Part shown: piece by piece, positions 1 to 64,000 of the stretch
Layout: every line of letters starts with the position of its first letter
Position numbering within the stretch: position 1 is the stretch's first letter
Assembly: GCF_004114375.1 (NCBI RefSeq)
Contig: NZ_CP034692.1
Span: forward strand, 1,426,001-1,490,000
Direction of reading: 5' to 3'
Origin: Halorubrum sp. BOL3-1
GTDB lineage: Archaea > Halobacteriota > Halobacteria > Halobacteriales > Haloferacaceae
DNA length: 64,000 bases
Position numbers and translations under genes: made by a program
Notes under the pieces: generated by a model
Told to the model about the DNA's origin: nothing
Databases searched by the model: none
What the model saw: the letters and a program-made list of their open reading frames with translations, nothing else

Positions 1-94
1 TCATCGCGGGGTAGACTCCCTCGAAGGGCGCGTCGGTCGTCTCTCGGTCCGTCTCCGCTGTCGCGTAGGGTGTCGTCGTCGTGGTGTCCGTCAT
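1..94 (-). CDS. Start of a probable DHDPS/aldolase-family protein (partial)
   Basis: Only the first 31 codons lie in the window. The reading frame opens with ATG at 94 and runs off the left edge. After a Thr-rich, acidic N-terminal stretch of about 22 residues comes FEGVYPAM, which resembles the first beta-strand of dihydrodipicolinate synthase/N-acetylneuraminate lyase-type TIM-barrel aldolases (typically GVYPA-TPF). That match is short, so the family call is tentative and no substrate can be given. A TATA element and a palindrome lie about 190-220 nt upstream on the same strand. Confidence 0.35.
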   Translation of the reverse strand, partial: MTDTTTTTPYATAETDRETTDAPFEGVYPAM

Positions 95-282
95 GCTGTG
101 GGTGTCGCGTGTCGTGGGGTCCGTCGTTTCGGCGGTCGGTCGTCGAACCGGGCTCGCGCGGTCGGGGGTCGTCCGGGACGGGGTCGCCACTCCCGCCGGC
201 GGACGGCTCACGCGCGTTTCTTCGAGAAGAGCCGCGTCGCTGGCGCCGATCGCTGGCCGCGTTCCGACGCGGGTCGGGTCAC

Positions 283-312
283 ACCGACCGATCGGTCGGT
301 CTCGCGTTTATA
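283..312 (-). promoter_or_regulatory. TATA box with adjacent 18-bp perfect palindrome (candidate operator)
   Basis: Read on the minus strand, TATAAA lies at 312-307. It is followed at once by the perfect palindrome ACCGACCGATCGGTCGGT at 300-283, which would sit between the TATA box and a start site about 25 nt downstream. That is the usual place for an archaeal repressor operator. The only downstream gene on that strand starts at 94, so a leader of about 190 nt is implied. Regulator unknown. Confidence 0.45.
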
Positions 313-374
313 GATTGTGTCTCGGGTGGAAACTGCCGGGCGGTAGCGGAGTCGTATCGGGGACGCCGCACCCG

Positions 375-1058
375 TCAGGCCCCGAGCAGGTCCGCCAGCT
401 CGTGGAGCGTCTCGACGGTCGCGTCCGGGTCGCCGGCGAACGGCTCCCACGGGGTTCCTTTGCGGTCGACCCACGCGGCCTGCATCCCGGCGTGACGGGC
501 GCCCAGCACGTCGAACCAGCCGGCGGTGACGTGGACGATCTCGTCGATCGGCGTCCCGGTCCGGGCGGCGCCGTGACGGTAGAGTCCGGCGGCGGGCTTG
601 AACGTCTCCACCTCGTCGGCGCTGATCGCGTCCTCGATCACGTCGTCGATGTCGGCGTGGTCGACCATCGAGGCGAGCATCTCCGGGTCGCCGTTCGAGA
701 GCACGTAGGGGTCATAGCCCGCGTCGCGGAGGCGCTCGACCGCGTCGCGGACGTCGTCGAACACCTCAAGCTCGTGGTACACCGCGAGGATCTCGTCGCG
801 CTCCTCCGTCGAGAGGTCGACGCCGTGCGCCGCCAGCGCGTAGGTCAGCGCGTCGCGGTTCATCTCGTAGAACGGCTGGTAGGCGTCGACCGCGTTCGCG
901 ACGAACGTGTACGCCAGCGACCGCGACCGCCACAGCCGCGACACCGGTTCGGGGTCGGGAACGCGGTCCGCGAGCGCGGCCTCGGCGGCCTCGACGTCCA
1001 CGAGCGTGCTGTACGAGTCGAAGGTCACGGTCGAGACGCGGTCGGCGTCGAGCGTCAT
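375..1058 (-). CDS. Haloacid dehalogenase type II-like HAD hydrolase
   Basis: A 227-residue protein of the usual length for L-2-haloacid dehalogenase-like HAD enzymes, which hydrolyse C-halogen or phosphate ester bonds through an aspartyl intermediate. Motif I is FDSYSTLVD with the nucleophile at about residue 14. The type II enzymes usually have YGTL, so the Ser is a small deviation. Motif II is VLSNGD, the motif III lysine lies in ETFKP, and the motif IV region HVTAGWFDVLGA has the type II form. The ATG at 1058 was chosen because it sits immediately before motif I; longer upstream starts would add unrelated residues. Cytoplasmic, substrate unknown. It stands alone, with no close operon partner on its strand. 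Confidence 0.8.
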   Translation of the reverse strand: MTLDADRVSTVTFDSYSTLVDVEAAEAALADRVPDPEPVSRLWRSRSLAYTFVANAVDAYQPFYEMNRDALTYALAAHGVDLSTEERDEILAVYHELEVFDDVRDAVERLRDAGYDPYVLSNGDPEMLASMVDHADIDDVIEDAISADEVETFKPAAGLYRHGAARTGTPIDEIVHVTAGWFDVLGARHAGMQAAWVDRKGTPWEPFAGDPDATVETLHELADLLGA

Positions 1059-1143
1059 GCGTGGACTCACAGCCGATAACGTGATAAGCGTCGGGACGGC
1101 GGCAGGGCCGGCAGGTGGCGTCCGACCGACCCGGGGTCGCAGA

Positions 1144-1150
1144 TTTATAC
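1144..1150 (+). promoter_or_regulatory. TATA box of the HD-domain gene
   Basis: TTTATAC ends 25 nt before the ATG at 1176. This spacing predicts a leaderless transcript and decides the start against an in-frame GTG at 1158. Confidence 0.6.
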
Positions 1151-1175
1151 CCATCGAGTGTCTCTCCTCGACGCC

Positions 1176-2129
1176 ATGACCGATCAAGCCGACGACGACC
1201 CCGACCCGGCCACGGACGCTGACCCCGATTCGACCGCCGAGGCCGACCCCGACCCGGCCGCGGACGCCGATCCGGACCCGACCGCCGGCGAGGTGAGCGA
1301 CGCCGACGTCGGGATCGACCCCGACGCGGACCGCCACGAGTACGACTCCGACGCGGACCACGCGTTCCCGGACGAGCGGCTCAACGAGGTCTTAGCGCGG
1401 CTCCTGTCGGACGAGGAGATCGTCGCGTACCTGGAGGCCCAGAACGTCAACCCGGTCGCCCGGAAAGGGTACAACGACCACGGCGCCAAACACGTCGAGA
1501 TCGTCCGCGACCGCGCGCTCCGGCTCTACGACCTGATCAAGGCCGGCGGCGTCGAGTTCAACGGCGCGCGCCAGCAGGGGTTAGCCGAGGCCGACGAGCC
1601 GGTGATAATCGCGCTGGCGGCGACGCTCCACGACATCGGTCACGTCGTCCACCGCCACGACCACCCGTACTACTCGATCCCGCTGGCGGCGGACCTGCTC
1701 GATGACCTGCTCCCCGCCTTCTACGACGTCGCGGACCAGGTCCGCGTGAAGGCGGAGGTACTCCACGCGATCTTGTGTCACCACACCGAGGAGCAGCCGC
1801 TCACGCTGGAGGCCGGCGTCGTCCGGATCGCGGACGGTCTCGACATGGAACGGGGTCGCTCGCGGGTCCCGTACGAGGAGGGCGGCCGCGGGATAAACAC
1901 CGTCTCCTCGCAGGCGATCGAGCGCGTCTCGCTCCGCGAGGGCGACGAGATCCCCGTCCAAGTCGTGATCCGGATGAACAACGCCGCCGGCGTCTACCAG
2001 GTCGACTCGCTGCTGAAGGCGAAGATCGAGGGGTCGCTGTTGGAGGACTGCGTTCGGACGGTCGCGATCAACACCCACAGCGACGGGACGGAGGAGAACG
2101 GCTCGATCGTCGACCGGATCGAGCTGTAG
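1176..2129 (+). CDS. HD-domain metal-dependent phosphohydrolase
   Basis: A 317-residue protein. The first 60 or so residues are a very acidic, repetitive DPDPxxDAD segment, probably disordered. The rest is an HD-superfamily metal-dependent phosphohydrolase: NDHGAKHVEIV supplies the first His, LHDIGHVVHRHDH the HD pair and further His ligands, and ILCHHTEE the later His region, followed by ADGLDMERGRSR. HD proteins of this type hydrolyse nucleotides or cyclic nucleotides, but the substrate here cannot be read from sequence. The C-terminal part resembles the regulatory portion seen in archaeal homologues. Stop codon is TAG. Monocistronic, with its own TATA box. Confidence 0.8.
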   Translation: MTDQADDDPDPATDADPDSTAEADPDPAADADPDPTAGEVSDADVGIDPDADRHEYDSDADHAFPDERLNEVLARLLSDEEIVAYLEAQNVNPVARKGYNDHGAKHVEIVRDRALRLYDLIKAGGVEFNGARQQGLAEADEPVIIALAATLHDIGHVVHRHDHPYYSIPLAADLLDDLLPAFYDVADQVRVKAEVLHAILCHHTEEQPLTLEAGVVRIADGLDMERGRSRVPYEEGGRGINTVSSQAIERVSLREGDEIPVQVVIRMNNAAGVYQVDSLLKAKIEGSLLEDCVRTVAINTHSDGTEENGSIVDRIEL

Positions 2130-2160
2130 TCCCCCGAGATTCGAGGCGGATCCGGTCCGC

Positions 2161-3710
2161 TCACGGGCCGCGAAGCGTGTCGCCGGCGCCGTTCCGGTGT
2201 GACGCCTCGTCCGCGACGTCCGTCGCGGCGACGGTCGTCGTCCGCGTGAGGCGGTCCGGCGTGAGGCCCCGCACAGCTGGCTCCCCTCGGCGGCCCCGCC
2301 CCCCAGCACGGGCGCCGCCTCGAACCCGTTCGACCGCGTGCCCGTCGCCGCGATCCCCGGCTGATTGACGACGAGGCGGCCGGGCGCGAGCCGCTCCGCG
2401 ACCCGGCGCGCGCGGCGCTGTTGCGTGGTGTGTACCGCCGCCGCGTGAGGCCCCCCGATCTCGGCCGCGAGCGCGATCGCGGCGTCGAACCCGTTGCGGC
2501 CGTGGACGGCGACCGCGGGGATCCCAAGCAGCGTCGCGAGCGGATCGTCGGCCCCCTCGGGTTCGGCGACGAGGAACGCCGCCTCTCGGGCCGCGCTCGG
2601 GAGGTCGAGCGCGGCCGCCAGCCACCGCGGCGAGTTCCCGCGCGGGTCCGTCTCGCCGTTTCCGTCGCTGAGGAGCGCCCGGAGGCGGTCGCACTCGGCG
2701 GCGTCGAGAACGTACCCGCCCTCGTCTTCCAGCGCGGAACACAGCGGGTCGACCGCCGGCGACACCGTGACGACGGCGGCGTCGCCCGCGGGGTGGGCGC
2801 CGAAGTCGTGGGTCGCCCCGACCGCCACTCGCGTCGCCACGGCCTCGGCCGGGACAGACCCGTCCGCGACGGCGACGACGCCCTCCGCGCCGGCGGCGAC
2901 GTTCGGCGTTCCGCAGCACTGTCCCGCGGCGACCGTCGATTCGGACCCGGCCGCGACGGCGAAGTCCGCCCGCTCGAACAGCGCGTCCGTCTGGGGCTTC
3001 GAGGCCGGCGCGGGCAGCATCGAAACCGCGCCGGTCGGCGCTCCCGCCTTCGAGAGCGCCCTGCGGACGGTCTCGACGACGACGTCGCAGGTCTCCACGG
3101 TCGACGGCGAGGGCGCGAAGACGACCGCGTTTCGGGTCGCCAGCCCGTACAGCGAGAGGACGGCGGGGATCACGACCGGGTGCGTCGCGGGGACCGCCGC
3201 GCCGACGACGCCGATCGGTCCCGCGACGGTCACCGTGCCCGCCGCGCCGTCGCGGTCGACCACGCCCGCGGTCGGCGCGCCCTGGAGTGACCGCCGGGCG
3301 GTGTCGACCTCGGCCGCGATCTTCTCGGTCTTCGTCCCCGGATGGCCCCGCCCCGTCTCGTTGGCCGCGGAGCGCGCGAGCCGGCTCACCGTCTCCGTGT
3401 CCGCCAGCCGCTCGCCCACCGACCGCGCGAGGCCGTCGGCGTCGTCGGGGTCCCACGCGGCCAGCTCGTCCGCCGCCGTCCGGGCCGCCGCGACGACCCG
3501 CTCGGTTCGGCTCGGGAGGTCCGAGGCGGTCGCTCCGGACCGATCGTCGGCCGACCCCGAGACGTCACCGTCGGGCGGTCGGGCCGGCCCGAGGCGCTCA
3601 CCGCCCGAATCAGCGTCGTCAGCCGGTTCCGAGCGGCGGGGGGTCTCCCTCTCGTCGGGTTGGTTCGTCGCTCCCGTCTCGTCGCGTTCTCCAGTGTGAT
3701 TCCCGACCAT
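2161..3710 (-). pseudogene. Aldehyde dehydrogenase (CoA-acylating-like), frameshifted and lacking the catalytic Cys
   Basis: The frame from ATG 3710 reads as an aldehyde dehydrogenase, with GPIGVVGAAVPATHPVV and LATRNAVVFAPSP like the acylating (EutE/AdhE-type) NAD-binding core, followed by AAGAEGVV. Where that branch has a DNG-ICASEQ catalytic segment, this protein has DFGAHPAGDAAVV (about residues 295-305) and no Cys. Near the C-terminus the frame ends at AAEGSQLC, and the expected continuation GLTPDRLTRTTTVA appears in the next frame and runs to the stop at 2161. One extra G in the GGGG run at 2267-2270 (plus-strand CCCC) would restore it. A TATA-like element at about 3734-3741 fits a leaderless start. 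Either a decaying gene, a non-catalytic paralogue, or partly a sequence error. Confidence 0.7.
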
Positions 3711-3792
3711 GGGCCCGACTGCGTCCCGATCCGGTTTATTCTCACCTCATGAGACACTGTGTCACCGCGCGGGTCGAGCCGTCACCGAGGAA

Positions 3793-3800
3793 ACAGTTAT
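3793..3800 (+). promoter_or_regulatory. TATA box of the FilR1-NTPase-TPR gene
   Basis: ACAGTTATATC includes a TATA-like core ending about 27 nt before the ATG at 3827, consistent with a leaderless or very short-leader transcript. Confidence 0.5.
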
Positions 3801-3826
3801 ATCGGTGGGGTAATGGGGGATGACGT

Positions 3827-6800
3827 ATGACAGAGCCGTCGGAGCTCGCGGGCGTCGTCGAACGGCGCCTCGACTTCCTCGAACGGCTCGCGGCGGAGCC
3901 GCTGCGGAAACACGAGCTCGTCGACGCGCTCGACTACTCCCGGTCGACGGTGAACCGCGCGGTAGACGAGCTGGAGGCCGCGGGACTCGTCACCGGCGAG
4001 ACGGACGGCTACCGGACGACGCTCTCGGGCCGGCTGCTCGCGAACGGGTACCGCGAGTTCCTGACGGTCGCGGACGACGTCGCGGCCGCGGGCGACGTGC
4101 TCAGCCCGCTCGGTGCCGGCGCGGACGTCTCCCCCGCGGTCCTTCGCGGAGCGGAGACGTACCGGGCCGCGGCCCCGGACCCGTACCGACCGCTGGAGGT
4201 CCTCGACGACGCGCTCGCGGACGCCGACTCGGTCGCCGCCGCGCTCCCGGGGTTCCCCTATCCCCGGATCGCGGAGCGGCTCCGACGCGCGGCGGCCCGC
4301 GGGGGGACCGTCGACCTCGCGCTGGCGGACCGGGGGTATCGGCACGCCATCGACCGGTTCGCGGACGACCTCGGGACCGTCGCGCACCGGGACGGGTGCC
4401 GGATCGCGACGGTCGACACCGTCGACGTCGGGGCGGTCGCGGCCGACGGGGTCGCGCTCCTCCTCACCTTCGACGGCGACGGCACGCTCCACGGCGCGGC
4501 GGAGTCGACCGATCCCGAGGCGGTCGCGTGGGCGGAGACGAAGGTTGCGAACCTGATCGGCCGGGGGCGCGACGGCTGCGGGGCGCTCGCGGCGACGGAC
4601 CGCGCCGCGGGCCGCCCGACCGAGAGCGGGTCGTCGAGCGAATCCTCCGAGACCGACGGCTCGGCGAGCGACTCCACTGATGACCCGCCGGGCGACGCGG
4701 ACGCGAACGCGTCCGAGACCGCGAGCCGGGACGGAAGAGCGAGCGCGAGTCGAGGGGACGGATCGAGCGCGGAACGGACCGGCGGCGACGGGACGCTCTT
4801 CGGACGTCCGGGTTCGGACGAACGAGGACGCGGCGCGCTCTCGGCGCAGGGATTCCACGCGGTCGACGAGGACCGGCTCGCCGGGGATCCGGAGCCGCAC
4901 GGGCCGCTCCGCGCCACGGCGTCGTTTCCGGAGGTCGACGCGGGGTACGTCCTCGACAGGACCGCGGTGCGCGACGGCGAGCGGCGCTCGGTCGCCGGCC
5001 TGCTCGTCGACGGGCTCTCGGACGGGACCGACCACGCGCTTGTCGGGCCGCCGGGGAGCGGGAAGAGCACCGTCTGTCGGAGCGTCGCGGTCGAGTGGTA
5101 CCGGTCCGGGCGCGGGCCGGTGACGTACCGGGAGACCGACGGCGGGGAGGCGTTCACCGCGACCGAGGGCCTACGAGAGCGCGTCACCGAGGGCGACGGA
5201 CACCACCTCGTGGTCGTCGAGGACGCCGTCGATCCGGGTGCCGCGGAGGCGGTCGGCGTCGCCCGTGAACTGGCCGACCGCGACGACGTCTCGTTCCTAT
5301 TCGGCGCCCGAGCGGGACCGTACGACGACCCCGACGGCCTCCCGCTCTCGCCCGCGGACCTCCGCTACCGGCGGGCGATCGAGACCGTTCGGGTCCCGCG
5401 CCTCGACGAGCGCGAGGTCGAGCGGTTCGTCCGCCACGTCACCGAACACACGGGGTCCGCCCCGGCGGCCGACCCGGGGTCGCTGCTGGCCGACGTGCGC
5501 CGCACTGACGACGAGCGCGTCGGCGAGCTGCTGTGTCTCGTTCACCACCTCGTTCGCGCGACCGGGCGGGCGGGCGAGGGGACAAGCAGGACGGACGACG
5601 CGAGCGAGGGGACAAGCAGGACGGACGACGCGAGCGAGGGGACAAGCAGGACGGACGACGCGAGCGACAGGGCGGACGACGCGAGCGGCGTCGACGGTGG
5701 AGGCGGTCGACGGCGCGACGGCAGAGACGGTCGACGGAGCGGCACGGAACCGGCGTCCGGGTTGGAGACCGCGGTCGACGAGGCGGTCCGCGAGGTCGGA
5801 GACCGCCCGCCGCCGACCGCGGACGTCGCGGTGTTAGTGAACCTCCTCAACGTCGCCGGCGTGAGCGACGTTCGAACCCTGGCGTACGCGCTCGTCGACG
5901 GTCCGGACCGGAGCGTCGATACCGGGACCGAGGGCGGTCCGTCACCGACCGTCGAGTCGGTGCGGCGAGCGCTCGACCGACTCGCGGGGACGGTCCTCGT
6001 CGACTCGGGCGACGGGGAGTTCCGGACCGTTCACGACGAGTGGTCGGTGCTGTTCTTAGAGCGGTTCTTGGAGCGGGAGCCGGAGCCGGTCGCCGCCAGA
6101 CGCGTCGGGCGGGCGGTCTCGCAGGTGCTCGCGCTCGCGGACGACCCGGCGCGTCGCTCCCGGGTCCGGCGGGCCGTCGGCGGGAGCGCGCCGACGGTGG
6201 ACCGGATCGAGCGGGATCCGAGCGCGTGGGCGGCCGAGACGGTTCGGGCGGTGTACGGCGTCGGTCGGCGCTACCCCCGACTCGCGGCGCTGTACGGCCG
6301 CGTCCGCTACGCGTGGATCGACCTCCCGAACGCGTGCCCGGACGACCTGCGCGGCCGACCGCCGGAGTGGGTGGCGCGGATGTATGTCGACGCCGGCGAC
6401 CTCGACGGCGCGACGGACGCGCTGGACGCGTGGCGACCCGTCGACGAGGCCGGAGCGGGCGAGCGCCAGCGGGGGTATGGCGACGTCGCCCGCCGCCGCG
6501 GGGAGTACGACGCGGCGCGGGAGCGGTTCGAGCGCGCCGAGGAGCGCTTCGCGGCCGCCGCCGATCGTGCCGGACTCGCGGCGGCGGTCAGGGGGCGAGC
6601 GCAGGCGGCGCACTTCGACGGCGACTACGAGACGGCCTACGGGGCGGCCTCGCGAGCGTGCGAGATCGCCGCTGAGGCCGGCGATCCGATCGCGCAGGCG
6701 AAGGCGCTGATGGACGCCGGCAACGCGCTCGACGCGCTCGACGGGACCGACGCGGTCCTCGACCACTACCGCGTCGCCGGCGACCTGTTCCGGGCGCACG

Positions 6801-7753
6801 ACGACACTCACGGGGAGGCGAACGTGCGGACGAACCTCGCGGTCGCGCTGCGTCGACGGGGCGACCTGACCGAGGCCAAGCGGACCGCGAGCCGCGCGCT
6901 CGACGGCTACCGGACGGTCGGAGACGAACACCGCGAGGCCATCTCGCTTCTGAACCTCTCGACGGTGGCCGAGCAGCGCGGCGCGGTCGGCGAGGCGGTC
7001 GCCCGCGCGTCGGAGGCGCTCGCCGTTGCCGAGGGGGTCGGCTCGGACATGTACGAGGCGTTCGCGCTGAGCCACCTCGGAAGCGCGGCACACCTCGCCG
7101 GCGACCTCGACCGGGCGGAGCGATTCCTGACGGACGCGCTCGACCGCCTCGACGCGCTCGACGCCGACGCGCGGTGCGCGATGGCGACCGCGATGCTCGC
7201 GGAGGCGGCGATCGATCGCGGTGATCTGACAGCGGCCGAGCGGCGGGTGGAGCGGACCGCGTCGCTGCTCGACGACCACGCCGGCCACAAGCGGTTGGCC
7301 GAACTGGACCGGACACGGGGTCGGTTGGCGCTCGCCCGCGGCGACCCGGACGCCGCGACGACGGTGCTACGGTCCGCGATCGACGCGGCGCGGGCGGGCG
7401 GCTTCACGCTCGTCGAGGCGGAGGCGCTCTCGGTGCTGGGCGCCGCCGCCGTCGAGCGCGGTGACCCCGAGGCGGCCGCCGAGCGGCTGACCGCGGCGCT
7501 CGACCTCGGTCACCGGATCGAGGGGACTAGGGCGATAATCGCGGCGGCCGACCGGATCGCGGACCTCCTGGCCGGAGGTCCTGACGGAGCGAACGGGGTC
7601 GACCGCGAGGCGCTGGCCGGGGCGCTTCGGGAGTCGCCGCCCGACGCGATTCCGCCGGGTTCGGCCGCGGATCCGGCCGCGTATCGGGAGGTTGCCGACC
7701 GCTGGCGGGTCGACGGCGACGGGGTCGGGGCGGCGTACCCCGCGCTCGGCTGA
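3827..7753 (+). CDS. wHTH/FilR1-type regulator fused to a P-loop NTPase and TPR repeats
   Basis: A 1308-residue multidomain protein. Residues about 10-75 are a winged helix-turn-helix (KHELVDALDYSRSTVNRAVDEL). Residues about 120-245 resemble the FilR1/DUF1724 effector domain of archaeal regulators. A Ser/Asp/Glu-rich linker follows (about 255-345). Next is a P-loop NTPase with Walker A GPPGSGKST at about 407 and Walker B-like HLVVVEDAVD at about 460, then a helical segment containing a 3x10-residue repeat. From about residue 850 to the end are many TPR-like helical pairs (for example DYETAYGAASRACEIAAEAGD). This order is that of STAND-type signal-transducing NTPases with a DNA-binding head, like MalT in logic. 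Target genes are unknown, and no target is evident nearby. The wHTH, P-loop and TPR calls are firm; the FilR1 assignment is by general resemblance. Confidence 0.75.
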   Translation: MTEPSELAGVVERRLDFLERLAAEPLRKHELVDALDYSRSTVNRAVDELEAAGLVTGETDGYRTTLSGRLLANGYREFLTVADDVAAAGDVLSPLGAGADVSPAVLRGAETYRAAAPDPYRPLEVLDDALADADSVAAALPGFPYPRIAERLRRAAARGGTVDLALADRGYRHAIDRFADDLGTVAHRDGCRIATVDTVDVGAVAADGVALLLTFDGDGTLHGAAESTDPEAVAWAETKVANLIGRGRDGCGALAATDRAAGRPTESGSSSESSETDGSASDSTDDPPGDADANASETASRDGRASASRGDGSSAERTGGDGTLFGRPGSDERGRGALSAQGFHAVDEDRLAGDPEPHGPLRATASFPEVDAGYVLDRTAVRDGERRSVAGLLVDGLSDGTDHALVGPPGSGKSTVCRSVAVEWYRSGRGPVTYRETDGGEAFTATEGLRERVTEGDGHHLVVVEDAVDPGAAEAVGVARELADRDDVSFLFGARAGPYDDPDGLPLSPADLRYRRAIETVRVPRLDEREVERFVRHVTEHTGSAPAADPGSLLADVRRTDDERVGELLCLVHHLVRATGRAGEGTSRTDDASEGTSRTDDASEGTSRTDDASDRADDASGVDGGGGRRRDGRDGRRSGTEPASGLETAVDEAVREVGDRPPPTADVAVLVNLLNVAGVSDVRTLAYALVDGPDRSVDTGTEGGPSPTVESVRRALDRLAGTVLVDSGDGEFRTVHDEWSVLFLERFLEREPEPVAARRVGRAVSQVLALADDPARRSRVRRAVGGSAPTVDRIERDPSAWAAETVRAVYGVGRRYPRLAALYGRVRYAWIDLPNACPDDLRGRPPEWVARMYVDAGDLDGATDALDAWRPVDEAGAGERQRGYGDVARRRGEYDAARERFERAEERFAAAADRAGLAAAVRGRAQAAHFDGDYETAYGAASRACEIAAEAGDPIAQAKALMDAGNALDALDGTDAVLDHYRVAGDLFRAHDDTHGEANVRTNLAVALRRRGDLTEAKRTASRALDGYRTVGDEHREAISLLNLSTVAEQRGAVGEAVARASEALAVAEGVGSDMYEAFALSHLGSAAHLAGDLDRAERFLTDALDRLDALDADARCAMATAMLAEAAIDRGDLTAAERRVERTASLLDDHAGHKRLAELDRTRGRLALARGDPDAATTVLRSAIDAARAGGFTLVEAEALSVLGAAAVERGDPEAAAERLTAALDLGHRIEGTRAIIAAADRIADLLAGGPDGANGVDREALAGALRESPPDAIPPGSAADPAAYREVADRWRVDGDGVGAAYPALG
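5576..5665 (+). repeat. Three perfect tandem copies of a 30-bp unit inside the NTPase gene
   Basis: Three identical in-frame 30-bp units encode EGTSRTDDAS three times (a fourth, degenerate partial unit encodes DRADDAS). The repeat lies in a charged insertion between the NTPase core and the helical region. Its perfect identity points to recent expansion, and copy number may vary between strains. Confidence 0.9.
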
Positions 7754-7826
7754 CGGGTCGGTCCGAAGCGCGGCCGACGCCGGACGGTGTCGCAACCGCT
7801 TTGGGCGCGCGGTCGGTATCGCGGCC

Positions 7827-8336
7827 ATGACCGACGCCGAGACGCTCGCGGACCTGCGGACCGCCGCCGATTATCAGTTCGGGAGCGACGCGGGTGAGGC
7901 CCTGTTTCCGCCGGACGACCCCCTCACCGTGCGCCGGTCGAGCGGCGGCCGCCCGCGGCAGGTGATCGACGGCGACGTCGACGACACCCCCGGGAGCAGC
8001 GAGGGCGACCGCCTCGTCTCGTACGGCACCGACGGCAGGTTCACGCTCGGTCTCGCGGGCGGACGGCGGCTTCACGACGCGTTCTCCGAACCGCGACATC
8101 GGATGATCGTCGGGGAGGAGAGCGAGCCGTTCGTGCGCGAGGGGCGCGACGCGTTCGCGAAGTTCGTCACCGCGGCCGACGACGGGATCCGGCCCGGCGA
8201 CGAGGTGCTCGTCGTCGACGAGACGGACGCGATATTCGGCGTCGGCCGCGCCGAACTCTCGGGCGCGGAGGCCGAGGAGCTCGGCTCCGGCGTCGCCGTG
8301 AAGACGCGCGACGGGAACCCCGTGGACGGCGACTGA
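7827..8336 (+). CDS. PUA-domain protein
   Basis: A 169-residue protein with an N-terminal segment LRTAADYQFGSDAGEALFP, like the pre-PUA domain found after archaeosine tRNA-guanine transglycosylases and in stand-alone archaeal homologues. It is followed by a C-terminal PUA RNA-binding fold (RMIVGEESEPFVREGRDAFAKFV then GIRPGDEVLVVDE and FGVGRAELS). It probably binds structured RNA such as tRNA or rRNA, but no catalytic domain is present. ATG at 7827 was chosen because it gives the expected N-terminus. It starts 74 nt after the large NTPase gene and may be read from its own promoter. Confidence 0.75.
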   Translation: MTDAETLADLRTAADYQFGSDAGEALFPPDDPLTVRRSSGGRPRQVIDGDVDDTPGSSEGDRLVSYGTDGRFTLGLAGGRRLHDAFSEPRHRMIVGEESEPFVREGRDAFAKFVTAADDGIRPGDEVLVVDETDAIFGVGRAELSGAEAEELGSGVAVKTRDGNPVDGD

Positions 8337-8372
8337 CGACGACCGACGACGACTGACGATTCTTTTCTGCGG

Positions 8373-8643
8373 TGGCGCGCGCCTCCGAGCGCCCGATAGG
8401 GCGCGAGGAGCGCCGCGCGAGGGAGTCGCTGGCGGTCGAGCGAAGCGAGGACCGCCAGCGACGAGGCTGGGGAGGCGTGAGGTGCGGGTGCTGTGCGGGG
8501 CGGGACTCGAAGGGGCAGTCGCGAGGCGGGCGACAGCGAGCGTCCGCCCGCCTCGCGGCTGGGGCTTCGGTGGTGTTCGTGTCGGTCGACGTTTGATAAG
8601 TAATTACCTTGTTGTACGGCCGAGCGCCTGGGGCTTCGGCGGT
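8373..8643 (+). repeat. Dispersed structured repeat, copy A
   Basis: One of three related copies in the window (others at 37804-38110 and 59598-59775), all on the plus strand. It has a 13-bp perfect hairpin (8425-8437 with 8450-8462, loop GAGCGAAGCGAG). Then come the conserved cores GACGAGGCTGGGGAGGCGTG (from 8460) and GCGGGACTCGAAGGGGCAG (about 8500-8518), and two copies of CTGGGGCTTCGGNGGT at 8559 and 8628. It fills the convergent gap between the PUA and presenilin-like genes. No protein-coding pattern is convincing. Either a structured RNA or a non-autonomous mobile repeat; I do not recognise a named family. Confidence 0.75.
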
Positions 8644-8679
8644 CAGCACGGTCGGCACGGACCGGCCGAGTAGAGAAAT

Positions 8680-9714
8680 TTATACGAACGCCGCGAGTCC
8701 GAGCGCCTCGATCAGCGGCACGCCGGCGACGACCGAGCCGATCAGGTACCCACCGATCGCGCCGCCGTTCAGCAGCGGGAGTCCCGCGTGCGGGCGGCCC
8801 TGAATCACCCACCGCATGAGCACGAGCAGCCCCGCGAGGGTCCCAACCATCGCCAGCAGCGCGGGGAGATTCACCCCCAGAAACGGCACCGATAGGTTCG
8901 CCGCCGGCGAGAACGTCGCCGCGCTCGCGATCAACACCGTCGGGATGACGGCGTCGCCCAGACCGATGAAGAAGGCGTCGCGGTCGCCGGCGGCGGGTTC
9001 GGAGCCGACGTCGACCGGCTCGCCGGCGTCGCCGTCGACGGGGTCCGACACAGCGTCGCCGTCGTCGGAAGCGGGTTCGGGATCCCCGTCCGACTCCGGC
9101 CCGTCACCGACTCCCGCGGCCTCCTCGCTGGCGGCGTCACCGTCGAGCAGCGAGTACGACAGCGACGTCGGAATCACCAGTACGACCGGGATGTTTAGGT
9201 CCATGATGCCCTCCGCGAGCGACAGCATGTGTTCGGTACCGTACACCGATATCGCGTCGTAGACGGCGAGCACGGCGAGCAGTATCAGCGCGGGTAACAG
9301 GCCGAAGGAGATACCGAACAGCCCCGCCGCGCCGGCCCCCATCAACACCCCGGCGGTGTCTATCACGTACCACTCGGGGCGGACGAGCAGGCCGACGGCG
9401 ACCGCGAGCGCCGGTACCGCGGCCGCCAGCGGCGACACGAGCGCGGAGAAGACGTACCACGAGAGGTACGCGGAGACGCCGACGATCAGCAGGCGGATCG
9501 CCCCGTCGAGGTCGTAGCGGAACGCCGCGAGCATCAGCCCGGTCATCGCGAGGATGGCGAGGACGTACACCACGCTGTTTGCGGGGTTCTCGGGATTCTC
9601 GACCGCCTGATATCCGCTTTCGGTGAACTCCGGGACCAGCGCCAGTGCGCCCACCTGGACGATCACGAACAGCCCGACGACGAAGGCGACGGCGCGGTAC
9701 TCGCGGGGAAACAT
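8680..9714 (-). CDS. Presenilin-like intramembrane aspartyl protease
   Basis: A 344-residue polytopic membrane protein with about nine hydrophobic segments. It carries the two aspartates of presenilin/signal-peptide-peptidase family (A22) proteases: AVYDAISVYGTEHML (YD motif) and FIGLGDAVIPTVL (GLGD motif). A later HAGLPLLNGGAIGGY segment stands where the PAL motif lies. A long acidic loop (about residues 205-250) separates the two catalytic segments, as in other archaeal homologues. These proteases cut transmembrane segments in the lipid bilayer. The ATG at 9714 starts just before the first membrane segment. Natural substrates are unknown. Confidence 0.85.
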   Translation of the reverse strand: MFPREYRAVAFVVGLFVIVQVGALALVPEFTESGYQAVENPENPANSVVYVLAILAMTGLMLAAFRYDLDGAIRLLIVGVSAYLSWYVFSALVSPLAAAVPALAVAVGLLVRPEWYVIDTAGVLMGAGAAGLFGISFGLLPALILLAVLAVYDAISVYGTEHMLSLAEGIMDLNIPVVLVIPTSLSYSLLDGDAASEEAAGVGDGPESDGDPEPASDDGDAVSDPVDGDAGEPVDVGSEPAAGDRDAFFIGLGDAVIPTVLIASAATFSPAANLSVPFLGVNLPALLAMVGTLAGLLVLMRWVIQGRPHAGLPLLNGGAIGGYLIGSVVAGVPLIEALGLAAFV

Positions 9715-10503
9715 TCGACCACCGGTTCGTCGGCCGAGGGTTTCGACCTTGCGCTTCCGGCCCACGAACGGCGACGCCGTCGGCTGTCCGAGGTGAGAGG
9801 TACGACAGAAACGGGTTCGAGCACGGTGTGGGAGCGGGTGGACCCGAACCCAAGCCGGCGGACGACGGACGGTGGAAGCGAGTGGCCGACCAGCCCGCCC
9901 GAACCGGGATAGGGCCGATCGGGTTCGTCCGCGGCGTTTACTCACTCTACCGACCGACGTAAGAACCTGCCGACTGAGTTATCAGAATAGATATTCAGGG
10001 GCAGACGGACCTCCCCTCACGACCGCCGACTCAAGCGACGGTCTGCGACCGGCGTCGGGAGCCGAGCGTAGAGGTGAGAGCTGAGCGCGGAGATGGGAGC
10101 CGAGCGCGGCGACGAGACCGGGGGTGAGCGGCGGAATCGGTGTCAGTCGAGAGGAGCCAAATCGAGGGGGGAAGCGTCGGAAGGGTGGGCGAAAGGCGAG
10201 TGGGGAGGCGGTGAGAGGCGGGCGGACGGCGGCCGGACAGCGGACCCCCAGGCTGTCACCGGCGACGCCGCCCGGTGGTCGGGACGGGCGCGCGGATTGG
10301 TAACGCCGAATTCCAACGAGAAAAGCGTCGGACTTCGGCAAGTACCGGTACGTGCTTCACGGGTATAAATATGTCAGATCCGGATTCGATCGCCCGGGTC
10401 TCGGCGGCCGAACGGCGCGGCCGACAGGTCGCGGAACGACCGAGTCGCGAAACGACCGAATCGCAGGGCGGCCGAGCCACGGAACGACCGAGTCACGAGA
10501 CCC
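9715..10503. other. About 790 bp without a convincing gene; orphan TATA box and short repeats
   Basis: No open frame here shows conserved protein features. The stretch holds an AT-richer patch at 9970-10000, several near-copies of GAGCCGAGCG between 10058 and 10110, and a strong TATA-like GGTATAAATA at 10362-10371 on the plus strand with no plus-strand gene after it. Three copies of RAACGACCGANTC follow (10432, 10449, 10481). The TATA box could drive a short RNA ending before or inside the 3' end of the opposite-strand amidase gene. Confidence 0.4.
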
Positions 10504-11310
10504 TCACCGGCGGTCGCGGAGCGCGGGGAAGTCATCGCGGACCGCGGCGACCCGGTCCGGGTCCACCGTCGCGGTGACGACGCCGGGCTCGTCACCGACC
10601 GACGCGAGCGCGGTCCCCCACGGGTCGTACACCGCGCTCCGTCCGCAGAGCGCGTCGTCCCCGAACCGGCCGCTCCCGTTGACGGCGGCGACGTACGTCA
10701 GGTTCTCGATGGCCCGCGCCCGACCGAGCGTCCGCCAGTGTTCGATCCGGGGGTAGGGCCACGCGCTCGGCACCAGCACGCACTCGACGCCCCGGTCGAC
10801 CATCTCGCGGAACTGCTCCGGGAACCGGAGGTCGTAGCAGGTCGTCACGCCGACCGTGACGCCCGCGACCTCCGCCACCGGCGTCCGATCGCCGGGCACC
10901 ATTCGGTCCGTCTCCTCGGAACCGTACCCGAACAGGTGCCGCTTCCGGTAGACGAGGCGACGCTCGCCGTCGGCGTCGAACAGCACCGCGGCGTTCGCGA
11001 GACCGGACTCGGCCGGCACGTCGATCCCGTCCGCGGCCGAGGCCGACAGGTCCTCGACGACCGTCCCGGCGAGCACCGCCACGTCGCCGGCGTCCGCCGC
11101 GGCGGCGAACCGGGCGAGGCGGTCGCCGGCGAGGCTCTCGGCGGCCCGGCCGTACGAGTCGAACGCGAAGTAGCCGACGTCGAACAGCTCCGGGAGGACG
11201 ACGAGGTCCGCGCCCTCGACGGCGGCCGCCCGAACGCGGTCGAGCGCCCGCATGACGTTCTCCTCGACGGCACCGCCCTCGACCCCCAGTTGGACGCCGG
11301 CGAGCCTCAT
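10504..11310 (-). CDS. Carbon-nitrogen hydrolase (nitrilase superfamily amidase)
   Basis: A 268-residue protein of the size of omega-amidase/NIT2-type enzymes, which hydrolyse amides or nitriles in the cytoplasm. The catalytic triad is visible: Glu in VVLPELFDVGY (about 41), Lys in VYRKRHLFGY (about 130) and Cys in VTTCYDLRFPEQFR (about 158). The DLRFPE motif is typical of the branch. Its ATG overlaps the stop of the upstream SRPBCC gene by 4 nt, so the two are translationally coupled. Substrate is not deducible beyond small amides such as 2-oxoglutaramate-like compounds. Confidence 0.85.
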   Translation of the reverse strand: MRLAGVQLGVEGGAVEENVMRALDRVRAAAVEGADLVVLPELFDVGYFAFDSYGRAAESLAGDRLARFAAAADAGDVAVLAGTVVEDLSASAADGIDVPAESGLANAAVLFDADGERRLVYRKRHLFGYGSEETDRMVPGDRTPVAEVAGVTVGVTTCYDLRFPEQFREMVDRGVECVLVPSAWPYPRIEHWRTLGRARAIENLTYVAAVNGSGRFGDDALCGRSAVYDPWGTALASVGDEPGVVTATVDPDRVAAVRDDFPALRDRR

Positions 11311-11735
11311 GCCGGCGAGGCCAGCGATGCGCGGAGCGCGTCTTCTAAGTTGTCGAGTTCGGCGTCGAAGTTACGCTTGAAGAAGGACTCGACGCCGGGG
11401 AGCCGCCCGTCGACGACGAACTCGTTAGCGAGCCGACAGCCGCCGTCGGTCTCGGTAATCTCGTGTTCGCCGGTCACGCGGAACGCCCGCGACTTCCCGA
11501 CGAACTTCACTCGGTTCGGGGAGTCGCGCTCCACCTCCTCCGTCTCGACGTCGATGGTCGAGCGGATCATCGGTACCGGGAGCGCGACGTGCCACGTCGC
11601 GCTCCCGTCGCCGTGGAGGTCGAAGGAGTCGACCACGCTGATGGCGCTCGCGCGCTGCTCCGCGTCCGAGATGAACGCCCACACGTCGGCGGGCGGCGCG
11701 TCGAACTCGAACGTCCGGGAGACTCGAACGGTCAT
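11307..11735 (-). CDS. SRPBCC/CoxG-like ligand-binding protein
   Basis: A 142-residue protein with the START/SRPBCC pattern: an opening strand TVRVSRTFEFDAPPADVWAF, central strands ending in KSRAFRVTGEHEI, and a long C-terminal helix (FKRNFDAELDNLEDALRASL). The family binds hydrophobic ligands or assists small-molecule metabolism (CoxG, polyketide cyclase-like). The start at 11735 is supported by a TATA-like element (minus strand GCATTTTTAA at 11770-11761) ending about 25 nt upstream. First gene of a two-gene operon with the amidase. Role unknown. Confidence 0.75.
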   Translation of the reverse strand: MTVRVSRTFEFDAPPADVWAFISDAEQRASAISVVDSFDLHGDGSATWHVALPVPMIRSTIDVETEEVERDSPNRVKFVGKSRAFRVTGEHEITETDGGCRLANEFVVDGRLPGVESFFKRNFDAELDNLEDALRASLASPA

Positions 11736-11760
11736 ACGACCCTGCTTGGGGCTGCGGGGG

Positions 11761-11770
11761 TTAAAAATGC
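11761..11770 (-). promoter_or_regulatory. TATA box of the SRPBCC-amidase operon
   Basis: Minus-strand GCATTTTTAA ends about 25 nt before the ATG at 11735, giving a leaderless transcript for the two-gene operon. Confidence 0.5.
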
Positions 11771-11879
11771 GCGTCGACGGAGTCGGGGACGGGAAGAGAG
11801 ACGGAACACGCGTCCGAAGAGTCACAGAAACACGCGTCCGGACGGTCGCGCTCGGAACGGGGCCGCGGCGACGGCGCCC

Positions 11880-12107
11880 TCACCCGTCCGGCGTCACGCG
11901 CCAGGTCGTCGACTTGGCGCGACCCCACTTTTCGATGTCGACGTCGTCCGACTTCTCGGCGAGGCGGGGGAGTCGTGACCCCACCTGTTTGGCGGTGAGA
12001 CCGATCGCGTCCGCGATCGTCTTCGAGCGAACGTACCGCTCGCCACGGGTGACGCTGTCCGTGAGGTACGCGAGGATCCGCTGTTCTTCCTCGGTGTACT
12101 CGCTCAT
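11880..12107 (-). CDS. Small winged-helix protein, conserved in haloarchaea
   Basis: A 75-residue protein that is almost entirely one winged helix-turn-helix: EEEQRILAYLTDSV, then RSKTIADAIGLTAKQVGSRLPRLAEK as the helix-turn-helix and STTWRVTP as the wing strand. It resembles small haloarchaeal wHTH proteins annotated as DUF7123; that number is from memory. A TTAA-containing TATA-like element lies about 28 nt upstream. Probably DNA-binding, with unknown target. Confidence 0.7.
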   Translation of the reverse strand: MSEYTEEEQRILAYLTDSVTRGERYVRSKTIADAIGLTAKQVGSRLPRLAEKSDDVDIEKWGRAKSTTWRVTPDG

Positions 12108-12209
12108 TGGCCTATCTATGGGTCTGACGTTCTTAACGGTTTCTCGTCTCGGCGGAGCGAACGAAAGAGCGGGTCAAAGCGGGGTCGATCCGGCGGCGGC
12201 CGCGACCGA

Positions 12210-12392
12210 TCAGTCGAACAGCTGAACCGCGCCGACGGCGAGCGTCGCGAAGACGAACGCGCCCGCGAACCCCCACGCCTTCCCGAGCTGTCCGGGGTAC
12301 GCTAGCATTACCACGGCGCCGACGACCGCGATGGCGCCGAGCGCGAGCGCGACGCCGACCTCTTTGTCTGATTCGATGGAACCCTCGCTCAT
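12210..12392 (-). CDS. Small two-helix membrane protein
   Basis: A 60-residue protein with two predicted membrane segments (VALALGAIAVVGAVVMLAYP and WGFAGAFVFATLAVGAVQLF) after an acidic start MSEGSIESDKEV. It is typical of short uncharacterised haloarchaeal membrane proteins. No functional motif is visible. It lies between two regulator genes on the same strand, but the spacings of about 100 nt argue against a tight operon. Confidence 0.65.
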   Translation of the reverse strand: MSEGSIESDKEVGVALALGAIAVVGAVVMLAYPGQLGKAWGFAGAFVFATLAVGAVQLFD

Positions 12393-12499
12393 ACCAGTCG
12401 CTTCGCAGGCGGCTACTTAGTTCATACGAACCGAGCGACGCCGCCGGGCGTCGAACCGCGAGCGTCGACTCCCCGCCCAATGGTCTCGACGTGGTCGGC

Positions 12500-13531
12500 T
12501 CAGATGATCTCGACGTGGTCGGACTCCTCGTTGAGCGCGAGGTTCGCCGCGATCTCGGCGTTTCGCATGGCGTACTCCGCGGTGTGCTGGAGGCTGACGA
12601 GTACCTCGCGGGTCATCAGCAGCGTCTCGTTGTCCAACTCGTTCGGCAGCTCACCGAGGATCTCCTGTTCGCGGTCTTCGAGCCGCGAGAACAGGTCGCG
12701 GCACTCGACGGTGAGGTCGTAGTCGCGCTCGACGACGGACCGGACCGCGAGCGCGGTCAGCTCGTCGACCTGATCGGTGTACTCGCGGACCTGCCGCATC
12801 GTCGCGCTGTCGACGTCGAGGGTGTGGCCGTCGGCCTCCATCACGATCTCGGCGATGTCCTCCGCGTTGTCGGCGGTGAGTTCGAGGTTCTTCGCGACCG
12901 ACCGGTAGCCGATGAGCGGGAACCCCTCCTCTAACCCCACGGCGCGCGCGAGGTTCGGATTCTGGTAGGCGGTGAAGATGAGCCGGAGCAGGAGGACGAA
13001 TATCTTGTTCGCCTGCCGTTCTCTGTTGAGTGCGCGCTGCGCGAGGTCCGGGTTGCCGTGCGCGAGCGCCTTGACCGCCTCGCCGCGCATCGTCGATCCG
13101 GTGTTCTCCAACCGTTCGAGCAGGTTGTCGAGCGTGAAGTCCTCGGGGTCGACGGAACAGCGGATCGAGATGTCCTCCGGCGTCTCCTCGATGACGCCGA
13201 GTCCCATCAGCTGCGTTTCCGCCTTGTACACCGCGTTGATGTGTTCGCTGTCGAGCGTCCCCTCGCTGCGGACGTGGATCACGCGCCGCCCAAGCACGTA
13301 CTGCGCGACGATGGCGCGTTCGAGCGAGCGCGCGTCGAGTCCGTCGGCGTTGATCACCGCCTCCGACTCCTCGCTCCTCACCGACTCGGGGAGCACCGTG
13401 AGCGTCCCTTTTCCTCCCATCCGCAGTGACACCTCGTCGCCTTTGTTCACGCCGTGTTCCTGTGTCCACTCGGCCGGGAGCGTCATCGCCAGCGTCGACG
13501 GTCCCAGCCGTTGGACCTTCCGCGTTTCCAT
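12500..13531 (-). CDS. PhoU-domain regulator with an N-terminal AbrB-like domain
   Basis: A 343-residue protein. Residues 1-50 match the SpoVT/AbrB swapped-hairpin DNA-binding pattern (VQRLGPSTLAMTLPAEW, GDEVSLRMG). The remaining 290 residues are helical and end in a PhoU-type bundle (ELTALAVRSVVERDYDLTVEC, VLVSLQHTAEYAMRNAEIAANLA). PhoU proteins modulate phosphate uptake and signalling, and archaeal AbrB-PhoU fusions are thought to act as transcriptional regulators of phosphate metabolism. No phosphate transporter lies nearby. The start at 13531 follows a TTAAGG-containing AT-rich stretch at about 13553-13567. High confidence for domains, moderate for role. Confidence 0.8.
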   Translation of the reverse strand: METRKVQRLGPSTLAMTLPAEWTQEHGVNKGDEVSLRMGGKGTLTVLPESVRSEESEAVINADGLDARSLERAIVAQYVLGRRVIHVRSEGTLDSEHINAVYKAETQLMGLGVIEETPEDISIRCSVDPEDFTLDNLLERLENTGSTMRGEAVKALAHGNPDLAQRALNRERQANKIFVLLLRLIFTAYQNPNLARAVGLEEGFPLIGYRSVAKNLELTADNAEDIAEIVMEADGHTLDVDSATMRQVREYTDQVDELTALAVRSVVERDYDLTVECRDLFSRLEDREQEILGELPNELDNETLLMTREVLVSLQHTAEYAMRNAEIAANLALNEESDHVEII

Positions 13532-13710
13532 ACGCGACCATATCGTGGGATAGACCTTAACCTTATTCCCATGCTCATTATATGCTTCGTCGAATATACA
13601 AGGGGATCCGACCGGACCCGACGCCGCGCTCGGACGTCAGCGAGACGGAGACTGATCGCGGAGCGAAATCGGAACCGCGCCGGCCGATCCGTGCCGACCG
13701 ATCCGCGCGC

Positions 13711-13716
13711 TTATAT
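13711..13716 (+). promoter_or_regulatory. TATA box of the receiver-domain gene
   Basis: TTATAT ends 22 nt before the ATG at 13739, giving a leaderless start and ruling out longer in-frame starts. Confidence 0.6.
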
Positions 13717-13738
13717 CGGTCTGGGGGGGATAACGGGT

Positions 13739-14098
13739 ATGACCGAGCGGGTACTCGTCGTCGACGACTCCTCGTTCCAGCGGACCGTCGTTCGAGACGC
13801 GTTAGCGGAGCGATTCGAAGTCGTCGACGAGGCCGAAAACGGCGCTGAGGCGGTCGAACTCTTCGAGGCGTACGAGCCGGACGCGGTGTCGATGGACGTC
13901 GTGATGCCGGAGATGACCGGGATCGAGGCGACGAGCGCGATCAAGGACCGCTGGCCCGACGCGGTGATCGTGATGTGCACGAGCGTCGACCAGGGGGAAA
14001 AAATGATGGAGGCGGTGAAAGCGGGCGCCGACGGGTACGTGACGAAGCCCGTCGACGCCGCGGAGTTGGTCGGTGAGTTCGAGAGCCACCTCGGGTGA
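13739..14098 (+). CDS. Stand-alone response-regulator receiver (CheY-like)
   Basis: A 119-residue single receiver domain. It has the acidic pair VLVVDDSS (about 8-9), the phosphoacceptor Asp in VSMDVVMPEMTG (about 52), the conserved Thr in MCTSVDQ (about 84) and the Lys in VTKPVDAAEL (about 105). No output domain is present, so it is either CheY itself or a stand-alone signalling partner of a histidine kinase. No kinase or che genes are adjacent, so I assign no symbol. Confidence 0.85.
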   Translation: MTERVLVVDDSSFQRTVVRDALAERFEVVDEAENGAEAVELFEAYEPDAVSMDVVMPEMTGIEATSAIKDRWPDAVIVMCTSVDQGEKMMEAVKAGADGYVTKPVDAAELVGEFESHLG

Positions 14099-14110
14099 GC
14101 CGCCCCGCCG

Positions 14111-14158
14111 CTCGGGGGCGAACGACCGGAGCCGTCACTCGGGGGCGAACGACCGGAG
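14111..14158. repeat. Short direct repeat copying the 3' end of the next gene
   Basis: CTCGGGGGCGAACGACCGGA occurs at 14111-14130 and again at 14138-14157. The second copy encodes the last residues (RSFAPE and stop) of the minus-strand gene ending at 14135, so the first copy looks like a local duplication of the gene's end. Confidence 0.8.
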
Positions 14159-14515
14159 GATCGACGCGAGCGCGCTCGCCAGCTCCTCGAACCGATCGAT
14201 GTTCATCGAGTCGGTGGTCACCCACACCCCGTGGTCGTTGGCGATCACGCGCGTGAGGTATCCGTTCTCGAACACGCGAACCGTGAACCGGTAGTCACCG
14301 AGTTGGGTGTCGGCGTACATCGACTGCGCGTGGAACCCCTGTCGCTCGTTCTCTGCGAAGCCGATCAGGTCCGCCGTGCGGCTCAGGTCGCTGCGGAGGT
14401 AGAGCTGCTCGACGTCTTCCTCCGTGAAGTACGTCAGGCTCCGCAGTTCGTCGCCCGTCGCCGTGCGGGCGGCACTGAGCAGTTCGTCTGCGTGTTCCTC
14501 CGGTGAATGTGACAT
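14135..14515 (-). CDS. Conserved haloarchaeal protein of unknown function
   Basis: A 126-residue, mixed alpha/beta, soluble protein. A helical acidic N-terminus (SPEEHADELLSAARTATGDE) precedes a beta-rich half (GDYRFTVRVFENGYLTRVIANDHGVWVTTDS) and a final helix (FEELASALASILRSF). Nothing in it points to a catalytic site. It resembles a family annotated as DUF7522 in haloarchaea (number from memory). It lies convergent to the CheY-like gene, and its 3' end is duplicated just downstream. Confidence 0.65.
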   Translation of the reverse strand: MSHSPEEHADELLSAARTATGDELRSLTYFTEEDVEQLYLRSDLSRTADLIGFAENERQGFHAQSMYADTQLGDYRFTVRVFENGYLTRVIANDHGVWVTTDSMNIDRFEELASALASILRSFAPE

Positions 14516-14686
14516 ACAATCATGGTTAACGTTCACATACATGAGCGTGGGGGTCGGTGACCAGCAACCTGAACTATCGCCCCGGTCGTGAGGCTCGCCG
14601 CTCGCGGAACCTCCTGGTCGCGAGATCCGTTCCGGCGGCGGCCCGGAGGGACAGAGTTTACCGACTCCCCCGTGATCGCTCGTCTG

Positions 14687-15706
14687 ATGAGCGACCTCGA
14701 CGACGTCTGCGTCCTGTTGCCGACGATGAACGAGGCCGAAACGGTCGCACGCGTCGTCACGGACTTCCGCGACGCGGGGTTCGAGAACGTCCTCGTGATC
14801 GACGGCGGTTCGACGGACGGGACGCGGTCGACCGCCCGCGAGGTCGACGCGCGCGTCGCGGAGCAGTCGGGACGCGGGAAGGGGCAGGCGGTCAGGGAGG
14901 CGGTCCACCGCCACGTGGACGCGTCGTACGTGCTGATGGCGGACGCCGACGCCACCTACGACGCGGCGGACGCGGACGCGATTATCGACCCGCTCCTCGC
15001 CGGCGACGCCGACCACGTCGTCGGGGACCGGTTCGCGGACATGCGCCCGGGGGCGATGACGCACCTGAACCGGGTCGGGAACCGCCTGATCAACCTCGCG
15101 TTCCGGGCGATTCACCGCGAGGACTACGGCGACATCCTGTCGGGATACCGCGCGTTCACCCGCGAGTCGTTCGAGCGGCTTCACCTCACCGCCGACGGGT
15201 TCGGTATCGAGACCGAAATGGCCGTCGAGTGCGTGAAGAACCGCCTCTCGGTCGCGGTGGTCCCGATCACGTACCGGGAGCGACCCGGCGGCTCCGCGAC
15301 GAACCTCCACCCGGTCCGGGACGGCGGCGTGATCTTCTTAGAGCTGTACCGCAAGGCGAAGACGAACAACCCGCTGTTCTACTTCGGCAGCGCCGGCGCG
15401 GCGTCGACGGCGGCGGGGGCGGGGATGGCGGCGTTCGTGCTGTACCGGTACCTCGCGTTCGGCGTCAGCCACGAGGTCGTCGCCGTCGGCGCGGTCGGCG
15501 CGGTCATCCTCGGGATCCAGCTGCTCGTGTTCGGCGTCCTCGCGGACATGATCCACTCGCTTCACCGCGAGCAGATCGAGCGGTACGAGCGGGCGATCGA
15601 CGGCGGGGCGGGGGGACGTCCGTCCGAGAGCGGAAGACGCGATGCCGTCGAGGACCGCGGTTCCGGCGGTCGTGACGCCGAATCGGCGCGGCAAGAGGAG
15701 GCCTGA
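14687..15706 (+). CDS. aglJ: AglJ-type dolichyl-phosphate glycosyltransferase
   Basis: A 339-residue GT2-family transferase. The GT-A core shows VLLPTMNEAETVARVV at the start, VLVIDGGSTDGT, and a DXD-type MADADATYDAADAD (about 90). QSGRGKGQAVREA, GDRFADMRPGAM and LSGYRAFTRE follow, as in archaeal AglJ and DPM-like enzymes. The C-terminus carries two membrane segments (about 235-300). AglJ adds the first sugar to dolichol phosphate for S-layer N-glycosylation on the cytoplasmic face. Other agl genes are absent here, so the symbol rests on sequence resemblance. The start at 14687 has a TTTA element about 28 nt upstream. The C-terminal tail (about 40 residues) is charged and low-complexity. Confidence 0.75.
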   Translation: MSDLDDVCVLLPTMNEAETVARVVTDFRDAGFENVLVIDGGSTDGTRSTAREVDARVAEQSGRGKGQAVREAVHRHVDASYVLMADADATYDAADADAIIDPLLAGDADHVVGDRFADMRPGAMTHLNRVGNRLINLAFRAIHREDYGDILSGYRAFTRESFERLHLTADGFGIETEMAVECVKNRLSVAVVPITYRERPGGSATNLHPVRDGGVIFLELYRKAKTNNPLFYFGSAGAASTAAGAGMAAFVLYRYLAFGVSHEVVAVGAVGAVILGIQLLVFGVLADMIHSLHREQIERYERAIDGGAGGRPSESGRRDAVEDRGSGGRDAESARQEEA

Positions 15707-15777
15707 GAACCCGGCGACTGAGCGCGACCGAACGCCGTCAGCGACCGGCTTCGAGAGCGGTATCGCGTGATACCATC

Positions 15778-15787
15778 GCTTTTATCG
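15778..15787 (+). promoter_or_regulatory. TATA box of the zinc-ribbon membrane protein gene
   Basis: GCTTTTATCG ends about 20 nt before the ATG at 15808, consistent with leaderless initiation. Confidence 0.5.
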
Positions 15788-15807
15788 CTCCGGGACCATC
15801 CGCGAAT

Positions 15808-16851
15808 ATGGGCTCCCGTGACACGTCGTTGCGAGACAGGATCCGCGAACCGGAGTACACCGGGGAGAACCGCTGCGTTCCCTGTACCGTTTTGAACGGG
15901 ATTCTCGCCGTCGCGCTGACCGCGGCGGCCGCGGCGTTCGGTCCGGTGGTCGCGGCGGTCGTGCTGGTCGCGTCGCTGGGGAGCATCTACTATCGAGGCT
16001 ATCTGGTCCCCGGAACGCCGGAACTCACGAAGCGGTACCTGCCCGACCGCGTGCTCCGCCTGTTCGGGAAAGCCCCGGAGGGTCCCCGAGAGGGCTGGGA
16101 GGACGCGTCGACGGACAGGTCCGACGAGGTGACGGTGACGACGTTCGAGGCGGACCGGCCCGGCGACGAGACGACCGGACAGGCTGACGACGAAGCCGTC
16201 GGGCGGACCCCCGACGAGACGACGGAGCAGACTGACGACGGAGCCGCCGACCAGACCGACGACGAACCGGAGTTCGAGACGGTCGAGCGAATTCGCGACC
16301 AGCGCGAGAACGCCGTGGACCCGACCGAGTTCCTCCTCGATATCGGCGTCGTCGAACCGACGGACGACGACGCCGATCTCGTCTTCGAAGGGGGCTTTGC
16401 CGAGGCGGTCGAGTCGCGCGTCTCGTCGCTCGAACGCGAGGACGTCCGAGCGGAGACGCTCGCCGCGATGTTCGGCGTGAGTCCGGACGACGTCGCCTTC
16501 GAGGACCGGGAATACCCCGCGGTGACCGTCCTACGACGCGTCCGGAAGTGGCCGGGCGACGGCGCGTACCTCGCGGACGTGGCGTCGCATCTCGCCCTCG
16601 TCGATCGCGCCGACCGGTGGCTCGACGTGCCGGCCGAACAGCGGCTCTCGATCCTCCAGTCGCTCCGGTCGTTCCTGTCCTCGTGTCCGGTGTGTGGGGG
16701 GAACGTCGCGGCGACCGCGGACACCGTCGAGTCCTGCTGTATGGCGCACGAAGTGGTCGCGGTTCGCTGCGAGAGCTGCGGCGAACACATCCTCGAACTC
16801 GAACCGGAAAAGGTCGCGACGCCCGGCGAGGACACGGGCATCACGCCGTAG
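15808..16851 (+). CDS. Membrane-anchored protein with C-terminal zinc ribbon
   Basis: A 347-residue protein I cannot assign to a named family. It has a CVPC motif at about 23-26, then one or two membrane segments (about 27-70), then a Thr/Asp-rich linker (about 100-160). A helical domain follows, with EDVRAETLAAMFGVSPDDVAF resembling a small DNA- or protein-binding helical module. The C-terminal zinc ribbon has SCPVCGG paired with VRCESCGEHI. The layout suggests a cytoplasmic domain held at the membrane. Stop is TAG. It is convergent with the ABC permease downstream. Confidence 0.6.
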   Translation: MGSRDTSLRDRIREPEYTGENRCVPCTVLNGILAVALTAAAAAFGPVVAAVVLVASLGSIYYRGYLVPGTPELTKRYLPDRVLRLFGKAPEGPREGWEDASTDRSDEVTVTTFEADRPGDETTGQADDEAVGRTPDETTEQTDDGAADQTDDEPEFETVERIRDQRENAVDPTEFLLDIGVVEPTDDDADLVFEGGFAEAVESRVSSLEREDVRAETLAAMFGVSPDDVAFEDREYPAVTVLRRVRKWPGDGAYLADVASHLALVDRADRWLDVPAEQRLSILQSLRSFLSSCPVCGGNVAATADTVESCCMAHEVVAVRCESCGEHILELEPEKVATPGEDTGITP

Positions 16852-16868
16852 ATTCGGTCCGGACGGTC

Positions 16869-17810
16869 TCAGCCCATCTCGACCCGCGGGTCGAGGTAGC
16901 CGTACGCCACGTCTTGGATGATGTTTCCGAACACGCCGACGGCGATCACGACGACGGTTCCGCCGAGGAGCACGGGGAGATCGCGGTCAGCGACCGCCCG
17001 TAACAACAGGAGACCGAAGCCGTCGATACCGAACAGGACCTCGGTCACGAAGGTCGCGAGGACGAGCAGTCCGAGCGCCTCGGTGAAGAGCATCGAGAAG
17101 AACGGAATCGCGGCGTTCCGGAGGACGTGAGCCGCAACGCGATACCCCGACGCGCCCTTGGCCCTGACGAGCGAGACGAACTCCGCCGTGGCGTACTCCC
17201 GCGAGTGAGCCCGCGAGTAGCTGACGTATCCGCCGAGCAGCGCGGTGAAGGTCAGCCCGACCGGGAGCAGGTGATCGAAGACGAGCGGCGAGCGGTCCAG
17301 TCGGCCGTCGACCGCGAACGAAAAGGCCATCCCACCGAGCCAGAAGCCGGGGAGGGCAAAGAGCAGATACGCCGCCGCGACGCCGCCGGCCCCGACGCGG
17401 CTCTCCGGGCGCAACGCGGCGAACATCCCGATCGAGACCCCGCAGATAACGGCCAAGACGAGGGCGGGAACGACGTACGCGGCCGTCCGGGCGGCCGCGT
17501 CCATCACGAGCGGGAACACCGGTTCGCCGGTGGAAAGGGAGCTCCCCCAGTCGAGGACGACCATATTCCCGAGCCAGTCGACGTACACGTCGATTAACGG
17601 CCTGTCGAGGCCCCGCGCCGCGAAGTACTCAGCCCTGATCGCCGCGAGCGCCTCCGGGTCGTTCTCGCCGGCGTACCGAGCGAGTCCGATCTGTCCGGAC
17701 AGTACCCAGTCTTCGGTGAGCGTGAACAGCGCGAATATCGTCGTGAGGATGACCCAAGCGGTCACGAGTCCCATCGCCACCCGCTCGGCGAGGATCCGCA
17801 GCGGGTTCAT
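16869..17810 (-). CDS. Peptide-type ABC transporter permease (DppB-like)
   Basis: A 313-residue inner permease of the dipeptide/oligopeptide/nickel (PepT) ABC family. It starts with the characteristic N-terminal membrane helix and RxLxxRVxMGLVTAWVI pattern, has about six membrane segments, and carries the permease coupling loop RAKGASGYRVAAHVLRNAAIPF (EAA-like motif). It ends with the typical FGNIIQDVAYGYLDPRVEMG. It forms the partner of the divergently read permease at 18063-19274. No substrate-binding protein lies beside it. Substrate is unknown, most likely peptides. Confidence 0.85.
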   Translation of the reverse strand: MNPLRILAERVAMGLVTAWVILTTIFALFTLTEDWVLSGQIGLARYAGENDPEALAAIRAEYFAARGLDRPLIDVYVDWLGNMVVLDWGSSLSTGEPVFPLVMDAAARTAAYVVPALVLAVICGVSIGMFAALRPESRVGAGGVAAAYLLFALPGFWLGGMAFSFAVDGRLDRSPLVFDHLLPVGLTFTALLGGYVSYSRAHSREYATAEFVSLVRAKGASGYRVAAHVLRNAAIPFFSMLFTEALGLLVLATFVTEVLFGIDGFGLLLLRAVADRDLPVLLGGTVVVIAVGVFGNIIQDVAYGYLDPRVEMG

Positions 17811-18062
17811 CGGTGGTCACCCGGTTTCGGCGCTCGTGTCGTCACGTGAACGGTTCCAGAAAGACGAGGAGTCGACCGAGGCTTCGGAGGTGATTCAGAG
17901 GGCACGTTTACGGGTACCACAACTGGGAGGATATTAAATCACGGGCGTGCCCTCGGCGCTCGTCGTCGATTCGCCCCGAACGGCAGGTGATATTCACTGG
18001 CGTATCGCGGATCGGTCAGGTGGTTTTAACAGCCGTCCGTCGATACTACGGTCACCCTCCAT
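17811..18062. promoter_or_regulatory. Divergent promoter region of the split ABC cluster
   Basis: This 252-bp gap separates the minus-strand permease from the plus-strand permease/ATPase genes and must hold both promoters. TTTTAAC at 18022-18028 lies about 35 nt before the ATG at 18063. An AT-richer patch (GGATATTAAATCACG, about 17929-17943) is a candidate for the other direction. No clear operator is visible. Confidence 0.35.
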
Positions 18063-19274
18063 ATGCCGCCGACAGAAGACGATCCGCGGTTCGAAGACCT
18101 CGATTGGGACGAGATTCGACGCTCGAAGCGAACCGTCACCGCCGAGCGGGCCGTGCTGGCAGCCGGCGTGATCCTCCTCGTACTCGGTCGCGCGTACCAG
18201 GCGTCGTCGCCGGATCTGTACCTGATCGGTGACTGGCGTCCAGTTACCCTCGACTGGGTGTTCCTCCTCGCCGGGACCGTCTTAGCGGCGTACGGCGCCG
18301 TCCCGTTCGCGAAGCGGCTCCGGCGGCGGCGCGTCTCGCTCCGCGACCTCGTTCGGCGGCGACCCGCGGTGGCCCTTTCGGGCGCGTTCGTCGTCGGGCT
18401 CGCCGCCGTCGGCGTGGTCGGTCCCGCTCTGGGCGGATCGCCTCCGCTCCGGTTTCAGCACGCCTTCCACCCGCCCGTGGGGTTCGCCAGCACCGTGCCC
18501 CCGCAGGAGTGTCTCGGCGTCGAGACGGGCGGGGTGTTCGAGCGGGTGTGTCACGGGACGTGGGAGTATCCCCTCGGCACGAACAAGCGCGGCCACCCGC
18601 TCGGGTTCCTCCTCGTCGAGGGTGCCCGCACGGCGACGTACGTGGCCGTCATCTCGGCGGCGTTCATCGTTCCGCTGGCCGCGGCGGTCGGCGTCGTCGC
18701 GGGGATCCGCGGCGGCGTCGTCGACGCCCTGCTGTCGTCGTACGTCGACGTTCAGTTGTGTATTCCGGCGCTGCTGTTGTACTTCGTCGGCTACGCCTAC
18801 TACGGTCCCTCGCTTCTGTTGCTGCTCGGGACGTTCGGACTGCTGAGTTGGGGCGGGATCGCTCGGCTGGTTCGCAGCGAGGTGATCCAGCGCCGCGAGG
18901 AGGGGTACGTGTTGGTCGCCCGGAGCCTCGGCGCGTCGGGCGCGTACGTCGCTCGACGGCACATCCTTCCGAACAGCACGAACACGCTCGTTCCGGCGAT
19001 ATTTCAGCTGCTCGCGCTGTTCGTCCTCATCGAGGCGGGCGTCGCCTTCCTCGGGTTCCACGAGATCGGAACCTACTCGTGGGGGTCGACGATCAGCGAG
19101 TCGATCAACGCGGCGGTCGCCGGGCAATTACAGGAGCACGCCGACAAGCCCGCGTACAAGATCTGGTGGGTGTCGTCGATCCCCGCCGCCGCCCTGACGG
19201 TGACGCTCGTCGCGTTCAAGACGCTGGGAGACGGCGTTCGAGACGCCCTCGACCCGCGAGGTGACCGCTCGTGA
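18063..19274 (+). CDS. Peptide-type ABC transporter permease (DppC-like)
   Basis: A 403-residue permease, longer than the usual 290-330 because of an N-terminal cytoplasmic segment and two extra early membrane helices. The core shows the PLGTNKRGHPLGFLLVEGARTATYV entry region of DppC proteins (normally GTDxxGRDxxSR; here NKRGHPLG) and the coupling loop ARSLGASGAYVARRHILPNS. It ends with a characteristic TLGDGVRDALDPR. Its stop overlaps the GTG start of the ATPase gene by 4 nt. Pairs with the divergent DppB-like permease. Confidence 0.85.
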   Translation: MPPTEDDPRFEDLDWDEIRRSKRTVTAERAVLAAGVILLVLGRAYQASSPDLYLIGDWRPVTLDWVFLLAGTVLAAYGAVPFAKRLRRRRVSLRDLVRRRPAVALSGAFVVGLAAVGVVGPALGGSPPLRFQHAFHPPVGFASTVPPQECLGVETGGVFERVCHGTWEYPLGTNKRGHPLGFLLVEGARTATYVAVISAAFIVPLAAAVGVVAGIRGGVVDALLSSYVDVQLCIPALLLYFVGYAYYGPSLLLLLGTFGLLSWGGIARLVRSEVIQRREEGYVLVARSLGASGAYVARRHILPNSTNTLVPAIFQLLALFVLIEAGVAFLGFHEIGTYSWGSTISESINAAVAGQLQEHADKPAYKIWWVSSIPAAALTVTLVAFKTLGDGVRDALDPRGDRS

Positions 19275-20383
19275 CTCGTCCCCGCGACGGAAGCGACGGG
19301 ACTCCGATCCTCTCCGTGCGCGACCTCCGGACGCGAATCCGGACCGACGATGGGTGGCTCCACGCGGTCGACGGGGTGAGCTTCGACGTCGAACGGGGTG
19401 AGACGGTGTGTCTGGTCGGTGAGTCCGGCAGCGGCAAAAGCGTCACGTGCGAGTCGCTCACCGGTCTCGTCCCGCAGCCGCCGGCGGACGTGTCCTCCGA
19501 CGCCGTCGAGTTCGACGGGGGGTCCGTCTCCGACCGGTCGGAAGCGGAGCTGCGGTCGATCCGGGGGCGCCGAATCGCGCACGTGTTCCAGAACCCGCAG
19601 AGCGCGCTCGATCCGGTGTACACGGTCGGCAGACAGGTGACGGAGCCGATACGGATCCACGAGGACGTGAGCCGGTCGACGGCGGGAGACCGGGCGGTCG
19701 ACCTGCTGCGGCGGGTGGGCATCCCGCGCGCGAGCGAGCGTCTCGACAGCCATCCGCACGAGTTTTCGGGCGGGATGCAGCAGCGAATCGCCATCGCGGT
19801 CGCGTTGGCGGGGAACCCGGACCTGTTGATAGCCGACGAGCCGACGACCGCGGTGGACGTCACGGTTCAGGCGCGGCTGCTCGACCTGTTCCGGTCGATC
19901 GTCGGCGACGGGACGAGCGTGTTGCTCGTGACGCACGACCTGCGGGTCGTCGCCGCCGTCGCCGACCGCGTACTGGTCATGTACGGCGGGACGATAGTCG
20001 AGCGCGGCCCGGTCGAGTCGGTATTTTCCGCCCCGTCTCATCCGTACACGCAGGCGCTGTTCGACAGTTACGGGACGAGCGACGGGGCGTCGGTCGCGGA
20101 GCGGACCGCTCGCGGCGAGATACCGACGGACGGCTGTCGGTTCCGTGCGGAGTGCCCGCACGCGGTCGACGAGTGCGCTGGCGGCGCGCAGCCGGCGTTC
20201 CGCTCGGTCGACGGACCACCGGACCACGCGGCGTCGTGCGTCCATTACGGCCCGAACGGGGACCCGTCGCCGATCCGCGAAAACGCGACGTCGCCCGCCG
20301 ACAGCCGAGAGAGGAGATCGGAGCGTGCGCCGACGGACCCGTCCGCGACTTCGACCGCGGACACGGGGGATGAGCGGCGATGA
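19271..20383 (+). CDS. Peptide-type ABC transporter ATPase (DppD-like)
   Basis: A 370-residue ABC ATPase. Walker A is GESGSGKS (about 45), the Q-loop FQNPQSALDPVYTVG, the signature SGGMQQRIAIAVAL and Walker B LLIADEPTTAVDVTVQ, with the H-loop in VTHDLRVV. The oligopeptide/dipeptide C-terminal extension with a Cys cluster (GCRFRAECPHAVDEC and a later Cys) is present. It starts with GTG at 19271, translationally coupled to the permease before it and by an ATGA overlap to the ATPase after it. The C-terminal 40 residues are low-complexity. Confidence 0.85.
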   Translation: MTRPRDGSDGTPILSVRDLRTRIRTDDGWLHAVDGVSFDVERGETVCLVGESGSGKSVTCESLTGLVPQPPADVSSDAVEFDGGSVSDRSEAELRSIRGRRIAHVFQNPQSALDPVYTVGRQVTEPIRIHEDVSRSTAGDRAVDLLRRVGIPRASERLDSHPHEFSGGMQQRIAIAVALAGNPDLLIADEPTTAVDVTVQARLLDLFRSIVGDGTSVLLVTHDLRVVAAVADRVLVMYGGTIVERGPVESVFSAPSHPYTQALFDSYGTSDGASVAERTARGEIPTDGCRFRAECPHAVDECAGGAQPAFRSVDGPPDHAASCVHYGPNGDPSPIRENATSPADSRERRSERAPTDPSATSTADTGDERR

Positions 20384-21714
20384 GCGAGGACCTGATCTGT
20401 TCGGTCCGCGGTTTGGAGAAGCACTACCCGATCACCCGCGGACTGCTCCGACGGGAAGTCGGTCGCGTCCGCGCCGTCGACGGGGTGAGCTTCGATGTCG
20501 AGCGCGGAGAGGCCCTCGGGATCGTCGGAGAGTCGGGCAGCGGGAAGACGACGACGGCCCACACCGTCTTGGGGCTCGAAGCGCCGACGGCCGGCGAAGT
20601 CCGGTTCGACGGCGATCCGGTTTCGGAGCTGTCGGGAGACGAGCGCCGAGAGTTCCGCCGGCGCACGCAGCTGATCGTTCAGGACCCCAACGACGCCCTC
20701 GATCCGAGAATGACGATCGGGGAGGCGGTGGCCGAACCACTCCGGATCCACGGCCTCAACGGCGCCGAACGGCGGCGCGCGATCGTGGAAGACGTCCTCG
20801 AACGCGTCGGGCTGTCGGCGGACGACCTGAACCGATACCCACACGAGTTCTCCGGCGGCGAGAAACAGCGCATCTCGATCGCGCGGGCGCTCGTCGTCAG
20901 CCCCGACCTCATCGTCGCGGACGAACCGACGAGCGCGCTGGACGCGAGGGTCCGGTCCGAGATACTCGGCCTGCTGGACCGGATCCGCCGCGAGTTCGAC
21001 ATCGCCGTCCTGTTCATCAGCCACGACCTCGACGTCATCCGGCGGAACTGCGACCGGATCGCGGTCATGTACCTCGGTGAGACCGTCGAGCGGGGCGCGA
21101 CCGAGAGCGTGTTGGCGGAACCGGCACACCCGTACACGCGGGTATTGCTCTCGTCCGTCCCCTCTCTCGACCCGACGGACCGGGAACTGGGGCGTCCGCT
21201 GACGGACACGGTCCCGGACCCGAGCGATCCGCCCTCGGGCTGTCGGTTCCACCCGCGGTGTCCAGACGTGATCCCGCCGGACAACCTCTCGGTGTCCGAG
21301 GAGACCTGGCGAGCGATCGCGGGCTTCAGATTCTCCGTACAGGCGCGGGAGCTTCCGGAGAACGCGGTCGGCGGCGCCGATACGGAGCGCGCAGCGAGCG
21401 GCGACGCCGAGAGCCGCACGGCGGAGATCCGACGCGCCGTCGGTCTCGGGGAGGAAATCTCCGATACCGAGGCGGAGGCGGCGGTGGACGACGCGGCCGC
21501 GGAGCTCGCCGCCGGCGACGTCGACGCCGCGGACGAGATACTGGCCGCCGCCTTCGCCAGCGTCTGCGAACGCGAGACGCCGACCCCGGTCGGCCGACCG
21601 ATCGACGACGGGGCGGAACGGCGAACGGCGGGGGCCGTCAGCTGTCTCCGGCACAGCCGGGAAGGGGGTGCGGAGCCGGTTCGGCCGGACAGCGACGCCC
21701 GGGACGAGCGGTAG
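20380..21714 (+). CDS. Peptide-type ABC transporter ATPase (DppF-like)
   Basis: A 444-residue ATPase. It has Walker A GESGSGKTTT (about 50), FSGGEKQRISIARAL, Walker [17 protein letters not shown] and the family's Cys-rich tail PSGCRFHPRCPDVIP. Beyond the usual end near residue 320 it carries about 120 extra residues with a helical acidic segment (ETEAEAAVDDAAAELAAGDVDAADEIL) and further Cys residues (VCERET, VSCLRHS). The ATPase of the second cluster (22460-23788) has the same kind of tail. Last gene of the plus-strand unit; stop TAG. Confidence 0.85.
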   Translation: MSEDLICSVRGLEKHYPITRGLLRREVGRVRAVDGVSFDVERGEALGIVGESGSGKTTTAHTVLGLEAPTAGEVRFDGDPVSELSGDERREFRRRTQLIVQDPNDALDPRMTIGEAVAEPLRIHGLNGAERRRAIVEDVLERVGLSADDLNRYPHEFSGGEKQRISIARALVVSPDLIVADEPTSALDARVRSEILGLLDRIRREFDIAVLFISHDLDVIRRNCDRIAVMYLGETVERGATESVLAEPAHPYTRVLLSSVPSLDPTDRELGRPLTDTVPDPSDPPSGCRFHPRCPDVIPPDNLSVSEETWRAIAGFRFSVQARELPENAVGGADTERAASGDAESRTAEIRRAVGLGEEISDTEAEAAVDDAAAELAAGDVDAADEILAAAFASVCERETPTPVGRPIDDGAERRTAGAVSCLRHSREGGAEPVRPDSDARDER

Positions 21715-21807
21715 AGCGGGCGATAGGTCGGTGAGAACGAAGCGGTAGATCGGGCGAGATGTCGACGGTGGGGACAGTGGGTTGATCGGTCGGACGGCGA
21801 CGACGGC

Positions 21808-22347
21808 TCAGCGGACGATCCGCACCGTCGTTTCGTCGGTTAGACCGCGTTTCTCGGCGTCCGTCGCGTTGATCGCGGCCCCGATGGTGTGGGTCCCGGT
21901 TTCCGCCGGCTCCCACTCGCTTTCCGTGACTCTGAACAGCTGGTCCCACCGCTTTCGAAAATCCTTGCGTTCGCCGCGATCGAGCGACAGCCGTCCCTCC
22001 TCGTCGGGCGGGTCTCGGATGGGGACCTCGGCCGCCTCGAGGTTGCCGTCGACGGTCCACTCCCAGAGGAGCGGGGAGACCGTCGGGATCGATACGGGGA
22101 CCGGCAGGCGGTTACGAATGGTCACGCGAAACGGGACGGGATCACCGACCTCGTACTCGTCGACCGGCGTTTCGACGGCGACCGACACCGGAAGGTGTCG
22201 CAGCCGCCGCGGGATCAGGAGGTCGCTCAGCGTCGACGACGGGACCGATCGCAGCGCCTGAAGCTTGGTCTTTCGCTCTTTTTTCGACGGGGCGTGCGCT
22301 TCCTCGTCGTCGCGGTGGAGGGCGTTCGATTCGTAGATCCGACGCAT
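21808..22347 (-). CDS. BsuPI-like beta-sandwich protein, conserved in haloarchaea
   Basis: A 179-residue cytoplasmic protein (no signal peptide). After a basic N-terminus come beta-strands with spacing like the BsuPI intracellular proteinase-inhibitor fold: PVPFRVTIRNRLPVPVSI, LLWEWTVDG, a LDRGERKDFRKRWDQLF turn, and WEPAETGTHTIGAAIN. I suggest that fold, and the family may be the one annotated DUF7974 (from memory). The start at 22347 rather than 22380 is chosen because minus-strand GTTTTATC at 22378-22371 ends 23 nt upstream. It sits alone between the two ABC clusters. Confidence 0.55.
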   Translation of the reverse strand: MRRIYESNALHRDDEEAHAPSKKERKTKLQALRSVPSSTLSDLLIPRRLRHLPVSVAVETPVDEYEVGDPVPFRVTIRNRLPVPVSIPTVSPLLWEWTVDGNLEAAEVPIRDPPDEEGRLSLDRGERKDFRKRWDQLFRVTESEWEPAETGTHTIGAAINATDAEKRGLTDETTVRIVR

Positions 22348-22370
22348 TGTGGTCGCTACGAGGAGCGAAC

Positions 22371-22378
22371 GATAAAAC
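22371..22378 (-). promoter_or_regulatory. TATA box of the BsuPI-like gene
   Basis: Minus-strand GTTTTATC ends 23 nt before ATG 22347 and lies inside a longer reading frame that begins at 22380, so the shorter start is preferred. Confidence 0.55.
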
Positions 22379-22459
22379 ATTACGCCGGAGTCCGAGAATC
22401 GACGCGCCGGAGCCGGGGGATCGACCCGCCGGAATCCGAGCGAGGAGGGCGGTCGGCGG

Positions 22460-23780
<1,321 letters not shown>

Positions 23781-23788
<8 letters not shown>

Positions 23789-24857
23789 CGCGATCACCCT
23801 CGACGTGCTGCGCGGCCGCGCCGTCCGCCGGACCGGTCGTCTCGACGGAGTATGTGAGTCCCTGCGAGAGACCGTCCGTGTACTCGAGACAGGCCGCGGC
23901 GTGTTCCGTGTCGGAAGTGGCCTCCGAACCCGACTCGACGTCGGTGAGCGGCGGCTCCTTCCGCGTACACTTTTCCTCTGCGAACGGACAGCGCGGGTGG
24001 AAGCTACACCCGGAGGGGAGCTGAACGAGGTCGGGCATCACGCCGGGAATCGTCTGGAGCCGCTCCCGCTTGTCGTTGACGCGGGGGATCGAGCTCATGA
24101 GTCCGACCGTGTACGGGTGTTTGGGATCGTAGTAGAGCTCCTCGACCGGCGCCTTTTCGACCGGTTTCCCGGCGTACATTACCATGACGCGGTCACAGAC
24201 CTCAGCGATGACGCCGAGGTCGTGTGTGATGAGCTGGATCGCCGTGTCGAACTCGTCGGCCAGCTCCTCGAGCTCGTCGAGGATCTGCGCTTCGATCGTC
24301 ACGTCGAGCGCGGTCGTCGGCTCGTCCGCGACGATCAGGTCGGGGTCACACGACAGGGCCATCGCGATGATCGCCCGCTGTTGCATCCCGCCGGAGAACT
24401 CGTGCGGATAGTCGGAGAACCGCTCTTCGGCCTCCGGGATGCCGACGCGGTCGAGCAACTGAATCGTTCGTGCTTTCGCCTCCTTGGACGTGTAGTCCAA
24501 GTGGTGTTCGATCGCTTCCGCGATCTGACCGCCGACCGTGTACACCGGGTTGAGAGCCGTCTGCGCGTCCTGGAAGATCATCGAGACCTCGTTGCCGCGG
24601 ATCGAGCGGATCTCCGATTCGGACATCTCCAGCAGGTCCTGGCCTTTGAAGAGGATTTCGCCGCTCTCGATCTGGCCCGGGCTGTCGATCAGTCGAAGCA
24701 CGGAGAGCGCGGTGACGCTTTTGCCCGCTCCGCTCTCACCGACCACGCCGAACTTCTCGCCCCTCTCGATGCGGAACGAGAGGTTGTCGACGGCGGTCAC
24801 CACGCCCTCTTGCGTGTAGAATCGAACGGTGAGGTCTTTCACTTCGAGCAGCGCCAT
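23781..24857 (-). CDS. dppD: Peptide-type ABC transporter ATPase (DppD-like), second cluster
   Basis: A 358-residue ATPase: Walker [13 protein letters not shown] (about 37), Q-loop [15 protein letters not shown], signature [14 protein letters not shown], Walker [19 protein letters not shown] and H-loop [11 protein letters not shown]. The oligopeptide-family Cys motif [15 protein letters not shown] follows. It overlaps the permease gene before it by one base and the ATPase after it by 8 nt, so it is one tightly coupled operon. It powers peptide import together with the DppF-like subunit. Confidence 0.9.
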
Positions 24858-25909
24858 CAGTCCTCACCCCCGCGGCCGACACCCGTCTGCTGTGCGTCCA
24901 GTGCGTCGTTGATACCGTCACCTATCATGTTCATTGACATCACGAAGATGAAGATCGCCGATCCGGGGTACACGGTCGCCCACCACGGGATCTGTCCGCC
25001 CGGTCCCTGAATGAGCGTCGACCGCGTGGCGTTCAGCATCGTGCCCCACTCGGCCGAACTCGGGTCTAAGCCGAGTCCGAGGAAGCCGAGCGCGGCGACG
25101 CCGATGACGACGCTCCCGATGTTGAGCGACGCCAGCACGATGAGGGGCGGCATCGCGTTCGGAGCGATGTGTCTGAAGACCACCGAGCGGTCGCGCGCGC
25201 CGAGCGCTTTCGCGGCCATCACGTACTCGTTTTCCTTGATTTTCAGCACCTCCCCTCTCACCAGACGGCCGTATCCCGCCCAGCCGAAGAGGCTGAACGC
25301 TAAGACGAGCTGCCAGTAGCCGCCGCCGAGGATGGCGACGATGATGAGCGCCAGGATGAGACCGGGGAACGCGAAGATAGTGTCGACGATCCGCATCATC
25401 AGTTCGTCGACGTTACCGCCGTAGTACCCCGAGATGGACCCGTAGATCAGCCCGAACGACGCCGTGAGTCCGACGACGATGAATCCGATCGAGAGGCTGT
25501 ACCGGCCGCCGACGAGGAGCCGCGAGAACAGGTCGCGGCCGGAGCCGTCGACGCCCATCGGATACTGCCACGACGGCGGGTCGTACACGTTCACGCTCGA
25601 ATCGACCCCCAAGTACAGGATCGTCGTGGGGTCGTACGGGGCCAACGAGAAGGGCTGAACGACCATCCCGAACACTTCGATTGGACGCGCGAAGAGCGCA
25701 GCTAACACCATTACGACGACGATGACGAGCGCGCCCATCGCGGAGCGGTTCCGCTTGAACTTCTGGAAGCCGCGCCGCCAGCGACCGATCGTCTCGCCGC
25801 TCGATTCGTCAGTCCAGTCGGACATCGTCTCTCGGTCTCTGACGCGGTCCGAATCGAATCCGGAGACCCGGATTCGGCCGCGTTCGTCGTGCGTGTGTCG
25901 GTTAGTCAT
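24857..25909 (-). CDS. dppC: Peptide-type ABC transporter permease (DppC-like), second cluster
   Basis: A 350-residue permease. The PMGVDGSGRDLFSRLLVGGRYSLSIG entry motif (GxDxxGRDxxSR) is the DppC hallmark, and the coupling loop is AAKALGARDRSVVFRHIAPNA. About six membrane segments; ends MIGDGINDALD. An N-terminal cytoplasmic stretch of about 60 charged residues precedes the first helix. ATG 25909 overlaps the DppB stop by 8 nt; a longer start at 25951 would intrude further into the upstream gene. Confidence 0.9.
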   Translation of the reverse strand: MTNRHTHDERGRIRVSGFDSDRVRDRETMSDWTDESSGETIGRWRRGFQKFKRNRSAMGALVIVVVMVLAALFARPIEVFGMVVQPFSLAPYDPTTILYLGVDSSVNVYDPPSWQYPMGVDGSGRDLFSRLLVGGRYSLSIGFIVVGLTASFGLIYGSISGYYGGNVDELMMRIVDTIFAFPGLILALIIVAILGGGYWQLVLAFSLFGWAGYGRLVRGEVLKIKENEYVMAAKALGARDRSVVFRHIAPNAMPPLIVLASLNIGSVVIGVAALGFLGLGLDPSSAEWGTMLNATRSTLIQGPGGQIPWWATVYPGSAIFIFVMSMNMIGDGINDALDAQQTGVGRGGED

Positions 25910-26858
25910 ATCGGATCCTCGGATCAAGCGCCGCGTACACGATGTCGGCAACGAGATTCGCGAGAATGACGAAGAACCCGGTGAACAGGGTGATCGCCAT
26001 AACGACGTTGATCTCCCGCTGATTGATCGCGTCGATGAACTCCCGTCCGAGTCCCGGCCAGTTGAACACGACCTCCACGACCACCGAGCCGGCCACGATA
26101 GAGGCCGTGAGCGTCGCCGCGAGCGTGACGACCGAGATCAGGGAGTTCCGCAGTACGTGTTTGAGAATCACCGTCCGCTCGGGGAGTCCCTTCGCGCGGG
26201 CGGCGGTGACGTACTCCTTGTTCAGTTCCTCCGCCATCGAGGTCCGCATCACGCGCATGATGCTCGCCGCCGAGGCGGTCCCGATGGTGATACCTGGGAG
26301 AATCAGATACCACAGCATCTCCGGCGAGAGGAGAGACTGCCTCGAAGGCGCCAGCACCGGAAAGAGGCCCAGGTACAGCGAGAAGATCAGGATCAACATC
26401 AGTCCGAGCCAGAAGTTCGGGATCGAGATGCCGGACAGCGCGAGGAAGCGGCTGACGGTGTCGCCGAACTGGTCTTTGTTAACCGCCGCGTAGATCCCTG
26501 CCGGGATGGCGATGATGAGCGCGAACGCCCACCCGAAGAGACCGAGCGCGATCGTCTCCGGAAGCCGTCTCCACACGATGTCGGAGACCTCACGGCCGGT
26601 CTGGAGTTCCTGACCGAAGTCGCCGACGAGCACGTTCGAGATCCAGTCCAAGTACTGTTCCCAGACGGGGCCGGAAAGCCCCCAACGCTCGCGGAGCGCG
26701 GCCTCTTCGGCCGGGGTTACGTCCGGGTTTAACGCGACGAGTTGGGTAACCGGATCGCCGGGCGTCAGGTGGAACAGGCCGAACGTGATCACCGACACCC
26801 CGAACATGATGGGGATTATCGACAGCGTTCGTTTCAGTATGAAGCGTTGGAGGCTCAT
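25902..26858 (-). CDS. dppB: Peptide-type ABC transporter permease (DppB-like), second cluster
   Basis: A 318-residue permease with a typical DppB start (FILKRTLSIIPIMFGVSVITF, then HLTPGDPV), the GDFGQ motif (VGDFGQELQTG), the coupling loop ARAKGLPERTVILKHVLRNS and a C-terminal VADIVYAALDPRIRYD. Six membrane segments. It follows the binding-protein gene after 87 nt and overlaps the DppC gene. It forms the membrane channel with the DppC-like partner. Confidence 0.9.
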   Translation of the reverse strand: MSLQRFILKRTLSIIPIMFGVSVITFGLFHLTPGDPVTQLVALNPDVTPAEEAALRERWGLSGPVWEQYLDWISNVLVGDFGQELQTGREVSDIVWRRLPETIALGLFGWAFALIIAIPAGIYAAVNKDQFGDTVSRFLALSGISIPNFWLGLMLILIFSLYLGLFPVLAPSRQSLLSPEMLWYLILPGITIGTASAASIMRVMRTSMAEELNKEYVTAARAKGLPERTVILKHVLRNSLISVVTLAATLTASIVAGSVVVEVVFNWPGLGREFIDAINQREINVVMAITLFTGFFVILANLVADIVYAALDPRIRYD

Positions 26859-26945
26859 CGTTGCGTGGGTATCGTGGCGGGTTCAGTTGTCAGTAGGTGT
26901 AACGAGGTCATTTGTGTGAACGAAACGAGGTGTCCGCGGAACGCC

Positions 26946-28964
26946 TCAGTTGTCCGCGGCGACCTGGTCGAGCAGCTCTTCCGCGCGTTCGATGTCGTAC
27001 TCGTTCGTCGGTCGAATCTCCTCTTCTAAGGCCTCGGCGTCGGCAGTCCCGCTCCCCTGTGCCAGCGCGGGAAGGTCCGTCCACGCCGGACGGGCGTAGC
27101 CGTTCAGCACGTTCTCGACGATCCGCTCGCGGGGGATCAGGTGGTTGATCGCCTTGCGGAGGCGCGTGTCGTCGAACGGCGCGACGTTGACCGGGTACTG
27201 GATGTACTCGTAACCGCCTGTCTCGATGCCGTAGACGAGGAAGTCCTCCGAGGAGTCGAAATCATCGAGCGTCGACGTGTTCAGTCCGTACGTGGAGTCG
27301 ATCTCCCCGTTCTGGAGCGCCCCGGATCGGGTGGAGTCGTCGGGGACGATTTCGACCTCGAAGCCGTCGATGACCGGACCGTCCGGGAAGTCGCCGGAGC
27401 CGTCGAACCAGCTGAACGCCTCGCTGACGCCCTTCTGTTCGGTCCAGTAGTCGTCGAACTTCGTGACTTCGTAGAACTGGGCGTCCTCGAACTCGGAGAA
27501 CTCGTAGGGGCCCGTACCGATGGGGGTGTTACCCTCGCGGGGATCGAGATTGCCCTTTTCGATCTCCGCGACCTGCGTGGAGTTGAGGATGAGCAGCCCG
27601 GGGAGCGAGCGCTCGGCCTCGGCGTCCGGAACCTGTGCGAACAGGTCGACGGTGTACTCGTCGACCTGAACCGCGGTCAGCAGCGAGTCGTACGTCTGCG
27701 GGGCAATCACGGAGTTCTCGGCGTACTCGTAGGTCGCGATCACGTCTTCCGCGGTGAGTTCGTCGCCGTTGTGGAACTCGACGCCCTCCTGGAGGTTGTA
27801 CCGGTACTGCATCCCGTAGGTGCCGTCCTCGACCGCCTCGGTGGCGTCGTCCGGGAGCAGGACGCGGACCTCGTCGTCCTCGGCGGGGTTGTCCTCCGGG
27901 TGCTGGACGATGACCTGCTCGTCCGTGTCTATCGCGCCCTCCTCGGTTGTCCCGACGGTCGACATGTAGTCCGCGTACGCGGTCCGTTCGACGCCCTGCG
28001 TATCGAGCAGCTCGTAGCTCTCGGCGAGCCACGGGTGGACGTTACCTTCCGCGTCGTTGGCGGTCAGCCCCTCGAACAGGAACCCCTGCGCCAGCGTCGA
28101 CGTCGTGTCGCTGCTGTGCGGGGGGTCGAACGACTCGATGTTCGCGCCGATCGCCATAGACAGCGTGCCGCCCTCGGTGAGGTCCGAAAGGTCGGAGTCG
28201 CCCGCGGCGTTGTCGCGGTCGACCCACATGACCTGCTCGTCCTGCGGCGCGAACATGTTGTAGCTGTACATCCCCTCCTGGAAAGGCCACATCTCGAAGC
28301 CGTGGATGTCCGTGTTGGAGACGGAGGTAGCAAGGTCGAAGTGCGTGATCGAGCTGTATCGCTCGTCCGCGAGGTAGTTCCAAACCTTGTCGTACCGCTC
28401 GCCGCGGAGTTCGGAATCACCGGCCACTTCGACGCCGTACCGGGCGTCGTCCATCAGGTCGTCTAGCTCTGGGTCGCTGATCCCGTTGAGGTTACAACAC
28501 GCGCCGATGTTACTCGAGTGGTGGAGCGCGTTACAGAAGCTCCCCGGGTTGAACGTCCCCGAGAGGCCGATAGCGGGGATATTCCCCCTGTCCTGGTACT
28601 CGGGGTCGAGGACGCGGCCGACGTACGTGTTCCATTCGAACGTCTCGACGGTGACGTTGAACATGTCGGTCTGCTCCATCGACTCCGCGATGAGCTCGAC
28701 CATCTGGAGCCGGTCGCTGTTGTCGGCGTTGACTTCCAGCTGGACGTCGAGGGGAAAGAGGTTTCCGTCGCCGCCGTCCCCGCCGTCCCCGCCGTCGCCA
28801 CCGTCTCCGTCGTCCCCGCCGTCCCCGCCGTCCCCGCCGTCCCCGCCGTCGGATTGGCCGCCACATCCGGCCAGACTGGCTGCTCCAGCCGCCCCGATGG
28901 TGGCGATAACGTTACGTCGATTTATTTTTTGACTGCTATCGGATACGTTGTGCCGACTTGGCAT
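26946..28964 (-). CDS. dppA: Dipeptide-type ABC substrate-binding lipoprotein, circularly permuted
   Basis: A 672-residue binding protein of solute-binding protein family 5. Residues 1-34 are a Tat-type lipoprotein signal (NRRNVIA, lipobox LAGC with Cys34), and 38-67 a Gly/Asp linker. Residues 68-255 then match what is normally the C-terminal third: LFPLDVQLEVNADNSDRLQM, VETFEWNTYVGRVL, GTFNPGSFCNALHHS and MWPFQEGMYSY. Residues 262-672 match the normal N-terminal two-thirds: GGTLSMAIGANIESFDPP, FLFEGLTANDAEGNVHPWL, YNLQEGVEFHNGDELTAEDV, IGTGPYEF, VPDDSTRSGALQNGEID and DTRLRKAINHLIPRERIV. The protein ends with IERAELLDQ-like helix ERAEELLDQVAADN, exactly where the family normally continues into the part found at residues 68 onward. 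Both junctions are in frame and clean. It heads the A-B-C-D-F operon with its own TATA box. Family and operon are firm; the permutation is read from segment order and memory of the family. Confidence 0.85.
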   Translation of the reverse strand: MPSRHNVSDSSQKINRRNVIATIGAAGAASLAGCGGQSDGGDGGDGGDGGDDGDGGDGGDGGDGGDGNLFPLDVQLEVNADNSDRLQMVELIAESMEQTDMFNVTVETFEWNTYVGRVLDPEYQDRGNIPAIGLSGTFNPGSFCNALHHSSNIGACCNLNGISDPELDDLMDDARYGVEVAGDSELRGERYDKVWNYLADERYSSITHFDLATSVSNTDIHGFEMWPFQEGMYSYNMFAPQDEQVMWVDRDNAAGDSDLSDLTEGGTLSMAIGANIESFDPPHSSDTTSTLAQGFLFEGLTANDAEGNVHPWLAESYELLDTQGVERTAYADYMSTVGTTEEGAIDTDEQVIVQHPEDNPAEDDEVRVLLPDDATEAVEDGTYGMQYRYNLQEGVEFHNGDELTAEDVIATYEYAENSVIAPQTYDSLLTAVQVDEYTVDLFAQVPDAEAERSLPGLLILNSTQVAEIEKGNLDPREGNTPIGTGPYEFSEFEDAQFYEVTKFDDYWTEQKGVSEAFSWFDGSGDFPDGPVIDGFEVEIVPDDSTRSGALQNGEIDSTYGLNTSTLDDFDSSEDFLVYGIETGGYEYIQYPVNVAPFDDTRLRKAINHLIPRERIVENVLNGYARPAWTDLPALAQGSGTADAEALEEEIRPTNEYDIERAEELLDQVAADN
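28764..28853 (-). repeat. Gly-Gly-Asp linker repeat in the binding protein
   Basis: About 90 bp of imperfect GGN-GGN-GAN triplets encode repeated GGD units between the lipobox Cys and the mature domain. Such linkers are common in haloarchaeal surface lipoproteins, and the repeat is prone to slippage and recombination. Confidence 0.9.
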
Positions 28965-29190
28965 ACCACATCCTACAACTGATTAGTATAATATGTTACG
29001 ATAAGTTGGGAGATATTGTTTGGAGCGTATTATTGGACAAAAATTTATTTATACGTCTATATGTGTGCGTAATCACAAAGTATAGTACGGCAATACGACA
29101 AAGAAAAATGAATAATTATTATAGAATAAAAGTGTGTTTAGATCTTGAGATCATAGCGCTGTCGAGTGCGTGCCATTCGTGACCGGATTT
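28965..29190. promoter_or_regulatory. AT-rich island holding the promoter of the dpp operon
   Basis: About 200 bp are strikingly AT-rich (for example AAAAATTTATTTATACG near 29039 and ATAATTATTATAGAATAAAA near 29111) inside an otherwise very GC-rich region. On the minus strand ACATATTATAC at 28997-28987 ends about 22 nt before ATG 28964 and is a strong TATA candidate. Several other TATA-like words are present in both directions. No gene is supported in 28965-29320; a 74-codon plus-strand frame in it has no protein-like features. Confidence 0.6.
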
Positions 29191-29320
29191 GCTCCGGAAG
29201 TAACGGTAAAGTGATAAGACAGCAGTCGGTCTCTGACGGATCGCGTGGGCCGAAGGCGCGGGTGAACGGCGAGTCACCTGTGTCGGGGTTCGGTCCGACA
29301 GCGACGGCTCCGGACGGCGT

Positions 29321-30082
29321 TCACTCCGCCGGCGACACGAGCGTCGTCGGGTCGATCCGCTCTGGCTCCGGCGCGGCCGCATCCGCCGAAACCACCGCCA
29401 CGTCGCCGCGGGATTCGCCGGTCCCGTTGCCCCCCTCATCTCCCCCGCTCGACGAAGCGAACACCGCGGTCCCGCCGACCGAAAGCGGGGCGACGAGGCC
29501 TGCCGCGACGGCCGGCGGATCGGAGAACGGAGGGCGGAGTACCACTCGCGTCTCCGCGTCCAGTTCACCCTCCTCGACGGCTGTCCCTACAATCGAACAC
29601 AGCTCGCGGTGAGTGGACTCGCGGGGCGGCCCGACGATGACGGTGTCGGCGGGGTCGACGTCGCTCGGCGGCATCCCCGGGTTCTCGCTCCACAGCTCCT
29701 GTTCCCAGTGCGTGGTGTCGGGACGTTCCGGCGGCCCCCCGAACGCGGCGAGGTTCGTTCCGGGCGCCGGGTCGAGTTCGGCCGCGGCCGCGGCCGGCGC
29801 GAGCACGACGCGGTCGCCGGCGTCGATTCCGGCCGTCGGGTCGAACCGGACGGATGCGCCGACTGCCGCGGCGCCGAGGAACGCGAGTGTCGTGTGGAAG
29901 CCCGGGGTCGGGTCGACGGCGACGGTCGCGCCCGCGCGGACGCCGAGGTATCGGAACACGTTCGCCGCCTTGTAGCCGTTCGTGATCAGGTCGTGGTGGG
30001 TCCGCTCCCGGCCGTCCGACGTGACGAGCGCCGTCTCGCGCGTTCGCCGGTCGCGCGCGAGCAGGTCGCCGACGAGTTCCAT
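29321..30082 (-). CDS. Truncated AMP-binding (acyl-CoA synthetase)-fold protein
   Basis: A 253-residue protein resembling only the N-terminal part of ANL-superfamily acyl-CoA synthetases: RTRETALVTSDGRERTHHDLITNGYKAANVFRYLGVRAGATVAV, then a Rossmann-like TTLAFLGAAAVGASVRFDP. The P-loop STG-T-G-PKG motif, the A8 and A10 motifs and the whole C-terminal domain are absent, so adenylation is not expected. Short AMP-binding-like proteins of this kind recur in haloarchaea, which argues against a recent truncation. Role unknown. Confidence 0.6.
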   Translation of the reverse strand: MELVGDLLARDRRTRETALVTSDGRERTHHDLITNGYKAANVFRYLGVRAGATVAVDPTPGFHTTLAFLGAAAVGASVRFDPTAGIDAGDRVVLAPAAAAAELDPAPGTNLAAFGGPPERPDTTHWEQELWSENPGMPPSDVDPADTVIVGPPRESTHRELCSIVGTAVEEGELDAETRVVLRPPFSDPPAVAAGLVAPLSVGGTAVFASSSGGDEGGNGTGESRGDVAVVSADAAAPEPERIDPTTLVSPAE

Positions 30083-30165
30083 ACGCGACGCTCGGAGCGC
30101 GCGAGACTTAACGCTACGGCGATCGGATGGCGGGGCGGAGCGCGAGACAGAGCGGTTCGCCCCGG

Positions 30166-30486
30166 TCAGGGCGCACCGGCGATGACCATCTTCGAGCCGT
30201 CCGCCGAGAAGGCCAGATCCCGCGTGGGTCCCGGGTCGACGCGGACCGCGTCGCCGGGAGCGAGGTCGACGGCGTCCCCGTCGACGGTGAGCGTCGCCTC
30301 GCCGTGGAGCAGTAGGTACACCTCCTCGTGGTCGGCGTCCGCGTGGTCGTGTTCCATTCCCTCCCAGCCGTCGTCGGCCTCGACGACGGTCACGCCGAGG
30401 TTCTCGCAGTCGAGCGCTTCGCGGAGGAAGTACATCCCGGGAGTGCGCGGTTCGACGTCGTCGTAGGCGGTCGTGTCGTACCCCAT
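30166..30486 (-). CDS. Small cupin-domain protein
   Basis: A 106-residue single-domain cupin. The first cupin motif is EHDHADADHEEVYLLLHGEATLTVDG, with two to three His and a Glu as metal ligands, and the second half is VDLAPGDAVRVDPGPTRDL. Start ATG 30486 (the upstream start at 30507 adds only seven basic residues). Cupins of this size bind metal and act as isomerases, dioxygenases or sensors; nothing indicates which. Confidence 0.75.
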   Translation of the reverse strand: MGYDTTAYDDVEPRTPGMYFLREALDCENLGVTVVEADDGWEGMEHDHADADHEEVYLLLHGEATLTVDGDAVDLAPGDAVRVDPGPTRDLAFSADGSKMVIAGAP

Positions 30487-30563
30487 GGTCGAACGGAGAG
30501 CGCGCACCGACGAAAAGCTACGGGCCGCCGAAGGGTCTCGAACCGGTGACGGTGACGGGACCG

Positions 30564-31730
30564 TCAGAAGGAGCTCTTCAGCTTCTCGAAGAAGCCGCCG
30601 CCGACGTCGATGTCCTCGCCGCCGGCCTCGGCGAACGCCTCCAGCGCCTCGCGCTGTTCGTCGTTGAGAGACTCGGGGACGACGACCGCGACTTGGACGT
30701 AGAGGTCGCCGCGCCCGCGGCGACGGAGCCGGGGCATCCCCTTCCCCTTGAGGCGGAACGTCTCGCCGCTCTGGGTGCCGGCGGGAACGTCCATCTCGAC
30801 GCTGCCGGTGACCGTCTCCACCTCGACGGTGTCCCCGAAGACGGCCTGCGGGAACGAGACCGCCTCGTTGACGCGGAGGTCGTCACCGTCGCGCTCGAAC
30901 CGGTCGCCGACGTCGACGTCGACCTCGATCAGCAGGTCCCCCTTCGGCCCGCCGTTCTCGCCGGGGGCCCCCTCGCGCTCCATCCGGAGGCTCTGTCCGG
31001 AGCGGATCCCCGCCGGGATCTCGACCGAGAGCGTCGCCTGCTCGCGGACGACGCCGTCGCCGCCGCAGTCGGCGCAGTCCTCGCTGTACAGCTCGCCTTC
31101 CCCTTCGCATCGGGGACACGTCGAGGTCTGCTGGACGCGTCCGAGCGGCGTCTGCTGGACCTGTTGGACCTGTCCGCGGCCGTTACACTGCGGACAGGTC
31201 TCCACGTCGGCGTCGGGCGGGTGGCCCGCGCCGCCGCAGGCGTCGCACTCGGTCGGCCGCGTGAGCGTGACCTCCTTGGTCGCGCCCTCGAACGCCTCTT
31301 CGAGGTCGATCGTGAGTCCCGTCTTGAGGTCGCGGCCCTGGCGCGGTCGGTTGCCGCCCCCGCCACCGCCGCCGCGACCGCCGCCACCGCCGAAGAACTG
31401 GTTGAAGATGTCCTCGAACCCGCCGGCGCCGCCGGCCCCGCCGAAGGGACCGCCCGCTCCGCCGGCGCCGCCCGGACCGCCACCGCCGGTCGCGCCGCGC
31501 TTGTCGGCCTCGGTGAACCGGTCGTGACCCAGCTGGTCGTACTGCTTGCGCTTCTGGTCGTCGGTGAGCACCTCCTTGGCCTTCTGTATCTTCTTGAACC
31601 GCTCCTCGGCGTTCTCGTCGTCGCTGACGTCGGGGTGGTGTTCGGCGGCCTGCTTGCGGTACGCCTTCTTGATCTCTTCCTCGCCGGCGTCCCGTGACAC
31701 GCCGAGGACATCGTAGAAATCTTCGCTCAT
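30564..31730 (-). CDS. dnaJ: Chaperone DnaJ (Hsp40)
   Basis: A 388-residue type I DnaJ. It has a J-domain with HPD (EHHPDVSD, about 33-35) that stimulates the DnaK ATPase and a Gly/Phe-rich linker of FGGAGGAGG type (about 75-125). Four zinc-binding CxxCxGxG motifs follow ([32 protein letters not shown]), then the two-part substrate-binding C-terminal domain. It lies 149 nt downstream of dnaK on the same strand, with hairpins in between. grpE is not present in this window. Confidence 0.96.
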
Positions 31731-31839
31731 GCGTTGCGTTGATCGAGTGGTGTTGATCGCCCGGTCGAGTTAAGCGGCGGGGTCGAGGCGTCGGAAATCG
31801 GGTCGGAGAGAGAGCTACTCCTCGTCGTCGTCCACGTCA

Positions 31840-31897
31840 CCAGAGCTGCGCGGCAGCTCTGGCTGGCTGATGAGAACGACTACTCGTCGTTCTCATC
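31840..31897. terminator. Two hairpins at the dnaK 3' end
   Basis: A 9-bp perfect stem (CCAGAGCTG at 31840-31848 with CAGCTCTGG at 31854-31862, 5-nt loop) and a 12-bp perfect stem (GATGAGAACGAC at 31869-31880 with GTCGTTCTCATC at 31886-31897, loop TACTC). The second covers the last codons and the stop of dnaK. They could end or process the dnaK transcript before dnaJ; no T-tract follows. Confidence 0.5.
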
Positions 31898-33802
31898 AAC
31901 GTCCTCGAAGTCGGCGTCGACGTACTCCTCGTCGTCCGCGTCGGCGTCGGCTCCGCCGGGACCCGCTGCGCCGCCCGGACCGCCGGCGCCGCCCATCCCG
32001 CCCATGCCGCCGGGACCGGCGCCGCCCGCGCCGCCCGGACCGGCCTGTGCGGCCTGTCCATCGTACATCTGCTTGCCGATCTCCTGGAGCTCCTCGGTGA
32101 GCGTCTCGGTGGCGGACTCGATCTCGTCGGTGTCGGCGTCCTCGTCTTCGAGCACGTCCTCGACGTCCTCGATGGCCGCCTCGATGTCCGCGACGAGTTC
32201 GTCGTCGTCGAGCTCCTCCTCGTTCTCTTCGAGGAGCGACTCGGCGCGCTGGATCGTCGTCTCGGCCTCGTTGCGGGCCTCGATCCGCTCGCGGCGGGCC
32301 TCGTCCTCCTCGGCGTGTTTTTCCGCCTCCTCTTGCATCTGATCGATCTCGTCGTCGGAGAGGCCGACGCCCCCCTCGATGGTGATCGACTCAGCGTTGC
32401 CCGAGCCCTGGTCTTCGGCCTCCACGTTGACGATACCGTTCTCGTCGATGTTGAACGAGACCTCGATCTGGGGCGTTCCGGCGGGCGCCGGCGGGATGCC
32501 GGTGAGCTGGAACGCGCCGAGCAGCTCGTTCTCCTCGGCTATCTCGCGTTCGCCCTGGAAGACGCGGACGTTGACTGAGGTCTGGCTGTCCGCGGCCGTG
32601 GTGAACACCTTCGACTCCTCGGTCGGGATCGTGGTGTTCTTCTCGATGAGCCGCTCGAAGAGGCCGCCCTTCACCTCGATGCCGAGCGAGAGCGGGGTCA
32701 CGTCCAGCAGGACGATGTCGTCGACGTCGCCGGAGAGCACGCCGCCCTGGACCGCCGCGCCGAGCCCGACCGCCTCGTCGGGGTTGACGTTCTTTTTCGG
32801 CTCCTGGCCGACCAGCTCCTCGACCTGGTCCTGGACCTGCGGCATCCGAGTGGAGCCGCCGACGAGAATGACCTCGTCGATGTCGGACTTCGCGTAGCCG
32901 GCGTCCGAAAGCGCCTGCTCGGTCGGCTCGACGGTGCGCTCGATGAGGTCCGAGGAGAGGTTCTCGAAGGTGGCGCGGGTGACGGAGTCTTCGAGGTGGA
33001 CCGGCCCGCTGTCGGTCGCGGTGATGAAGGGGAGGTTGACGGTCGTCTCCTTTTTGTTCGACAGCTCGATCTTCGCCTCCTCGGCGGCGTCCTTCAGCCG
33101 CTGGAGCGCCTGCCGGTCGTCGCGGAGGTCGATCCCGTGGTCGTTCTCGAACTCGTCCGCGAGGTGGTCGATGAGCGCCTCGTCCCAGTCGTCGCCGCCG
33201 AGGTCGTTGTCCCCGTTCGTGGCGACGACCTCGTAGACGCCGCCGCCCAGATCGAGGACGCTCACGTCGAACGTCCCGCCGCCGAGGTCGTACACGAGGA
33301 CCGTCTGATCGGACTCGTCGTCGAGCCCGTAGGCCATGGAGGCCGCGGTCGGCTCGTTGACGATGCGTTCGACCTCGAAGCCGGCGATCTCGCCGGCGTC
33401 CTTCGTCGCCTGCCGCTGCTTGTCGTTGAAGTAGGCGGGCACCGTGATGACCGCCTTCTCGACGTCGTCGCCCAGGTACTCCTCGGCGTCGCGCTTGATC
33501 TTCTGGAGGGTCATCGCCGAGATCTGCTCCGGCGTGTACTCCTCGCCGTCGACCTCGACCGCGTAGTCGTCTTCTCCCATGTGCCGCTTGATCGACTGTA
33601 CCGTGCGGTCAGGGTTCTGGACGGCCTGGTTCTTCGCCGGCTTGCCGACGAGTCGCTCGCCGTCGTCCTCGAACGCGACGACCGAGGGCGTCGTCCGGTC
33701 GCCCTCAGCGTTGGCGATGATCTCGGGCTCGTCGCCCTCCATCACCGCGAACGCGGAGTTGGTGGTACCGAGGTCGATACCGAGAATTTTGTTGCTCGCC
33801 AT
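31880..33802 (-). CDS. dnaK: Chaperone DnaK (Hsp70)
   Basis: A 640-residue Hsp70. The ATPase domain opens [18 protein letters not shown], with [41 protein letters not shown] and [13 protein letters not shown]. The substrate-binding domain has [16 protein letters not shown] and [18 protein letters not shown], followed by a helical lid and a Gly/Ala/Pro tail ending acidic. ATG 33802 is preferred to GTG 33811, which would add only three residues. Stop is TAG. Works with DnaJ encoded just downstream. A CCTTTAACC element (about 33829-33837, minus strand) lies in promoter position. Confidence 0.97.
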
Positions 33803-33828
33803 CTTGGTCACAGGTAGCGGCTTGCTTC

Positions 33829-33932
33829 GGTTAAAGGTTACTAGACGCTGCCGTTCTGCCGGAGAAAGGAACTCGCCGCAGTCGTGCGGTTTCTCTATCG
33901 TGTGAGTCGATCACATCGATGTCTTTATAAAG
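33829..33932 (-). promoter_or_regulatory. dnaK upstream region with two TATA candidates
   Basis: Minus-strand CCTTTAACC (about 33837-33829) ends about 27 nt before ATG 33802. Further up, the perfect palindrome CTTTATAAAG (33923-33932) is a second TATA candidate that would give a leader of about 95 nt. Two promoters would fit a heat-inducible gene, but this is inference. Confidence 0.4.
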
Positions 33933-34027
33933 ATCCGCAAACGCAGCGGCGCCTCGCCGTCGGCCGCGGGCCGGCTCGCAGTGTAGATCCCGGGTCCGGG
34001 TCGTGTGTCTCCGGCCCGGGTCCCGTC

Positions 34028-34672
34028 TCAGATCCCGCTAACGAGGTCTTCGAGGACGGCCTCGGGGTCGTCGGCCTTCGCGACACCGGAGGCCAACAGA
34101 ACGCCGGCGGCGCCGAGGTCGCCGGCGGTCGCGACGTCCTCGCCGGTCGAGACGCCGGCGCCGCAGAACACGTCGACCGCGGGGTCGACGGCCTCGGCGG
34201 CCGCGACCGCGTCCTCGACGATCCCGGGGTCGGCGGTGGCGACGGAGACGTCGCCGCCGATGAGTTCGGGCGGCTCGACGGCGACCGCGTCGGGACCGAG
34301 CGCGGCGGCGGCGCCGACCTGCGCCGGGTTGTTCGCGCAGACGATCGTCTCCAGGTCGGTGCGTTCGGCGGCCGCGACGGAGCCGTCGACGTCTGCGAGC
34401 TTCAGGCGGTTCTCGGAGTGGTTGATGAGGGTCCCTTCCGCACCGTTGTCGGCGACAGCTTCCGCGAGCGTCGACCCGGTGTGCGAGCCGTGTGCGTTCG
34501 GGGAGACGTGCTGGGCCCAAGTCTCGACGCCGGTGTCCGCGACGCGGGCGACGTCGGCGGCCTGGGGCGAGACCGCGATGCGCGCGCCGGACGCCTCGGC
34601 CACGTCGCGGACCGCGGTCGCGACTTCGATCGGATCGCACGGGTACGCCTTGAGGTTCACCAAGATGAACAT
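34028..34672 (-). CDS. tpiA: Triosephosphate isomerase
   Basis: A 214-residue archaeal-length triosephosphate isomerase, interconverting dihydroxyacetone phosphate and glyceraldehyde 3-phosphate. It shows the catalytic Lys in LVNLKAYP (about 8), the electrophilic His in LINHSENR (about 85), the catalytic Glu in [10 protein letters not shown] (about 133) and the phosphate-gripping [14 protein letters not shown] 34672 puts Lys at its expected place; a longer start at 34708 adds 12 basic residues. A CTATTTGC element (about 34704-34697) is a possible TATA box. Confidence 0.95.
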
Positions 34673-34785
34673 ACGTCTAGTCGGGAGGCGCGGCGCAAAT
34701 AGCTTCATGCTTCGCCGCGGTCCCTCGGTGAACCGTTGCTGGTCCCGAGACTGAGAGACGCACGGCCCCGGGGAGCAGAAACGAC

Positions 34786-34793
34786 CTTATACC
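34786..34793 (+). promoter_or_regulatory. TATA box of the DICT-domain gene
   Basis: CTTATACC ends 24 nt before ATG 34818; leaderless start, excluding the in-frame ATG-like start at 34800. Confidence 0.55.
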
Positions 34794-34817
34794 CCGCTGT
34801 TGTGGGTCCGACAAGGG

Positions 34818-35597
34818 ATGTCCCTCATCGAACTCATCGCGGGCGTAGAAGCCCACGAGGCCACTTTGACCGTGTTCAACGCCGATCCGGCGGTCACGGA
34901 CGAGCTTCGGGAGTACTTCGCCGACCGCAACGTCCGGATCACCGAAGACCAGACGGCCTCCGGGCCGGAGGAGTTCGCCGTGCTGGCGCGGGACGGGGAG
35001 TTCGTCACGGCCGTGACGGTCGACGAGCTTCTGTCGCGGCCGAGCGGGGACGACGACGGGGGGTCAGGAGGTGAAAGCGGCGCGTCGAAAAGCGGGAGTA
35101 AAAAGTCAGATCGCGTCGGAAAGCCGGTGTTAGACCACCTCGACGAAACGATGTTTACCTCCTACTCTCGCGACGACATGGTCGCCGCGTCGCGAGAGAT
35201 AGAGGACCGCGCCTGGCGGGTCGGGGACGGGGAGCTTCACGCGGGGTTCCAAACCCTCGACGTGCTCACCGACGAGGCGGACACCTACGACTTGCTCGGC
35301 GAGAAGGAGCGGCTCAACGTCCACGCGTACGCCGCCGACGAGGGCGACGCGCCAGACGTAGGACACTACGCCGTCCACGTCGGCGAGACCGCCGAGATCC
35401 GGGAGACGTGGTTCGTCGCGTACGACGGGGGCGGGTACGACGACGCGAAGTGCGCGCTGCTCGCCGAAGAGCGCGCGCCCGGCGAGTTCTACGGGTTCTG
35501 GAGCTATGACCCCGAGACGGTCGATCACATCGTCGACTACCTGACCGAGCGCTACGGCGAATCGGAGCAGACCGACGACGGCGGCGCGACGGTGTGA
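34818..35597 (+). CDS. DICT sensory domain protein
   Basis: A 259-residue soluble protein. The N-terminal 75 residues (LIELIAGVEAHEATLTVFNADPAVTDELREYFADR) and the C-terminal 150 residues (TMFTSYSRDDMVAASREIEDRAW, then GFQTLDVLTDEADTY and WFVAYDGGGYDDAKCALLAEE) match haloarchaeal proteins annotated as DICT sensory domain proteins, linked to light or diguanylate-type sensing. A Gly/Ser/Lys linker joins the halves. No output domain is present, so it may act as a sensing partner. The domain name is from recognition, not a search. Confidence 0.7.
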   Translation: MSLIELIAGVEAHEATLTVFNADPAVTDELREYFADRNVRITEDQTASGPEEFAVLARDGEFVTAVTVDELLSRPSGDDDGGSGGESGASKSGSKKSDRVGKPVLDHLDETMFTSYSRDDMVAASREIEDRAWRVGDGELHAGFQTLDVLTDEADTYDLLGEKERLNVHAYAADEGDAPDVGHYAVHVGETAEIRETWFVAYDGGGYDDAKCALLAEERAPGEFYGFWSYDPETVDHIVDYLTERYGESEQTDDGGATV

Positions 35598-35759
35598 CGG
35601 CCCGAGCCGCGGAGGCGACCGCGCGATCGTCGCTCGCGACCGCCGGGGAGCGCTAGACGGTCTCACTCGTCGGAGCGTGTCGGCGCGTCTGAGGCGCGAA
35701 GCGGGTGTAACGGAGAGAATTCCGGCGCAACGAAGGGAGATCCGGGCGCCGCGATCGGT

Positions 35760-36290
35760 TCAGTCTTTCCGCTTGACGACGTCACCGAGGGTCATCGTCC
35801 CCGGGTCGTCGGTCTCCCAGTCGGCGTCGTCCGCCGACTCCCCCTCGACCAGCGAGATGTCGAGCGCGCGTTCGAGCTTGCGCTGGACCTCGTCGGTCGG
35901 GAGCGTGTCGCTGCGTTCGAGCTTGCGGATAAGGCTCGCCTTCTCGTTGAGCTGGTCCGCCAACTCCTCCTGGCTCAGCCCTCGCGACTCGCGTGCGCCC
36001 CGGATCTTGTCGTCGTAGTCGGTGGCGATCTCGTCCATGTCGTCGAACATGTCACGGGGGCGGGTCGAGCCGCCCGACGAGCCGCCCGACCCGCTCGACG
36101 ACCCGGTCGACGAGGACGACTTCCCGGTGCTGGAGCTGGTAGAGTACTTGCCGCCGCCGGAGCCGGTCGACTCGTCGCGGACCTCGGTCCCGAAGTCCGT
36201 ACACGAGCTACAAAGCTCCAGTTCGGCGCCTTCGACCTTCGTCGTCGTCAGCGAGGCCTCCTCGGCGCCACACATCTCACACTGGGGCAT
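35760..36290 (-). CDS. Multiprotein bridging factor 1-like transcription factor
   Basis: A 176-residue archaeal MBF1. It has an N-terminal zinc ribbon (CEMCGAEE, then LCSSCTDFG), a Gly/Ser-rich flexible linker (about 45-75), and a C-terminal HTH of Cro/C1 type (KIRGARESRGLSQEELADQLNEKASLIRKLERSDTLP shortened here to its core GLSQEELADQL). MBF1 links regulators to TBP or binds the small ribosomal subunit. The start at 36290 is set by the zinc ribbon and by a TATA box (minus-strand CTTTATACC, 36321-36313) 22 nt upstream. Confidence 0.9.
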   Translation of the reverse strand: MPQCEMCGAEEASLTTTKVEGAELELCSSCTDFGTEVRDESTGSGGGKYSTSSSTGKSSSSTGSSSGSGGSSGGSTRPRDMFDDMDEIATDYDDKIRGARESRGLSQEELADQLNEKASLIRKLERSDTLPTDEVQRKLERALDISLVEGESADDADWETDDPGTMTLGDVVKRKD

Positions 36291-36312
36291 ACGCGAGGCT
36301 AGCGCTCCCGAT

Positions 36313-36321
36313 GGTATAAAG
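36313..36321 (-). promoter_or_regulatory. TATA box of the MBF1 gene
   Basis: Minus-strand CTTTATACC ends 22 nt before ATG 36290. Confidence 0.6.
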
Positions 36322-36425
36322 GGTGTGCCGCAGCGCCGCGCCGCTCGCGTCCGAGTCCAAATACCGAACGGTCGCAATCGTGCCGCGGCCGGTACCGACT
36401 TGTCGCCGCGGGCGGCAGGGGAGGT

Positions 36426-37786
36426 ATGGACGTCCACGTCTCGCCCTCGTCACTCGGGGGATCGCGCGCGCGCCGCCGTCGAAGAGCTACACGCACCGCG
36501 CACTGCTCGCGGCGGGCTACAGCGACGGCGCGACCGTCGAATCGCCGCTGATCTCCGCCGACACGCGGGCAACGGCGCGCACAGTCACCGCCTTCGGCGG
36601 GTCGGTCACGCCCGCGCGAGAGCGTACGGGCGAGGACCTCGTCGACGCCGACGCACTCGCGGTCGAGGGGTTCGCCGGCCGTCCCGCGGTCCCCGACGAC
36701 GTGATCGACTGCGCGAACTCGGGGACGACGATGCGACTCGTCACCGCCGCGGCCGCGCTCGCGGACGGAACCGCGGTCCTCACCGGCGACGACTCGCTGC
36801 GCTCGCGGCCGCAGGGGCCGCTCCTCGACGCGCTCGCGGACCTCGGCGTCCGCGCGGAGTCGACCCGCGGAAACGGGCGGGCCCCGCTGGTCCTCACCGG
36901 GCCGCTCGCGGGCGGCGACGTCGCCATCCCGGGCGACGTCTCCTCGCAGTACGTCACCGCCCTGCTGATGGCCGGCGCGGTCACCGACGAGGGGGTCGGC
37001 GTCGATCTCACGACGCCGCTGAAATCGGCGCCGTACGTCGACATCACCCTCGAACTACTCGCTGACTTCGGCGTCGAGGCGACCCCGGTCGACGAGGCGG
37101 GCGACCCCATCGACGGCGCCGCCGGCGCGGCCGGCTTCTCGGTCCCCGGCGGGCAGAGCTACGCCCCGACCGACGGAACGTACGCGGTCCCCGGCGACTT
37201 CTCCTCCATCTCGTACCTGCTCGGGGCGGGCGCGGTCGCGGCCGAGGAGGGCGAGACAGTCCGGATCGAGGGCGCCAGACCGAGCGCGCAGGGCGACGCC
37301 GCGATCGTCGAGGTCGTCTCGGAGATGGGCGCCGATGTCGGCTGGGACCGCGAGGCAGGCGAGGTCTCGGTCGAGCGAGATTCCCTCTCCGGCGTCACCG
37401 TCGACGTGGGCGACACCCCGGACCTCCTCCCGACCATCGCCGCGCTCGGCGCGGTCGCGGACGGCAGCACCCGGGTCGAGAACTGCGAGCACGTCCGCTA
37501 CAAGGAGACCGACCGGGTGTCCGCGATGGCCGAGGAGCTGGCGAAGCTCGGCGCGGAGACGACCGAGGAGCCGGACACGCTCACCGTCCACGGCTCCGAG
37601 AGCGACCTCCGCGGAGCCGCGGTCGACGGCCGCGCCGACCACCGGATCGTGATGGCGCTCGCCGTCGCCGCGCTCGCCGCCGACGGGACCACGACGATCC
37701 GCGGCGCCGAACACGTCGACGTCTCGTTCCCCGGCTTCTTCGAGACGATGGGCGACCTCGGGATGGACGTCAAGCGGGAGGAATAA
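36426..37786 (+). pseudogene. aroA: 3-phosphoshikimate 1-carboxyvinyltransferase (EPSP synthase), frameshifted near the N-terminus
   Basis: From about 36463 the frame encodes a complete EPSP synthase core, the sixth shikimate-pathway step. It has [72 protein letters not shown] and [17 protein letters not shown]. The expected N-terminus [12 protein letters not shown] starts at ATG 36426 in a different frame. Adding one G to the GGGGG run at 36456-36460 joins them as [15 protein letters not shown]. No good start codon exists in the core frame near the right place. Since the pathway is essential for aromatic amino acids, a sequence error is as likely as a real lesion. The product would be about 453 residues if repaired. 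Confidence 0.85.
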
Positions 37787-37803
37787 CTCTCACAGAGCGG
37801 TCG

Positions 37804-38110
37804 GCGCGTGCCGCCGAGCGGGCGCCGTAGGCGGTCGCGAGGCGCACGCGCGAGGGGGTCGCTGGCGGTCGGAGCGAAGCGACGACCGGCAGCGACGAGG
37901 CTGGGGAGGCGTGAGGTGCGGTTGCTGTTCGGGGCGGGACTCGAAGGGGCAGTCGCGAGGGCGAAGCCCGGCGACGCAAGGACCGCAAGGAGCGAACGAA
38001 GTGAGCGACCGAGGACCGCAGCGAGCCGCGCGAGTCCTCGCGGGTGGGGCTTCGGCGGTCGTGTTCAGGCAGGAGACCGCGTATAGCCGAGCGGCTGGGG
38101 CTTCTGCGGT
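37804..38110 (+). repeat. Dispersed structured repeat, copy B
   Basis: Related to copies A and C. The 5' stem is GCGCGTGC (37804-37811) with GCACGCGC (37844-37851). The second stem is GTCGCTGGCGGTC with GACCGGCAGCGAC around loop GGAGCGAAGCGAC (about 37858-37895). Conserved cores GACGAGGCTGGGGAGGCGTG (from 37894) and GCGGGACTCGAAGGGGCAG (from about 37934) follow, and two TGGGGCTTCNGCGGT copies lie at about 38045 and 38096. This copy carries an insertion of about 60 nt in its middle. It lies between aroA and the ArsA gene and fills most of that 441-bp gap. Confidence 0.75.
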
Positions 38111-38227
38111 CTCGGCCGAGGTCGAAACGGAGTGTTTCGTGACGAAGGGTTCGGTACCTGTCTCCGCGAGACAGACCGCCTCGTACAGACCGACGGGTAC
38201 AGGTGGCCGCCGCGACGACACGCGGGT

Positions 38228-39400
38228 ATGGACGACATCGACGTCGAGCCGGTAGACCGCGTCGACGAGTCGGACGAGGGCGAGGCACACACCGAGGCGC
38301 CGGTCGGCGCCGACGGCGAAGCGCTCACCGTAGACGAGGGCGTCGCGGACCTCCCCGCGGGCGTCGACGCGCCCGAATACGTGCTCTACGGCGGGAAAGG
38401 GGGAGTCGGGAAGACGACGATGGCGGCCGCGACCGGCCTCGCCTCCGCGGCGGGCGGCGTCCGGACGCTCGTCGTCTCCACCGACCCCGCACACTCGCTT
38501 TCGGACACCTACGAGACAGAGATCCCCGCCGAGCCGGCGCGGATCCGCGAGGACGTGCCCCTCTACGCCGCCGAGATCGACCCCGACGCCGCGATGGAGG
38601 AGGGGATGTTCGGCGCCGAGGGCGACCCCCTCGGCGGACTCGGTGAGATGGGCGACGCGATGGGCGGGACAGGCGACGCGACGGGCGGGACGGGCGACGC
38701 CGAAGGCGATGGAGAGGGCAGCATTGGCGACCTCCTCGGCGGAACGATGCCCGGCGCGGACGAGGCCGCGGCGATGCGCCAGCTGCTGGAGTACCTCGAC
38801 GACCCGCGGTTCGACCGCGTCGTCGTCGACACCGCGCCGACCGGCCACACCCTCCGACTGCTCCAACTGCCCGAGATCATGGACTCGATGCTGGGCCGCG
38901 TGATGAAGCTCCGACAGCGCTTCTCCGGCATGATGGACGGAATAAAGGGGATGTTCGGCGGGGGCGACGACGAGCCGGACCCCTCCGCGGACCTCGACGA
39001 GCTGCGCGAGCGCATCGAGCGGCTCCGGGCCGTCCTCCGAGACCCCGAGAAGACCGACTTCCGCGTCGTGATGATCCCCGAGGAGATGAGCGTCGTCGAG
39101 TCCGAGCGGCTCGTCGCCCGCCTCGACGAGTTTCAGATTCCGGTCGACACCCTCGTCGTCAACCGCGTGATGGAGGGCGTCAGCGACATCGCCGGCACCG
39201 CGGGTCTCGACCCCGACTGGGTCGTCGAACCGAACCCCGACACCTGCGAGTTCTGCGCGCGCCGCTGGGAGGTCCAACAGAACGCGCTCCGAGAGGCGAC
39301 CGACCTGTTCCGCGGATGCGAGGTGAAGCGGGTGCCCCTGCTCGCGAACGAGGTCCGGGGCGAGGCCGCCCTGCGGGTCGTCGCCGCCTGCCTGAACTGA
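38228..39400 (+). CDS. ArsA/Get3-family ATPase
   Basis: A 390-residue P-loop ATPase with the deviant Walker A YGGKGGVGKTTMAAATG (about 54-70), switch I STDPAHSLSDTY, and switch II DTAPTGHTLRLLQLPE, all hallmarks of the family. The C-terminal part shows VLRDPEKTDFRVVMIPEEMSVVESERL and the paired cysteines CEFCARRW. An acidic N-terminal extension of about 45 residues and a Gly/Asp/Met-rich insert (about 130-165) are haloarchaeal features. Get3 members deliver tail-anchored membrane proteins and ArsA members drive arsenite export; no ars genes are nearby, so a Get3-like role is more likely. Confidence 0.88.
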   Translation: MDDIDVEPVDRVDESDEGEAHTEAPVGADGEALTVDEGVADLPAGVDAPEYVLYGGKGGVGKTTMAAATGLASAAGGVRTLVVSTDPAHSLSDTYETEIPAEPARIREDVPLYAAEIDPDAAMEEGMFGAEGDPLGGLGEMGDAMGGTGDATGGTGDAEGDGEGSIGDLLGGTMPGADEAAAMRQLLEYLDDPRFDRVVVDTAPTGHTLRLLQLPEIMDSMLGRVMKLRQRFSGMMDGIKGMFGGGDDEPDPSADLDELRERIERLRAVLRDPEKTDFRVVMIPEEMSVVESERLVARLDEFQIPVDTLVVNRVMEGVSDIAGTAGLDPDWVVEPNPDTCEFCARRWEVQQNALREATDLFRGCEVKRVPLLANEVRGEAALRVVAACLN

Positions 39401-39401
39401 G

Positions 39402-40064
39402 CTACTCTCCCGACTCGGCGTCGGAGAACAGCCCCTCCCGGACGTCGTCTGCGACGTCCGCGAGGTGCGCCTGTCCGAAGGCCGCGGCGAGGAACGCCCC
39501 GATCGAGTTGTACGTCAGGTCGCCCACGGTGTCGTCGAGCCCGTGCTGCGCGAGCGGCATGTCGATCCCCGTCTCGTCGGCGAGGACGTCGAGTCCGAAC
39601 TCGAACAGCTCCCGGAAGACGCCGAACCCGAGGACCACCACGAAGATGAAGACGAACGCGAACCGGGCGGGGGTCTCGATCTCGTCGCTGTGGAGGTCGA
39701 CGGCACGGATCGCGGTGTAGCCCGCGCCCGCGACGAGCGAGGCCGACAGCGCGTGCGTGAGGTGGTCCCACCACCCGATCTGCGCGTAGAACCACGCCGA
39801 CCCGAGCGTGTGGAGGAACACCGCGGCGGTGATCCACACGCCGAGCTACGGGTCGAGCGGGATGTCGTAGTTCCGTTCGAGCATCGCCGGAATGAACGTG
39901 ACCAGTAGGCCGATCGTCCCGTTCGTGACCGCCTTCGTCCCGCCGCCCGGCAGTCCCAAGCTCCCACCGACAAGCCCGTAGACGACGATCCCGGCGAGGG
40001 CCACCTACATCGCTCGCGTGAGCCGGCGCTGCGCGCGCATCGAGGGACGGGGGAGGAGCCTCAT
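39402..40064 (-). pseudogene. Integral membrane protein interrupted by two in-frame TAG codons
   Basis: Read from ATG 40064, one frame of 220 codons gives a continuous membrane protein except for TAG at codon 20 (RLTRAM*VALAGIVVYG) and codon 73 (DIPLDP*LGVWITAAV). Both codons would be CAG (Gln) with one change. Downstream of the second stop the frame holds four to five membrane segments (WITAAVFLHTLGSAWF, FAFVFIFVVVLGFGVF) and IGWWDHLTHALSASLVAGAGY, typical of a haloarchaeal family of unknown function. The ATG overlaps the upstream gene's stop by 4 nt, as in an intact operon. Elsewhere in the window TAG ends many genes, so recoding is unlikely. Confidence 0.75.
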
Positions 40065-40696
40065 CGGCGCACCACCCGCCGGATCGCGCGCCGGAGGCGG
40101 CGGCCGCGTCGCCGGAAGTACGCGTCGAAGAGGAGTCCCGCCGCGAGCCCGGCCAGCGTCACGTAGATCCGCTCGGTCATCAGCGCCTCGTTGGTCGTCA
40201 GGTAGCTCGTCCCGAGCAGCCGGTCGGCGTTCCACCGCAGCACCGTCCACGCGCCAGCCGTCGCTAGCGTCGTCAGGGTGACCAGCGCGACCGCGAACCA
40301 GTGAGTCACCCGGAGCGACGTGAACATGTGGAACTCGACGATGACGGCGAGCGCCAGCGCGGCGAGCGCGAGGTACGTCGCGAAGACGCCGAGCTCGCCG
40401 CCGAACGCCACGCGAACGAGGGTAGGTGAGAGCGCGAGCCCGAGGAGTTCGGCCGGAAGCAACACCTTCCAGTCGCGCGCCGAGACGGCGGGAGCCACGA
40501 CGACCGCGACGAGACCCACGACGAACGCCATCGACAGCAGGTCGGCGTCGAGGAGGCTCTCGACGAACGCCCCGACGAGCACCGCGACCATCGCCCACGC
40601 GACGACCGCGTTGGTGCGGCCGTCGCGGACCAGCCGCGCCAGCCGGTCCTCGACGGCCTCGTCGTCCGGGACGCCGTCGGATCGCGAATCGCTCAT
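40061..40696 (-). CDS. Integral membrane protein of unknown function
   Basis: A 211-residue protein with about six membrane segments (AVVAWAMVAVLVGAFVESLL, MAFVVGLVAVVVAPAVSA, LALAALALAVIVEFHMF and others) and a basic C-terminal tail RRRGRRLRRAIRRVVRR. No catalytic motif. It overlaps the genes before and after it by 3-4 nt, so the NMD3 remnant, this gene and the amber-interrupted gene are translationally coupled. Start 40696 preferred over 40720. Confidence 0.7.
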   Translation of the reverse strand: MSDSRSDGVPDDEAVEDRLARLVRDGRTNAVVAWAMVAVLVGAFVESLLDADLLSMAFVVGLVAVVVAPAVSARDWKVLLPAELLGLALSPTLVRVAFGGELGVFATYLALAALALAVIVEFHMFTSLRVTHWFAVALVTLTTLATAGAWTVLRWNADRLLGTSYLTTNEALMTERIYVTLAGLAAGLLFDAYFRRRGRRLRRAIRRVVRR

Positions 40697-41064
40697 ACCG
40701 CGTCTCGACGCCTGGGACACTGATAGGGGTTGCTCCCCGACTCCCCGTCTGGGTCGAAGAAGTCGGGCCGGGGAACGGTCACGGCCTCGTGGGTCTCGGG
40801 GTCGAGCACCTGGACCGCGTGGGCGTCCTCGACGGCGACGACGGTTGTCTCGGAGGTCTCCGACCGCTGGCCGAGCCGCCGGACGTCGGGAGCGTCGTCG
40901 AGGGGGATCTCGTAGCGCTCGCCGGTGGCGAGACGGACCCCCGTCAGCGTCGTGTGCGCCCCGAAGGCGAGGACCGGCCCGTTGTCGCCGGGGCCGATCA
41001 CCTCAGCGGCGCGATAGCGAGGGAACCAGGCGGTGGGGACGCGCCTTGTTCGGACGGGTCTCAC
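40693..41064 (-). pseudogene. C-terminal remnant of an NMD3-like protein
   Basis: A 123-codon frame from GTG 41064. Its body GPVLAFGAHTTLTGVRLATG, DDAPDVRRLGQRSETSETTV, VEDAHAVQVLDPETHEAVTV and PRPDFFDPD resembles the OB-like C-terminal domain of archaeal NMD3 proteins (ribosomal large-subunit export or assembly family in eukaryotes). The zinc-binding N-terminal two-thirds of about 250 residues is absent, and only 37 nt separate this frame from the preceding SDR gene, so it cannot be hidden there. The last 15 residues after FFDPDGES also diverge from what I would expect. It is coupled by ATGA to the next gene. A truncated gene or a small stand-alone paralogue. Confidence 0.45.
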
Positions 41065-41101
41065 GGGGTGTCCGCGTCGGCCGGCGGCACCACGGCGGCA
41101 G

Positions 41102-41815
41102 TCAGAACCGGAGTTCGTCCCTCGGATGTCGGAGGTCGATTTCGCTGGCGTGGACGGTTTCCGGGTCGTCGGCGAGGTCGCGGTAGACGCGGGCGATCTC
41201 GTCCGGGTCCATCCAGTCGTCGTGGTCGGGGTGGCGCTCGCGCAGATTCGGGTTGGCGATCCAGCCGTCGACGACGACATGGATCGACTGGATCCCGTAC
41301 TCTCCGAGGTTGTTCGCCATCGCCCGAGCCGTCCCGCGAACGGCGTGGCGAGCGGTCACGGCCGCGACGCTCCCGCGGGGAACTCGCGCCTGCTGTGAGG
41401 TGGTCCAGAGGATCGTTCCGCCGTCGCCGTCCGCCATGTCGCGGGCGGCACACCGGGCACACTGGTACTGGCCGGCGACCCGGACGCGCCACGCCTCGGC
41501 CAGCTCCGACCGCGTCGTCGAGAGCGCGTCGCCCCCGACGTCCGCGCCGCCGACGTTGTTGACCTGGACGTCGACGCCGCCGAACCGCTCGCGGACGGCT
41601 TCGAACGCCGCCGCGACGGCGTCCGGGTCGCTCACGTCCGTCGGCACTGCGACCGCCTCCCCGTCCGTTTCGGCGGTGATTTCCGCTGCGGTCGTCTCCA
41701 AGAACTCGGCCGAGCGGGCTAGCAGCGCGACCCGGTCGCCGGCCGCCGCGAACGCCCGAGCGACCGACGACCCGAGTCCCTCGCCGACGCCCGCGACCAC
41801 GACAGTCCGTGTCAC
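41102..41815 (-). CDS. Short-chain dehydrogenase/reductase-fold protein lacking the catalytic Tyr and Lys
   Basis: A 237-residue Rossmann protein of SDR type. The nucleotide-binding glycine motif AGVGEGLGSSVARAFAAAGD, the Asp of VPTDVSDPDAV and the NNVGG motif (VQVNNVGGADVG) are present. Where SDRs have YSAAKHAVRG, this one reads AVTARHAVRG, so the catalytic Tyr and Lys appear as Ala and Arg; the following HVVVDGWI keeps the family pattern. Reductase activity by the usual mechanism is not expected. It could be a non-catalytic paralogue. First gene upstream of the membrane operon, separated by 37 nt from the NMD3 remnant. Confidence 0.75.
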   Translation of the reverse strand: MTRTVVVAGVGEGLGSSVARAFAAAGDRVALLARSAEFLETTAAEITAETDGEAVAVPTDVSDPDAVAAAFEAVRERFGGVDVQVNNVGGADVGGDALSTTRSELAEAWRVRVAGQYQCARCAARDMADGDGGTILWTTSQQARVPRGSVAAVTARHAVRGTARAMANNLGEYGIQSIHVVVDGWIANPNLRERHPDHDDWMDPDEIARVYRDLADDPETVHASEIDLRHPRDELRF

Positions 41816-41949
41816 AGGTCTGTTTCGTCTTTCTATCGATTGAATCTTCGGGAGACCGCGCGATTCCGAGAGAGACGGAGCGGCGAGACACAGGTGACGC
41901 CTTTTGGGTCGGTTCTTGTCCGCCCTCGGCGCGACTCCCCAACGGACGG

Positions 41950-41957
41950 CCTTTTAC
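41950..41957 (+). promoter_or_regulatory. TATA box of the DUF2103-type gene
   Basis: CCTTTTAC ends about 22 nt before ATG 41980 and supports that start even though the frame breaks 39 nt later. Confidence 0.5.
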
Positions 41958-41979
41958 ACGACACGCCCCTCCGACCGGT

Positions 41980-42785
41980 ATGAACTGCCGGCGGTGCGGG
42001 ACCCCGATCGAGAAGCCGGGGACTACTGTCTGACCTGTAACACCGCCAACGCCGACGCGGTCGTGACCGAGTTCGAGACCGACCGCGCGCGCCTGACGAT
42101 ACTCGACGAGGACGACATCGTCGGGGAGACGACGGTCACGACCCGTCCCGAGGACGCCGAGCGGCTGAGCAAGGTCCAACTCCGGAACTTCGCCGGCCGA
42201 GTCGCCGACGAGATCCGCCGGAAGCGCCCCGAGACCGTCTACGCCGCCGGCGAGCGCGAGCCGCTCCGCGAGACGCGCGCACAGCTCCACCACGAGTTCT
42301 ACCGCGTCCCCGACGGCGGTGCGGACGGTCGCCGCGGGGACGCGACCGCGGGCGGCGCGAGCGACGGCGACGGTCGGGAAGACGGGGAGGACGTGAGTCC
42401 GGTCGTCGCGTGGGTCCTCGACCGCCGGGGCGACCGCTCGCTGGCGGTGGTCGAGACGCCGCCGCGGGAGAAGATCGGCGGGTCCCACTCGACGCTCATC
42501 GGAGACCGCAAGGGTCGAACGGCCGTCCAGACCGTCGCGGAACACCCGCACGTGAAGAAGATCGTTCCCGGTCCCATCGACGCCGGGGGCACCGGGTCGC
42601 GGACCGGCCTCCGCGCGAAGGCGACGCGCGCGGGGACCAACGGCAACGTCCGACTCCTCCTGCGGGACGGCTCCAGCGTCCAAGAGAACCGAATCGTCAC
42701 CACGGCGATGGACCGCGAGACCGGCGAGCGCGTCCGCGAGGACCTCAACGAGGCGCTCCGCGACGCTGAACTCCAAGACGAGTAG
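41980..42785 (+). pseudogene. DUF2103-type zinc-binding protein, frameshifted near the N-terminus
   Basis: From about 42018 one frame encodes YCLTCNTANADAVVTEFETD, EDDIVGETTVTTRPEDAERLSKVQLRNFAGRVADEIRRK, KIGGSHSTLIGDRKGRTAVQ and ENRIVTTAMDRETGERVREDL. These fit a haloarchaeal family annotated DUF2103 (from memory). The N-terminal half of the zinc finger, MNCRRCGTPIEKPG, starts at ATG 41980 in another frame. One added G in the GGGG run at 42018-42021 yields EKPGDYCLTCN and a complete CxxC-CxxC ribbon. Repaired length about 269 residues. Likely nucleic-acid related from its zinc ribbon and basic core; function unknown. Stop TAG. Confidence 0.75.
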
Positions 42786-42899
42786 TCGAGCTCGCACCGT
42801 CGCTCGGACCGACCTCCGTGTCCACATCCGTCCGTCGATGCGCCGATCTCGGGCGTACGGGCCGGAACCCCCCGTTACCGGCCACGTCTCTGTCGCGGG

Positions 42900-42908
42900 G
42901 TTTTTTAC
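42900..42908 (+). promoter_or_regulatory. TATA box of the LysE-family gene
   Basis: GTTTTTTAC ends 22 nt before GTG 42931 and selects this GTG over the upstream ATG at 42838. Confidence 0.55.
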
Positions 42909-42930
42909 GAAAACGAGCGTTTCGAGCGGT

Positions 42931-43629
42931 GTGAGTACCCTCGTCACGCTCGGCGCGGGCGTCGTCTTCGGGCTGGCGCTCGCGGCCCCACCCGGTCCGA
43001 TGAACGCGGTGATAGCCGAGGAGTCGGTCCTGCGCGGTCGGCTCGCCGGCTTCCGGGCCGGTCTCGGCGCCGCGACCGCCGACGCGATCTTCTTCGTCCT
43101 CGCGTACGTCGGCGTCGTCGCCGTCGTGGAGTCGTTCCCGCTGTTACAGGGGGTCATGGTCGCGGTCGGCGGCGTCCTGATGCTGTACTTCGCCCTCGGC
43201 GCCGCGCGGGGCGCGCGGGAGTCGTTCCGCCCGACCGCCGGCGACGACCCCGTCGTCGCGGAGGGGAAGGGGTTCCGCAAAGCGCTGGTGCTCGCCCTGA
43301 CGAACCCCTACCAAGTGCTGTTCTGGCTGACCATCGGCGTCGGACTCCTCCGGCCCGGCGAGCTCGACGTGCTCGCCCGACTTCCCGTCGTCGGCGCGGA
43401 CCTCGCCGGAACCTTCGTCGTCACCACCGGCTCGCCCGCGCTCATCGGCGGGTTCTTTTTCGGCGTGTTGATCTGGGTCGCCGGGTTCCCGGCCGGGCTG
43501 GTCGCCGCCGAGCGCCGGATAGAGACGTTCGCGCCGGTCGTCGCGGTCGGCTCCGCCGTCGTCCTCGCCGGCTTCGGCGTCTACTTCCTCTACGACGCCG
43601 CGACGACGCTGACGGCGCTCGGAGCGTAG
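42931..43629 (+). CDS. LysE/RhtB-family amino-acid exporter
   Basis: A 232-residue membrane protein with six predicted segments. The LysE hallmark GxALAxxPGP-NAV appears as GLALAAPPGPMNAVIAEESVLRG at about 12-34, followed by GFRAGLGAATADAIFF and FRKALVLALTNPYQVLFWLTIG (the second conserved ALxNPxxxLFW motif). These carriers export amino acids or related small molecules. GTG 42931 is preferred because the TATA box lies just upstream and the longer frame would add 31 polar residues. Stop TAG. Confidence 0.85.
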   Translation: MSTLVTLGAGVVFGLALAAPPGPMNAVIAEESVLRGRLAGFRAGLGAATADAIFFVLAYVGVVAVVESFPLLQGVMVAVGGVLMLYFALGAARGARESFRPTAGDDPVVAEGKGFRKALVLALTNPYQVLFWLTIGVGLLRPGELDVLARLPVVGADLAGTFVVTTGSPALIGGFFFGVLIWVAGFPAGLVAAERRIETFAPVVAVGSAVVLAGFGVYFLYDAATTLTALGA

Positions 43630-43733
43630 CGGGAGAGACGGGCGGGTTCCCGCGGCCGGGGACCCCCCATGGACAGCAGCTCTCGCCCGGGGGCATGGAC
43701 AACGGCTTTGACCCGCGAGCGCGACCGGCCCGT

Positions 43734-44786
43734 ATGTTCGAGAAGACGACGTGGATCAAGCTCCCGCGGAACGTCCTCGTGGGACACGACGTCCTCGACG
43801 ACCTCGGGGAGGCGGTCGGGGACCTCTACCTCACGGGGCGCCCGTTGATCGTGACCAGTCCGACGCCCGACGAGATCGCCGGCGACCGCGTGCGCGCGCA
43901 GTTCGACGACCCCGCGACCGCCGTGGTCGAGGAGGCCTCCTTCGCGGCCGTCGAGGAGCTGACCGAGATCGCGGAGACCGTCGACCCCGGCTACCTGATA
44001 GCGCTCGGCGGCGGGAAGCCGATCGACATCGCGAAGATGGCCGCCGACCACCTCGACGTCGGCTTCGTCTCCGTCCCGACGGTCGCCTCCCACGACGGCA
44101 TCGTCTCCGGGCGGTCGTCGATCCCCGAGGGCGACACGCGCCACTCGGTCGCGGCCGACCCGCCGCTCGCGGTCGTCGCGGACACGACGCTGATCGCGGA
44201 CGCCCCGTGGCGGCTCACCACCGCGGGCTGTGCGGACATCATCTCGAACTACACCGCCGTCAAGGACTGGCGGCTCGCGCGCCGCCTGCGCAACGTCGAG
44301 TACAGCGAGTACGCAGGCGCGCTCTCGGAGATGACCGCGGAGCTGCTCGTCGAGAACGCCGACATGATCCGCCCCGGTCTCGAAGAGTCGGCGTGGGTGG
44401 TCGTGAAGGCGCTCGTCTCCTCCGGCGTCGCGATGTCGATCGCCGGCTCCTCGCGGCCGGCCTCCGGCGCTGAACACCTCATCTCCCACCAGCTCGACCG
44501 CATCGCGCCCGACAAGGCGCTCCACGGCCACCAGGTCGGCGTCGCGTCGGTCATGACCGAGTACCTCCACAGCGGCGAGAACGGTCGGTGGAACGCCATC
44601 CGCGACGCGCTCGCGGAACTCGACGCCCCGACGACCGCGGGCGAACTGGGGATCGACGACGCGGAGCTGATAGCGGCGCTGACGAGCGCCCACGAGATCC
44701 GCGACCGCTACACCGTCCTCCAGGGCGGGATCAACGAGGAGGCGGCCGTCGAGGTCGCGACCGCGACGGGCGTCATCGACGGCTAA
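43734..44786 (+). CDS. egsA: Glycerol-1-phosphate dehydrogenase [NAD(P)+]
   Basis: A 350-residue enzyme of the archaeal sn-glycerol-1-phosphate dehydrogenase family, which makes the glycerophosphate backbone of archaeal lipids from dihydroxyacetone phosphate. It has the nucleotide-binding GGGKPIDIAKMAA (about 95), PTVASHDGIVSGRSSI with the Asp metal ligand, and the zinc-binding histidines in SGAEHLISHQL and ALHGHQVGVAS. ATG 43734 gives the typical MFEKTTWIKLPRNV start; an upstream ATG at 43695 adds 13 residues. Single gene. Confidence 0.95.
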   Translation: MFEKTTWIKLPRNVLVGHDVLDDLGEAVGDLYLTGRPLIVTSPTPDEIAGDRVRAQFDDPATAVVEEASFAAVEELTEIAETVDPGYLIALGGGKPIDIAKMAADHLDVGFVSVPTVASHDGIVSGRSSIPEGDTRHSVAADPPLAVVADTTLIADAPWRLTTAGCADIISNYTAVKDWRLARRLRNVEYSEYAGALSEMTAELLVENADMIRPGLEESAWVVVKALVSSGVAMSIAGSSRPASGAEHLISHQLDRIAPDKALHGHQVGVASVMTEYLHSGENGRWNAIRDALAELDAPTTAGELGIDDAELIAALTSAHEIRDRYTVLQGGINEEAAVEVATATGVIDG

Positions 44787-44888
44787 TTCCGGGGCGGGGC
44801 ACGGGCGAGCCGGACCCGCTCTACGTCCGGTTCCGGCGGCGGGAACCGACCTCGAAAGGCCAATAACGCTCCCGGGAGTACACCGCGT

Positions 44889-45548
44889 ATGTCCACCGCC
44901 AGCGTTCGCGACAGGGTCGGAGAACACCCCACCGTGATAACCGTCCTCCTCACCGTCGTCGGCTACGGCGCCGTGGGCGGCGTGTTCCTCGTCCCGGAGT
45001 TCCAGGCGCTGTTCCCGACGCTCACGCGGGGGACCGTCGACCTCCTCGCGCACGCCATCGCGGCCGTCAACACCGTCACCGTGATCACGCTCTCGCTCGG
45101 GTGGTACTGGATCCGTAACGACGAGGTGAAGAGGCACGCGGCGGCGATGACGACGTCGTTCGCGCTCATCCTCCTCTTCCTCGGGATGTACCTCCCGAAG
45201 GTCGCCGGCGGCGGCACTAAGGAGTTCGTCCTCGACTCGTCGTACGCGTGGGTCCCGCTGTGGGACGCGGTGTACCCGGCGTACCTGATCATGCTCGCGA
45301 TACACATCGTCCTCTCTGTGGTGTCGGTGCCCGTCGTCCTCTACGCCGTCGTCCTCGGGCTCACCCACACGGAACGGGAACTCCGAACCGAGACGCCTCA
45401 CCGCCGCGTCGGCCGGATCGCGGCGAGCGCGTGGATACTCTCGCTCGCGCTCGGGGTCGTCACCTATCTTCTCTTGAACCACCTGTACGACTCGACGTTC
45501 GCCGCCGCCGAGGCCGCGACGGTCCTCCTGCCTACTGTTCCGGTCTGA
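44889..45548 (+). CDS. DUF420-family membrane protein
   Basis: A 219-residue protein with about six membrane segments and the conserved layout of DUF420 proteins: AHAIAAVNTVTVITLSLGWYWIRNDEVKRHAAAMTTSFAL (split here as AHAIAAVNTVTV and NDEVKRHAAAM), VYPAYLIMLAIHIVLSVVSVP and a final helix pair. Members often lie near haem-copper oxidase or haem-related genes and are thought to help respiratory assembly; the cytochrome b cluster 4 kb away fits this loosely. Function unproven. Confidence 0.8.
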   Translation: MSTASVRDRVGEHPTVITVLLTVVGYGAVGGVFLVPEFQALFPTLTRGTVDLLAHAIAAVNTVTVITLSLGWYWIRNDEVKRHAAAMTTSFALILLFLGMYLPKVAGGGTKEFVLDSSYAWVPLWDAVYPAYLIMLAIHIVLSVVSVPVVLYAVVLGLTHTERELRTETPHRRVGRIAASAWILSLALGVVTYLLLNHLYDSTFAAAEAATVLLPTVPV

Positions 45549-45642
45549 CGCCCCGACCGGACCCGGCTCCCCGCGCTCCGGCGGTCCCGGCCGCAACCGC
45601 CGCGGCCGAAACGCTTGAGCGGCGGCCGCGACACCTCTGCCC

Positions 45643-46965
45643 ATGACCGACTGGATCGGCGAGACGTTCACGAGCGACGCGGGCTGGAATCACCTGACCG
45701 GCCTGGTCGACGTCGGCACCCGCATGGCCGGCTCGGCGGGCGAGCGCGAGGCGCTGGAACTGACCCGCGACGCGCTCGCGGACGCCGGCGCGCGGAACCC
45801 CCGGATCGAGGAGTTCGAGCTCCAGGGATGGGAGCGCGGCGACAGCGCGGTCCGCGACGCCGAGACGGACGATCCGGTCGCGGTCGGCCCGAACGCCTGT
45901 ATCGCGCTGCCGCGCGGCCCGAGCGCCGAGGCGACGGGCGAGTTCGTCGACCTCGGTTGCGGCGTCCCAGCTGACTTCGAGGCCGACCTCGACGGGAAGG
46001 TCGCGATGGTCTCGTCGGACACCCCGGAGTCCGTCGACCGGTTCGTCCACCGCAACGAGAAGTACTACCGCGCGGTCGACGCCGGCGCCGCCGCCTTCGT
46101 GTTCGCCAACCACGTCGAAGGGACGCTCCCGCCGACCGGGAGCGTCGGGACCGCGGATGACCCGATCGGAGAGATTCCCGCGGTCGGCGTCTCGAAGGAG
46201 GCGGGCGCGCGGCTCGCCCGCCGCCACGAGGGCGACGAGCTGACGGTCGCGGTCGACTGCGAGACGCCGCCGGCGACGAGCGGCAACGCGGTCGCGGAAC
46301 TCGGTCCCGACACCGACGAACACCTGATCGTCTCCTCGCACGTCGACGCCCACGACCTCGCGGAGGGCGCGATGGACAACGGGTCGGGAACCGCGACGAT
46401 CGTGGAGGTCGCGAACGCGCTCGCCGCCCGCGAGGACGAACTCGACGTCCGGGTGCGGTTCGTCGGGTTCGGCGCCGAGGAGGTCGGGCTCGTCGGCTCG
46501 TCGGCGACCGCCGAGGCGGCCGACCGGGAGGCGGTCCGCGCCGTCGTCAACGTCGACAGCAACGTGTTCGGCCGCACGCTCCGACTCGACCATCACGGCT
46601 TCGACGCGCTCGCGGAGGCCGCCGAGCGCGTGAGCGACCGCTTCGATCACCCGGTCTCGACGGGCGGAGAGTTAGTACCACACAGCGACCACTGGCCGTT
46701 CGTGAAGCGAGGGATTCCGGGCTACACGGTCTCCGGCGAGACCGAGGGGCGCGGCCGCGGCTGGGGGCATACCGGCGCCGACACGCTCGACAAGCTGGAG
46801 TCGCGGAACCTCAGGGAGCAGGCGATCCTCCTGACCGAACTCGTCGTCGGCCTCGCGGACGCGGACGTGTCGATCCCGCGTCGCGACACGGACGAGGTCG
46901 CCGCGGCGCTCGAAGACGAGGGGAAGGCGACCGGAATGAAACTCACCGGCGACTGGACGTTCTGA
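45643..46965 (+). CDS. M28-family metallopeptidase (aminopeptidase-like)
   Basis: A 440-residue zinc peptidase. A protease-associated (PA) domain sits at about 110-185 (AMVSSDTPESVDRFVHRNEKYY, AFVFANHVEGTLP). The M28 core has the zinc ligands and catalytic acids in SSHVDAHDLAEGAMDNGSG (His and Asp), RFVGFGAEEVGLVGS (catalytic Glu and metal Glu), VVNVDSN (Asp) and PHSDHWPF (His). No signal peptide is evident, so it is probably cytoplasmic and finishes peptide breakdown, which would suit the two peptide importers in this window. Confidence 0.9.
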   Translation: MTDWIGETFTSDAGWNHLTGLVDVGTRMAGSAGEREALELTRDALADAGARNPRIEEFELQGWERGDSAVRDAETDDPVAVGPNACIALPRGPSAEATGEFVDLGCGVPADFEADLDGKVAMVSSDTPESVDRFVHRNEKYYRAVDAGAAAFVFANHVEGTLPPTGSVGTADDPIGEIPAVGVSKEAGARLARRHEGDELTVAVDCETPPATSGNAVAELGPDTDEHLIVSSHVDAHDLAEGAMDNGSGTATIVEVANALAAREDELDVRVRFVGFGAEEVGLVGSSATAEAADREAVRAVVNVDSNVFGRTLRLDHHGFDALAEAAERVSDRFDHPVSTGGELVPHSDHWPFVKRGIPGYTVSGETEGRGRGWGHTGADTLDKLESRNLREQAILLTELVVGLADADVSIPRRDTDEVAAALEDEGKATGMKLTGDWTF

Positions 46966-47040
46966 GAAGACGAGCGACGGAGAGACAGCGGTCCGAGAAG
47001 CTGTGAGGCGAGACCCGACGCGGATCGCCTCCGAACCCCG

Positions 47041-47484
47041 TCAGGCGACGACGAACTGGTTCCAGATCCCTTCGATGACGAAGAAGAGCGCGTAGTACGA
47101 CGACCACACCAGCACGACGAGCGAGGCGGCGATCGAGCTTCTCGGCGCCTCGATCGTCATGTCGTTGCGCGCCTCGACGTTGCGCGCCTCCAGCTCGAAG
47201 AAGTCCGCAATGAACATCGCGAGCACGAGCACCGACAGGATCGTCCCGCTGACCGGCGAGTCGAGGATGAACAAGAAGCTCAGGAGGACGAGTCCGACAT
47301 TGGTGAACACGTGCGGCGCGTACGCCTCCACGCTGTCGGCGTCTTTTCCCTGTTCGACGTGCCGTCTGTGCGCGAGGTGCCGCGTCGCGAGGTTCGCGAC
47401 GGTCATCACGAAGATCGCGTACGGCAGCACCGGCCCGACGGCCGACAGCCAGCCGAGGGGAACGACGAACTGCAGTGGGTCCAT
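47041..47484 (-). CDS. Four-helix membrane protein near the cytochrome b cluster
   Basis: A 147-residue protein with four membrane segments (GWLSAVGPVLPYAIFVMTVA, VGLVLLSFLFILDSPVSGTI, SVLVLAMFIADFFELEA, AASLVVLVWSSYYALFFVIEG) and a short His/Arg-rich loop RHLAHRRHVEQGKD. It matches my recollection of a haloarchaeal family called DUF7313 found with respiratory cytochrome b genes. A CTAATACG element (about 47513-47506, minus strand) stands about 22 nt upstream of ATG 47484. Accessory role in respiration is inferred from context only. Confidence 0.65.
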   Translation of the reverse strand: MDPLQFVVPLGWLSAVGPVLPYAIFVMTVANLATRHLAHRRHVEQGKDADSVEAYAPHVFTNVGLVLLSFLFILDSPVSGTILSVLVLAMFIADFFELEARNVEARNDMTIEAPRSSIAASLVVLVWSSYYALFFVIEGIWNQFVVA

Positions 47485-47573
47485 ACGTATCTCTTCCGGC
47501 CACGACGTATTAGAGTGTTTCCGATCGGCGCGCCCGCGAGGCGGATACGGTCCGCGCGAACGTCGGACCGCGC

Positions 47574-48326
47574 CTATCCGGTCTCCGTCGTCGGCGTGAG
47601 GAGATCGACGGTCGCCGCGACTTCGATCCGGACCGCTCGGTACGGCTCGACGATCCCGCGGCGCGTCCCGTCGACGATCAACGCGACGGGTACCTCCTCG
47701 CGTTCGACGGTAACGCGGACATCGTCCGTCGTGACCCACGAGTCGGGACGAGTGGTGAACGGAGCGACGGGAACGACGGAGAGTCCGCCCCCCGGCGACA
47801 CCACCGGTCCGCCGGCCGCGGCCGCGTACCCGTCGCTGCCGAGCGGCGTGGCGACCACGGCGCCGTCCGCGCGCACTGAGACCGGCTCCCCGTTGGAAAA
47901 GGCGATCTCGTACTCCGAGATCCGGGCGGGCGTCGCCGTCACGAACGCGACGTCCGCCGCCGCGAAGCGCCGCCGGCCGTCCCCCGCTCCGTCGACCGCG
48001 AGGACCGGATGCGCGACGCGCGAGAAGCCATCGAACGACCCCGCTGGCCCGTCGAGACCGTCGATCCAGACGCCGAGCCTCTCGGTCGCAGTATCGGGAT
48101 CGACCGCGTGGCGACCGTCTCCGACGGGGAAGACGGGGACCGAACGCGCGTCCCCGTTCGCGACCGCGCGCACCGCGTCTCGCAGCGCGGCGGCCCCGAC
48201 GGCGACGATCCCGTCGCTCTCGGAGGGTTCGACGAGGCGTGCGCCCGCGGCGGTCGCCGCCGACCGCATCGCCGCCGCCGGCTCGCAGTCACCGAGAACC
48301 GCGAGGCGACGTGTCGGCTCACTCAT
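47574..48326 (-). CDS. NAD(+)/NADH kinase-like protein lacking the GGDG motif
   Basis: A 250-residue protein with the C-terminal beta-sandwich of ATP-NAD kinases: EYEIAFSNGEPVSVRADGAVVATPLGSDGYAAAAGGPVVSP (here in part) and PVAPFTTRPDSWV. True kinases have a GGDGTxL motif in the N-terminal domain; the matching place reads SESDGIVAVGAAALRDAV, without the double Gly. It is therefore probably a paralogue with lost or altered kinase activity. Cytoplasmic. It lies between two membrane-protein genes and on the same strand as the cytochrome b cluster. Confidence 0.7.
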   Translation of the reverse strand: MSEPTRRLAVLGDCEPAAAMRSAATAAGARLVEPSESDGIVAVGAAALRDAVRAVANGDARSVPVFPVGDGRHAVDPDTATERLGVWIDGLDGPAGSFDGFSRVAHPVLAVDGAGDGRRRFAAADVAFVTATPARISEYEIAFSNGEPVSVRADGAVVATPLGSDGYAAAAGGPVVSPGGGLSVVPVAPFTTRPDSWVTTDDVRVTVEREEVPVALIVDGTRRGIVEPYRAVRIEVAATVDLLTPTTETG

Positions 48327-48440
48327 GCGCGAGGGTGGGGCGAGCGGAGGTGAAAAGCTCCCGGTTCGTTGTCGGTCGCGGCCGCACCGCTAAGAGCGAG
48401 GTCACGACGGGGCCGAAAAGCGAGACGAGGGGTCGTGCGT

Positions 48441-48719
48441 TCAGTTCGCGGCCGCGTCGTCGTCGTTGAGGGAGTCGCGGAGCTGACGGCTGGCCGGGAT
48501 GAACACCCAGAACGTCAGCGCCCCGAGAATCATCAGCCAGAAGAACATGTCGCCCGCGAGCAGTCCGACCTCGCCGTACGCCGTGTTCACGCCCTCCGCC
48601 GGGTTCACGAGCTGAACCACATCGTAGTACGACGGGGTCCGGTACCAGCCGCCGAAGGTGATCCACCCGAGACCCCCGATCGCGAACAGGGCGAAGCCCT
48701 TCATGAACTCGTCTGCCAT
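48441..48719 (-). CDS. Small membrane protein of the cytochrome b cluster
   Basis: A 92-residue protein with two membrane helices (KGFALFAIGGLGWITFGGWY and EVGLLAGDMFFWLMILGALTFWVF). It starts 4 nt after the stop of the preceding membrane-protein gene, so it belongs to the same operon. It recalls the haloarchaeal family DUF7314 (number from memory). Likely a small subunit or assembly factor of the quinol-oxidising complex. Confidence 0.65.
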   Translation of the reverse strand: MADEFMKGFALFAIGGLGWITFGGWYRTPSYYDVVQLVNPAEGVNTAYGEVGLLAGDMFFWLMILGALTFWVFIPASRQLRDSLNDDDAAAN

Positions 48720-48723
48720 TACT

Positions 48724-49176
48724 TTAGGTTTCGCTGGTGTCGTCTTGAGACTTTCCCATCCCCTGTCCGCGGAACCGGGTCCCGAGGACGTACACGGTGG
48801 TCCCGAGGACGATGAAGCCGACGCCGGTGATCGCCAGTATCGCAACGAGTACGTCTTCCGGCAGCAGAATCCCGGCGCTGTCGAGCAGGTAGACGATGGT
48901 CGCCCGGACGAAACTGATCTGAAGCGTCGCGGCATCGATAAGCGTGAAGCCGACGAAGTACGTGACGACCGCCGCGAGCGTCGAAAAGACGGTCACGGAC
49001 TTGTACAGCCTGAAGGGGACCACGACCTCCCTACCGCCCGGTCCCTGCCGCGGGCCCGTCGGCTCGTCGCGCGGGTCCCGGCCGTCGTCACGTGGCCCGC
49101 GGTCGTCGTCGGCCGCGACCGGGTCGCCGGTCTCGTCGAACGCCTGCGCGGAGTCGTCGTCTGTCGGGGATGACAT
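48724..49176 (-). CDS. Membrane protein of the cytochrome b cluster
   Basis: A 150-residue protein: an acidic, disordered N-terminus of about 48 residues, then two or three membrane helices (YKSVTVFSTLAAVVTYFVGF, FVRATIVYLLDSAG, VLVAILAITGVGFIVLGTTV). It corresponds in my recollection to DUF7315 of haloarchaeal bc1-like clusters. It sits 91 nt after the cytochrome b C-terminal gene and 4 nt before the next. Confidence 0.65.
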   Translation of the reverse strand: MSSPTDDDSAQAFDETGDPVAADDDRGPRDDGRDPRDEPTGPRQGPGGREVVVPFRLYKSVTVFSTLAAVVTYFVGFTLIDAATLQISFVRATIVYLLDSAGILLPEDVLVAILAITGVGFIVLGTTVYVLGTRFRGQGMGKSQDDTSET

Positions 49177-49267
49177 GAGTGGTGGAACGGGTGGCGGCTG
49201 CGGCGAGAGGCGACCGCGGTACGGTTCGAGACAGCCGAGAGGGGTTTCGGAGCGCGAACGGACGCCG

Positions 49268-50086
49268 TTACTTCGGCGGCCGCAGCATGAAGTACCGGCG
49301 GTTGAGGTCGTACATGTACCCCTCTCGCATCGTCTTCAACACCGCGTAGGTGACGACGCCGCCCGCCACCGGCAGCATGAACACGAGCGAGAACAGCAGC
49401 TCGAGCTGGACCGGAAAGAAGTTCTGGATGGCGAGCGCCGCCAGCGTGATCGCCAGGATGATACCGGCGACCCCGAGCGCGGCCCAGCCCGGCTCCTCGA
49501 CGGGACGGCGCGCGTTCCCCTTGTTGAGGAAGGGTACGAGCGTGATGACGCCGAAGATCATCCCGTGTGCGACGAGCCCGTACAGCTCGTTGGACATGAC
49601 GATGTTGCCGCCGAGCACCGCGAGGTCGGGGTTGATCGGAGAGAGTTTCAGCAGGCCGAACGACCAGTAGAGGTACCAGTCGGGCAGGATGATCGCCGGC
49701 GTCGAACCCGGGTTCGCCGGGTCACCGAAGTGCGAGGGCAAGATTGCGGACACGAGCAGGATCATCCCCAGGAAGAACGACGTGATCGCGAGGTTGCGGA
49801 TGGTCTCGTGGGGCCACGTCGGGAAGCCGAGCACGTCGCGCTCGACGTACGTCGACTCCGTGCGGAGATCCTCGTCCTCGCGCCGCGAGCGCTCGAAGTA
49901 CTGGTAAGTGAGCTGTGCGAGCCCCTGACTCCGATCCTTCCGCTCGGACCAGGTCGGCGTCTCGTCGTCCGGCGGCACCGTCGCCGGCGGCCCGCCGTCC
50001 GCGCGCGCCGTTTCGTCGGTGCCGCCGTCCGTGCGCACTCGCTCGTCGATGCCGTCGTCGGTCGTGGTGGTGGTGTCGTCGGTCAT
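49268..50086 (-). CDS. petD: Cytochrome b C-terminal subunit (PetD-like)
   Basis: A 272-residue protein. After a polar N-terminus of about 110 residues come three to four membrane helices homologous to the C-terminal half of cytochrome b (subunit IV). The quinol-site motif appears in the PDWY form (AIILPDWYLYWSFGLLKLSP; PEWY in most bc1 complexes, PDWY in some others). DPANPGSTPA fits the loop before it. ATG 50086 lies 4 nt after the stop of the N-terminal half. Together they form a split cytochrome b for quinol oxidation in the plasma membrane. Confidence 0.85.
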   Translation of the reverse strand: MTDDTTTTTDDGIDERVRTDGGTDETARADGGPPATVPPDDETPTWSERKDRSQGLAQLTYQYFERSRREDEDLRTESTYVERDVLGFPTWPHETIRNLAITSFFLGMILLVSAILPSHFGDPANPGSTPAIILPDWYLYWSFGLLKLSPINPDLAVLGGNIVMSNELYGLVAHGMIFGVITLVPFLNKGNARRPVEEPGWAALGVAGIILAITLAALAIQNFFPVQLELLFSLVFMLPVAGGVVTYAVLKTMREGYMYDLNRRYFMLRPPK

Positions 50087-50090
50087 TGGA

Positions 50091-50900
50091 TTAGTGCGGT
50101 TCCGCGATACCCTGGACCCAGACGATGCCGACGTGGATCGCGATGAGTGCGGTGACCACGAACGGCAACACGAACACGTGTAGGATGTACATCCGCACGA
50201 GCGTCGCCTGTCCGAGAGTGAACCCGCCGAACAGCAGCTGGGCCGCCCACTCACCGATGATCGGGGTGGCGAGCGCCAGTTCGACGCCGATCTGCGCCGC
50301 CCAGAAGGACAGCTGCTTCCACGGGAGGACGTACCCCGAGAAGCCGAAGAACAGCGTCAGGGCGATGAGCACGACGCCGAGGACCCAGTTGACCTCGCGC
50401 GGCTCCTTGTACGCGCCGGTGAAGTAGACGCGCAGCATGTGGAGGAACACCGCCGCCACCATGAACTGCGCCGACCAGCGGTGGATCGAGCGGAGCATGA
50501 AGCCGAACTGGATGTCTTTCATGATCATCACCATCGAGTCGTACGCCGCGGTGGGATCGCCCTGCGCCACCGCCCCCGCGGTCGAGGGCGCGTAGTAGAA
50601 CCCGAGCATCGCCCCGGACACCGCCGCGAGCAGGTACGCGATGATCGAAAGGGATCCGAGCGAGTACAGCGGGTACCAGTACCAGAACTTGTTGTCGAGG
50701 TCGTACTGCTCGGTGTGGCTCTTCGGCATCTGGAGGTTCGCGCGGTAGTACATCGTCTCCAGCAGTTCGAGGTAGTCGACGATGCGGAGCCGCTTGTCCA
50801 GCCAGATGAGCGCGGTCAGGAACGCCGTCTCGATGGCGGTGAGGTCCTGACTCTTGAGCCACGCGTTGTGGTCCATGTCGTCTTGTTTTTTCAGGCTCAT
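50091..50900 (-). CDS. petB: Cytochrome b N-terminal subunit (PetB-like)
   Basis: A 269-residue four-helix haem b protein. Haem-ligand histidines appear in MLRSIHRWSAQFMVAAVFLHMLRVYFTGAYK (two His 14 apart) and VRMYILHVFVLPFVVTALIAIHVGIVW (two His 14 apart), as in cytochrome b6. FGFSGYVLPWKQLSFWA is the conserved quinol-binding segment. It precedes the C-terminal half by 4 nt and follows a small membrane protein by 7 nt. Confidence 0.92.
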   Translation of the reverse strand: MSLKKQDDMDHNAWLKSQDLTAIETAFLTALIWLDKRLRIVDYLELLETMYYRANLQMPKSHTEQYDLDNKFWYWYPLYSLGSLSIIAYLLAAVSGAMLGFYYAPSTAGAVAQGDPTAAYDSMVMIMKDIQFGFMLRSIHRWSAQFMVAAVFLHMLRVYFTGAYKEPREVNWVLGVVLIALTLFFGFSGYVLPWKQLSFWAAQIGVELALATPIIGEWAAQLLFGGFTLGQATLVRMYILHVFVLPFVVTALIAIHVGIVWVQGIAEPH

Positions 50901-50907
50901 TGTCGAA

Positions 50908-51297
50908 TCACTTCTTGTAGTACGGGTACACGGCCCGCTTCAGCGTGTCCGCGAGGTTTCCGGTGTCGATTCCCTTGCCGTCCTTGTCCTCCTCGCTGAC
51001 GTACAGGTCCTCCCACTTTCGGCGGCGCTTCTTAACGATCATCACGTCCGGGAGGAACTCCTTCCGGTACAGGAGCAGGATGAACGCGAGGTCGATGAAG
51101 ATGAGCGCCAGCAGCGCGCCGACGTACATGTTTCCGGCCTCCGTCGACGCCCACGCGGACATCAACCCGAAGGTGAACAGCGCGACGAAGACGACCTCGA
51201 TGACGGTGAGGAGGACGATCGCGATCGCGGCCGCAGTGCTTTCGCGGGCCGGCTCGTAGCGGTGAATGTCGCCGTACGAGGAGTTGCCGGAACTCAT
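50908..51297 (-). CDS. Membrane protein between halocyanin and cytochrome b
   Basis: A 129-residue protein with two membrane helices (STAAAIAIVLLTVIEVVFVALFTFG in part, and MYVGALLALIFIDLAFILLLY) followed by a basic, then Lys-rich cytoplasmic tail (KKRRRKWEDLYVSEEDKDGKG). Overlaps the halocyanin stop by 4 nt. In haloarchaeal respiratory clusters the equivalent is annotated DUF7318 (from memory). Probably an accessory subunit. Confidence 0.65.
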   Translation of the reverse strand: MSSGNSSYGDIHRYEPARESTAAAIAIVLLTVIEVVFVALFTFGLMSAWASTEAGNMYVGALLALIFIDLAFILLLYRKEFLPDVMIVKKRRRKWEDLYVSEEDKDGKGIDTGNLADTLKRAVYPYYKK

Positions 51298-51941
51298 CTC
51301 GCACCTCCGTGGCCGGTGTGGGCCGACTCGCCGTATTTGAGCATGTAGAACGTGAACACGAACGTCAGGAAGATGCCGAGGATCGCGGAGATACCGACCC
51401 AGTGGGCGTGAAGCGGGACGCCGACGTGAGCGATGTTCTCCGGCCATCCGGTGTTTGCGCCGCCGACCTCGACGGTGGCGACGTCCTCACCGACGGCGAT
51501 GCCGCCGTGCATGCCGACCGCGGTGTGGGGCACGCAGTGGTAGTGGGTGATCCCGGCGTCCTCCCCGCTCGTCTCGTACTCGTAGGTCGCGCCCTCCTCG
51601 CCGACGGGATTACCGCTTTCGAGGGCGGCCGGGCCGCCGCCATCGACGGTCTGGACGTTGTGGGACCCGCCGTTGCCGGTCCACTCGAAGACGATCGTCG
51701 TCCCCTCGTCGACCCACGCGAGCGTCGGACCGAACGCGAGGCCGTCACTGCCGGCGCCGACTTCGATGGTCACCTCGTCTTCACCGCGGAGATCCTCGTA
51801 TTCCCCGCCGTTACCCTCCGAGGCCCCGCTCGGCCAGTCGGGCTGTACCTCCTGTGCAGCCGCCGTTCCGGTCGCCCCGGCGGAGGCCGCGACGGTGGCG
51901 GTCGCGCCGCCGGCCGTCCGCACGAAGTCCCGCCTTTTCAT
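51294..51941 (-). CDS. Halocyanin-domain blue-copper protein with C-terminal membrane anchor
   Basis: A 215-residue protein. A Tat signal (MKRRDFVRTAGG, then a hydrophobic stretch to about 30) carries it across the membrane folded. The plastocyanin-type domain has all four type 1 copper ligands: His in GGSHNVQTV, then Cys, His and Met in HYHCVPHTAVGMHG. A single C-terminal membrane helix (WVGISAILGIFLTFVFTFYML) anchors it on the outside. Placed directly before cytochrome b, it probably takes electrons from the complex. No Rieske protein gene is in the cluster. Confidence 0.88.
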   Translation of the reverse strand: MKRRDFVRTAGGATATVAASAGATGTAAAQEVQPDWPSGASEGNGGEYEDLRGEDEVTIEVGAGSDGLAFGPTLAWVDEGTTIVFEWTGNGGSHNVQTVDGGGPAALESGNPVGEEGATYEYETSGEDAGITHYHCVPHTAVGMHGGIAVGEDVATVEVGGANTGWPENIAHVGVPLHAHWVGISAILGIFLTFVFTFYMLKYGESAHTGHGGAR

Positions 51942-52036
51942 ACGGTTTCACTCGGGACGCGGTCCGCTTAAACCCTCCGACTGAACCCGCCGACGTGGAG
52001 GGGGTTGTGGGGCCTGAGACCGCCGAAATCGGCGGA

Positions 52037-52918
52037 TTATTCGTCTCGGTCTCGGTCGCTCGCGGCGCCGTCTTCGTCGGTTACGACGCCGTCCTCGACG
52101 GGGACGAACTCGGGTCGCTGTTTGGCCTCGCGGAGCGCGCGCAGTCGATCCCGATACTCCTCCGAACGGAACCGGTCAGAGAGCCGCGCGTTCGCCACCA
52201 TCGCAAACAGGAACACGCCGACGAGCAGGAAGATGATCCCCATCGCGGGCGCGACGATGGTCCCGAGGTCGGCCACGGCGCTCGCGACGAGGAGAGAGAC
52301 GCCGGCCAGCGTCTGGATGGCGGCGACGACCTGTATCACGAGGTTGCCGAACTCGCCGGATCCTTCCGGGACGCTGTCCGGGTGCGGGAGCGACCAGTCG
52401 TCCGGCGGCTCCGGCACCTCGTACGAGTCCATCGCCGCGAGCGCGACGACGGGTTCGATATCCCGGAGGACCGTCCCCTCGCCGCGAACCTCGCCGGTGG
52501 GGCGGATGATCGCGTACCCCTCGTCGGAGTAGACGAGAACCCGCTCCTCGCCGTCCTCGCGGACGCGCTCCAAGACGCCGAACACGTCGCGGGTCGCGAT
52601 ACGGGACTTCAGTTCGGCGTCGACGCGGTCGAGGAGCCGGTCGCCCGTGATCCAGGTGTCCGGGTCGAACGCGGCGTCCCACTCCTCGGCGCTCATCTGC
52701 GCCATGTCCGAGGGGCCGAAGTCGTCGAAGTCGTACTCCGATTCGACGCGCTCCCGGAGCGCCTCGATGTCGGTCTCGTCCGCGGAGGCCCCGTCGGGGG
52801 CGGCCTCCGGGGCCTCGTCTCCCCGAGTCCCGTCGGCGTCGCCCGGACCGTCGGACGCCGGGTCTACCGGCTCCTCCGGCCGCGACTCCGGCTCCGACCG
52901 CGTCGAGGTGTCGTCCAT
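52037..52918 (-). CDS. Membrane protein upstream of halocyanin
   Basis: A 293-residue protein. It has an acidic disordered N-terminus (about 1-55), a soluble domain with FDPDTWITGDRLLDRVDAEL and RDVFGVLERVREDGEERVLVYSDEGYAIIRP, then two membrane helices (LVIQVVAAIQTLAGVSLLVAS and IVAPAMGIIFLLVGVFLFAM) and a charged tail. Recalls DUF7319 of haloarchaeal respiratory clusters (from memory). ATG 52918 directly follows an alternative GTG at 52921. First gene of the minus-strand respiratory unit, 95 nt before halocyanin. Confidence 0.65.
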   Translation of the reverse strand: MDDTSTRSEPESRPEEPVDPASDGPGDADGTRGDEAPEAAPDGASADETDIEALRERVESEYDFDDFGPSDMAQMSAEEWDAAFDPDTWITGDRLLDRVDAELKSRIATRDVFGVLERVREDGEERVLVYSDEGYAIIRPTGEVRGEGTVLRDIEPVVALAAMDSYEVPEPPDDWSLPHPDSVPEGSGEFGNLVIQVVAAIQTLAGVSLLVASAVADLGTIVAPAMGIIFLLVGVFLFAMVANARLSDRFRSEEYRDRLRALREAKQRPEFVPVEDGVVTDEDGAASDRDRDE

Positions 52919-53002
52919 CACTCCGGCAGTACGTGCTCGTGACGCTAACTGTTTTCGTCCGCGCCCGAGCGACGAGACCGCGCCGTCGGACGCAGATCGC
53001 GG

Positions 53003-53010
53003 GGCTTTAC
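53003..53010 (+). promoter_or_regulatory. TATA box of the four-helix protein gene at 53035
   Basis: GGCTTTAC ends about 24 nt before ATG 53035. Confidence 0.45.
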
Positions 53011-53034
53011 GCGCCGGAGCGCATACTCACTTGT

Positions 53035-53517
53035 ATGGTCGACGAGTCGGTCATCGCGGCGCTGGCCGGGGTGTCCGTGACGACGAGCCTCCCGTTCCTC
53101 CTGTACGGCGCCTGGATCATGATCGACGCCGAAACGGTGTCGTGGAACGTGTTGATGCGGCACCTGCGGTACATCGTCGCCGGACTCCTGCTCACGACCG
53201 TTCCCCTCGTCGGGTGGATGATCCCCCGCATCCTCGATCAGCTGGGCGGCATGGCCATCCTCCACGCCTTCTTCGGCGTTCAGGCGTACGCCCTGCTGGC
53301 GTTCGCGCTCACCGGGATCGTTCGGATCTTCCAAGCGAAGCGGAACGCCGACGCGTACGAGGACCTCGACGTCGACATCGACGAGATCCACGACGACATG
53401 GGCCACTGGCGAAAGCGGCTCCGGGCCGGCGTCGCCGGCTTCATGCTGCTGTGGCTGTGCGCGTGGGTGACCGGTCTCTACCGGCTTTTCACGCTCCACT
53501 TCGGCTCGGTGTTCTGA
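53035..53517 (+). CDS. Four-helix membrane protein divergent from the respiratory cluster
   Basis: A 160-residue protein with four membrane helices, several positions of which suit a haem- or quinone-binding bundle (VLMRHLRYIVAGLLLTTVPL, GGMAILHAFFGVQAYALLAF, RLRAGVAGFMLLWLCAWVTG) and an acidic loop YEDLDVDIDEIHDDMGHW. His residues in HLRY and LHAFF lie inside or next to helices. It is divergent from the cluster and recalls DUF7321 (from memory). Function unknown. Confidence 0.65.
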   Translation: MVDESVIAALAGVSVTTSLPFLLYGAWIMIDAETVSWNVLMRHLRYIVAGLLLTTVPLVGWMIPRILDQLGGMAILHAFFGVQAYALLAFALTGIVRIFQAKRNADAYEDLDVDIDEIHDDMGHWRKRLRAGVAGFMLLWLCAWVTGLYRLFTLHFGSVF

Positions 53518-53609
53518 CTGCGACGCGCTCGCGGGCGCCCCCACCTCCCGCCGGGACCCGTCTCCCCGACCGACAGCTTCAATCCGGGTTTGTCCCTAAC
53601 GGTGGTATC

Positions 53610-54230
53610 GTGGCAGTCACCTTCGACCTCTTCGGGACCCTCGTCGACGTCGAGTACCCGTCGGATCCGGCGGAAGCGGTCGCGCGCGCACTAGAGTCCC
53701 GCGGCGTGGCGGTCCCCGACGACTGGCACGTCGCGTACGGCGAGCGGCACGTCGAGGCGCCGGCCGGCGCGGAGGTCCCCCTCCCGGCCCACGTCGCCCG
53801 CGCGCTCGACTCCCGCGGCGTCGACGTGACGGAGAACGCCGCCAGACACGCCGTGATCGCGGCGTTCGACCCCGACGTGACCCGACGCAACGGCGCCGCG
53901 GAGGCGGTCCGGGGCGCGGCCGAGCGCGGCCCCGTCGGCCTCCTCTCGAACTGCGCGGTCCCCGAACTCGTTCCGCGAACGTTGATCCGGGCGGACCTCC
54001 GGGGCGAGTTCGACGCGGTCACGACGAGCGTCGGCTGCGGCTGGCGGAAGCCCAATTCCTCCGCGTTCGAGGCCGCCGCGGAGGCGCTCGGGACCTCCAC
54101 AGCCGGCCTGATTCACGTCGGGGACGACACCGATACCGACGGTGGGATCGTCGCCGCCGGCGGGCGCTTCGTCGACGTGACGGAGACCCCGCTCACGGAG
54201 GTCGTCGCGGAGTTGGAGGCGGAGCCGTAG
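53610..54230 (+). CDS. HAD-superfamily hydrolase
   Basis: A 206-residue HAD hydrolase starting at GTG 53610. Motif I is VTFDLFGTLVDVEYP (nucleophile Asp at about 6), motif II LLSNC (GLLSNCAVPEL), motif III Lys in GWRKPNSSAFEAA, and motif IV IHVGDDTDTDGGIVAAGG. A small helical cap lies between motifs I and II. Such enzymes dephosphorylate small metabolites. It follows the membrane protein gene by 92 nt and may have its own promoter. GTG is chosen because it lies two codons before motif I. Confidence 0.8.
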   Translation: MAVTFDLFGTLVDVEYPSDPAEAVARALESRGVAVPDDWHVAYGERHVEAPAGAEVPLPAHVARALDSRGVDVTENAARHAVIAAFDPDVTRRNGAAEAVRGAAERGPVGLLSNCAVPELVPRTLIRADLRGEFDAVTTSVGCGWRKPNSSAFEAAAEALGTSTAGLIHVGDDTDTDGGIVAAGGRFVDVTETPLTEVVAELEAEP

Positions 54231-54266
54231 GGCGGACGCGAGGCGTCCCCGCCGACCGCGACGCGG

Positions 54267-55166
54267 TCAGTCGAACCCGGCCGCCGCCAGTCGCCCGGCC
54301 CACACTTCCTCGACCCGGCCCTCCTCGATCAGCTTCTCGACGTGCGCGGCGACCGTCGCCAGCGCGAGGTCACGCACGCCCGTCAGATCCTTCTCGTAGG
54401 CGCCGTCGACGACGGCGTCGAGGTCGGTCGCGCCGGCGTCGATCGCGGCGATCACGTCGCGTTCGCGGGCGATCCGGTGTTCGATCAGCCGGTCGCACGT
54501 CGCCGTCGGGTCGTCGATCGGCGCGCCGTGCCCGGGCAGTAGCCGGCCGTAACCGGCGTCGCGCACGCGTTCGAGGCTTACGAGGTACGCCGAGAGGTCC
54601 CCCTCGGGCGCGGCGACCGCGACGCTTCCCTCCGCGACCGCGAGGTCGCCGCAACACAGCGCGGCGCGCGGCGCATCCTCGGACCCGCCGGCCGCGAACC
54701 CGACGTGATCGGGGGCGTGACCCGGGGTGTCGACGGCGACGACACCGGTGTCGGAAACCGTCTCGCCCGGCGCAGCCGTCTCGTCGGGGGCGATTCCGGC
54801 CGCCGCGGCGAACCGGTCGGCGTGGCCCTCGCGGGCGACGACGGTCGCCCCCGTCAGCGCGGCGTACTCCGCGACCGCCCCGACGTGGTCCGGGTGGGCG
54901 TGGGTGACCGCGATCGCCTCGACGGCCGGGAGGGGAGGGTCGGTCGCGTCCACGGAATCCCGCGCCGCGATCGCCGCGTCGAGCGCGTCGGTTCGGGCCG
55001 CCGGGTCGACGAGCAGGCCGTCGAGGAGGTAGGCGTTCGTCGTCCCGCCCGGCGCTCGGGTGTCGACGGGGACCTCGACGCGAGTGACGGCGGGGTCGCC
55101 GTCGCCCGGGTCAGACCCCGGCCCGTCGTCGGCCGTGTCAGACATCCGTCCGTCGTCGCCCGCCAT
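54267..55166 (-). CDS. Metallo-beta-lactamase-fold hydrolase
   Basis: A 299-residue MBL-fold hydrolase. Metal ligands are in VTHAHPDHVGAVAEY (HxHxDH), TPGHAPDHVGF, CCGDLAV (Asp) and LLPGHGAPIDDP (His). A C-terminal winged-helix-like segment (RDLALATVAAHVEKLIEEGRVEEV) resembles that of archaeal LACTB2/glyoxalase II-like members. Its start lies 3 nt after the radical SAM stop, so they are co-transcribed. ATG 55145 is an alternative start. Substrate unknown. Confidence 0.82.
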   Translation of the reverse strand: MAGDDGRMSDTADDGPGSDPGDGDPAVTRVEVPVDTRAPGGTTNAYLLDGLLVDPAARTDALDAAIAARDSVDATDPPLPAVEAIAVTHAHPDHVGAVAEYAALTGATVVAREGHADRFAAAAGIAPDETAAPGETVSDTGVVAVDTPGHAPDHVGFAAGGSEDAPRAALCCGDLAVAEGSVAVAAPEGDLSAYLVSLERVRDAGYGRLLPGHGAPIDDPTATCDRLIEHRIARERDVIAAIDAGATDLDAVVDGAYEKDLTGVRDLALATVAAHVEKLIEEGRVEEVWAGRLAAAGFD

Positions 55167-55169
55167 CGC

Positions 55170-57032
55170 TCAGTCCCCGCGGCCGAGCGACGACCGCGCG
55201 GCCGGTCCGGGTCCGGATCCGGCGCGGTCGCGTCCCGGGATCGGCACGTCGGTGTCGCCGGCGACCGCGTACGCCGAGAGGTCGGTGATCCCGGGGTCGA
55301 CCGCGTCGACGGCCTCGACGGAGTCGTACGGGCGGCCGACGACGACGTCGCCAGCGGTATTGCGATTGATCCCGGAGATCGCGGTCAGCTCGTCCATCGA
55401 GGCCGCGTTGACATCGAGCGGGTACGGGACGCCCGTCACGGAGCGGTAGCCGTGGTCCGTGATCGCCACGTCGATGGTGGTTCCCAGCTCGCGCTCGCCG
55501 GGAACCGCGGCGAGGAGCGCGTAGGTTCCGAGCTGTCGCCCGAACGTCTTGCCGTCTTGGTGATATTCGAGGTGGAGGTCCGGCAGCACCGTTCCCGGCG
55601 GGACGACGCGGTCGAGCATCGGGTTGTCGATGGTCTCGCGCACCTCCCGCTTGTACGCCTGGAACTGGTCTTTGTGCTCCTGTGCGATGTCCGCGCCCGT
55701 CTCGGCCATTTCGGTGCCGGCGAACGCCATCACCTGCCGGATGTTGATCCGGCGGAGCATCAGCCCCTCGTCGTAGACGGTCTGGAGGAACTCCTTGTTG
55801 TGCTCGTAGGTCTCGGAGCGCTCGCCCGCCAGTCCGTGGACGAGGTTGATCCCGGGGAGCAGCTTCGGCAGCCGGGGGGAGGCGTCCGGGCCGGTCGAGG
55901 GACCGGTGACGCGGTCGGGGTCGTCGAGCGTCGTCTCCGGGCCGTCGCCCGGGCGCCAGCCGCCCTCCTCGTTGACGACGCGGACGGCATCTAAACACTC
56001 CTCGGCGGTGACGAGCAGGTTGTTCTCCTCTTGGACGACCGGATCGGCCGATTCGAGACCGAACGCGGCCGTGTCGCCCGGCGTGTTGTGTCGGGCGATG
56101 ACCCGGATCGCCTCCCGGGACGCCTCCGGGTAGTCCGTGATCGTCACGGGGTTCATGTTGTCGAGGTGGAGGGTGCGGAGGTCCGGGGCGACCTCGCGGA
56201 TCCCGCCGTACAGCTCCCGGAGCGCGTCGGGGTTCGGCGCCTCGCCGTCGCCGCCGTACGCGAGGATGTCGGCCTGCCGGCCGATCCGGAAGTGTTCGAC
56301 CCCCCGGTTCGAGAGCGCGTCGACCTCGCCGACGACGGAGTCGGGCGTCCGGAACGCCGGGTCCCCGTACAGCGGTTCCGTACAGAACGAACACCGGTAC
56401 GCGCATCCGCGGGAGGTCTCCATCTCGCAGATCAGGTAGTCGGGGTGGTTCGGGTGCTGCTCGACGACGAACGCCCCCTGTCGGGCCCAGCGGTCGACCT
56501 CCTCGTTCGTCCGCATCCGGTTACCGTACCCCTCTAACCCCTCGCGGACGAGGTCGTGGGCGGCGGCCTCGACGTCGCCCATCGCGACGAAGTCGTAGTC
56601 GAGGTCGTCGCGCTTCGTCTCCTGTGCGCCCGCGTTCTCCTCCCCGACGCCGAAGCGCACCGGGCCGCCGAGCAGCGTCACGCCGTCCGCGGTCCAGCCC
56701 AGCTCCCGCACCTCGTCCGGCTCCGCGGGGGTGCCGCCGACGTAGCTGCCCGGAACGGTCATCCCGCCGACGTACACCATGAGGTCGGCGTCGGCCACGT
56801 CGGCGTGCTTCGACCGGTCGTCGCGCAGCTCGTCGATGGTGTGGTAGGTAATCCGTGATTCCGGAACGCCGGCGTCGACGAGCGCGCCCGCCGTGTACCG
56901 GGGGTACGTCGAGAGGTACGGCGGGACGCCGAAGTGGGCCGGCTCGTCGACGTACCCGTCGACGACCGTGACGGAGAGGTCGGCCGGGTCGGACGGGAGG
57001 GAGCCGCGACGGGCCGACGAGGAATCGGTCAT
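55170..57032 (-). CDS. Radical SAM protein with helix-hairpin-helix C-terminus
   Basis: A 620-residue protein. The N-terminal 190 residues resemble a cobalamin-binding-like Rossmann domain (LSVTVVDGYVDEPAHFGVPPYLSTYPRYTAG in part; VTLLGGPVRFG). The radical SAM core has the CxxxCxxC cluster SRGCAYRCSFCTEP at about 213-220 and a TIM-barrel region with TLHLDNMNPVTITDYP and TAAFGLESADP. The C-terminus carries a helix-hairpin-helix (LDVNAASMDELTAISGINRNTAGDVVVGRPYDS in part), as in archaeal radical SAM proteins of unknown substrate. It is the first gene of an operon with the MBL hydrolase, so the two may act on one pathway. Confidence 0.85.
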   Translation of the reverse strand: MTDSSSARRGSLPSDPADLSVTVVDGYVDEPAHFGVPPYLSTYPRYTAGALVDAGVPESRITYHTIDELRDDRSKHADVADADLMVYVGGMTVPGSYVGGTPAEPDEVRELGWTADGVTLLGGPVRFGVGEENAGAQETKRDDLDYDFVAMGDVEAAAHDLVREGLEGYGNRMRTNEEVDRWARQGAFVVEQHPNHPDYLICEMETSRGCAYRCSFCTEPLYGDPAFRTPDSVVGEVDALSNRGVEHFRIGRQADILAYGGDGEAPNPDALRELYGGIREVAPDLRTLHLDNMNPVTITDYPEASREAIRVIARHNTPGDTAAFGLESADPVVQEENNLLVTAEECLDAVRVVNEEGGWRPGDGPETTLDDPDRVTGPSTGPDASPRLPKLLPGINLVHGLAGERSETYEHNKEFLQTVYDEGLMLRRINIRQVMAFAGTEMAETGADIAQEHKDQFQAYKREVRETIDNPMLDRVVPPGTVLPDLHLEYHQDGKTFGRQLGTYALLAAVPGERELGTTIDVAITDHGYRSVTGVPYPLDVNAASMDELTAISGINRNTAGDVVVGRPYDSVEAVDAVDPGITDLSAYAVAGDTDVPIPGRDRAGSGPGPAARSSLGRGD

Positions 57033-57122
57033 GTTACCCGGGATAGGCGGCCGAGACGGGAAAAGCGTGCGGAAGGTCCGCGGAGAAACGATACCACCGG
57101 GAAACGGACGAGACCGCCGGTC

Positions 57123-57131
57123 GATTTATTA
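57123..57131 (+). promoter_or_regulatory. TATA box of the small membrane protein gene at 57155
   Basis: GATTTATTA ends 23 nt before ATG 57155; leaderless start. Confidence 0.6.
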
Positions 57132-57154
57132 ATCGCATCCGCGTCTGACGAACC

Positions 57155-57562
57155 ATGTCCACCCGCGACGAGAGCCACCTCACGCCCCGCCGCGCGACGC
57201 TTCTCACGTACGGGTCCATCGGCCTGTTCGCCCTGATGAGCGTCGGTAGCCTCGTCGACTCCGGCTCCGTACCGTGGTCGGTGATCGTCGGAGCGACGGT
57301 CGTCGCCGCCCTCGGGGCGGGTCCGGTTGCGTGGCTCGCCCGCGACCGGATACCGGCGAGCCGGCGCGAGACGTACGGGCGCGTCTTCGTCATCGGCGGC
57401 CTCCCCGCGTTCACGCTGTTCGTCGGCGTCTCGCTCGCGTTCGGTATCCCGTTCCTGTCCGTGACTGACGCGGTCGTCGTCGGAATCGCCTGCGGCGGCG
57501 CGGCCGCCCTGTTGGCCGAGCGGACGGTCGTCCCGGAGCGGTACCGCGCCGAACGGGCGTGA
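57155..57562 (+). CDS. Four-helix membrane protein of unknown function
   Basis: A 135-residue protein with four membrane segments (LLTYGSIGLFALMSVGSLV, WSVIVGATVVAALGAGPVAWL, VFVIGGLPAFTLFVGVSLAFG, VTDAVVVGIACGGAAALLAE) linked by a basic loop ARDRIPASRRETYGR. No family recognised. Divergent from the radical SAM operon, with its own promoter. Confidence 0.65.
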   Translation: MSTRDESHLTPRRATLLTYGSIGLFALMSVGSLVDSGSVPWSVIVGATVVAALGAGPVAWLARDRIPASRRETYGRVFVIGGLPAFTLFVGVSLAFGIPFLSVTDAVVVGIACGGAAALLAERTVVPERYRAERA

Positions 57563-57660
57563 CCCGGGAATCCTGAGCGGTCGTGACCGAATGGCAACGG
57601 ATCGACGCTCACGTCGCCGCCGCCGCGCCGCTTAAGCCCACGCCGACACTACGGCGAGAC

Positions 57661-57816
57661 ATGCCATCGACGATGGAGGTCAAGTGCGTCAGCGACGACT
57701 GCGAACTCGACATGTTCGAGAATCACTACACCTACGACGTGCCCGACGACCACGCGACCTCGGACCTCTCGTGCCCGTACTGCGGCGGGAGCGAGCTCGT
57801 CGAAATCGAGGTGTGA
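57661..57816 (+). CDS. Small zinc-ribbon protein
   Basis: A 51-residue protein. One CxxC knuckle (LSCPYCGGSELVEIE) near the C-terminus and an earlier Cys pair (VKCVSDDCELDMFE) can form a single zinc ribbon. It resembles a tiny haloarchaeal family annotated DUF7559 (from memory). The ATG at 57661 lies about 25 nt after a CTTAAG element. It is followed after 3 nt by the Hsp20-like gene, so the two are likely co-transcribed. Confidence 0.7.
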   Translation: MPSTMEVKCVSDDCELDMFENHYTYDVPDDHATSDLSCPYCGGSELVEIEV

Positions 57817-57819
57817 GCC

Positions 57820-58236
57820 GTGGGCGGACTCGTCGAGACGGGTCGGTCCGCGCTCCGCACTGCCCTCGAACGCGTCGGCCGCGGGTGGAGCAAGGTACAG
57901 GAGCGCCGGCCGCTCTCGTACGACCTCCTTGAGAGCGACAGCGCGTACCTCGTCGTCTTCGACGCCCCCGGCATCCGCGGCGAGGACGTCGACGTCACCT
58001 TCCTCGATCACACCGTCGAGGTGAGCCTCGAACGCTTCCGCGACTTCTACGACGGCTACGACCTCGTGTTCCCCGGTCGCGGCGTCTCGCTGTCGAGCAG
58101 CGTCGACCTCCCCCGCGACGCCGACGTGACGCCCGAGGGCGCGAACGCGACGCTCACGCGCAACGGCACGCTCCGCGTCGAGATCCCCAAACGCGAGGGG
58201 TCCGGCGACGTCGACGTCGTCGAAGAGGACGACTGA
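57820..58236 (+). CDS. Hsp20/alpha-crystallin small heat-shock protein
   Basis: A 138-residue protein starting at GTG 57820. The alpha-crystallin domain runs about 33-128: SYDLLESDSAYLVVFDAPGI, EDVDVTFLDHTVEVSLERF, FPGRGVSLSSSVDLP and the closing NATLTRNGTLRVEIPKRE (A-x-x-x-n-G-v-L motif). The N-terminal arm is short and helical. An ATP-independent holdase. GTG is the only start that keeps the gene separate from the preceding stop. Confidence 0.85.
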   Translation: MGGLVETGRSALRTALERVGRGWSKVQERRPLSYDLLESDSAYLVVFDAPGIRGEDVDVTFLDHTVEVSLERFRDFYDGYDLVFPGRGVSLSSSVDLPRDADVTPEGANATLTRNGTLRVEIPKREGSGDVDVVEEDD

Positions 58237-58270
58237 CGCCGCCTCGCCCGGTTCTCCCGGTCACTTCCGG

Positions 58271-59527
58271 TCACTCCCCGTCGGTCCGCTCGGACAGCGA
58301 CATCCCCGCCGCGATCTCGAACTCCTCGTCGCCGTCGAACCGCGTCGGGTCGAACGCCCCGATCCACGGTGAGTCCGGCGCGTCGAACGCGAGGCCTCCG
58401 AGCGACGCGAGTACGCCCTCGGCCACGGTCTCGCCGGTCGCGGGCGCTCGCATGAACCCGTGACCCTGCCAGCCGGCGGCGACGAAGAGCGTCGGGGCGG
58501 TCTCGCGGGTCGCGTCGACCGGCCCGACGAGGGGGTCGCCGTCGGGCGTCGCGGTACAGAGCCCGGCCCACGCTCGGGCGACGTTCGGGTCGGAGTCCTC
58601 GCGGTCGGCGTGGTCGGAGGGGTCGAGGCGCTCGCGCAGGACCGTCGAGACGTCCGCACGGAACCAGTCGTCTGCCTCACGCCGGTAGTCGTCGGGGTCG
58701 ACCGGGACCGGTTCCGTGCCGTCGCCCGCGAGCAGGCCGTCGGGGTGCGGGCGGAGGTACGCGTCCGCGGTGGCGTCGTAGGCCATCGGCCCGTCGTAGG
58801 GCCGACCGTCGACGAGCGCCTGAACGCGATAGGGAACGACGGGCACCGAGATGTCCGCGCCGGCCAGCAGCGACCGAGTGTGCGCCCCGGCGGCGACGAC
58901 GACCGCGTCGAAGGCGCGCCGCTCGGCCGCCGAACCTCCGTCGTCGCCGTCGCGAACCGAGATCTCCCGTCCCGCGTCGGTCCGCGGGCCGATCGCGACC
59001 GGCGTCTCCGTCTCGACCGCGACGCCCTCGCCGGCGGCCCGTCGACCGAGCGCGCGGACGTAGCTCGGCGGGTCGGTCCAGCCGGCCCCCTCCGCGACCG
59101 CCGCGACGGCGAGGTCGTCGGTGCGGAGGGCGGGGAAGCGCTCACCGAGCGCGTCGGAGTCGACGATGGAGACGTCGCGGCCGTGTCCGCGCATGCGCTC
59201 GACCATCGCCGGGAGCGCGTCGGCGTCGGGGTCGCCCTCCCGAACTGCGATCACGTACGGACAGGCGGTGAAGGAGAATCCGGGTAGCGTCCGGTCGAAC
59301 GCGCGGAACCGCTCGATCGATCGGGCGCCGACCGCGGCGTCGACGTCCTCTGCGTAGGCGTCGTAGAGGACGCCCGCCGCGCGCCCGGAGCTACCGGCCG
59401 CCAGCTCCCCGCGCTCGTAGAGGGTCACGTCCGCCCCCCGAACCGCCAGATCGTGAGCTGCGGTGACGCCGACCGCGCCGCCGCCGACGACCGCGACCGA
59501 CGGTGCGGGCTCGGCTCGCTCGTTCAT
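58271..59527 (-). CDS. FAD-dependent oxidoreductase (D-amino-acid oxidase family)
   Basis: A 418-residue flavoprotein of the DAO/glycine-oxidase/sarcosine-oxidase family. The FAD-binding dinucleotide motif is VAVVGGGAVGVTAAHDLAVRG with YERGELAAGSSGRAAGVLY after it, and the C-terminal FAD contact is PTLFVAAGWQGHGFMRAPATGE. Such enzymes oxidise amino acids or N-methylated amines. The start at ATG 59527 is set by the FAD motif; a longer upstream frame runs through the dispersed repeat and is not credible. Minus-strand CTTTTC at about 59556-59551 is a weak TATA candidate. Confidence 0.85.
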   Translation of the reverse strand: MNERAEPAPSVAVVGGGAVGVTAAHDLAVRGADVTLYERGELAAGSSGRAAGVLYDAYAEDVDAAVGARSIERFRAFDRTLPGFSFTACPYVIAVREGDPDADALPAMVERMRGHGRDVSIVDSDALGERFPALRTDDLAVAAVAEGAGWTDPPSYVRALGRRAAGEGVAVETETPVAIGPRTDAGREISVRDGDDGGSAAERRAFDAVVVAAGAHTRSLLAGADISVPVVPYRVQALVDGRPYDGPMAYDATADAYLRPHPDGLLAGDGTEPVPVDPDDYRREADDWFRADVSTVLRERLDPSDHADREDSDPNVARAWAGLCTATPDGDPLVGPVDATRETAPTLFVAAGWQGHGFMRAPATGETVAEGVLASLGGLAFDAPDSPWIGAFDPTRFDGDEEFEIAAGMSLSERTDGE

Positions 59528-59597
59528 GACCTGACGGACGGCGCGAGCGACCGAAAAGACACCGGGACGACGCGGACGGCGAGTAGTCGCCGCGGGG

Positions 59598-59775
59598 GCG
59601 CGTGCCTGCGAGGCCGCATTGCGGCCGAGTAGCACGCGCGAGGGAGTCGGTCGGTCGGAGCGAAGCGGAGACCGACTGACGAGGCTGGGGAGGCGTGAGG
59701 CTGCGGTGCGGTGCGGTCGCGGGCGGGACTCGAAGGGGCAGCCGCGAGGCGGTGTTCGTGTCGATCGGACGTTTA
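59598..59775 (+). repeat. Dispersed structured repeat, copy C
   Basis: Shortest copy. The 5' stem is GCGCGTGC (59598-59605) with GCACGCGC (59632-59639), holding an inner GGCCGCATTGCGGCC. The second stem GTCGGTCGGTC pairs with GACCGACTGAC (59646-59680 region) around GGAGCGAAGCGGA. Then come GACGAGGCTGGGGAGGCGTG and GCGGGACTCGAAGGGGCAG. The tail GTGTTCGTGTCGATCGGACG matches copy A's GTGTTCGTGTCGGTCGACG, but the TGGGGCTTCGG repeats are missing. It lies in the divergent gap between the FAD oxidoreductase and GST genes. Confidence 0.75.
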
Positions 59776-59818
59776 TAAACAACCGCGTACGACCGGTGAC
59801 ACGCGTGTCCCCGGCCAG

Positions 59819-59825
59819 GTTATAC
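59819..59825 (+). promoter_or_regulatory. TATA box of the GST-family gene
   Basis: GTTATAC ends 23 nt before ATG 59849; leaderless start. Confidence 0.6.
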
Positions 59826-59848
59826 GGGTAGAAGCCCTACTGAAACAC

Positions 59849-60880
59849 ATGAACCAACTCGTCAACGGCGAGTGGCGAACCGACGCCTACGAGACGACGA
59901 ACGAGGAGGGAGCGTTCGAGCGCGGCGAGACCACCTTCCGGAACTGGGTCGCGGGCAGCGACGTGCCCGACCACGTCGACGCCGAACCGGACGAGCGTTT
60001 CCAGCCGGAGGCCGACCGGTATCACCTGTACGTCTCCTACGCCTGTCCGTGGGCGCACCGCACGCTCCTCGCCCGCTCCCTCCTGGGTCTCGAAGACGCG
60101 ATCGGCGTCTCGGTCGTCGACCCGTACCGCGGCGAGGGCGGCTGGCAGTTCAGTTCCGAGAAGGACGGCTGTACGCCCGATCACCTCCACGACAGCGACT
60201 ACCTCCGCGAGCTGTACGTCGAGGCGGACCCCGACGCCACCTGCCGCGTGACCGTCCCCGTGCTGTGGGACACCGAGGAGGAGACGATCGTCAACAACGA
60301 GTCCCGCGAGATCCTGCGGATGTTGTCGACCGCGTTCGCGGATCTGGGCAACGACGCGTCGCTCCTGCCCGACGCGAGCGACGACGCGACGGTCGCGGAC
60401 GTCGACGAGGCCATCACGGACATCTACGAGCCGATCAACAACGGCGTCTATCGCGCCGGCTTCGCGACCTCCCAAGGGGCCTACGACGACGCGATCGACG
60501 ACCTGTTCGACGCGCTCGACCGCTACGACGACCGCCTCGCGGACCGGCGCTACCTCGTCGGTGACTCGCTCACGGAGGCGGACATCTGTCTGTTCACGAC
60601 GCTGATCCGCTTCGATCAGGTGTACCACACGCACTTCATGTGTAACAAGCGGTTCGTCCACCAGTACGAGCACCTCTGGCCGTACCTGCGCGACCTCTAC
60701 CAGACCGAGGGCGTCGCCGAGACGGTGAACATGGACCACATCAAGGAACACTACTACACCACACACCCGGACGTGACGCCGACCGGGATCATCGCGCGCG
60801 GTCCCGACCTCGACTTCGAGGCGCCGCACGAGCGCGGCCTGCTCGCGGGAGCGCCGCCGACGCCGACCGCGGACGACTGA
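59849..60880 (+). CDS. Glutathionyl-hydroquinone reductase-like GST family protein
   Basis: A 343-residue protein of the Xi-class GST (YqjG/ECM4) family. The catalytic Cys is in SYACPWAHRTLLARSLLGLE (about 67), with VTVPVLWDTEEETIVNNESREILRML as the thioredoxin-like half and LVGDSLTEADICLFTTLIRFDQVYHTHFMCNKR as the helical domain (both split motifs of the family). The bacterial and yeast enzymes reduce glutathionyl-hydroquinones; haloarchaea mostly use gamma-glutamylcysteine, so the natural thiol may differ. Single gene with its own promoter. Confidence 0.88.
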   Translation: MNQLVNGEWRTDAYETTNEEGAFERGETTFRNWVAGSDVPDHVDAEPDERFQPEADRYHLYVSYACPWAHRTLLARSLLGLEDAIGVSVVDPYRGEGGWQFSSEKDGCTPDHLHDSDYLRELYVEADPDATCRVTVPVLWDTEEETIVNNESREILRMLSTAFADLGNDASLLPDASDDATVADVDEAITDIYEPINNGVYRAGFATSQGAYDDAIDDLFDALDRYDDRLADRRYLVGDSLTEADICLFTTLIRFDQVYHTHFMCNKRFVHQYEHLWPYLRDLYQTEGVAETVNMDHIKEHYYTTHPDVTPTGIIARGPDLDFEAPHERGLLAGAPPTPTADD

Positions 60881-60921
60881 ACGTCGACGGTCCGTGCGAC
60901 GACGGGGTTCGGTCGCGAGAC

Positions 60922-63066
60922 TTACGCCGCGCGAAGCACGACGGCGTCGTCGATTGCGAGTTCGTCGCCGTTGGCGACCGATTCACCCGAGATGAGATCG
61001 ATCGGATCGACTGATTCGTCCACCGACACCGACGCGGTGTCGGCGGCGAAGTTGAGCACGATCATGTACCTTTCCGTCCCGGCTTCGCGCGCATACGCGG
61101 TCACCGCGTCGTCCGCGTCGTCGCCGGCCGTGACCTCGTACTCGACGGGCTCGACGCTTCCGTCGCGGAGCGCCGGCGTCTCGTCCCGCAGCGACGCGAG
61201 CGAACGGTGGAACGAAGTGAGGTCGGCGTCGCCGTCGTGCCAGCGCATCGGGCCGCGCTGTTCCGGGACGCCGCGTTCCTGTCCGTAATATATCATCGGT
61301 GCGCCCGGGACGGTGAAGGTCGCCGCCACGGCCGCACGCAGCGAGGTTTCGTCACACTCGTCGATATAGCGGTCCTCGTCGTGGTTCTCGACATAGCGGA
61401 GGTGGACGGCCGAGTCTGGGAATCCCGCCCACGCCGCGTCGTCGAGCGAGTCGAGGACGGCGTCTGCGGGCCTCTCCCCCGAGCCGATGTCGCGGAGGGT
61501 CTCGTACAGGGTCGTGTCGTAGTGCATGTGGAACTCGCTCTCGTGGTAGTCGGCGTCCCGCGGGATCGTCTCGTCGAGCAGCAGGAAGTCGTCCGGGACG
61601 CGGTCGTTGACTTCCTTCCAGAACGCGTGGGAGACGCCCCACGCCACGTCGCAGCGGAAGCCGTCGACGACGTCCGCCCACTCGTCGACCACGTCGAGCA
61701 TCCACGACCTGACGGCGAGCGAGTCGTAGTTGAGGTTCGGGATGCGCTGCCAGTTGAAGTAGTACTCGGGGATGTCCTCGCCCCCCGCTTGAACGCTGGC
61801 CCACTCCACGTCGACGACGTTGCGGTCGGCGTCGACGCGACGGAAGTGGTCGGCGTACGCGTCGACACCCGCGGAGTGCAGTTGGAACGCCGGGTGATCC
61901 CGTGACGTGTGGTTGATGACGAGGTCGAAGACCACCCTGATCCCGCCCTCGTGACAGCGGGCGACGAGCGATTCGAACGCCTCCCGGGAGCCGAGGTCGT
62001 CGGCGGTGTCGAAGTAGTCGGTGATGTGATACCCGTGCGTCGTCGGACTGGCGAGAACGGGCGTCAGCCAGAGGCAGTCGACCCCGAGGGACTCGAGGTA
62101 CTCGACTCGGCGTTCTATCTCGTCGAACGTCGGCGGCAGGGTCTCACCGGCGAACGAGCGGACGAACATCTCGTACACTGTCGGCGACTCGGCCCACTCG
62201 GGCGGGTCGTTCGGACGGACCACGGAGACGGAGTCGGAGCCGACCGCGCTGAGGACCACGGTGTCGCCGATGCTGCGACGCTCTCCCGCGGTGACGGCGT
62301 GGATGCGGGCGCGCTCCGAGAGGGTATCGGCCGGCACGCGGAGTTCGCGACCGTCGACGGTCACGTCGCCGTCGTCGAGCTCGTCGCGCCCGTCGATGTA
62401 GAACTCGACGGGGAGGTCGTCGTTCGAGTAGCCGCTGTCGGGAGCGCTCTCCGGCGTCGCCGCGACCACGACTTCGTCCCCTTGTGCCGTCGCGTCGAGC
62501 CGGATGCGAGGACGCCCCGGCCCGTCGACCTCGGCGCTGGTCCCGACGCCTTCCGCGAGGTCGTCGTTCACCGCGAACGACGCGGTGTGTTCGCCCGGGA
62601 GCAACCGCGCGTCGAGGACGTAGTCGTCGCCGACGCGTCGCGGGCGATCGGTGGCGAGCAGGTGATCGTTGAACGGACCGCTGACCGAGACGGGCGTCGA
62701 GTCGCGTTCCGACGCCGATATCGGGAGGTCGTCCGCGGGGATCGAGAACCGCGCGTCGCGTCGCTCGTCGGGAAAGGCACGGACCGTCAGACCGTGGATT
62801 CCGTCCGGAGCGTCGAGTTCGACGACGTACGTACCGGGGATGTCCGGATGGAAGTGGACGACCGGCCCCCGTTCGTTCTCGCGACGCTCGGGGACCGGAT
62901 AGCCCGCGGGCGTGCCTACCGAGAGCTCGTCGCCGGCTTCGAAGGCGCTCTCGGCGGGCGCGGCGTCGACCGACCACCGGTACACCCCGTCGGGGTCGGG
63001 AGTTCGCGGGGCCAGTTCGACGGATTCACCGACCGAGACGAAGCGAGGTGGACCGGGATGGTGCAT
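60922..63066 (-). CDS. Alpha-amylase family (GH13) glycoside hydrolase, cytoplasmic
   Basis: A 714-residue enzyme with no signal peptide, so intracellular. About 290 N-terminal residues form beta-rich modules (GTYVVELDAPDGIHGLTVRAF and the following sheet), as in cyclomaltodextrinase/neopullulanase-type enzymes. The catalytic barrel then has region I VVFDLVINHTSRDHP, region II VDGFRCDVAWGV (nucleophile Asp about 473), region III LLLDETIP (acid/base Glu about 500) and region IV VENHDEDR (Asp about 563). It ends with a beta-sandwich. It probably cuts maltodextrins brought in by the ABC transporter whose permease gene lies just upstream. Confidence 0.9.
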   Translation of the reverse strand: MHHPGPPRFVSVGESVELAPRTPDPDGVYRWSVDAAPAESAFEAGDELSVGTPAGYPVPERRENERGPVVHFHPDIPGTYVVELDAPDGIHGLTVRAFPDERRDARFSIPADDLPISASERDSTPVSVSGPFNDHLLATDRPRRVGDDYVLDARLLPGEHTASFAVNDDLAEGVGTSAEVDGPGRPRIRLDATAQGDEVVVAATPESAPDSGYSNDDLPVEFYIDGRDELDDGDVTVDGRELRVPADTLSERARIHAVTAGERRSIGDTVVLSAVGSDSVSVVRPNDPPEWAESPTVYEMFVRSFAGETLPPTFDEIERRVEYLESLGVDCLWLTPVLASPTTHGYHITDYFDTADDLGSREAFESLVARCHEGGIRVVFDLVINHTSRDHPAFQLHSAGVDAYADHFRRVDADRNVVDVEWASVQAGGEDIPEYYFNWQRIPNLNYDSLAVRSWMLDVVDEWADVVDGFRCDVAWGVSHAFWKEVNDRVPDDFLLLDETIPRDADYHESEFHMHYDTTLYETLRDIGSGERPADAVLDSLDDAAWAGFPDSAVHLRYVENHDEDRYIDECDETSLRAAVAATFTVPGAPMIYYGQERGVPEQRGPMRWHDGDADLTSFHRSLASLRDETPALRDGSVEPVEYEVTAGDDADDAVTAYAREAGTERYMIVLNFAADTASVSVDESVDPIDLISGESVANGDELAIDDAVVLRAA

Positions 63067-63155
63067 ACACAGGGGGACGAGTGAAGATGTATCACGGTTG
63101 TGATTTGATAGAAACCCGAGAGAGAATCAAAAAAAGATCGTCAACGCGTGTGGTC

Positions 63156-64000
63156 TCACCCTTCCATTCCACCGAACGAGAGGCCGTCTTCGACGGACCG
63201 CTGTGCCGCGAAGTAGACGATCGCCACGGGGAGCGCGAACAGGTTCGCGAACGCCGCGAAGCGGGTCCACGGCGTCGAGAACCGGCCCTCGGTCGCGAGG
63301 TTGTACAGCTCGACCGAGAGCGGGTAGTTATCCGGCGAGAGCAGCGTCTGGGCGATAATGAACTCGTTCCACCCGGCGAGCCAGACGAAGATGAGGACGA
63401 CGGCGAGCCCCGGCTTCGTCAGCGGGAGGATGACCTCCCGGATCGTGTCGAGGAAGCTCGCGCCGTCGACCATCGCCGCCTCCTCGTAGGAGACGGGGAT
63501 GTTGTCCATGTACGTTTTCAGCAGCCAGGTGTTGAACGGGATCGCGCCGGCGGCGTAGAACAGCCCGAGGACGAACAGGTTGTTCGTCAGCCCGTAGCTG
63601 CTGAACAGTGAGTAGAGAGCGACGAGCGTCGCGATCGACAGCCCGGCACCGATCTGCGTGAACAGCACGTAGCCGTAGAGGATCCGCTTGCGGCCGATGA
63701 ACTGCCGACGCGAGAACGCGTACGCCGCCGGGACGATCATCCCGAATCCGGCGGCGATCGTCACGCTCACCAGGTAGAGGCTGTTGAACACGGCACCGGG
63801 ACCGGTCTCGGTGCCGGCCCAGCGGAAGCTCACGGGCAGCAACCCGCCCCCGCCGCCGATGACGAGCTGGGGGTACCCCCAGTCGCCGTCGGCGAAGAAG
63901 AAGTTGGACTCGAACAGTACCCACCGGTACGCGTCGAGGTTGTACGTCGTCGGGTCGGGGAAGATCCCGCCGGTGTTGAACAGCCGGGTCCCCTCGGCGA
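63156..64000 (-). CDS. Sugar ABC transporter permease, MalG-like (partial)
   Basis: The frame runs in from the right edge and ends at 63156, giving 281 C-terminal residues. It shows the permease core of the carbohydrate CUT1 family: TIAAGFGMIVPAAYAFSR, the EAA loop YEEAAMVDGASFLDTIREVILPLTKPGL, and FIIAQTLLSPDNYPLSVELYNL, typical of MalG. The visible N-terminal part (AEGTRLFNTGGIFPDPTTYN, LDAYRWVLFESNFFF) is the periplasmic-facing loop near the first helix. With the amylase gene 89 nt downstream on the same strand, it suggests a maltose/maltodextrin operon continuing beyond the window. Confidence 0.88.
   Translation of the reverse strand, partial: AEGTRLFNTGGIFPDPTTYNLDAYRWVLFESNFFFADGDWGYPQLVIGGGGGLLPVSFRWAGTETGPGAVFNSLYLVSVTIAAGFGMIVPAAYAFSRRQFIGRKRILYGYVLFTQIGAGLSIATLVALYSLFSSYGLTNNLFVLGLFYAAGAIPFNTWLLKTYMDNIPVSYEEAAMVDGASFLDTIREVILPLTKPGLAVVLIFVWLAGWNEFIIAQTLLSPDNYPLSVELYNLATEGRFSTPWTRFAAFANLFALPVAIVYFAAQRSVEDGLSFGGMEG

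Follow-up and report, generated by a model that had tools for sequence, protein, structure and literature searches.

Circular permutation of a Dpp/Opp-type binding lipoprotein in Halorubrum sp. BOL3-1 and probable repeated switching of segment order in its family

Circular permutation is usually regarded as a rare, one-off event. In the window, as we call the whole 64,000-nucleotide stretch of the Halorubrum sp. BOL3-1 genome analysed here, a gene on the minus strand encodes a family 5 substrate-binding protein (SBP) whose chain does not run in the ordinary N-to-C order. Is this a genuine permutation in a functional protein, and how often has such a change occurred?

Segment order of the binding protein

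The gene (26946..28964, minus strand) starts with ATG, encodes 672 residues and ends with a stop codon at 26946-26948. It was recognized as a circularly permuted SBP_bac_5 (PF00496) lipoprotein gene from phmmer, Pfam, a canonical profile and segment blastp. Reading of the sequence gives a signal peptide of the twin-arginine type with a lipobox at residues 1-34 (KINRRNVIATIGAAGAASLAGC; 28863..28964, minus), for which the Pfam TAT_signal score lies below its cut-off, followed by a Gly/Asp-rich linker (residues 35-69; 28758..28862, minus). Then comes the relocated block, identified by phmmer and the profile as the canonical C-terminal third (residues 70-250, profile ~386-538; 28215..28757, minus). 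It begins at F70 (FPLDVQLEVN) and shares 68% identity with the corresponding third of L089, a homologue of canonical order in genome G007. A new join of 11 residues (251-261, DNAAGDSDLSD; 28182..28214, minus) connects the old C-terminus to the old N-terminus, and a join homologous to it (..TDLSDLxEGGTL) is present in the majority of permuted operon-family members. The canonical N-terminal two thirds, assigned by Pfam, blastp and the profile, complete the chain (residues 262-672; 26949..28181, minus). This part contains an additional loop some 60 residues long (322-383; 27816..28001, minus), seen by phmmer against AppA and by segment blastp, and the loop is also the site of a second cut in a different homologue, L080. 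The chain terminates at the helix that directly precedes the relocated segment in ordinary relatives. A 441-residue open frame antisense to the gene (window 27141-28466, plus strand) probably results from the high G+C content.

The first-pass annotation had proposed that the C-terminal third precedes the N-terminal part, and all three types of search agreed with it. Against the solved structure of AppA (1xoc), phmmer aligned query residues 263-321 to 19-77, 376-629 to 71-310 and 58-227 to 348-506; since these stretches run out of order, the segments are swapped. Pfam PF00496 matched residues 311-667 to profile positions 4-275 with 192.2 bits (curated cut-off 32.4). The front half taken alone matched positions 287-340 with residues 64-124, so the reversed order expected from Pfam was recovered, albeit with a weak front match (E 0.034). 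Finally, a canonical profile built from 28 proteins of ordinary order, from haloarchaea and methanogens, was read along the open reading frame in the order 11-63 (signal), 386-538, 63-122, 123-251 and 248-379; this reading was made on L162, whose numbering plus 6 gives that of the ORF. As the signal peptide aligns to profile positions 11-63, it is still in front and only the body is rotated. The annotation had located the front block correctly but set its limits at residues 68-255, and it had estimated the inner join at about 8 residues, which is too short; its start of the N-terminal part at about residue 262 was accurate.

The protein thus consists of two collinear blocks in swapped order, and unpermuted homologues exist. 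Its old ends are fused, and its new ends were adjacent in the original chain, at a single point. This common cut falls at canonical profile 383|386, in a loop that connects a helix to a strand. When the permuted tail (EEViedhdle*) is joined to the permuted start (APFxVQLE), a canonical stretch such as EEVfddygieAPLEVTLE is rebuilt, indicating that nothing was lost or doubled at the cut. All sequence and structure matches were to family 5 (cluster C), and none to the cluster B (type I) fold. These data support a true circular permutation, with both joins in frame: the lipoprotein gene is intact, and so is the B-C-D-F operon that it heads.

The operon, its homologues and the predicted fold

Two Dpp/Opp-type permeases and two ATPases are genetically linked to the SBP gene on the same strand, confirming the complete operon noted at first reading. 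From ORF and homologue-locus comparison, these are a DppB-type permease (25902..26858, minus), a DppC-type permease (24857..25951, minus; longest ORF, with a true start that is probably internal), a DppD-type ATPase (23781..24857, minus) and a DppF-type ATPase (22460..23797, minus). Just past this DppF, a second DppF-type ATPase-like ORF lies on the opposite strand (window 20380-21714, plus).

Homologues of the operon family were gathered from family, order and GTDB contigs, giving 78 distinct members. Order was assigned by blastp with three segments: 40 of them share that of the window protein, 37 are ordinary and one has a third arrangement. The SBP-B-C-D-F operon is common to all three, as far as contigs reach, and in nearly all long loci the four genes B, C, D and F come after the SBP gene on the same strand, regardless of segment order. 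The loci that deviate are G144, where none was matched, G418 and G273, with only B and C, and those on contigs that end. Ordinary-order homologues were 57-68% identical over all segments; they include those of Halalkalicoccus and, within the window's own family, of G007, G004 and G005. The genes of G007, G004, G005, Halalkalicoccus paucihalophilus (L064) and Halocatena salina (L242) have the same B-C-D-F neighbours as the window gene but, unlike it, keep the ordinary N-to-C order.

Some permuted copies are found in other settings. In L113 (G418) and L114 (G273), a permuted SBP-B-C set lies head-on against an inverted paralogous operon, which in L113 is an ordinary SBP-B-C-D-F; the permuted copies have no D or F match of their own. 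In L153 (G144) the permuted gene is divergent (51%), and no match to BCDF occurs in the 12.6 kb around it; it may be an orphan or a copy in decay. Between Halorubrum orthologues, dN/dS of the mature part was approximately 0.19-0.27, corresponding to purifying selection. We assigned no substrate, because NCBIfam models of nickel and oligopeptide binders all scored far below their cut-offs. The function is likely to be unchanged: the protein would bind a small ligand, peptide-like or of another kind, and pass it to BCDF.

A structure prediction had been suggested as a check of the permutation. AlphaFold2, run with alignments of unaltered relatives, gave a confident model of the window protein (mean pLDDT 95.2, pTM 0.91), with the join at 88-96, and of L080 (mean pLDDT 93.7, pTM 0.90). 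Foldseek, which aligns in chain order, returned only family 5 structures, at TM ~0.5 for the window protein and ~0.7 for L080, values that should be expected for partial alignment of a rotated chain. No solved structure with a permuted family 5 order was found by sequence or by fold (Foldseek).

In E. coli DppA, domain I comprises residues 1-32, 183-260 and 479-507, domain II residues 33-182 and domain III residues 261-478. By sequence match, the common cut maps near DppA residue 340; the L080 cut lies near 50-58. We take these to be in domains III and II, respectively. The tether would therefore differ in position among the three forms: domain I in the ordinary one, domain III with the common cut and domain II in L080. 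Thus, we infer that the membrane anchor of the window protein is on domain III and that of its ordinary relatives on domain I, with the pocket kept.

Changes of order in the operon family and beyond

To compare the two orders, sequences were rotated to one common order prior to tree building. Forcing the 32 permuted rows of the SBP tree together made it worse by 90 log-likelihood units (p 0.00026), and the same constraint on a tree of the adjacent BCDF genes cost 110 units (p 0.00014). A single origin within the operon family was still rejected when the Halalkalicoccus-type genes were left out (p 4e-6), but no longer when the G007 gene was left out (p 0.16). G007 is ordinary in order and G162 permuted, and the two are sisters in the trees of the relocated third, the N-terminal part and BCDF. 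They share the operon and differ in segment order; 77 of 96 nucleotides of their signal peptides and 66 of 90 nucleotides of their upstream DNA are identical. A mosaic of two genes was considered as the source of the mixed tree and rejected, given that the own tree of each segment keeps G007 next to G162.

The direction of change in this pair was considered separately. The trees do not distinguish a gain from a reversal, since one origin within the operon family is not rejected once G007 is omitted. The permuted members of the operon family all have a similar join, and the connection between helix and third in G007 is two residues under the usual length. For these reasons, we lean towards a reversion of G007 from permuted to ordinary order, which such sequence features suggest rather than prove.

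L080 (G183; L080:2909-4909) displays a different arrangement, in which the lipobox is followed by the middle, the C-terminal third and then the N-terminal segment (ASFDPPYSNDTTSS...YADYM). According to segment blastp, its cut is within the extra loop. The gene, followed by B, C and D, comes from a single metagenome-assembled genome (MAG) that is 76% complete, and it lies among ordinary relatives in the SBP and BCDF trees, apart from the permuted group of the window. A search of its family and of 391 genomes from the class gave no further protein of this order.

The permuted order extends beyond this operon. In the genome of the window, three of seven SBP_bac_5 ORFs are permuted, all at the same point; the two outside the window are lipoproteins encoded at G000:C3:791796-793397 (L163, L167) and G000:C3:2238196-2239974 (L164). 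In 36 sampled haloarchaeal ORFs, the signal is followed by profile ~386-530 and then ~60-383. Non-halobacterial members of the phylum, including sampled methanogen relatives, gave nearly all ordinary full-length matches. One ORF of 789 residues from the methanogen phylum (L232; G504:C1:1817918-1823000) has SBP_bac_5 positions 149-353 before 28-133, a further unusual arrangement.

A permuted haloarchaeal query also gave single-piece, near full-length matches on alphaproteobacterial plasmids. Six alphaproteobacterial proteins (Nitratireductor, Ketogulonicigenium, Microvirga, Neorhizobium, Roseomonas and Maritalea) were permuted by profile order; Fusobacterium and Ensifer controls were ordinary. 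Genes for M28 family peptidases stand beside the permuted SBP operons of Natrialba, Ketogulonicigenium and Roseomonas (L235, L238, L243), and this common neighbour suggests transfer of such operons between Alphaproteobacteria and haloarchaea. In a broad family 5 tree, placing all permuted proteins in one clade was worse by 619 log-likelihood units (AU p = 1e-6), the tested groups having been named after part of the data had been seen. This tree requires nine order changes; as its deep nodes are weak and the tree search was quick, our claim is limited to more than one origin. Permuted family 5 proteins are thus a widespread class, found in haloarchaea and Alphaproteobacteria, and this class seems to have arisen repeatedly.

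Origin of the permuted order and known systems

Altogether, we consider it very probable that the window gene encodes the SBP lipoprotein of a working Dpp/Opp-type ABC importer, with a circularly permuted mature chain, and that order has switched several times in the family. In this protein, the C-terminal third lies straight after the lipobox linker, with the old ends fused by the 11-residue join; both orders share a predicted fold and an operon that is observed with each. Separate switches would account for the operon line of the window and for the large haloarchaeal and alphaproteobacterial group. Further ones would be needed between the sister operons of G007 and G162 (at least one) and, at its different cut, in L080.

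An assembly or annotation artefact can be dismissed. About 40 homologues from separate genomes carry the same order with both joins in frame, one- and two-contig assemblies among them, and the genome of the window holds two more permuted genes; this excludes misassembly, the objection raised with the first-pass annotation, and bears out its expectation of in-frame joins and of orthologues of the same order. It is very unlikely that the rearrangement, although real, produced a decaying or non-binding relic. The divergent L153 gene, with no BCDF match alongside, would fit such a relic, but the low dN/dS, intact lipobox, conserved operon and confident predicted fold argue against it. A single ancient permutation, spread by gene transfer and with nested ordinary members due to tree error, is improbable. 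It would explain why all common permuted forms are cut at the same profile position, why the inner joins of the operon family look homologous, why one origin survives the test when the G007 gene is omitted, and why haloarchaeal and alphaproteobacterial permuted proteins cluster together. Against this stand the rejected single clade of all permuted proteins, the differing orders of G007 and G162 despite their pairing in per-segment and BCDF trees, and the ordinary order of the outermost members of the operon family to which the window gene belongs.

Repeated switching being the preferred explanation, the likely route would keep the promoter and signal peptide while the C-terminal third moved inside the gene, either by a tandem duplication combined with deletions or as a copied segment. 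A more specific version, in which the third was inserted into the N-terminal linker and its old copy then lost, with no duplication of the whole gene, is a distinct possibility. Permuted and ordinary sisters have promoter and signal peptide in common and Gly-rich linkers flank the insertion point, whereas a two-copy intermediate, be it a doubled gene or a second copy of the third, was not found. Similarly, tblastn of four segments around permuted genes detected only known paralogues and no remnant of a tandem duplicate. Because insertion and duplication end in an identical topology, sequence alone cannot decide between them. More generally, it is close to an even call that family 5 order changes repeatedly, at one favoured loop and at least one other, with at least one reversal (G007) and an anchor that has come to lie on each domain. 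If so, the way in which the receptor hangs on the membrane would be an evolvable setting, with anchors on each of the three domains.

This large and common family offers both orders at about 60% identity in one operon and close pairs for comparison. Its natural proteins allow tests of how permutation arises, of its reversibility and of selection on anchor position versus folding order. The class is easily overlooked: Pfam matches on permuted proteins end at profile position 275-287, and Pfam, domain annotation and Foldseek (TM ~0.5) all read them as truncated proteins.

The first-pass annotation had taken a natural permutation in this protein class to be undescribed. This holds for family 5, for which no report was found in the open literature searched, but not for binding proteins generally. 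TpMglB-2 (Tp0684) of Treponema pallidum is also a naturally permuted, tethered ABC-importer binding protein, termed 'Type Ic / Cluster Bc' (PMC4990184). It binds D-glucose in vitro and closes on its ligand, so permutation does not abolish its function; relatives of it were found in Gram-positive bacteria by the same authors, who proposed a connection with tethering (PMC4990184). Unlike the window protein, TpMglB-2 is a cluster B sugar binder, with another fold class and another cut, and it was reported as one sub-class, whereas mixed orders among close homologues in one operon characterize the haloarchaeal case. What sets the present case apart is apparent repeated switching, both orders within one operon family, a second cut and occurrence in two domains of life. 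With DppA, OppA, AppA and NikA, the window protein shares homology of both blocks, the predicted fold, a two-permease, two-ATPase operon and a secreted lipoprotein; it differs from them in its C-terminal third placed first, its new ends, predicted to lie in domain III, and its extra loop of about 60 residues.
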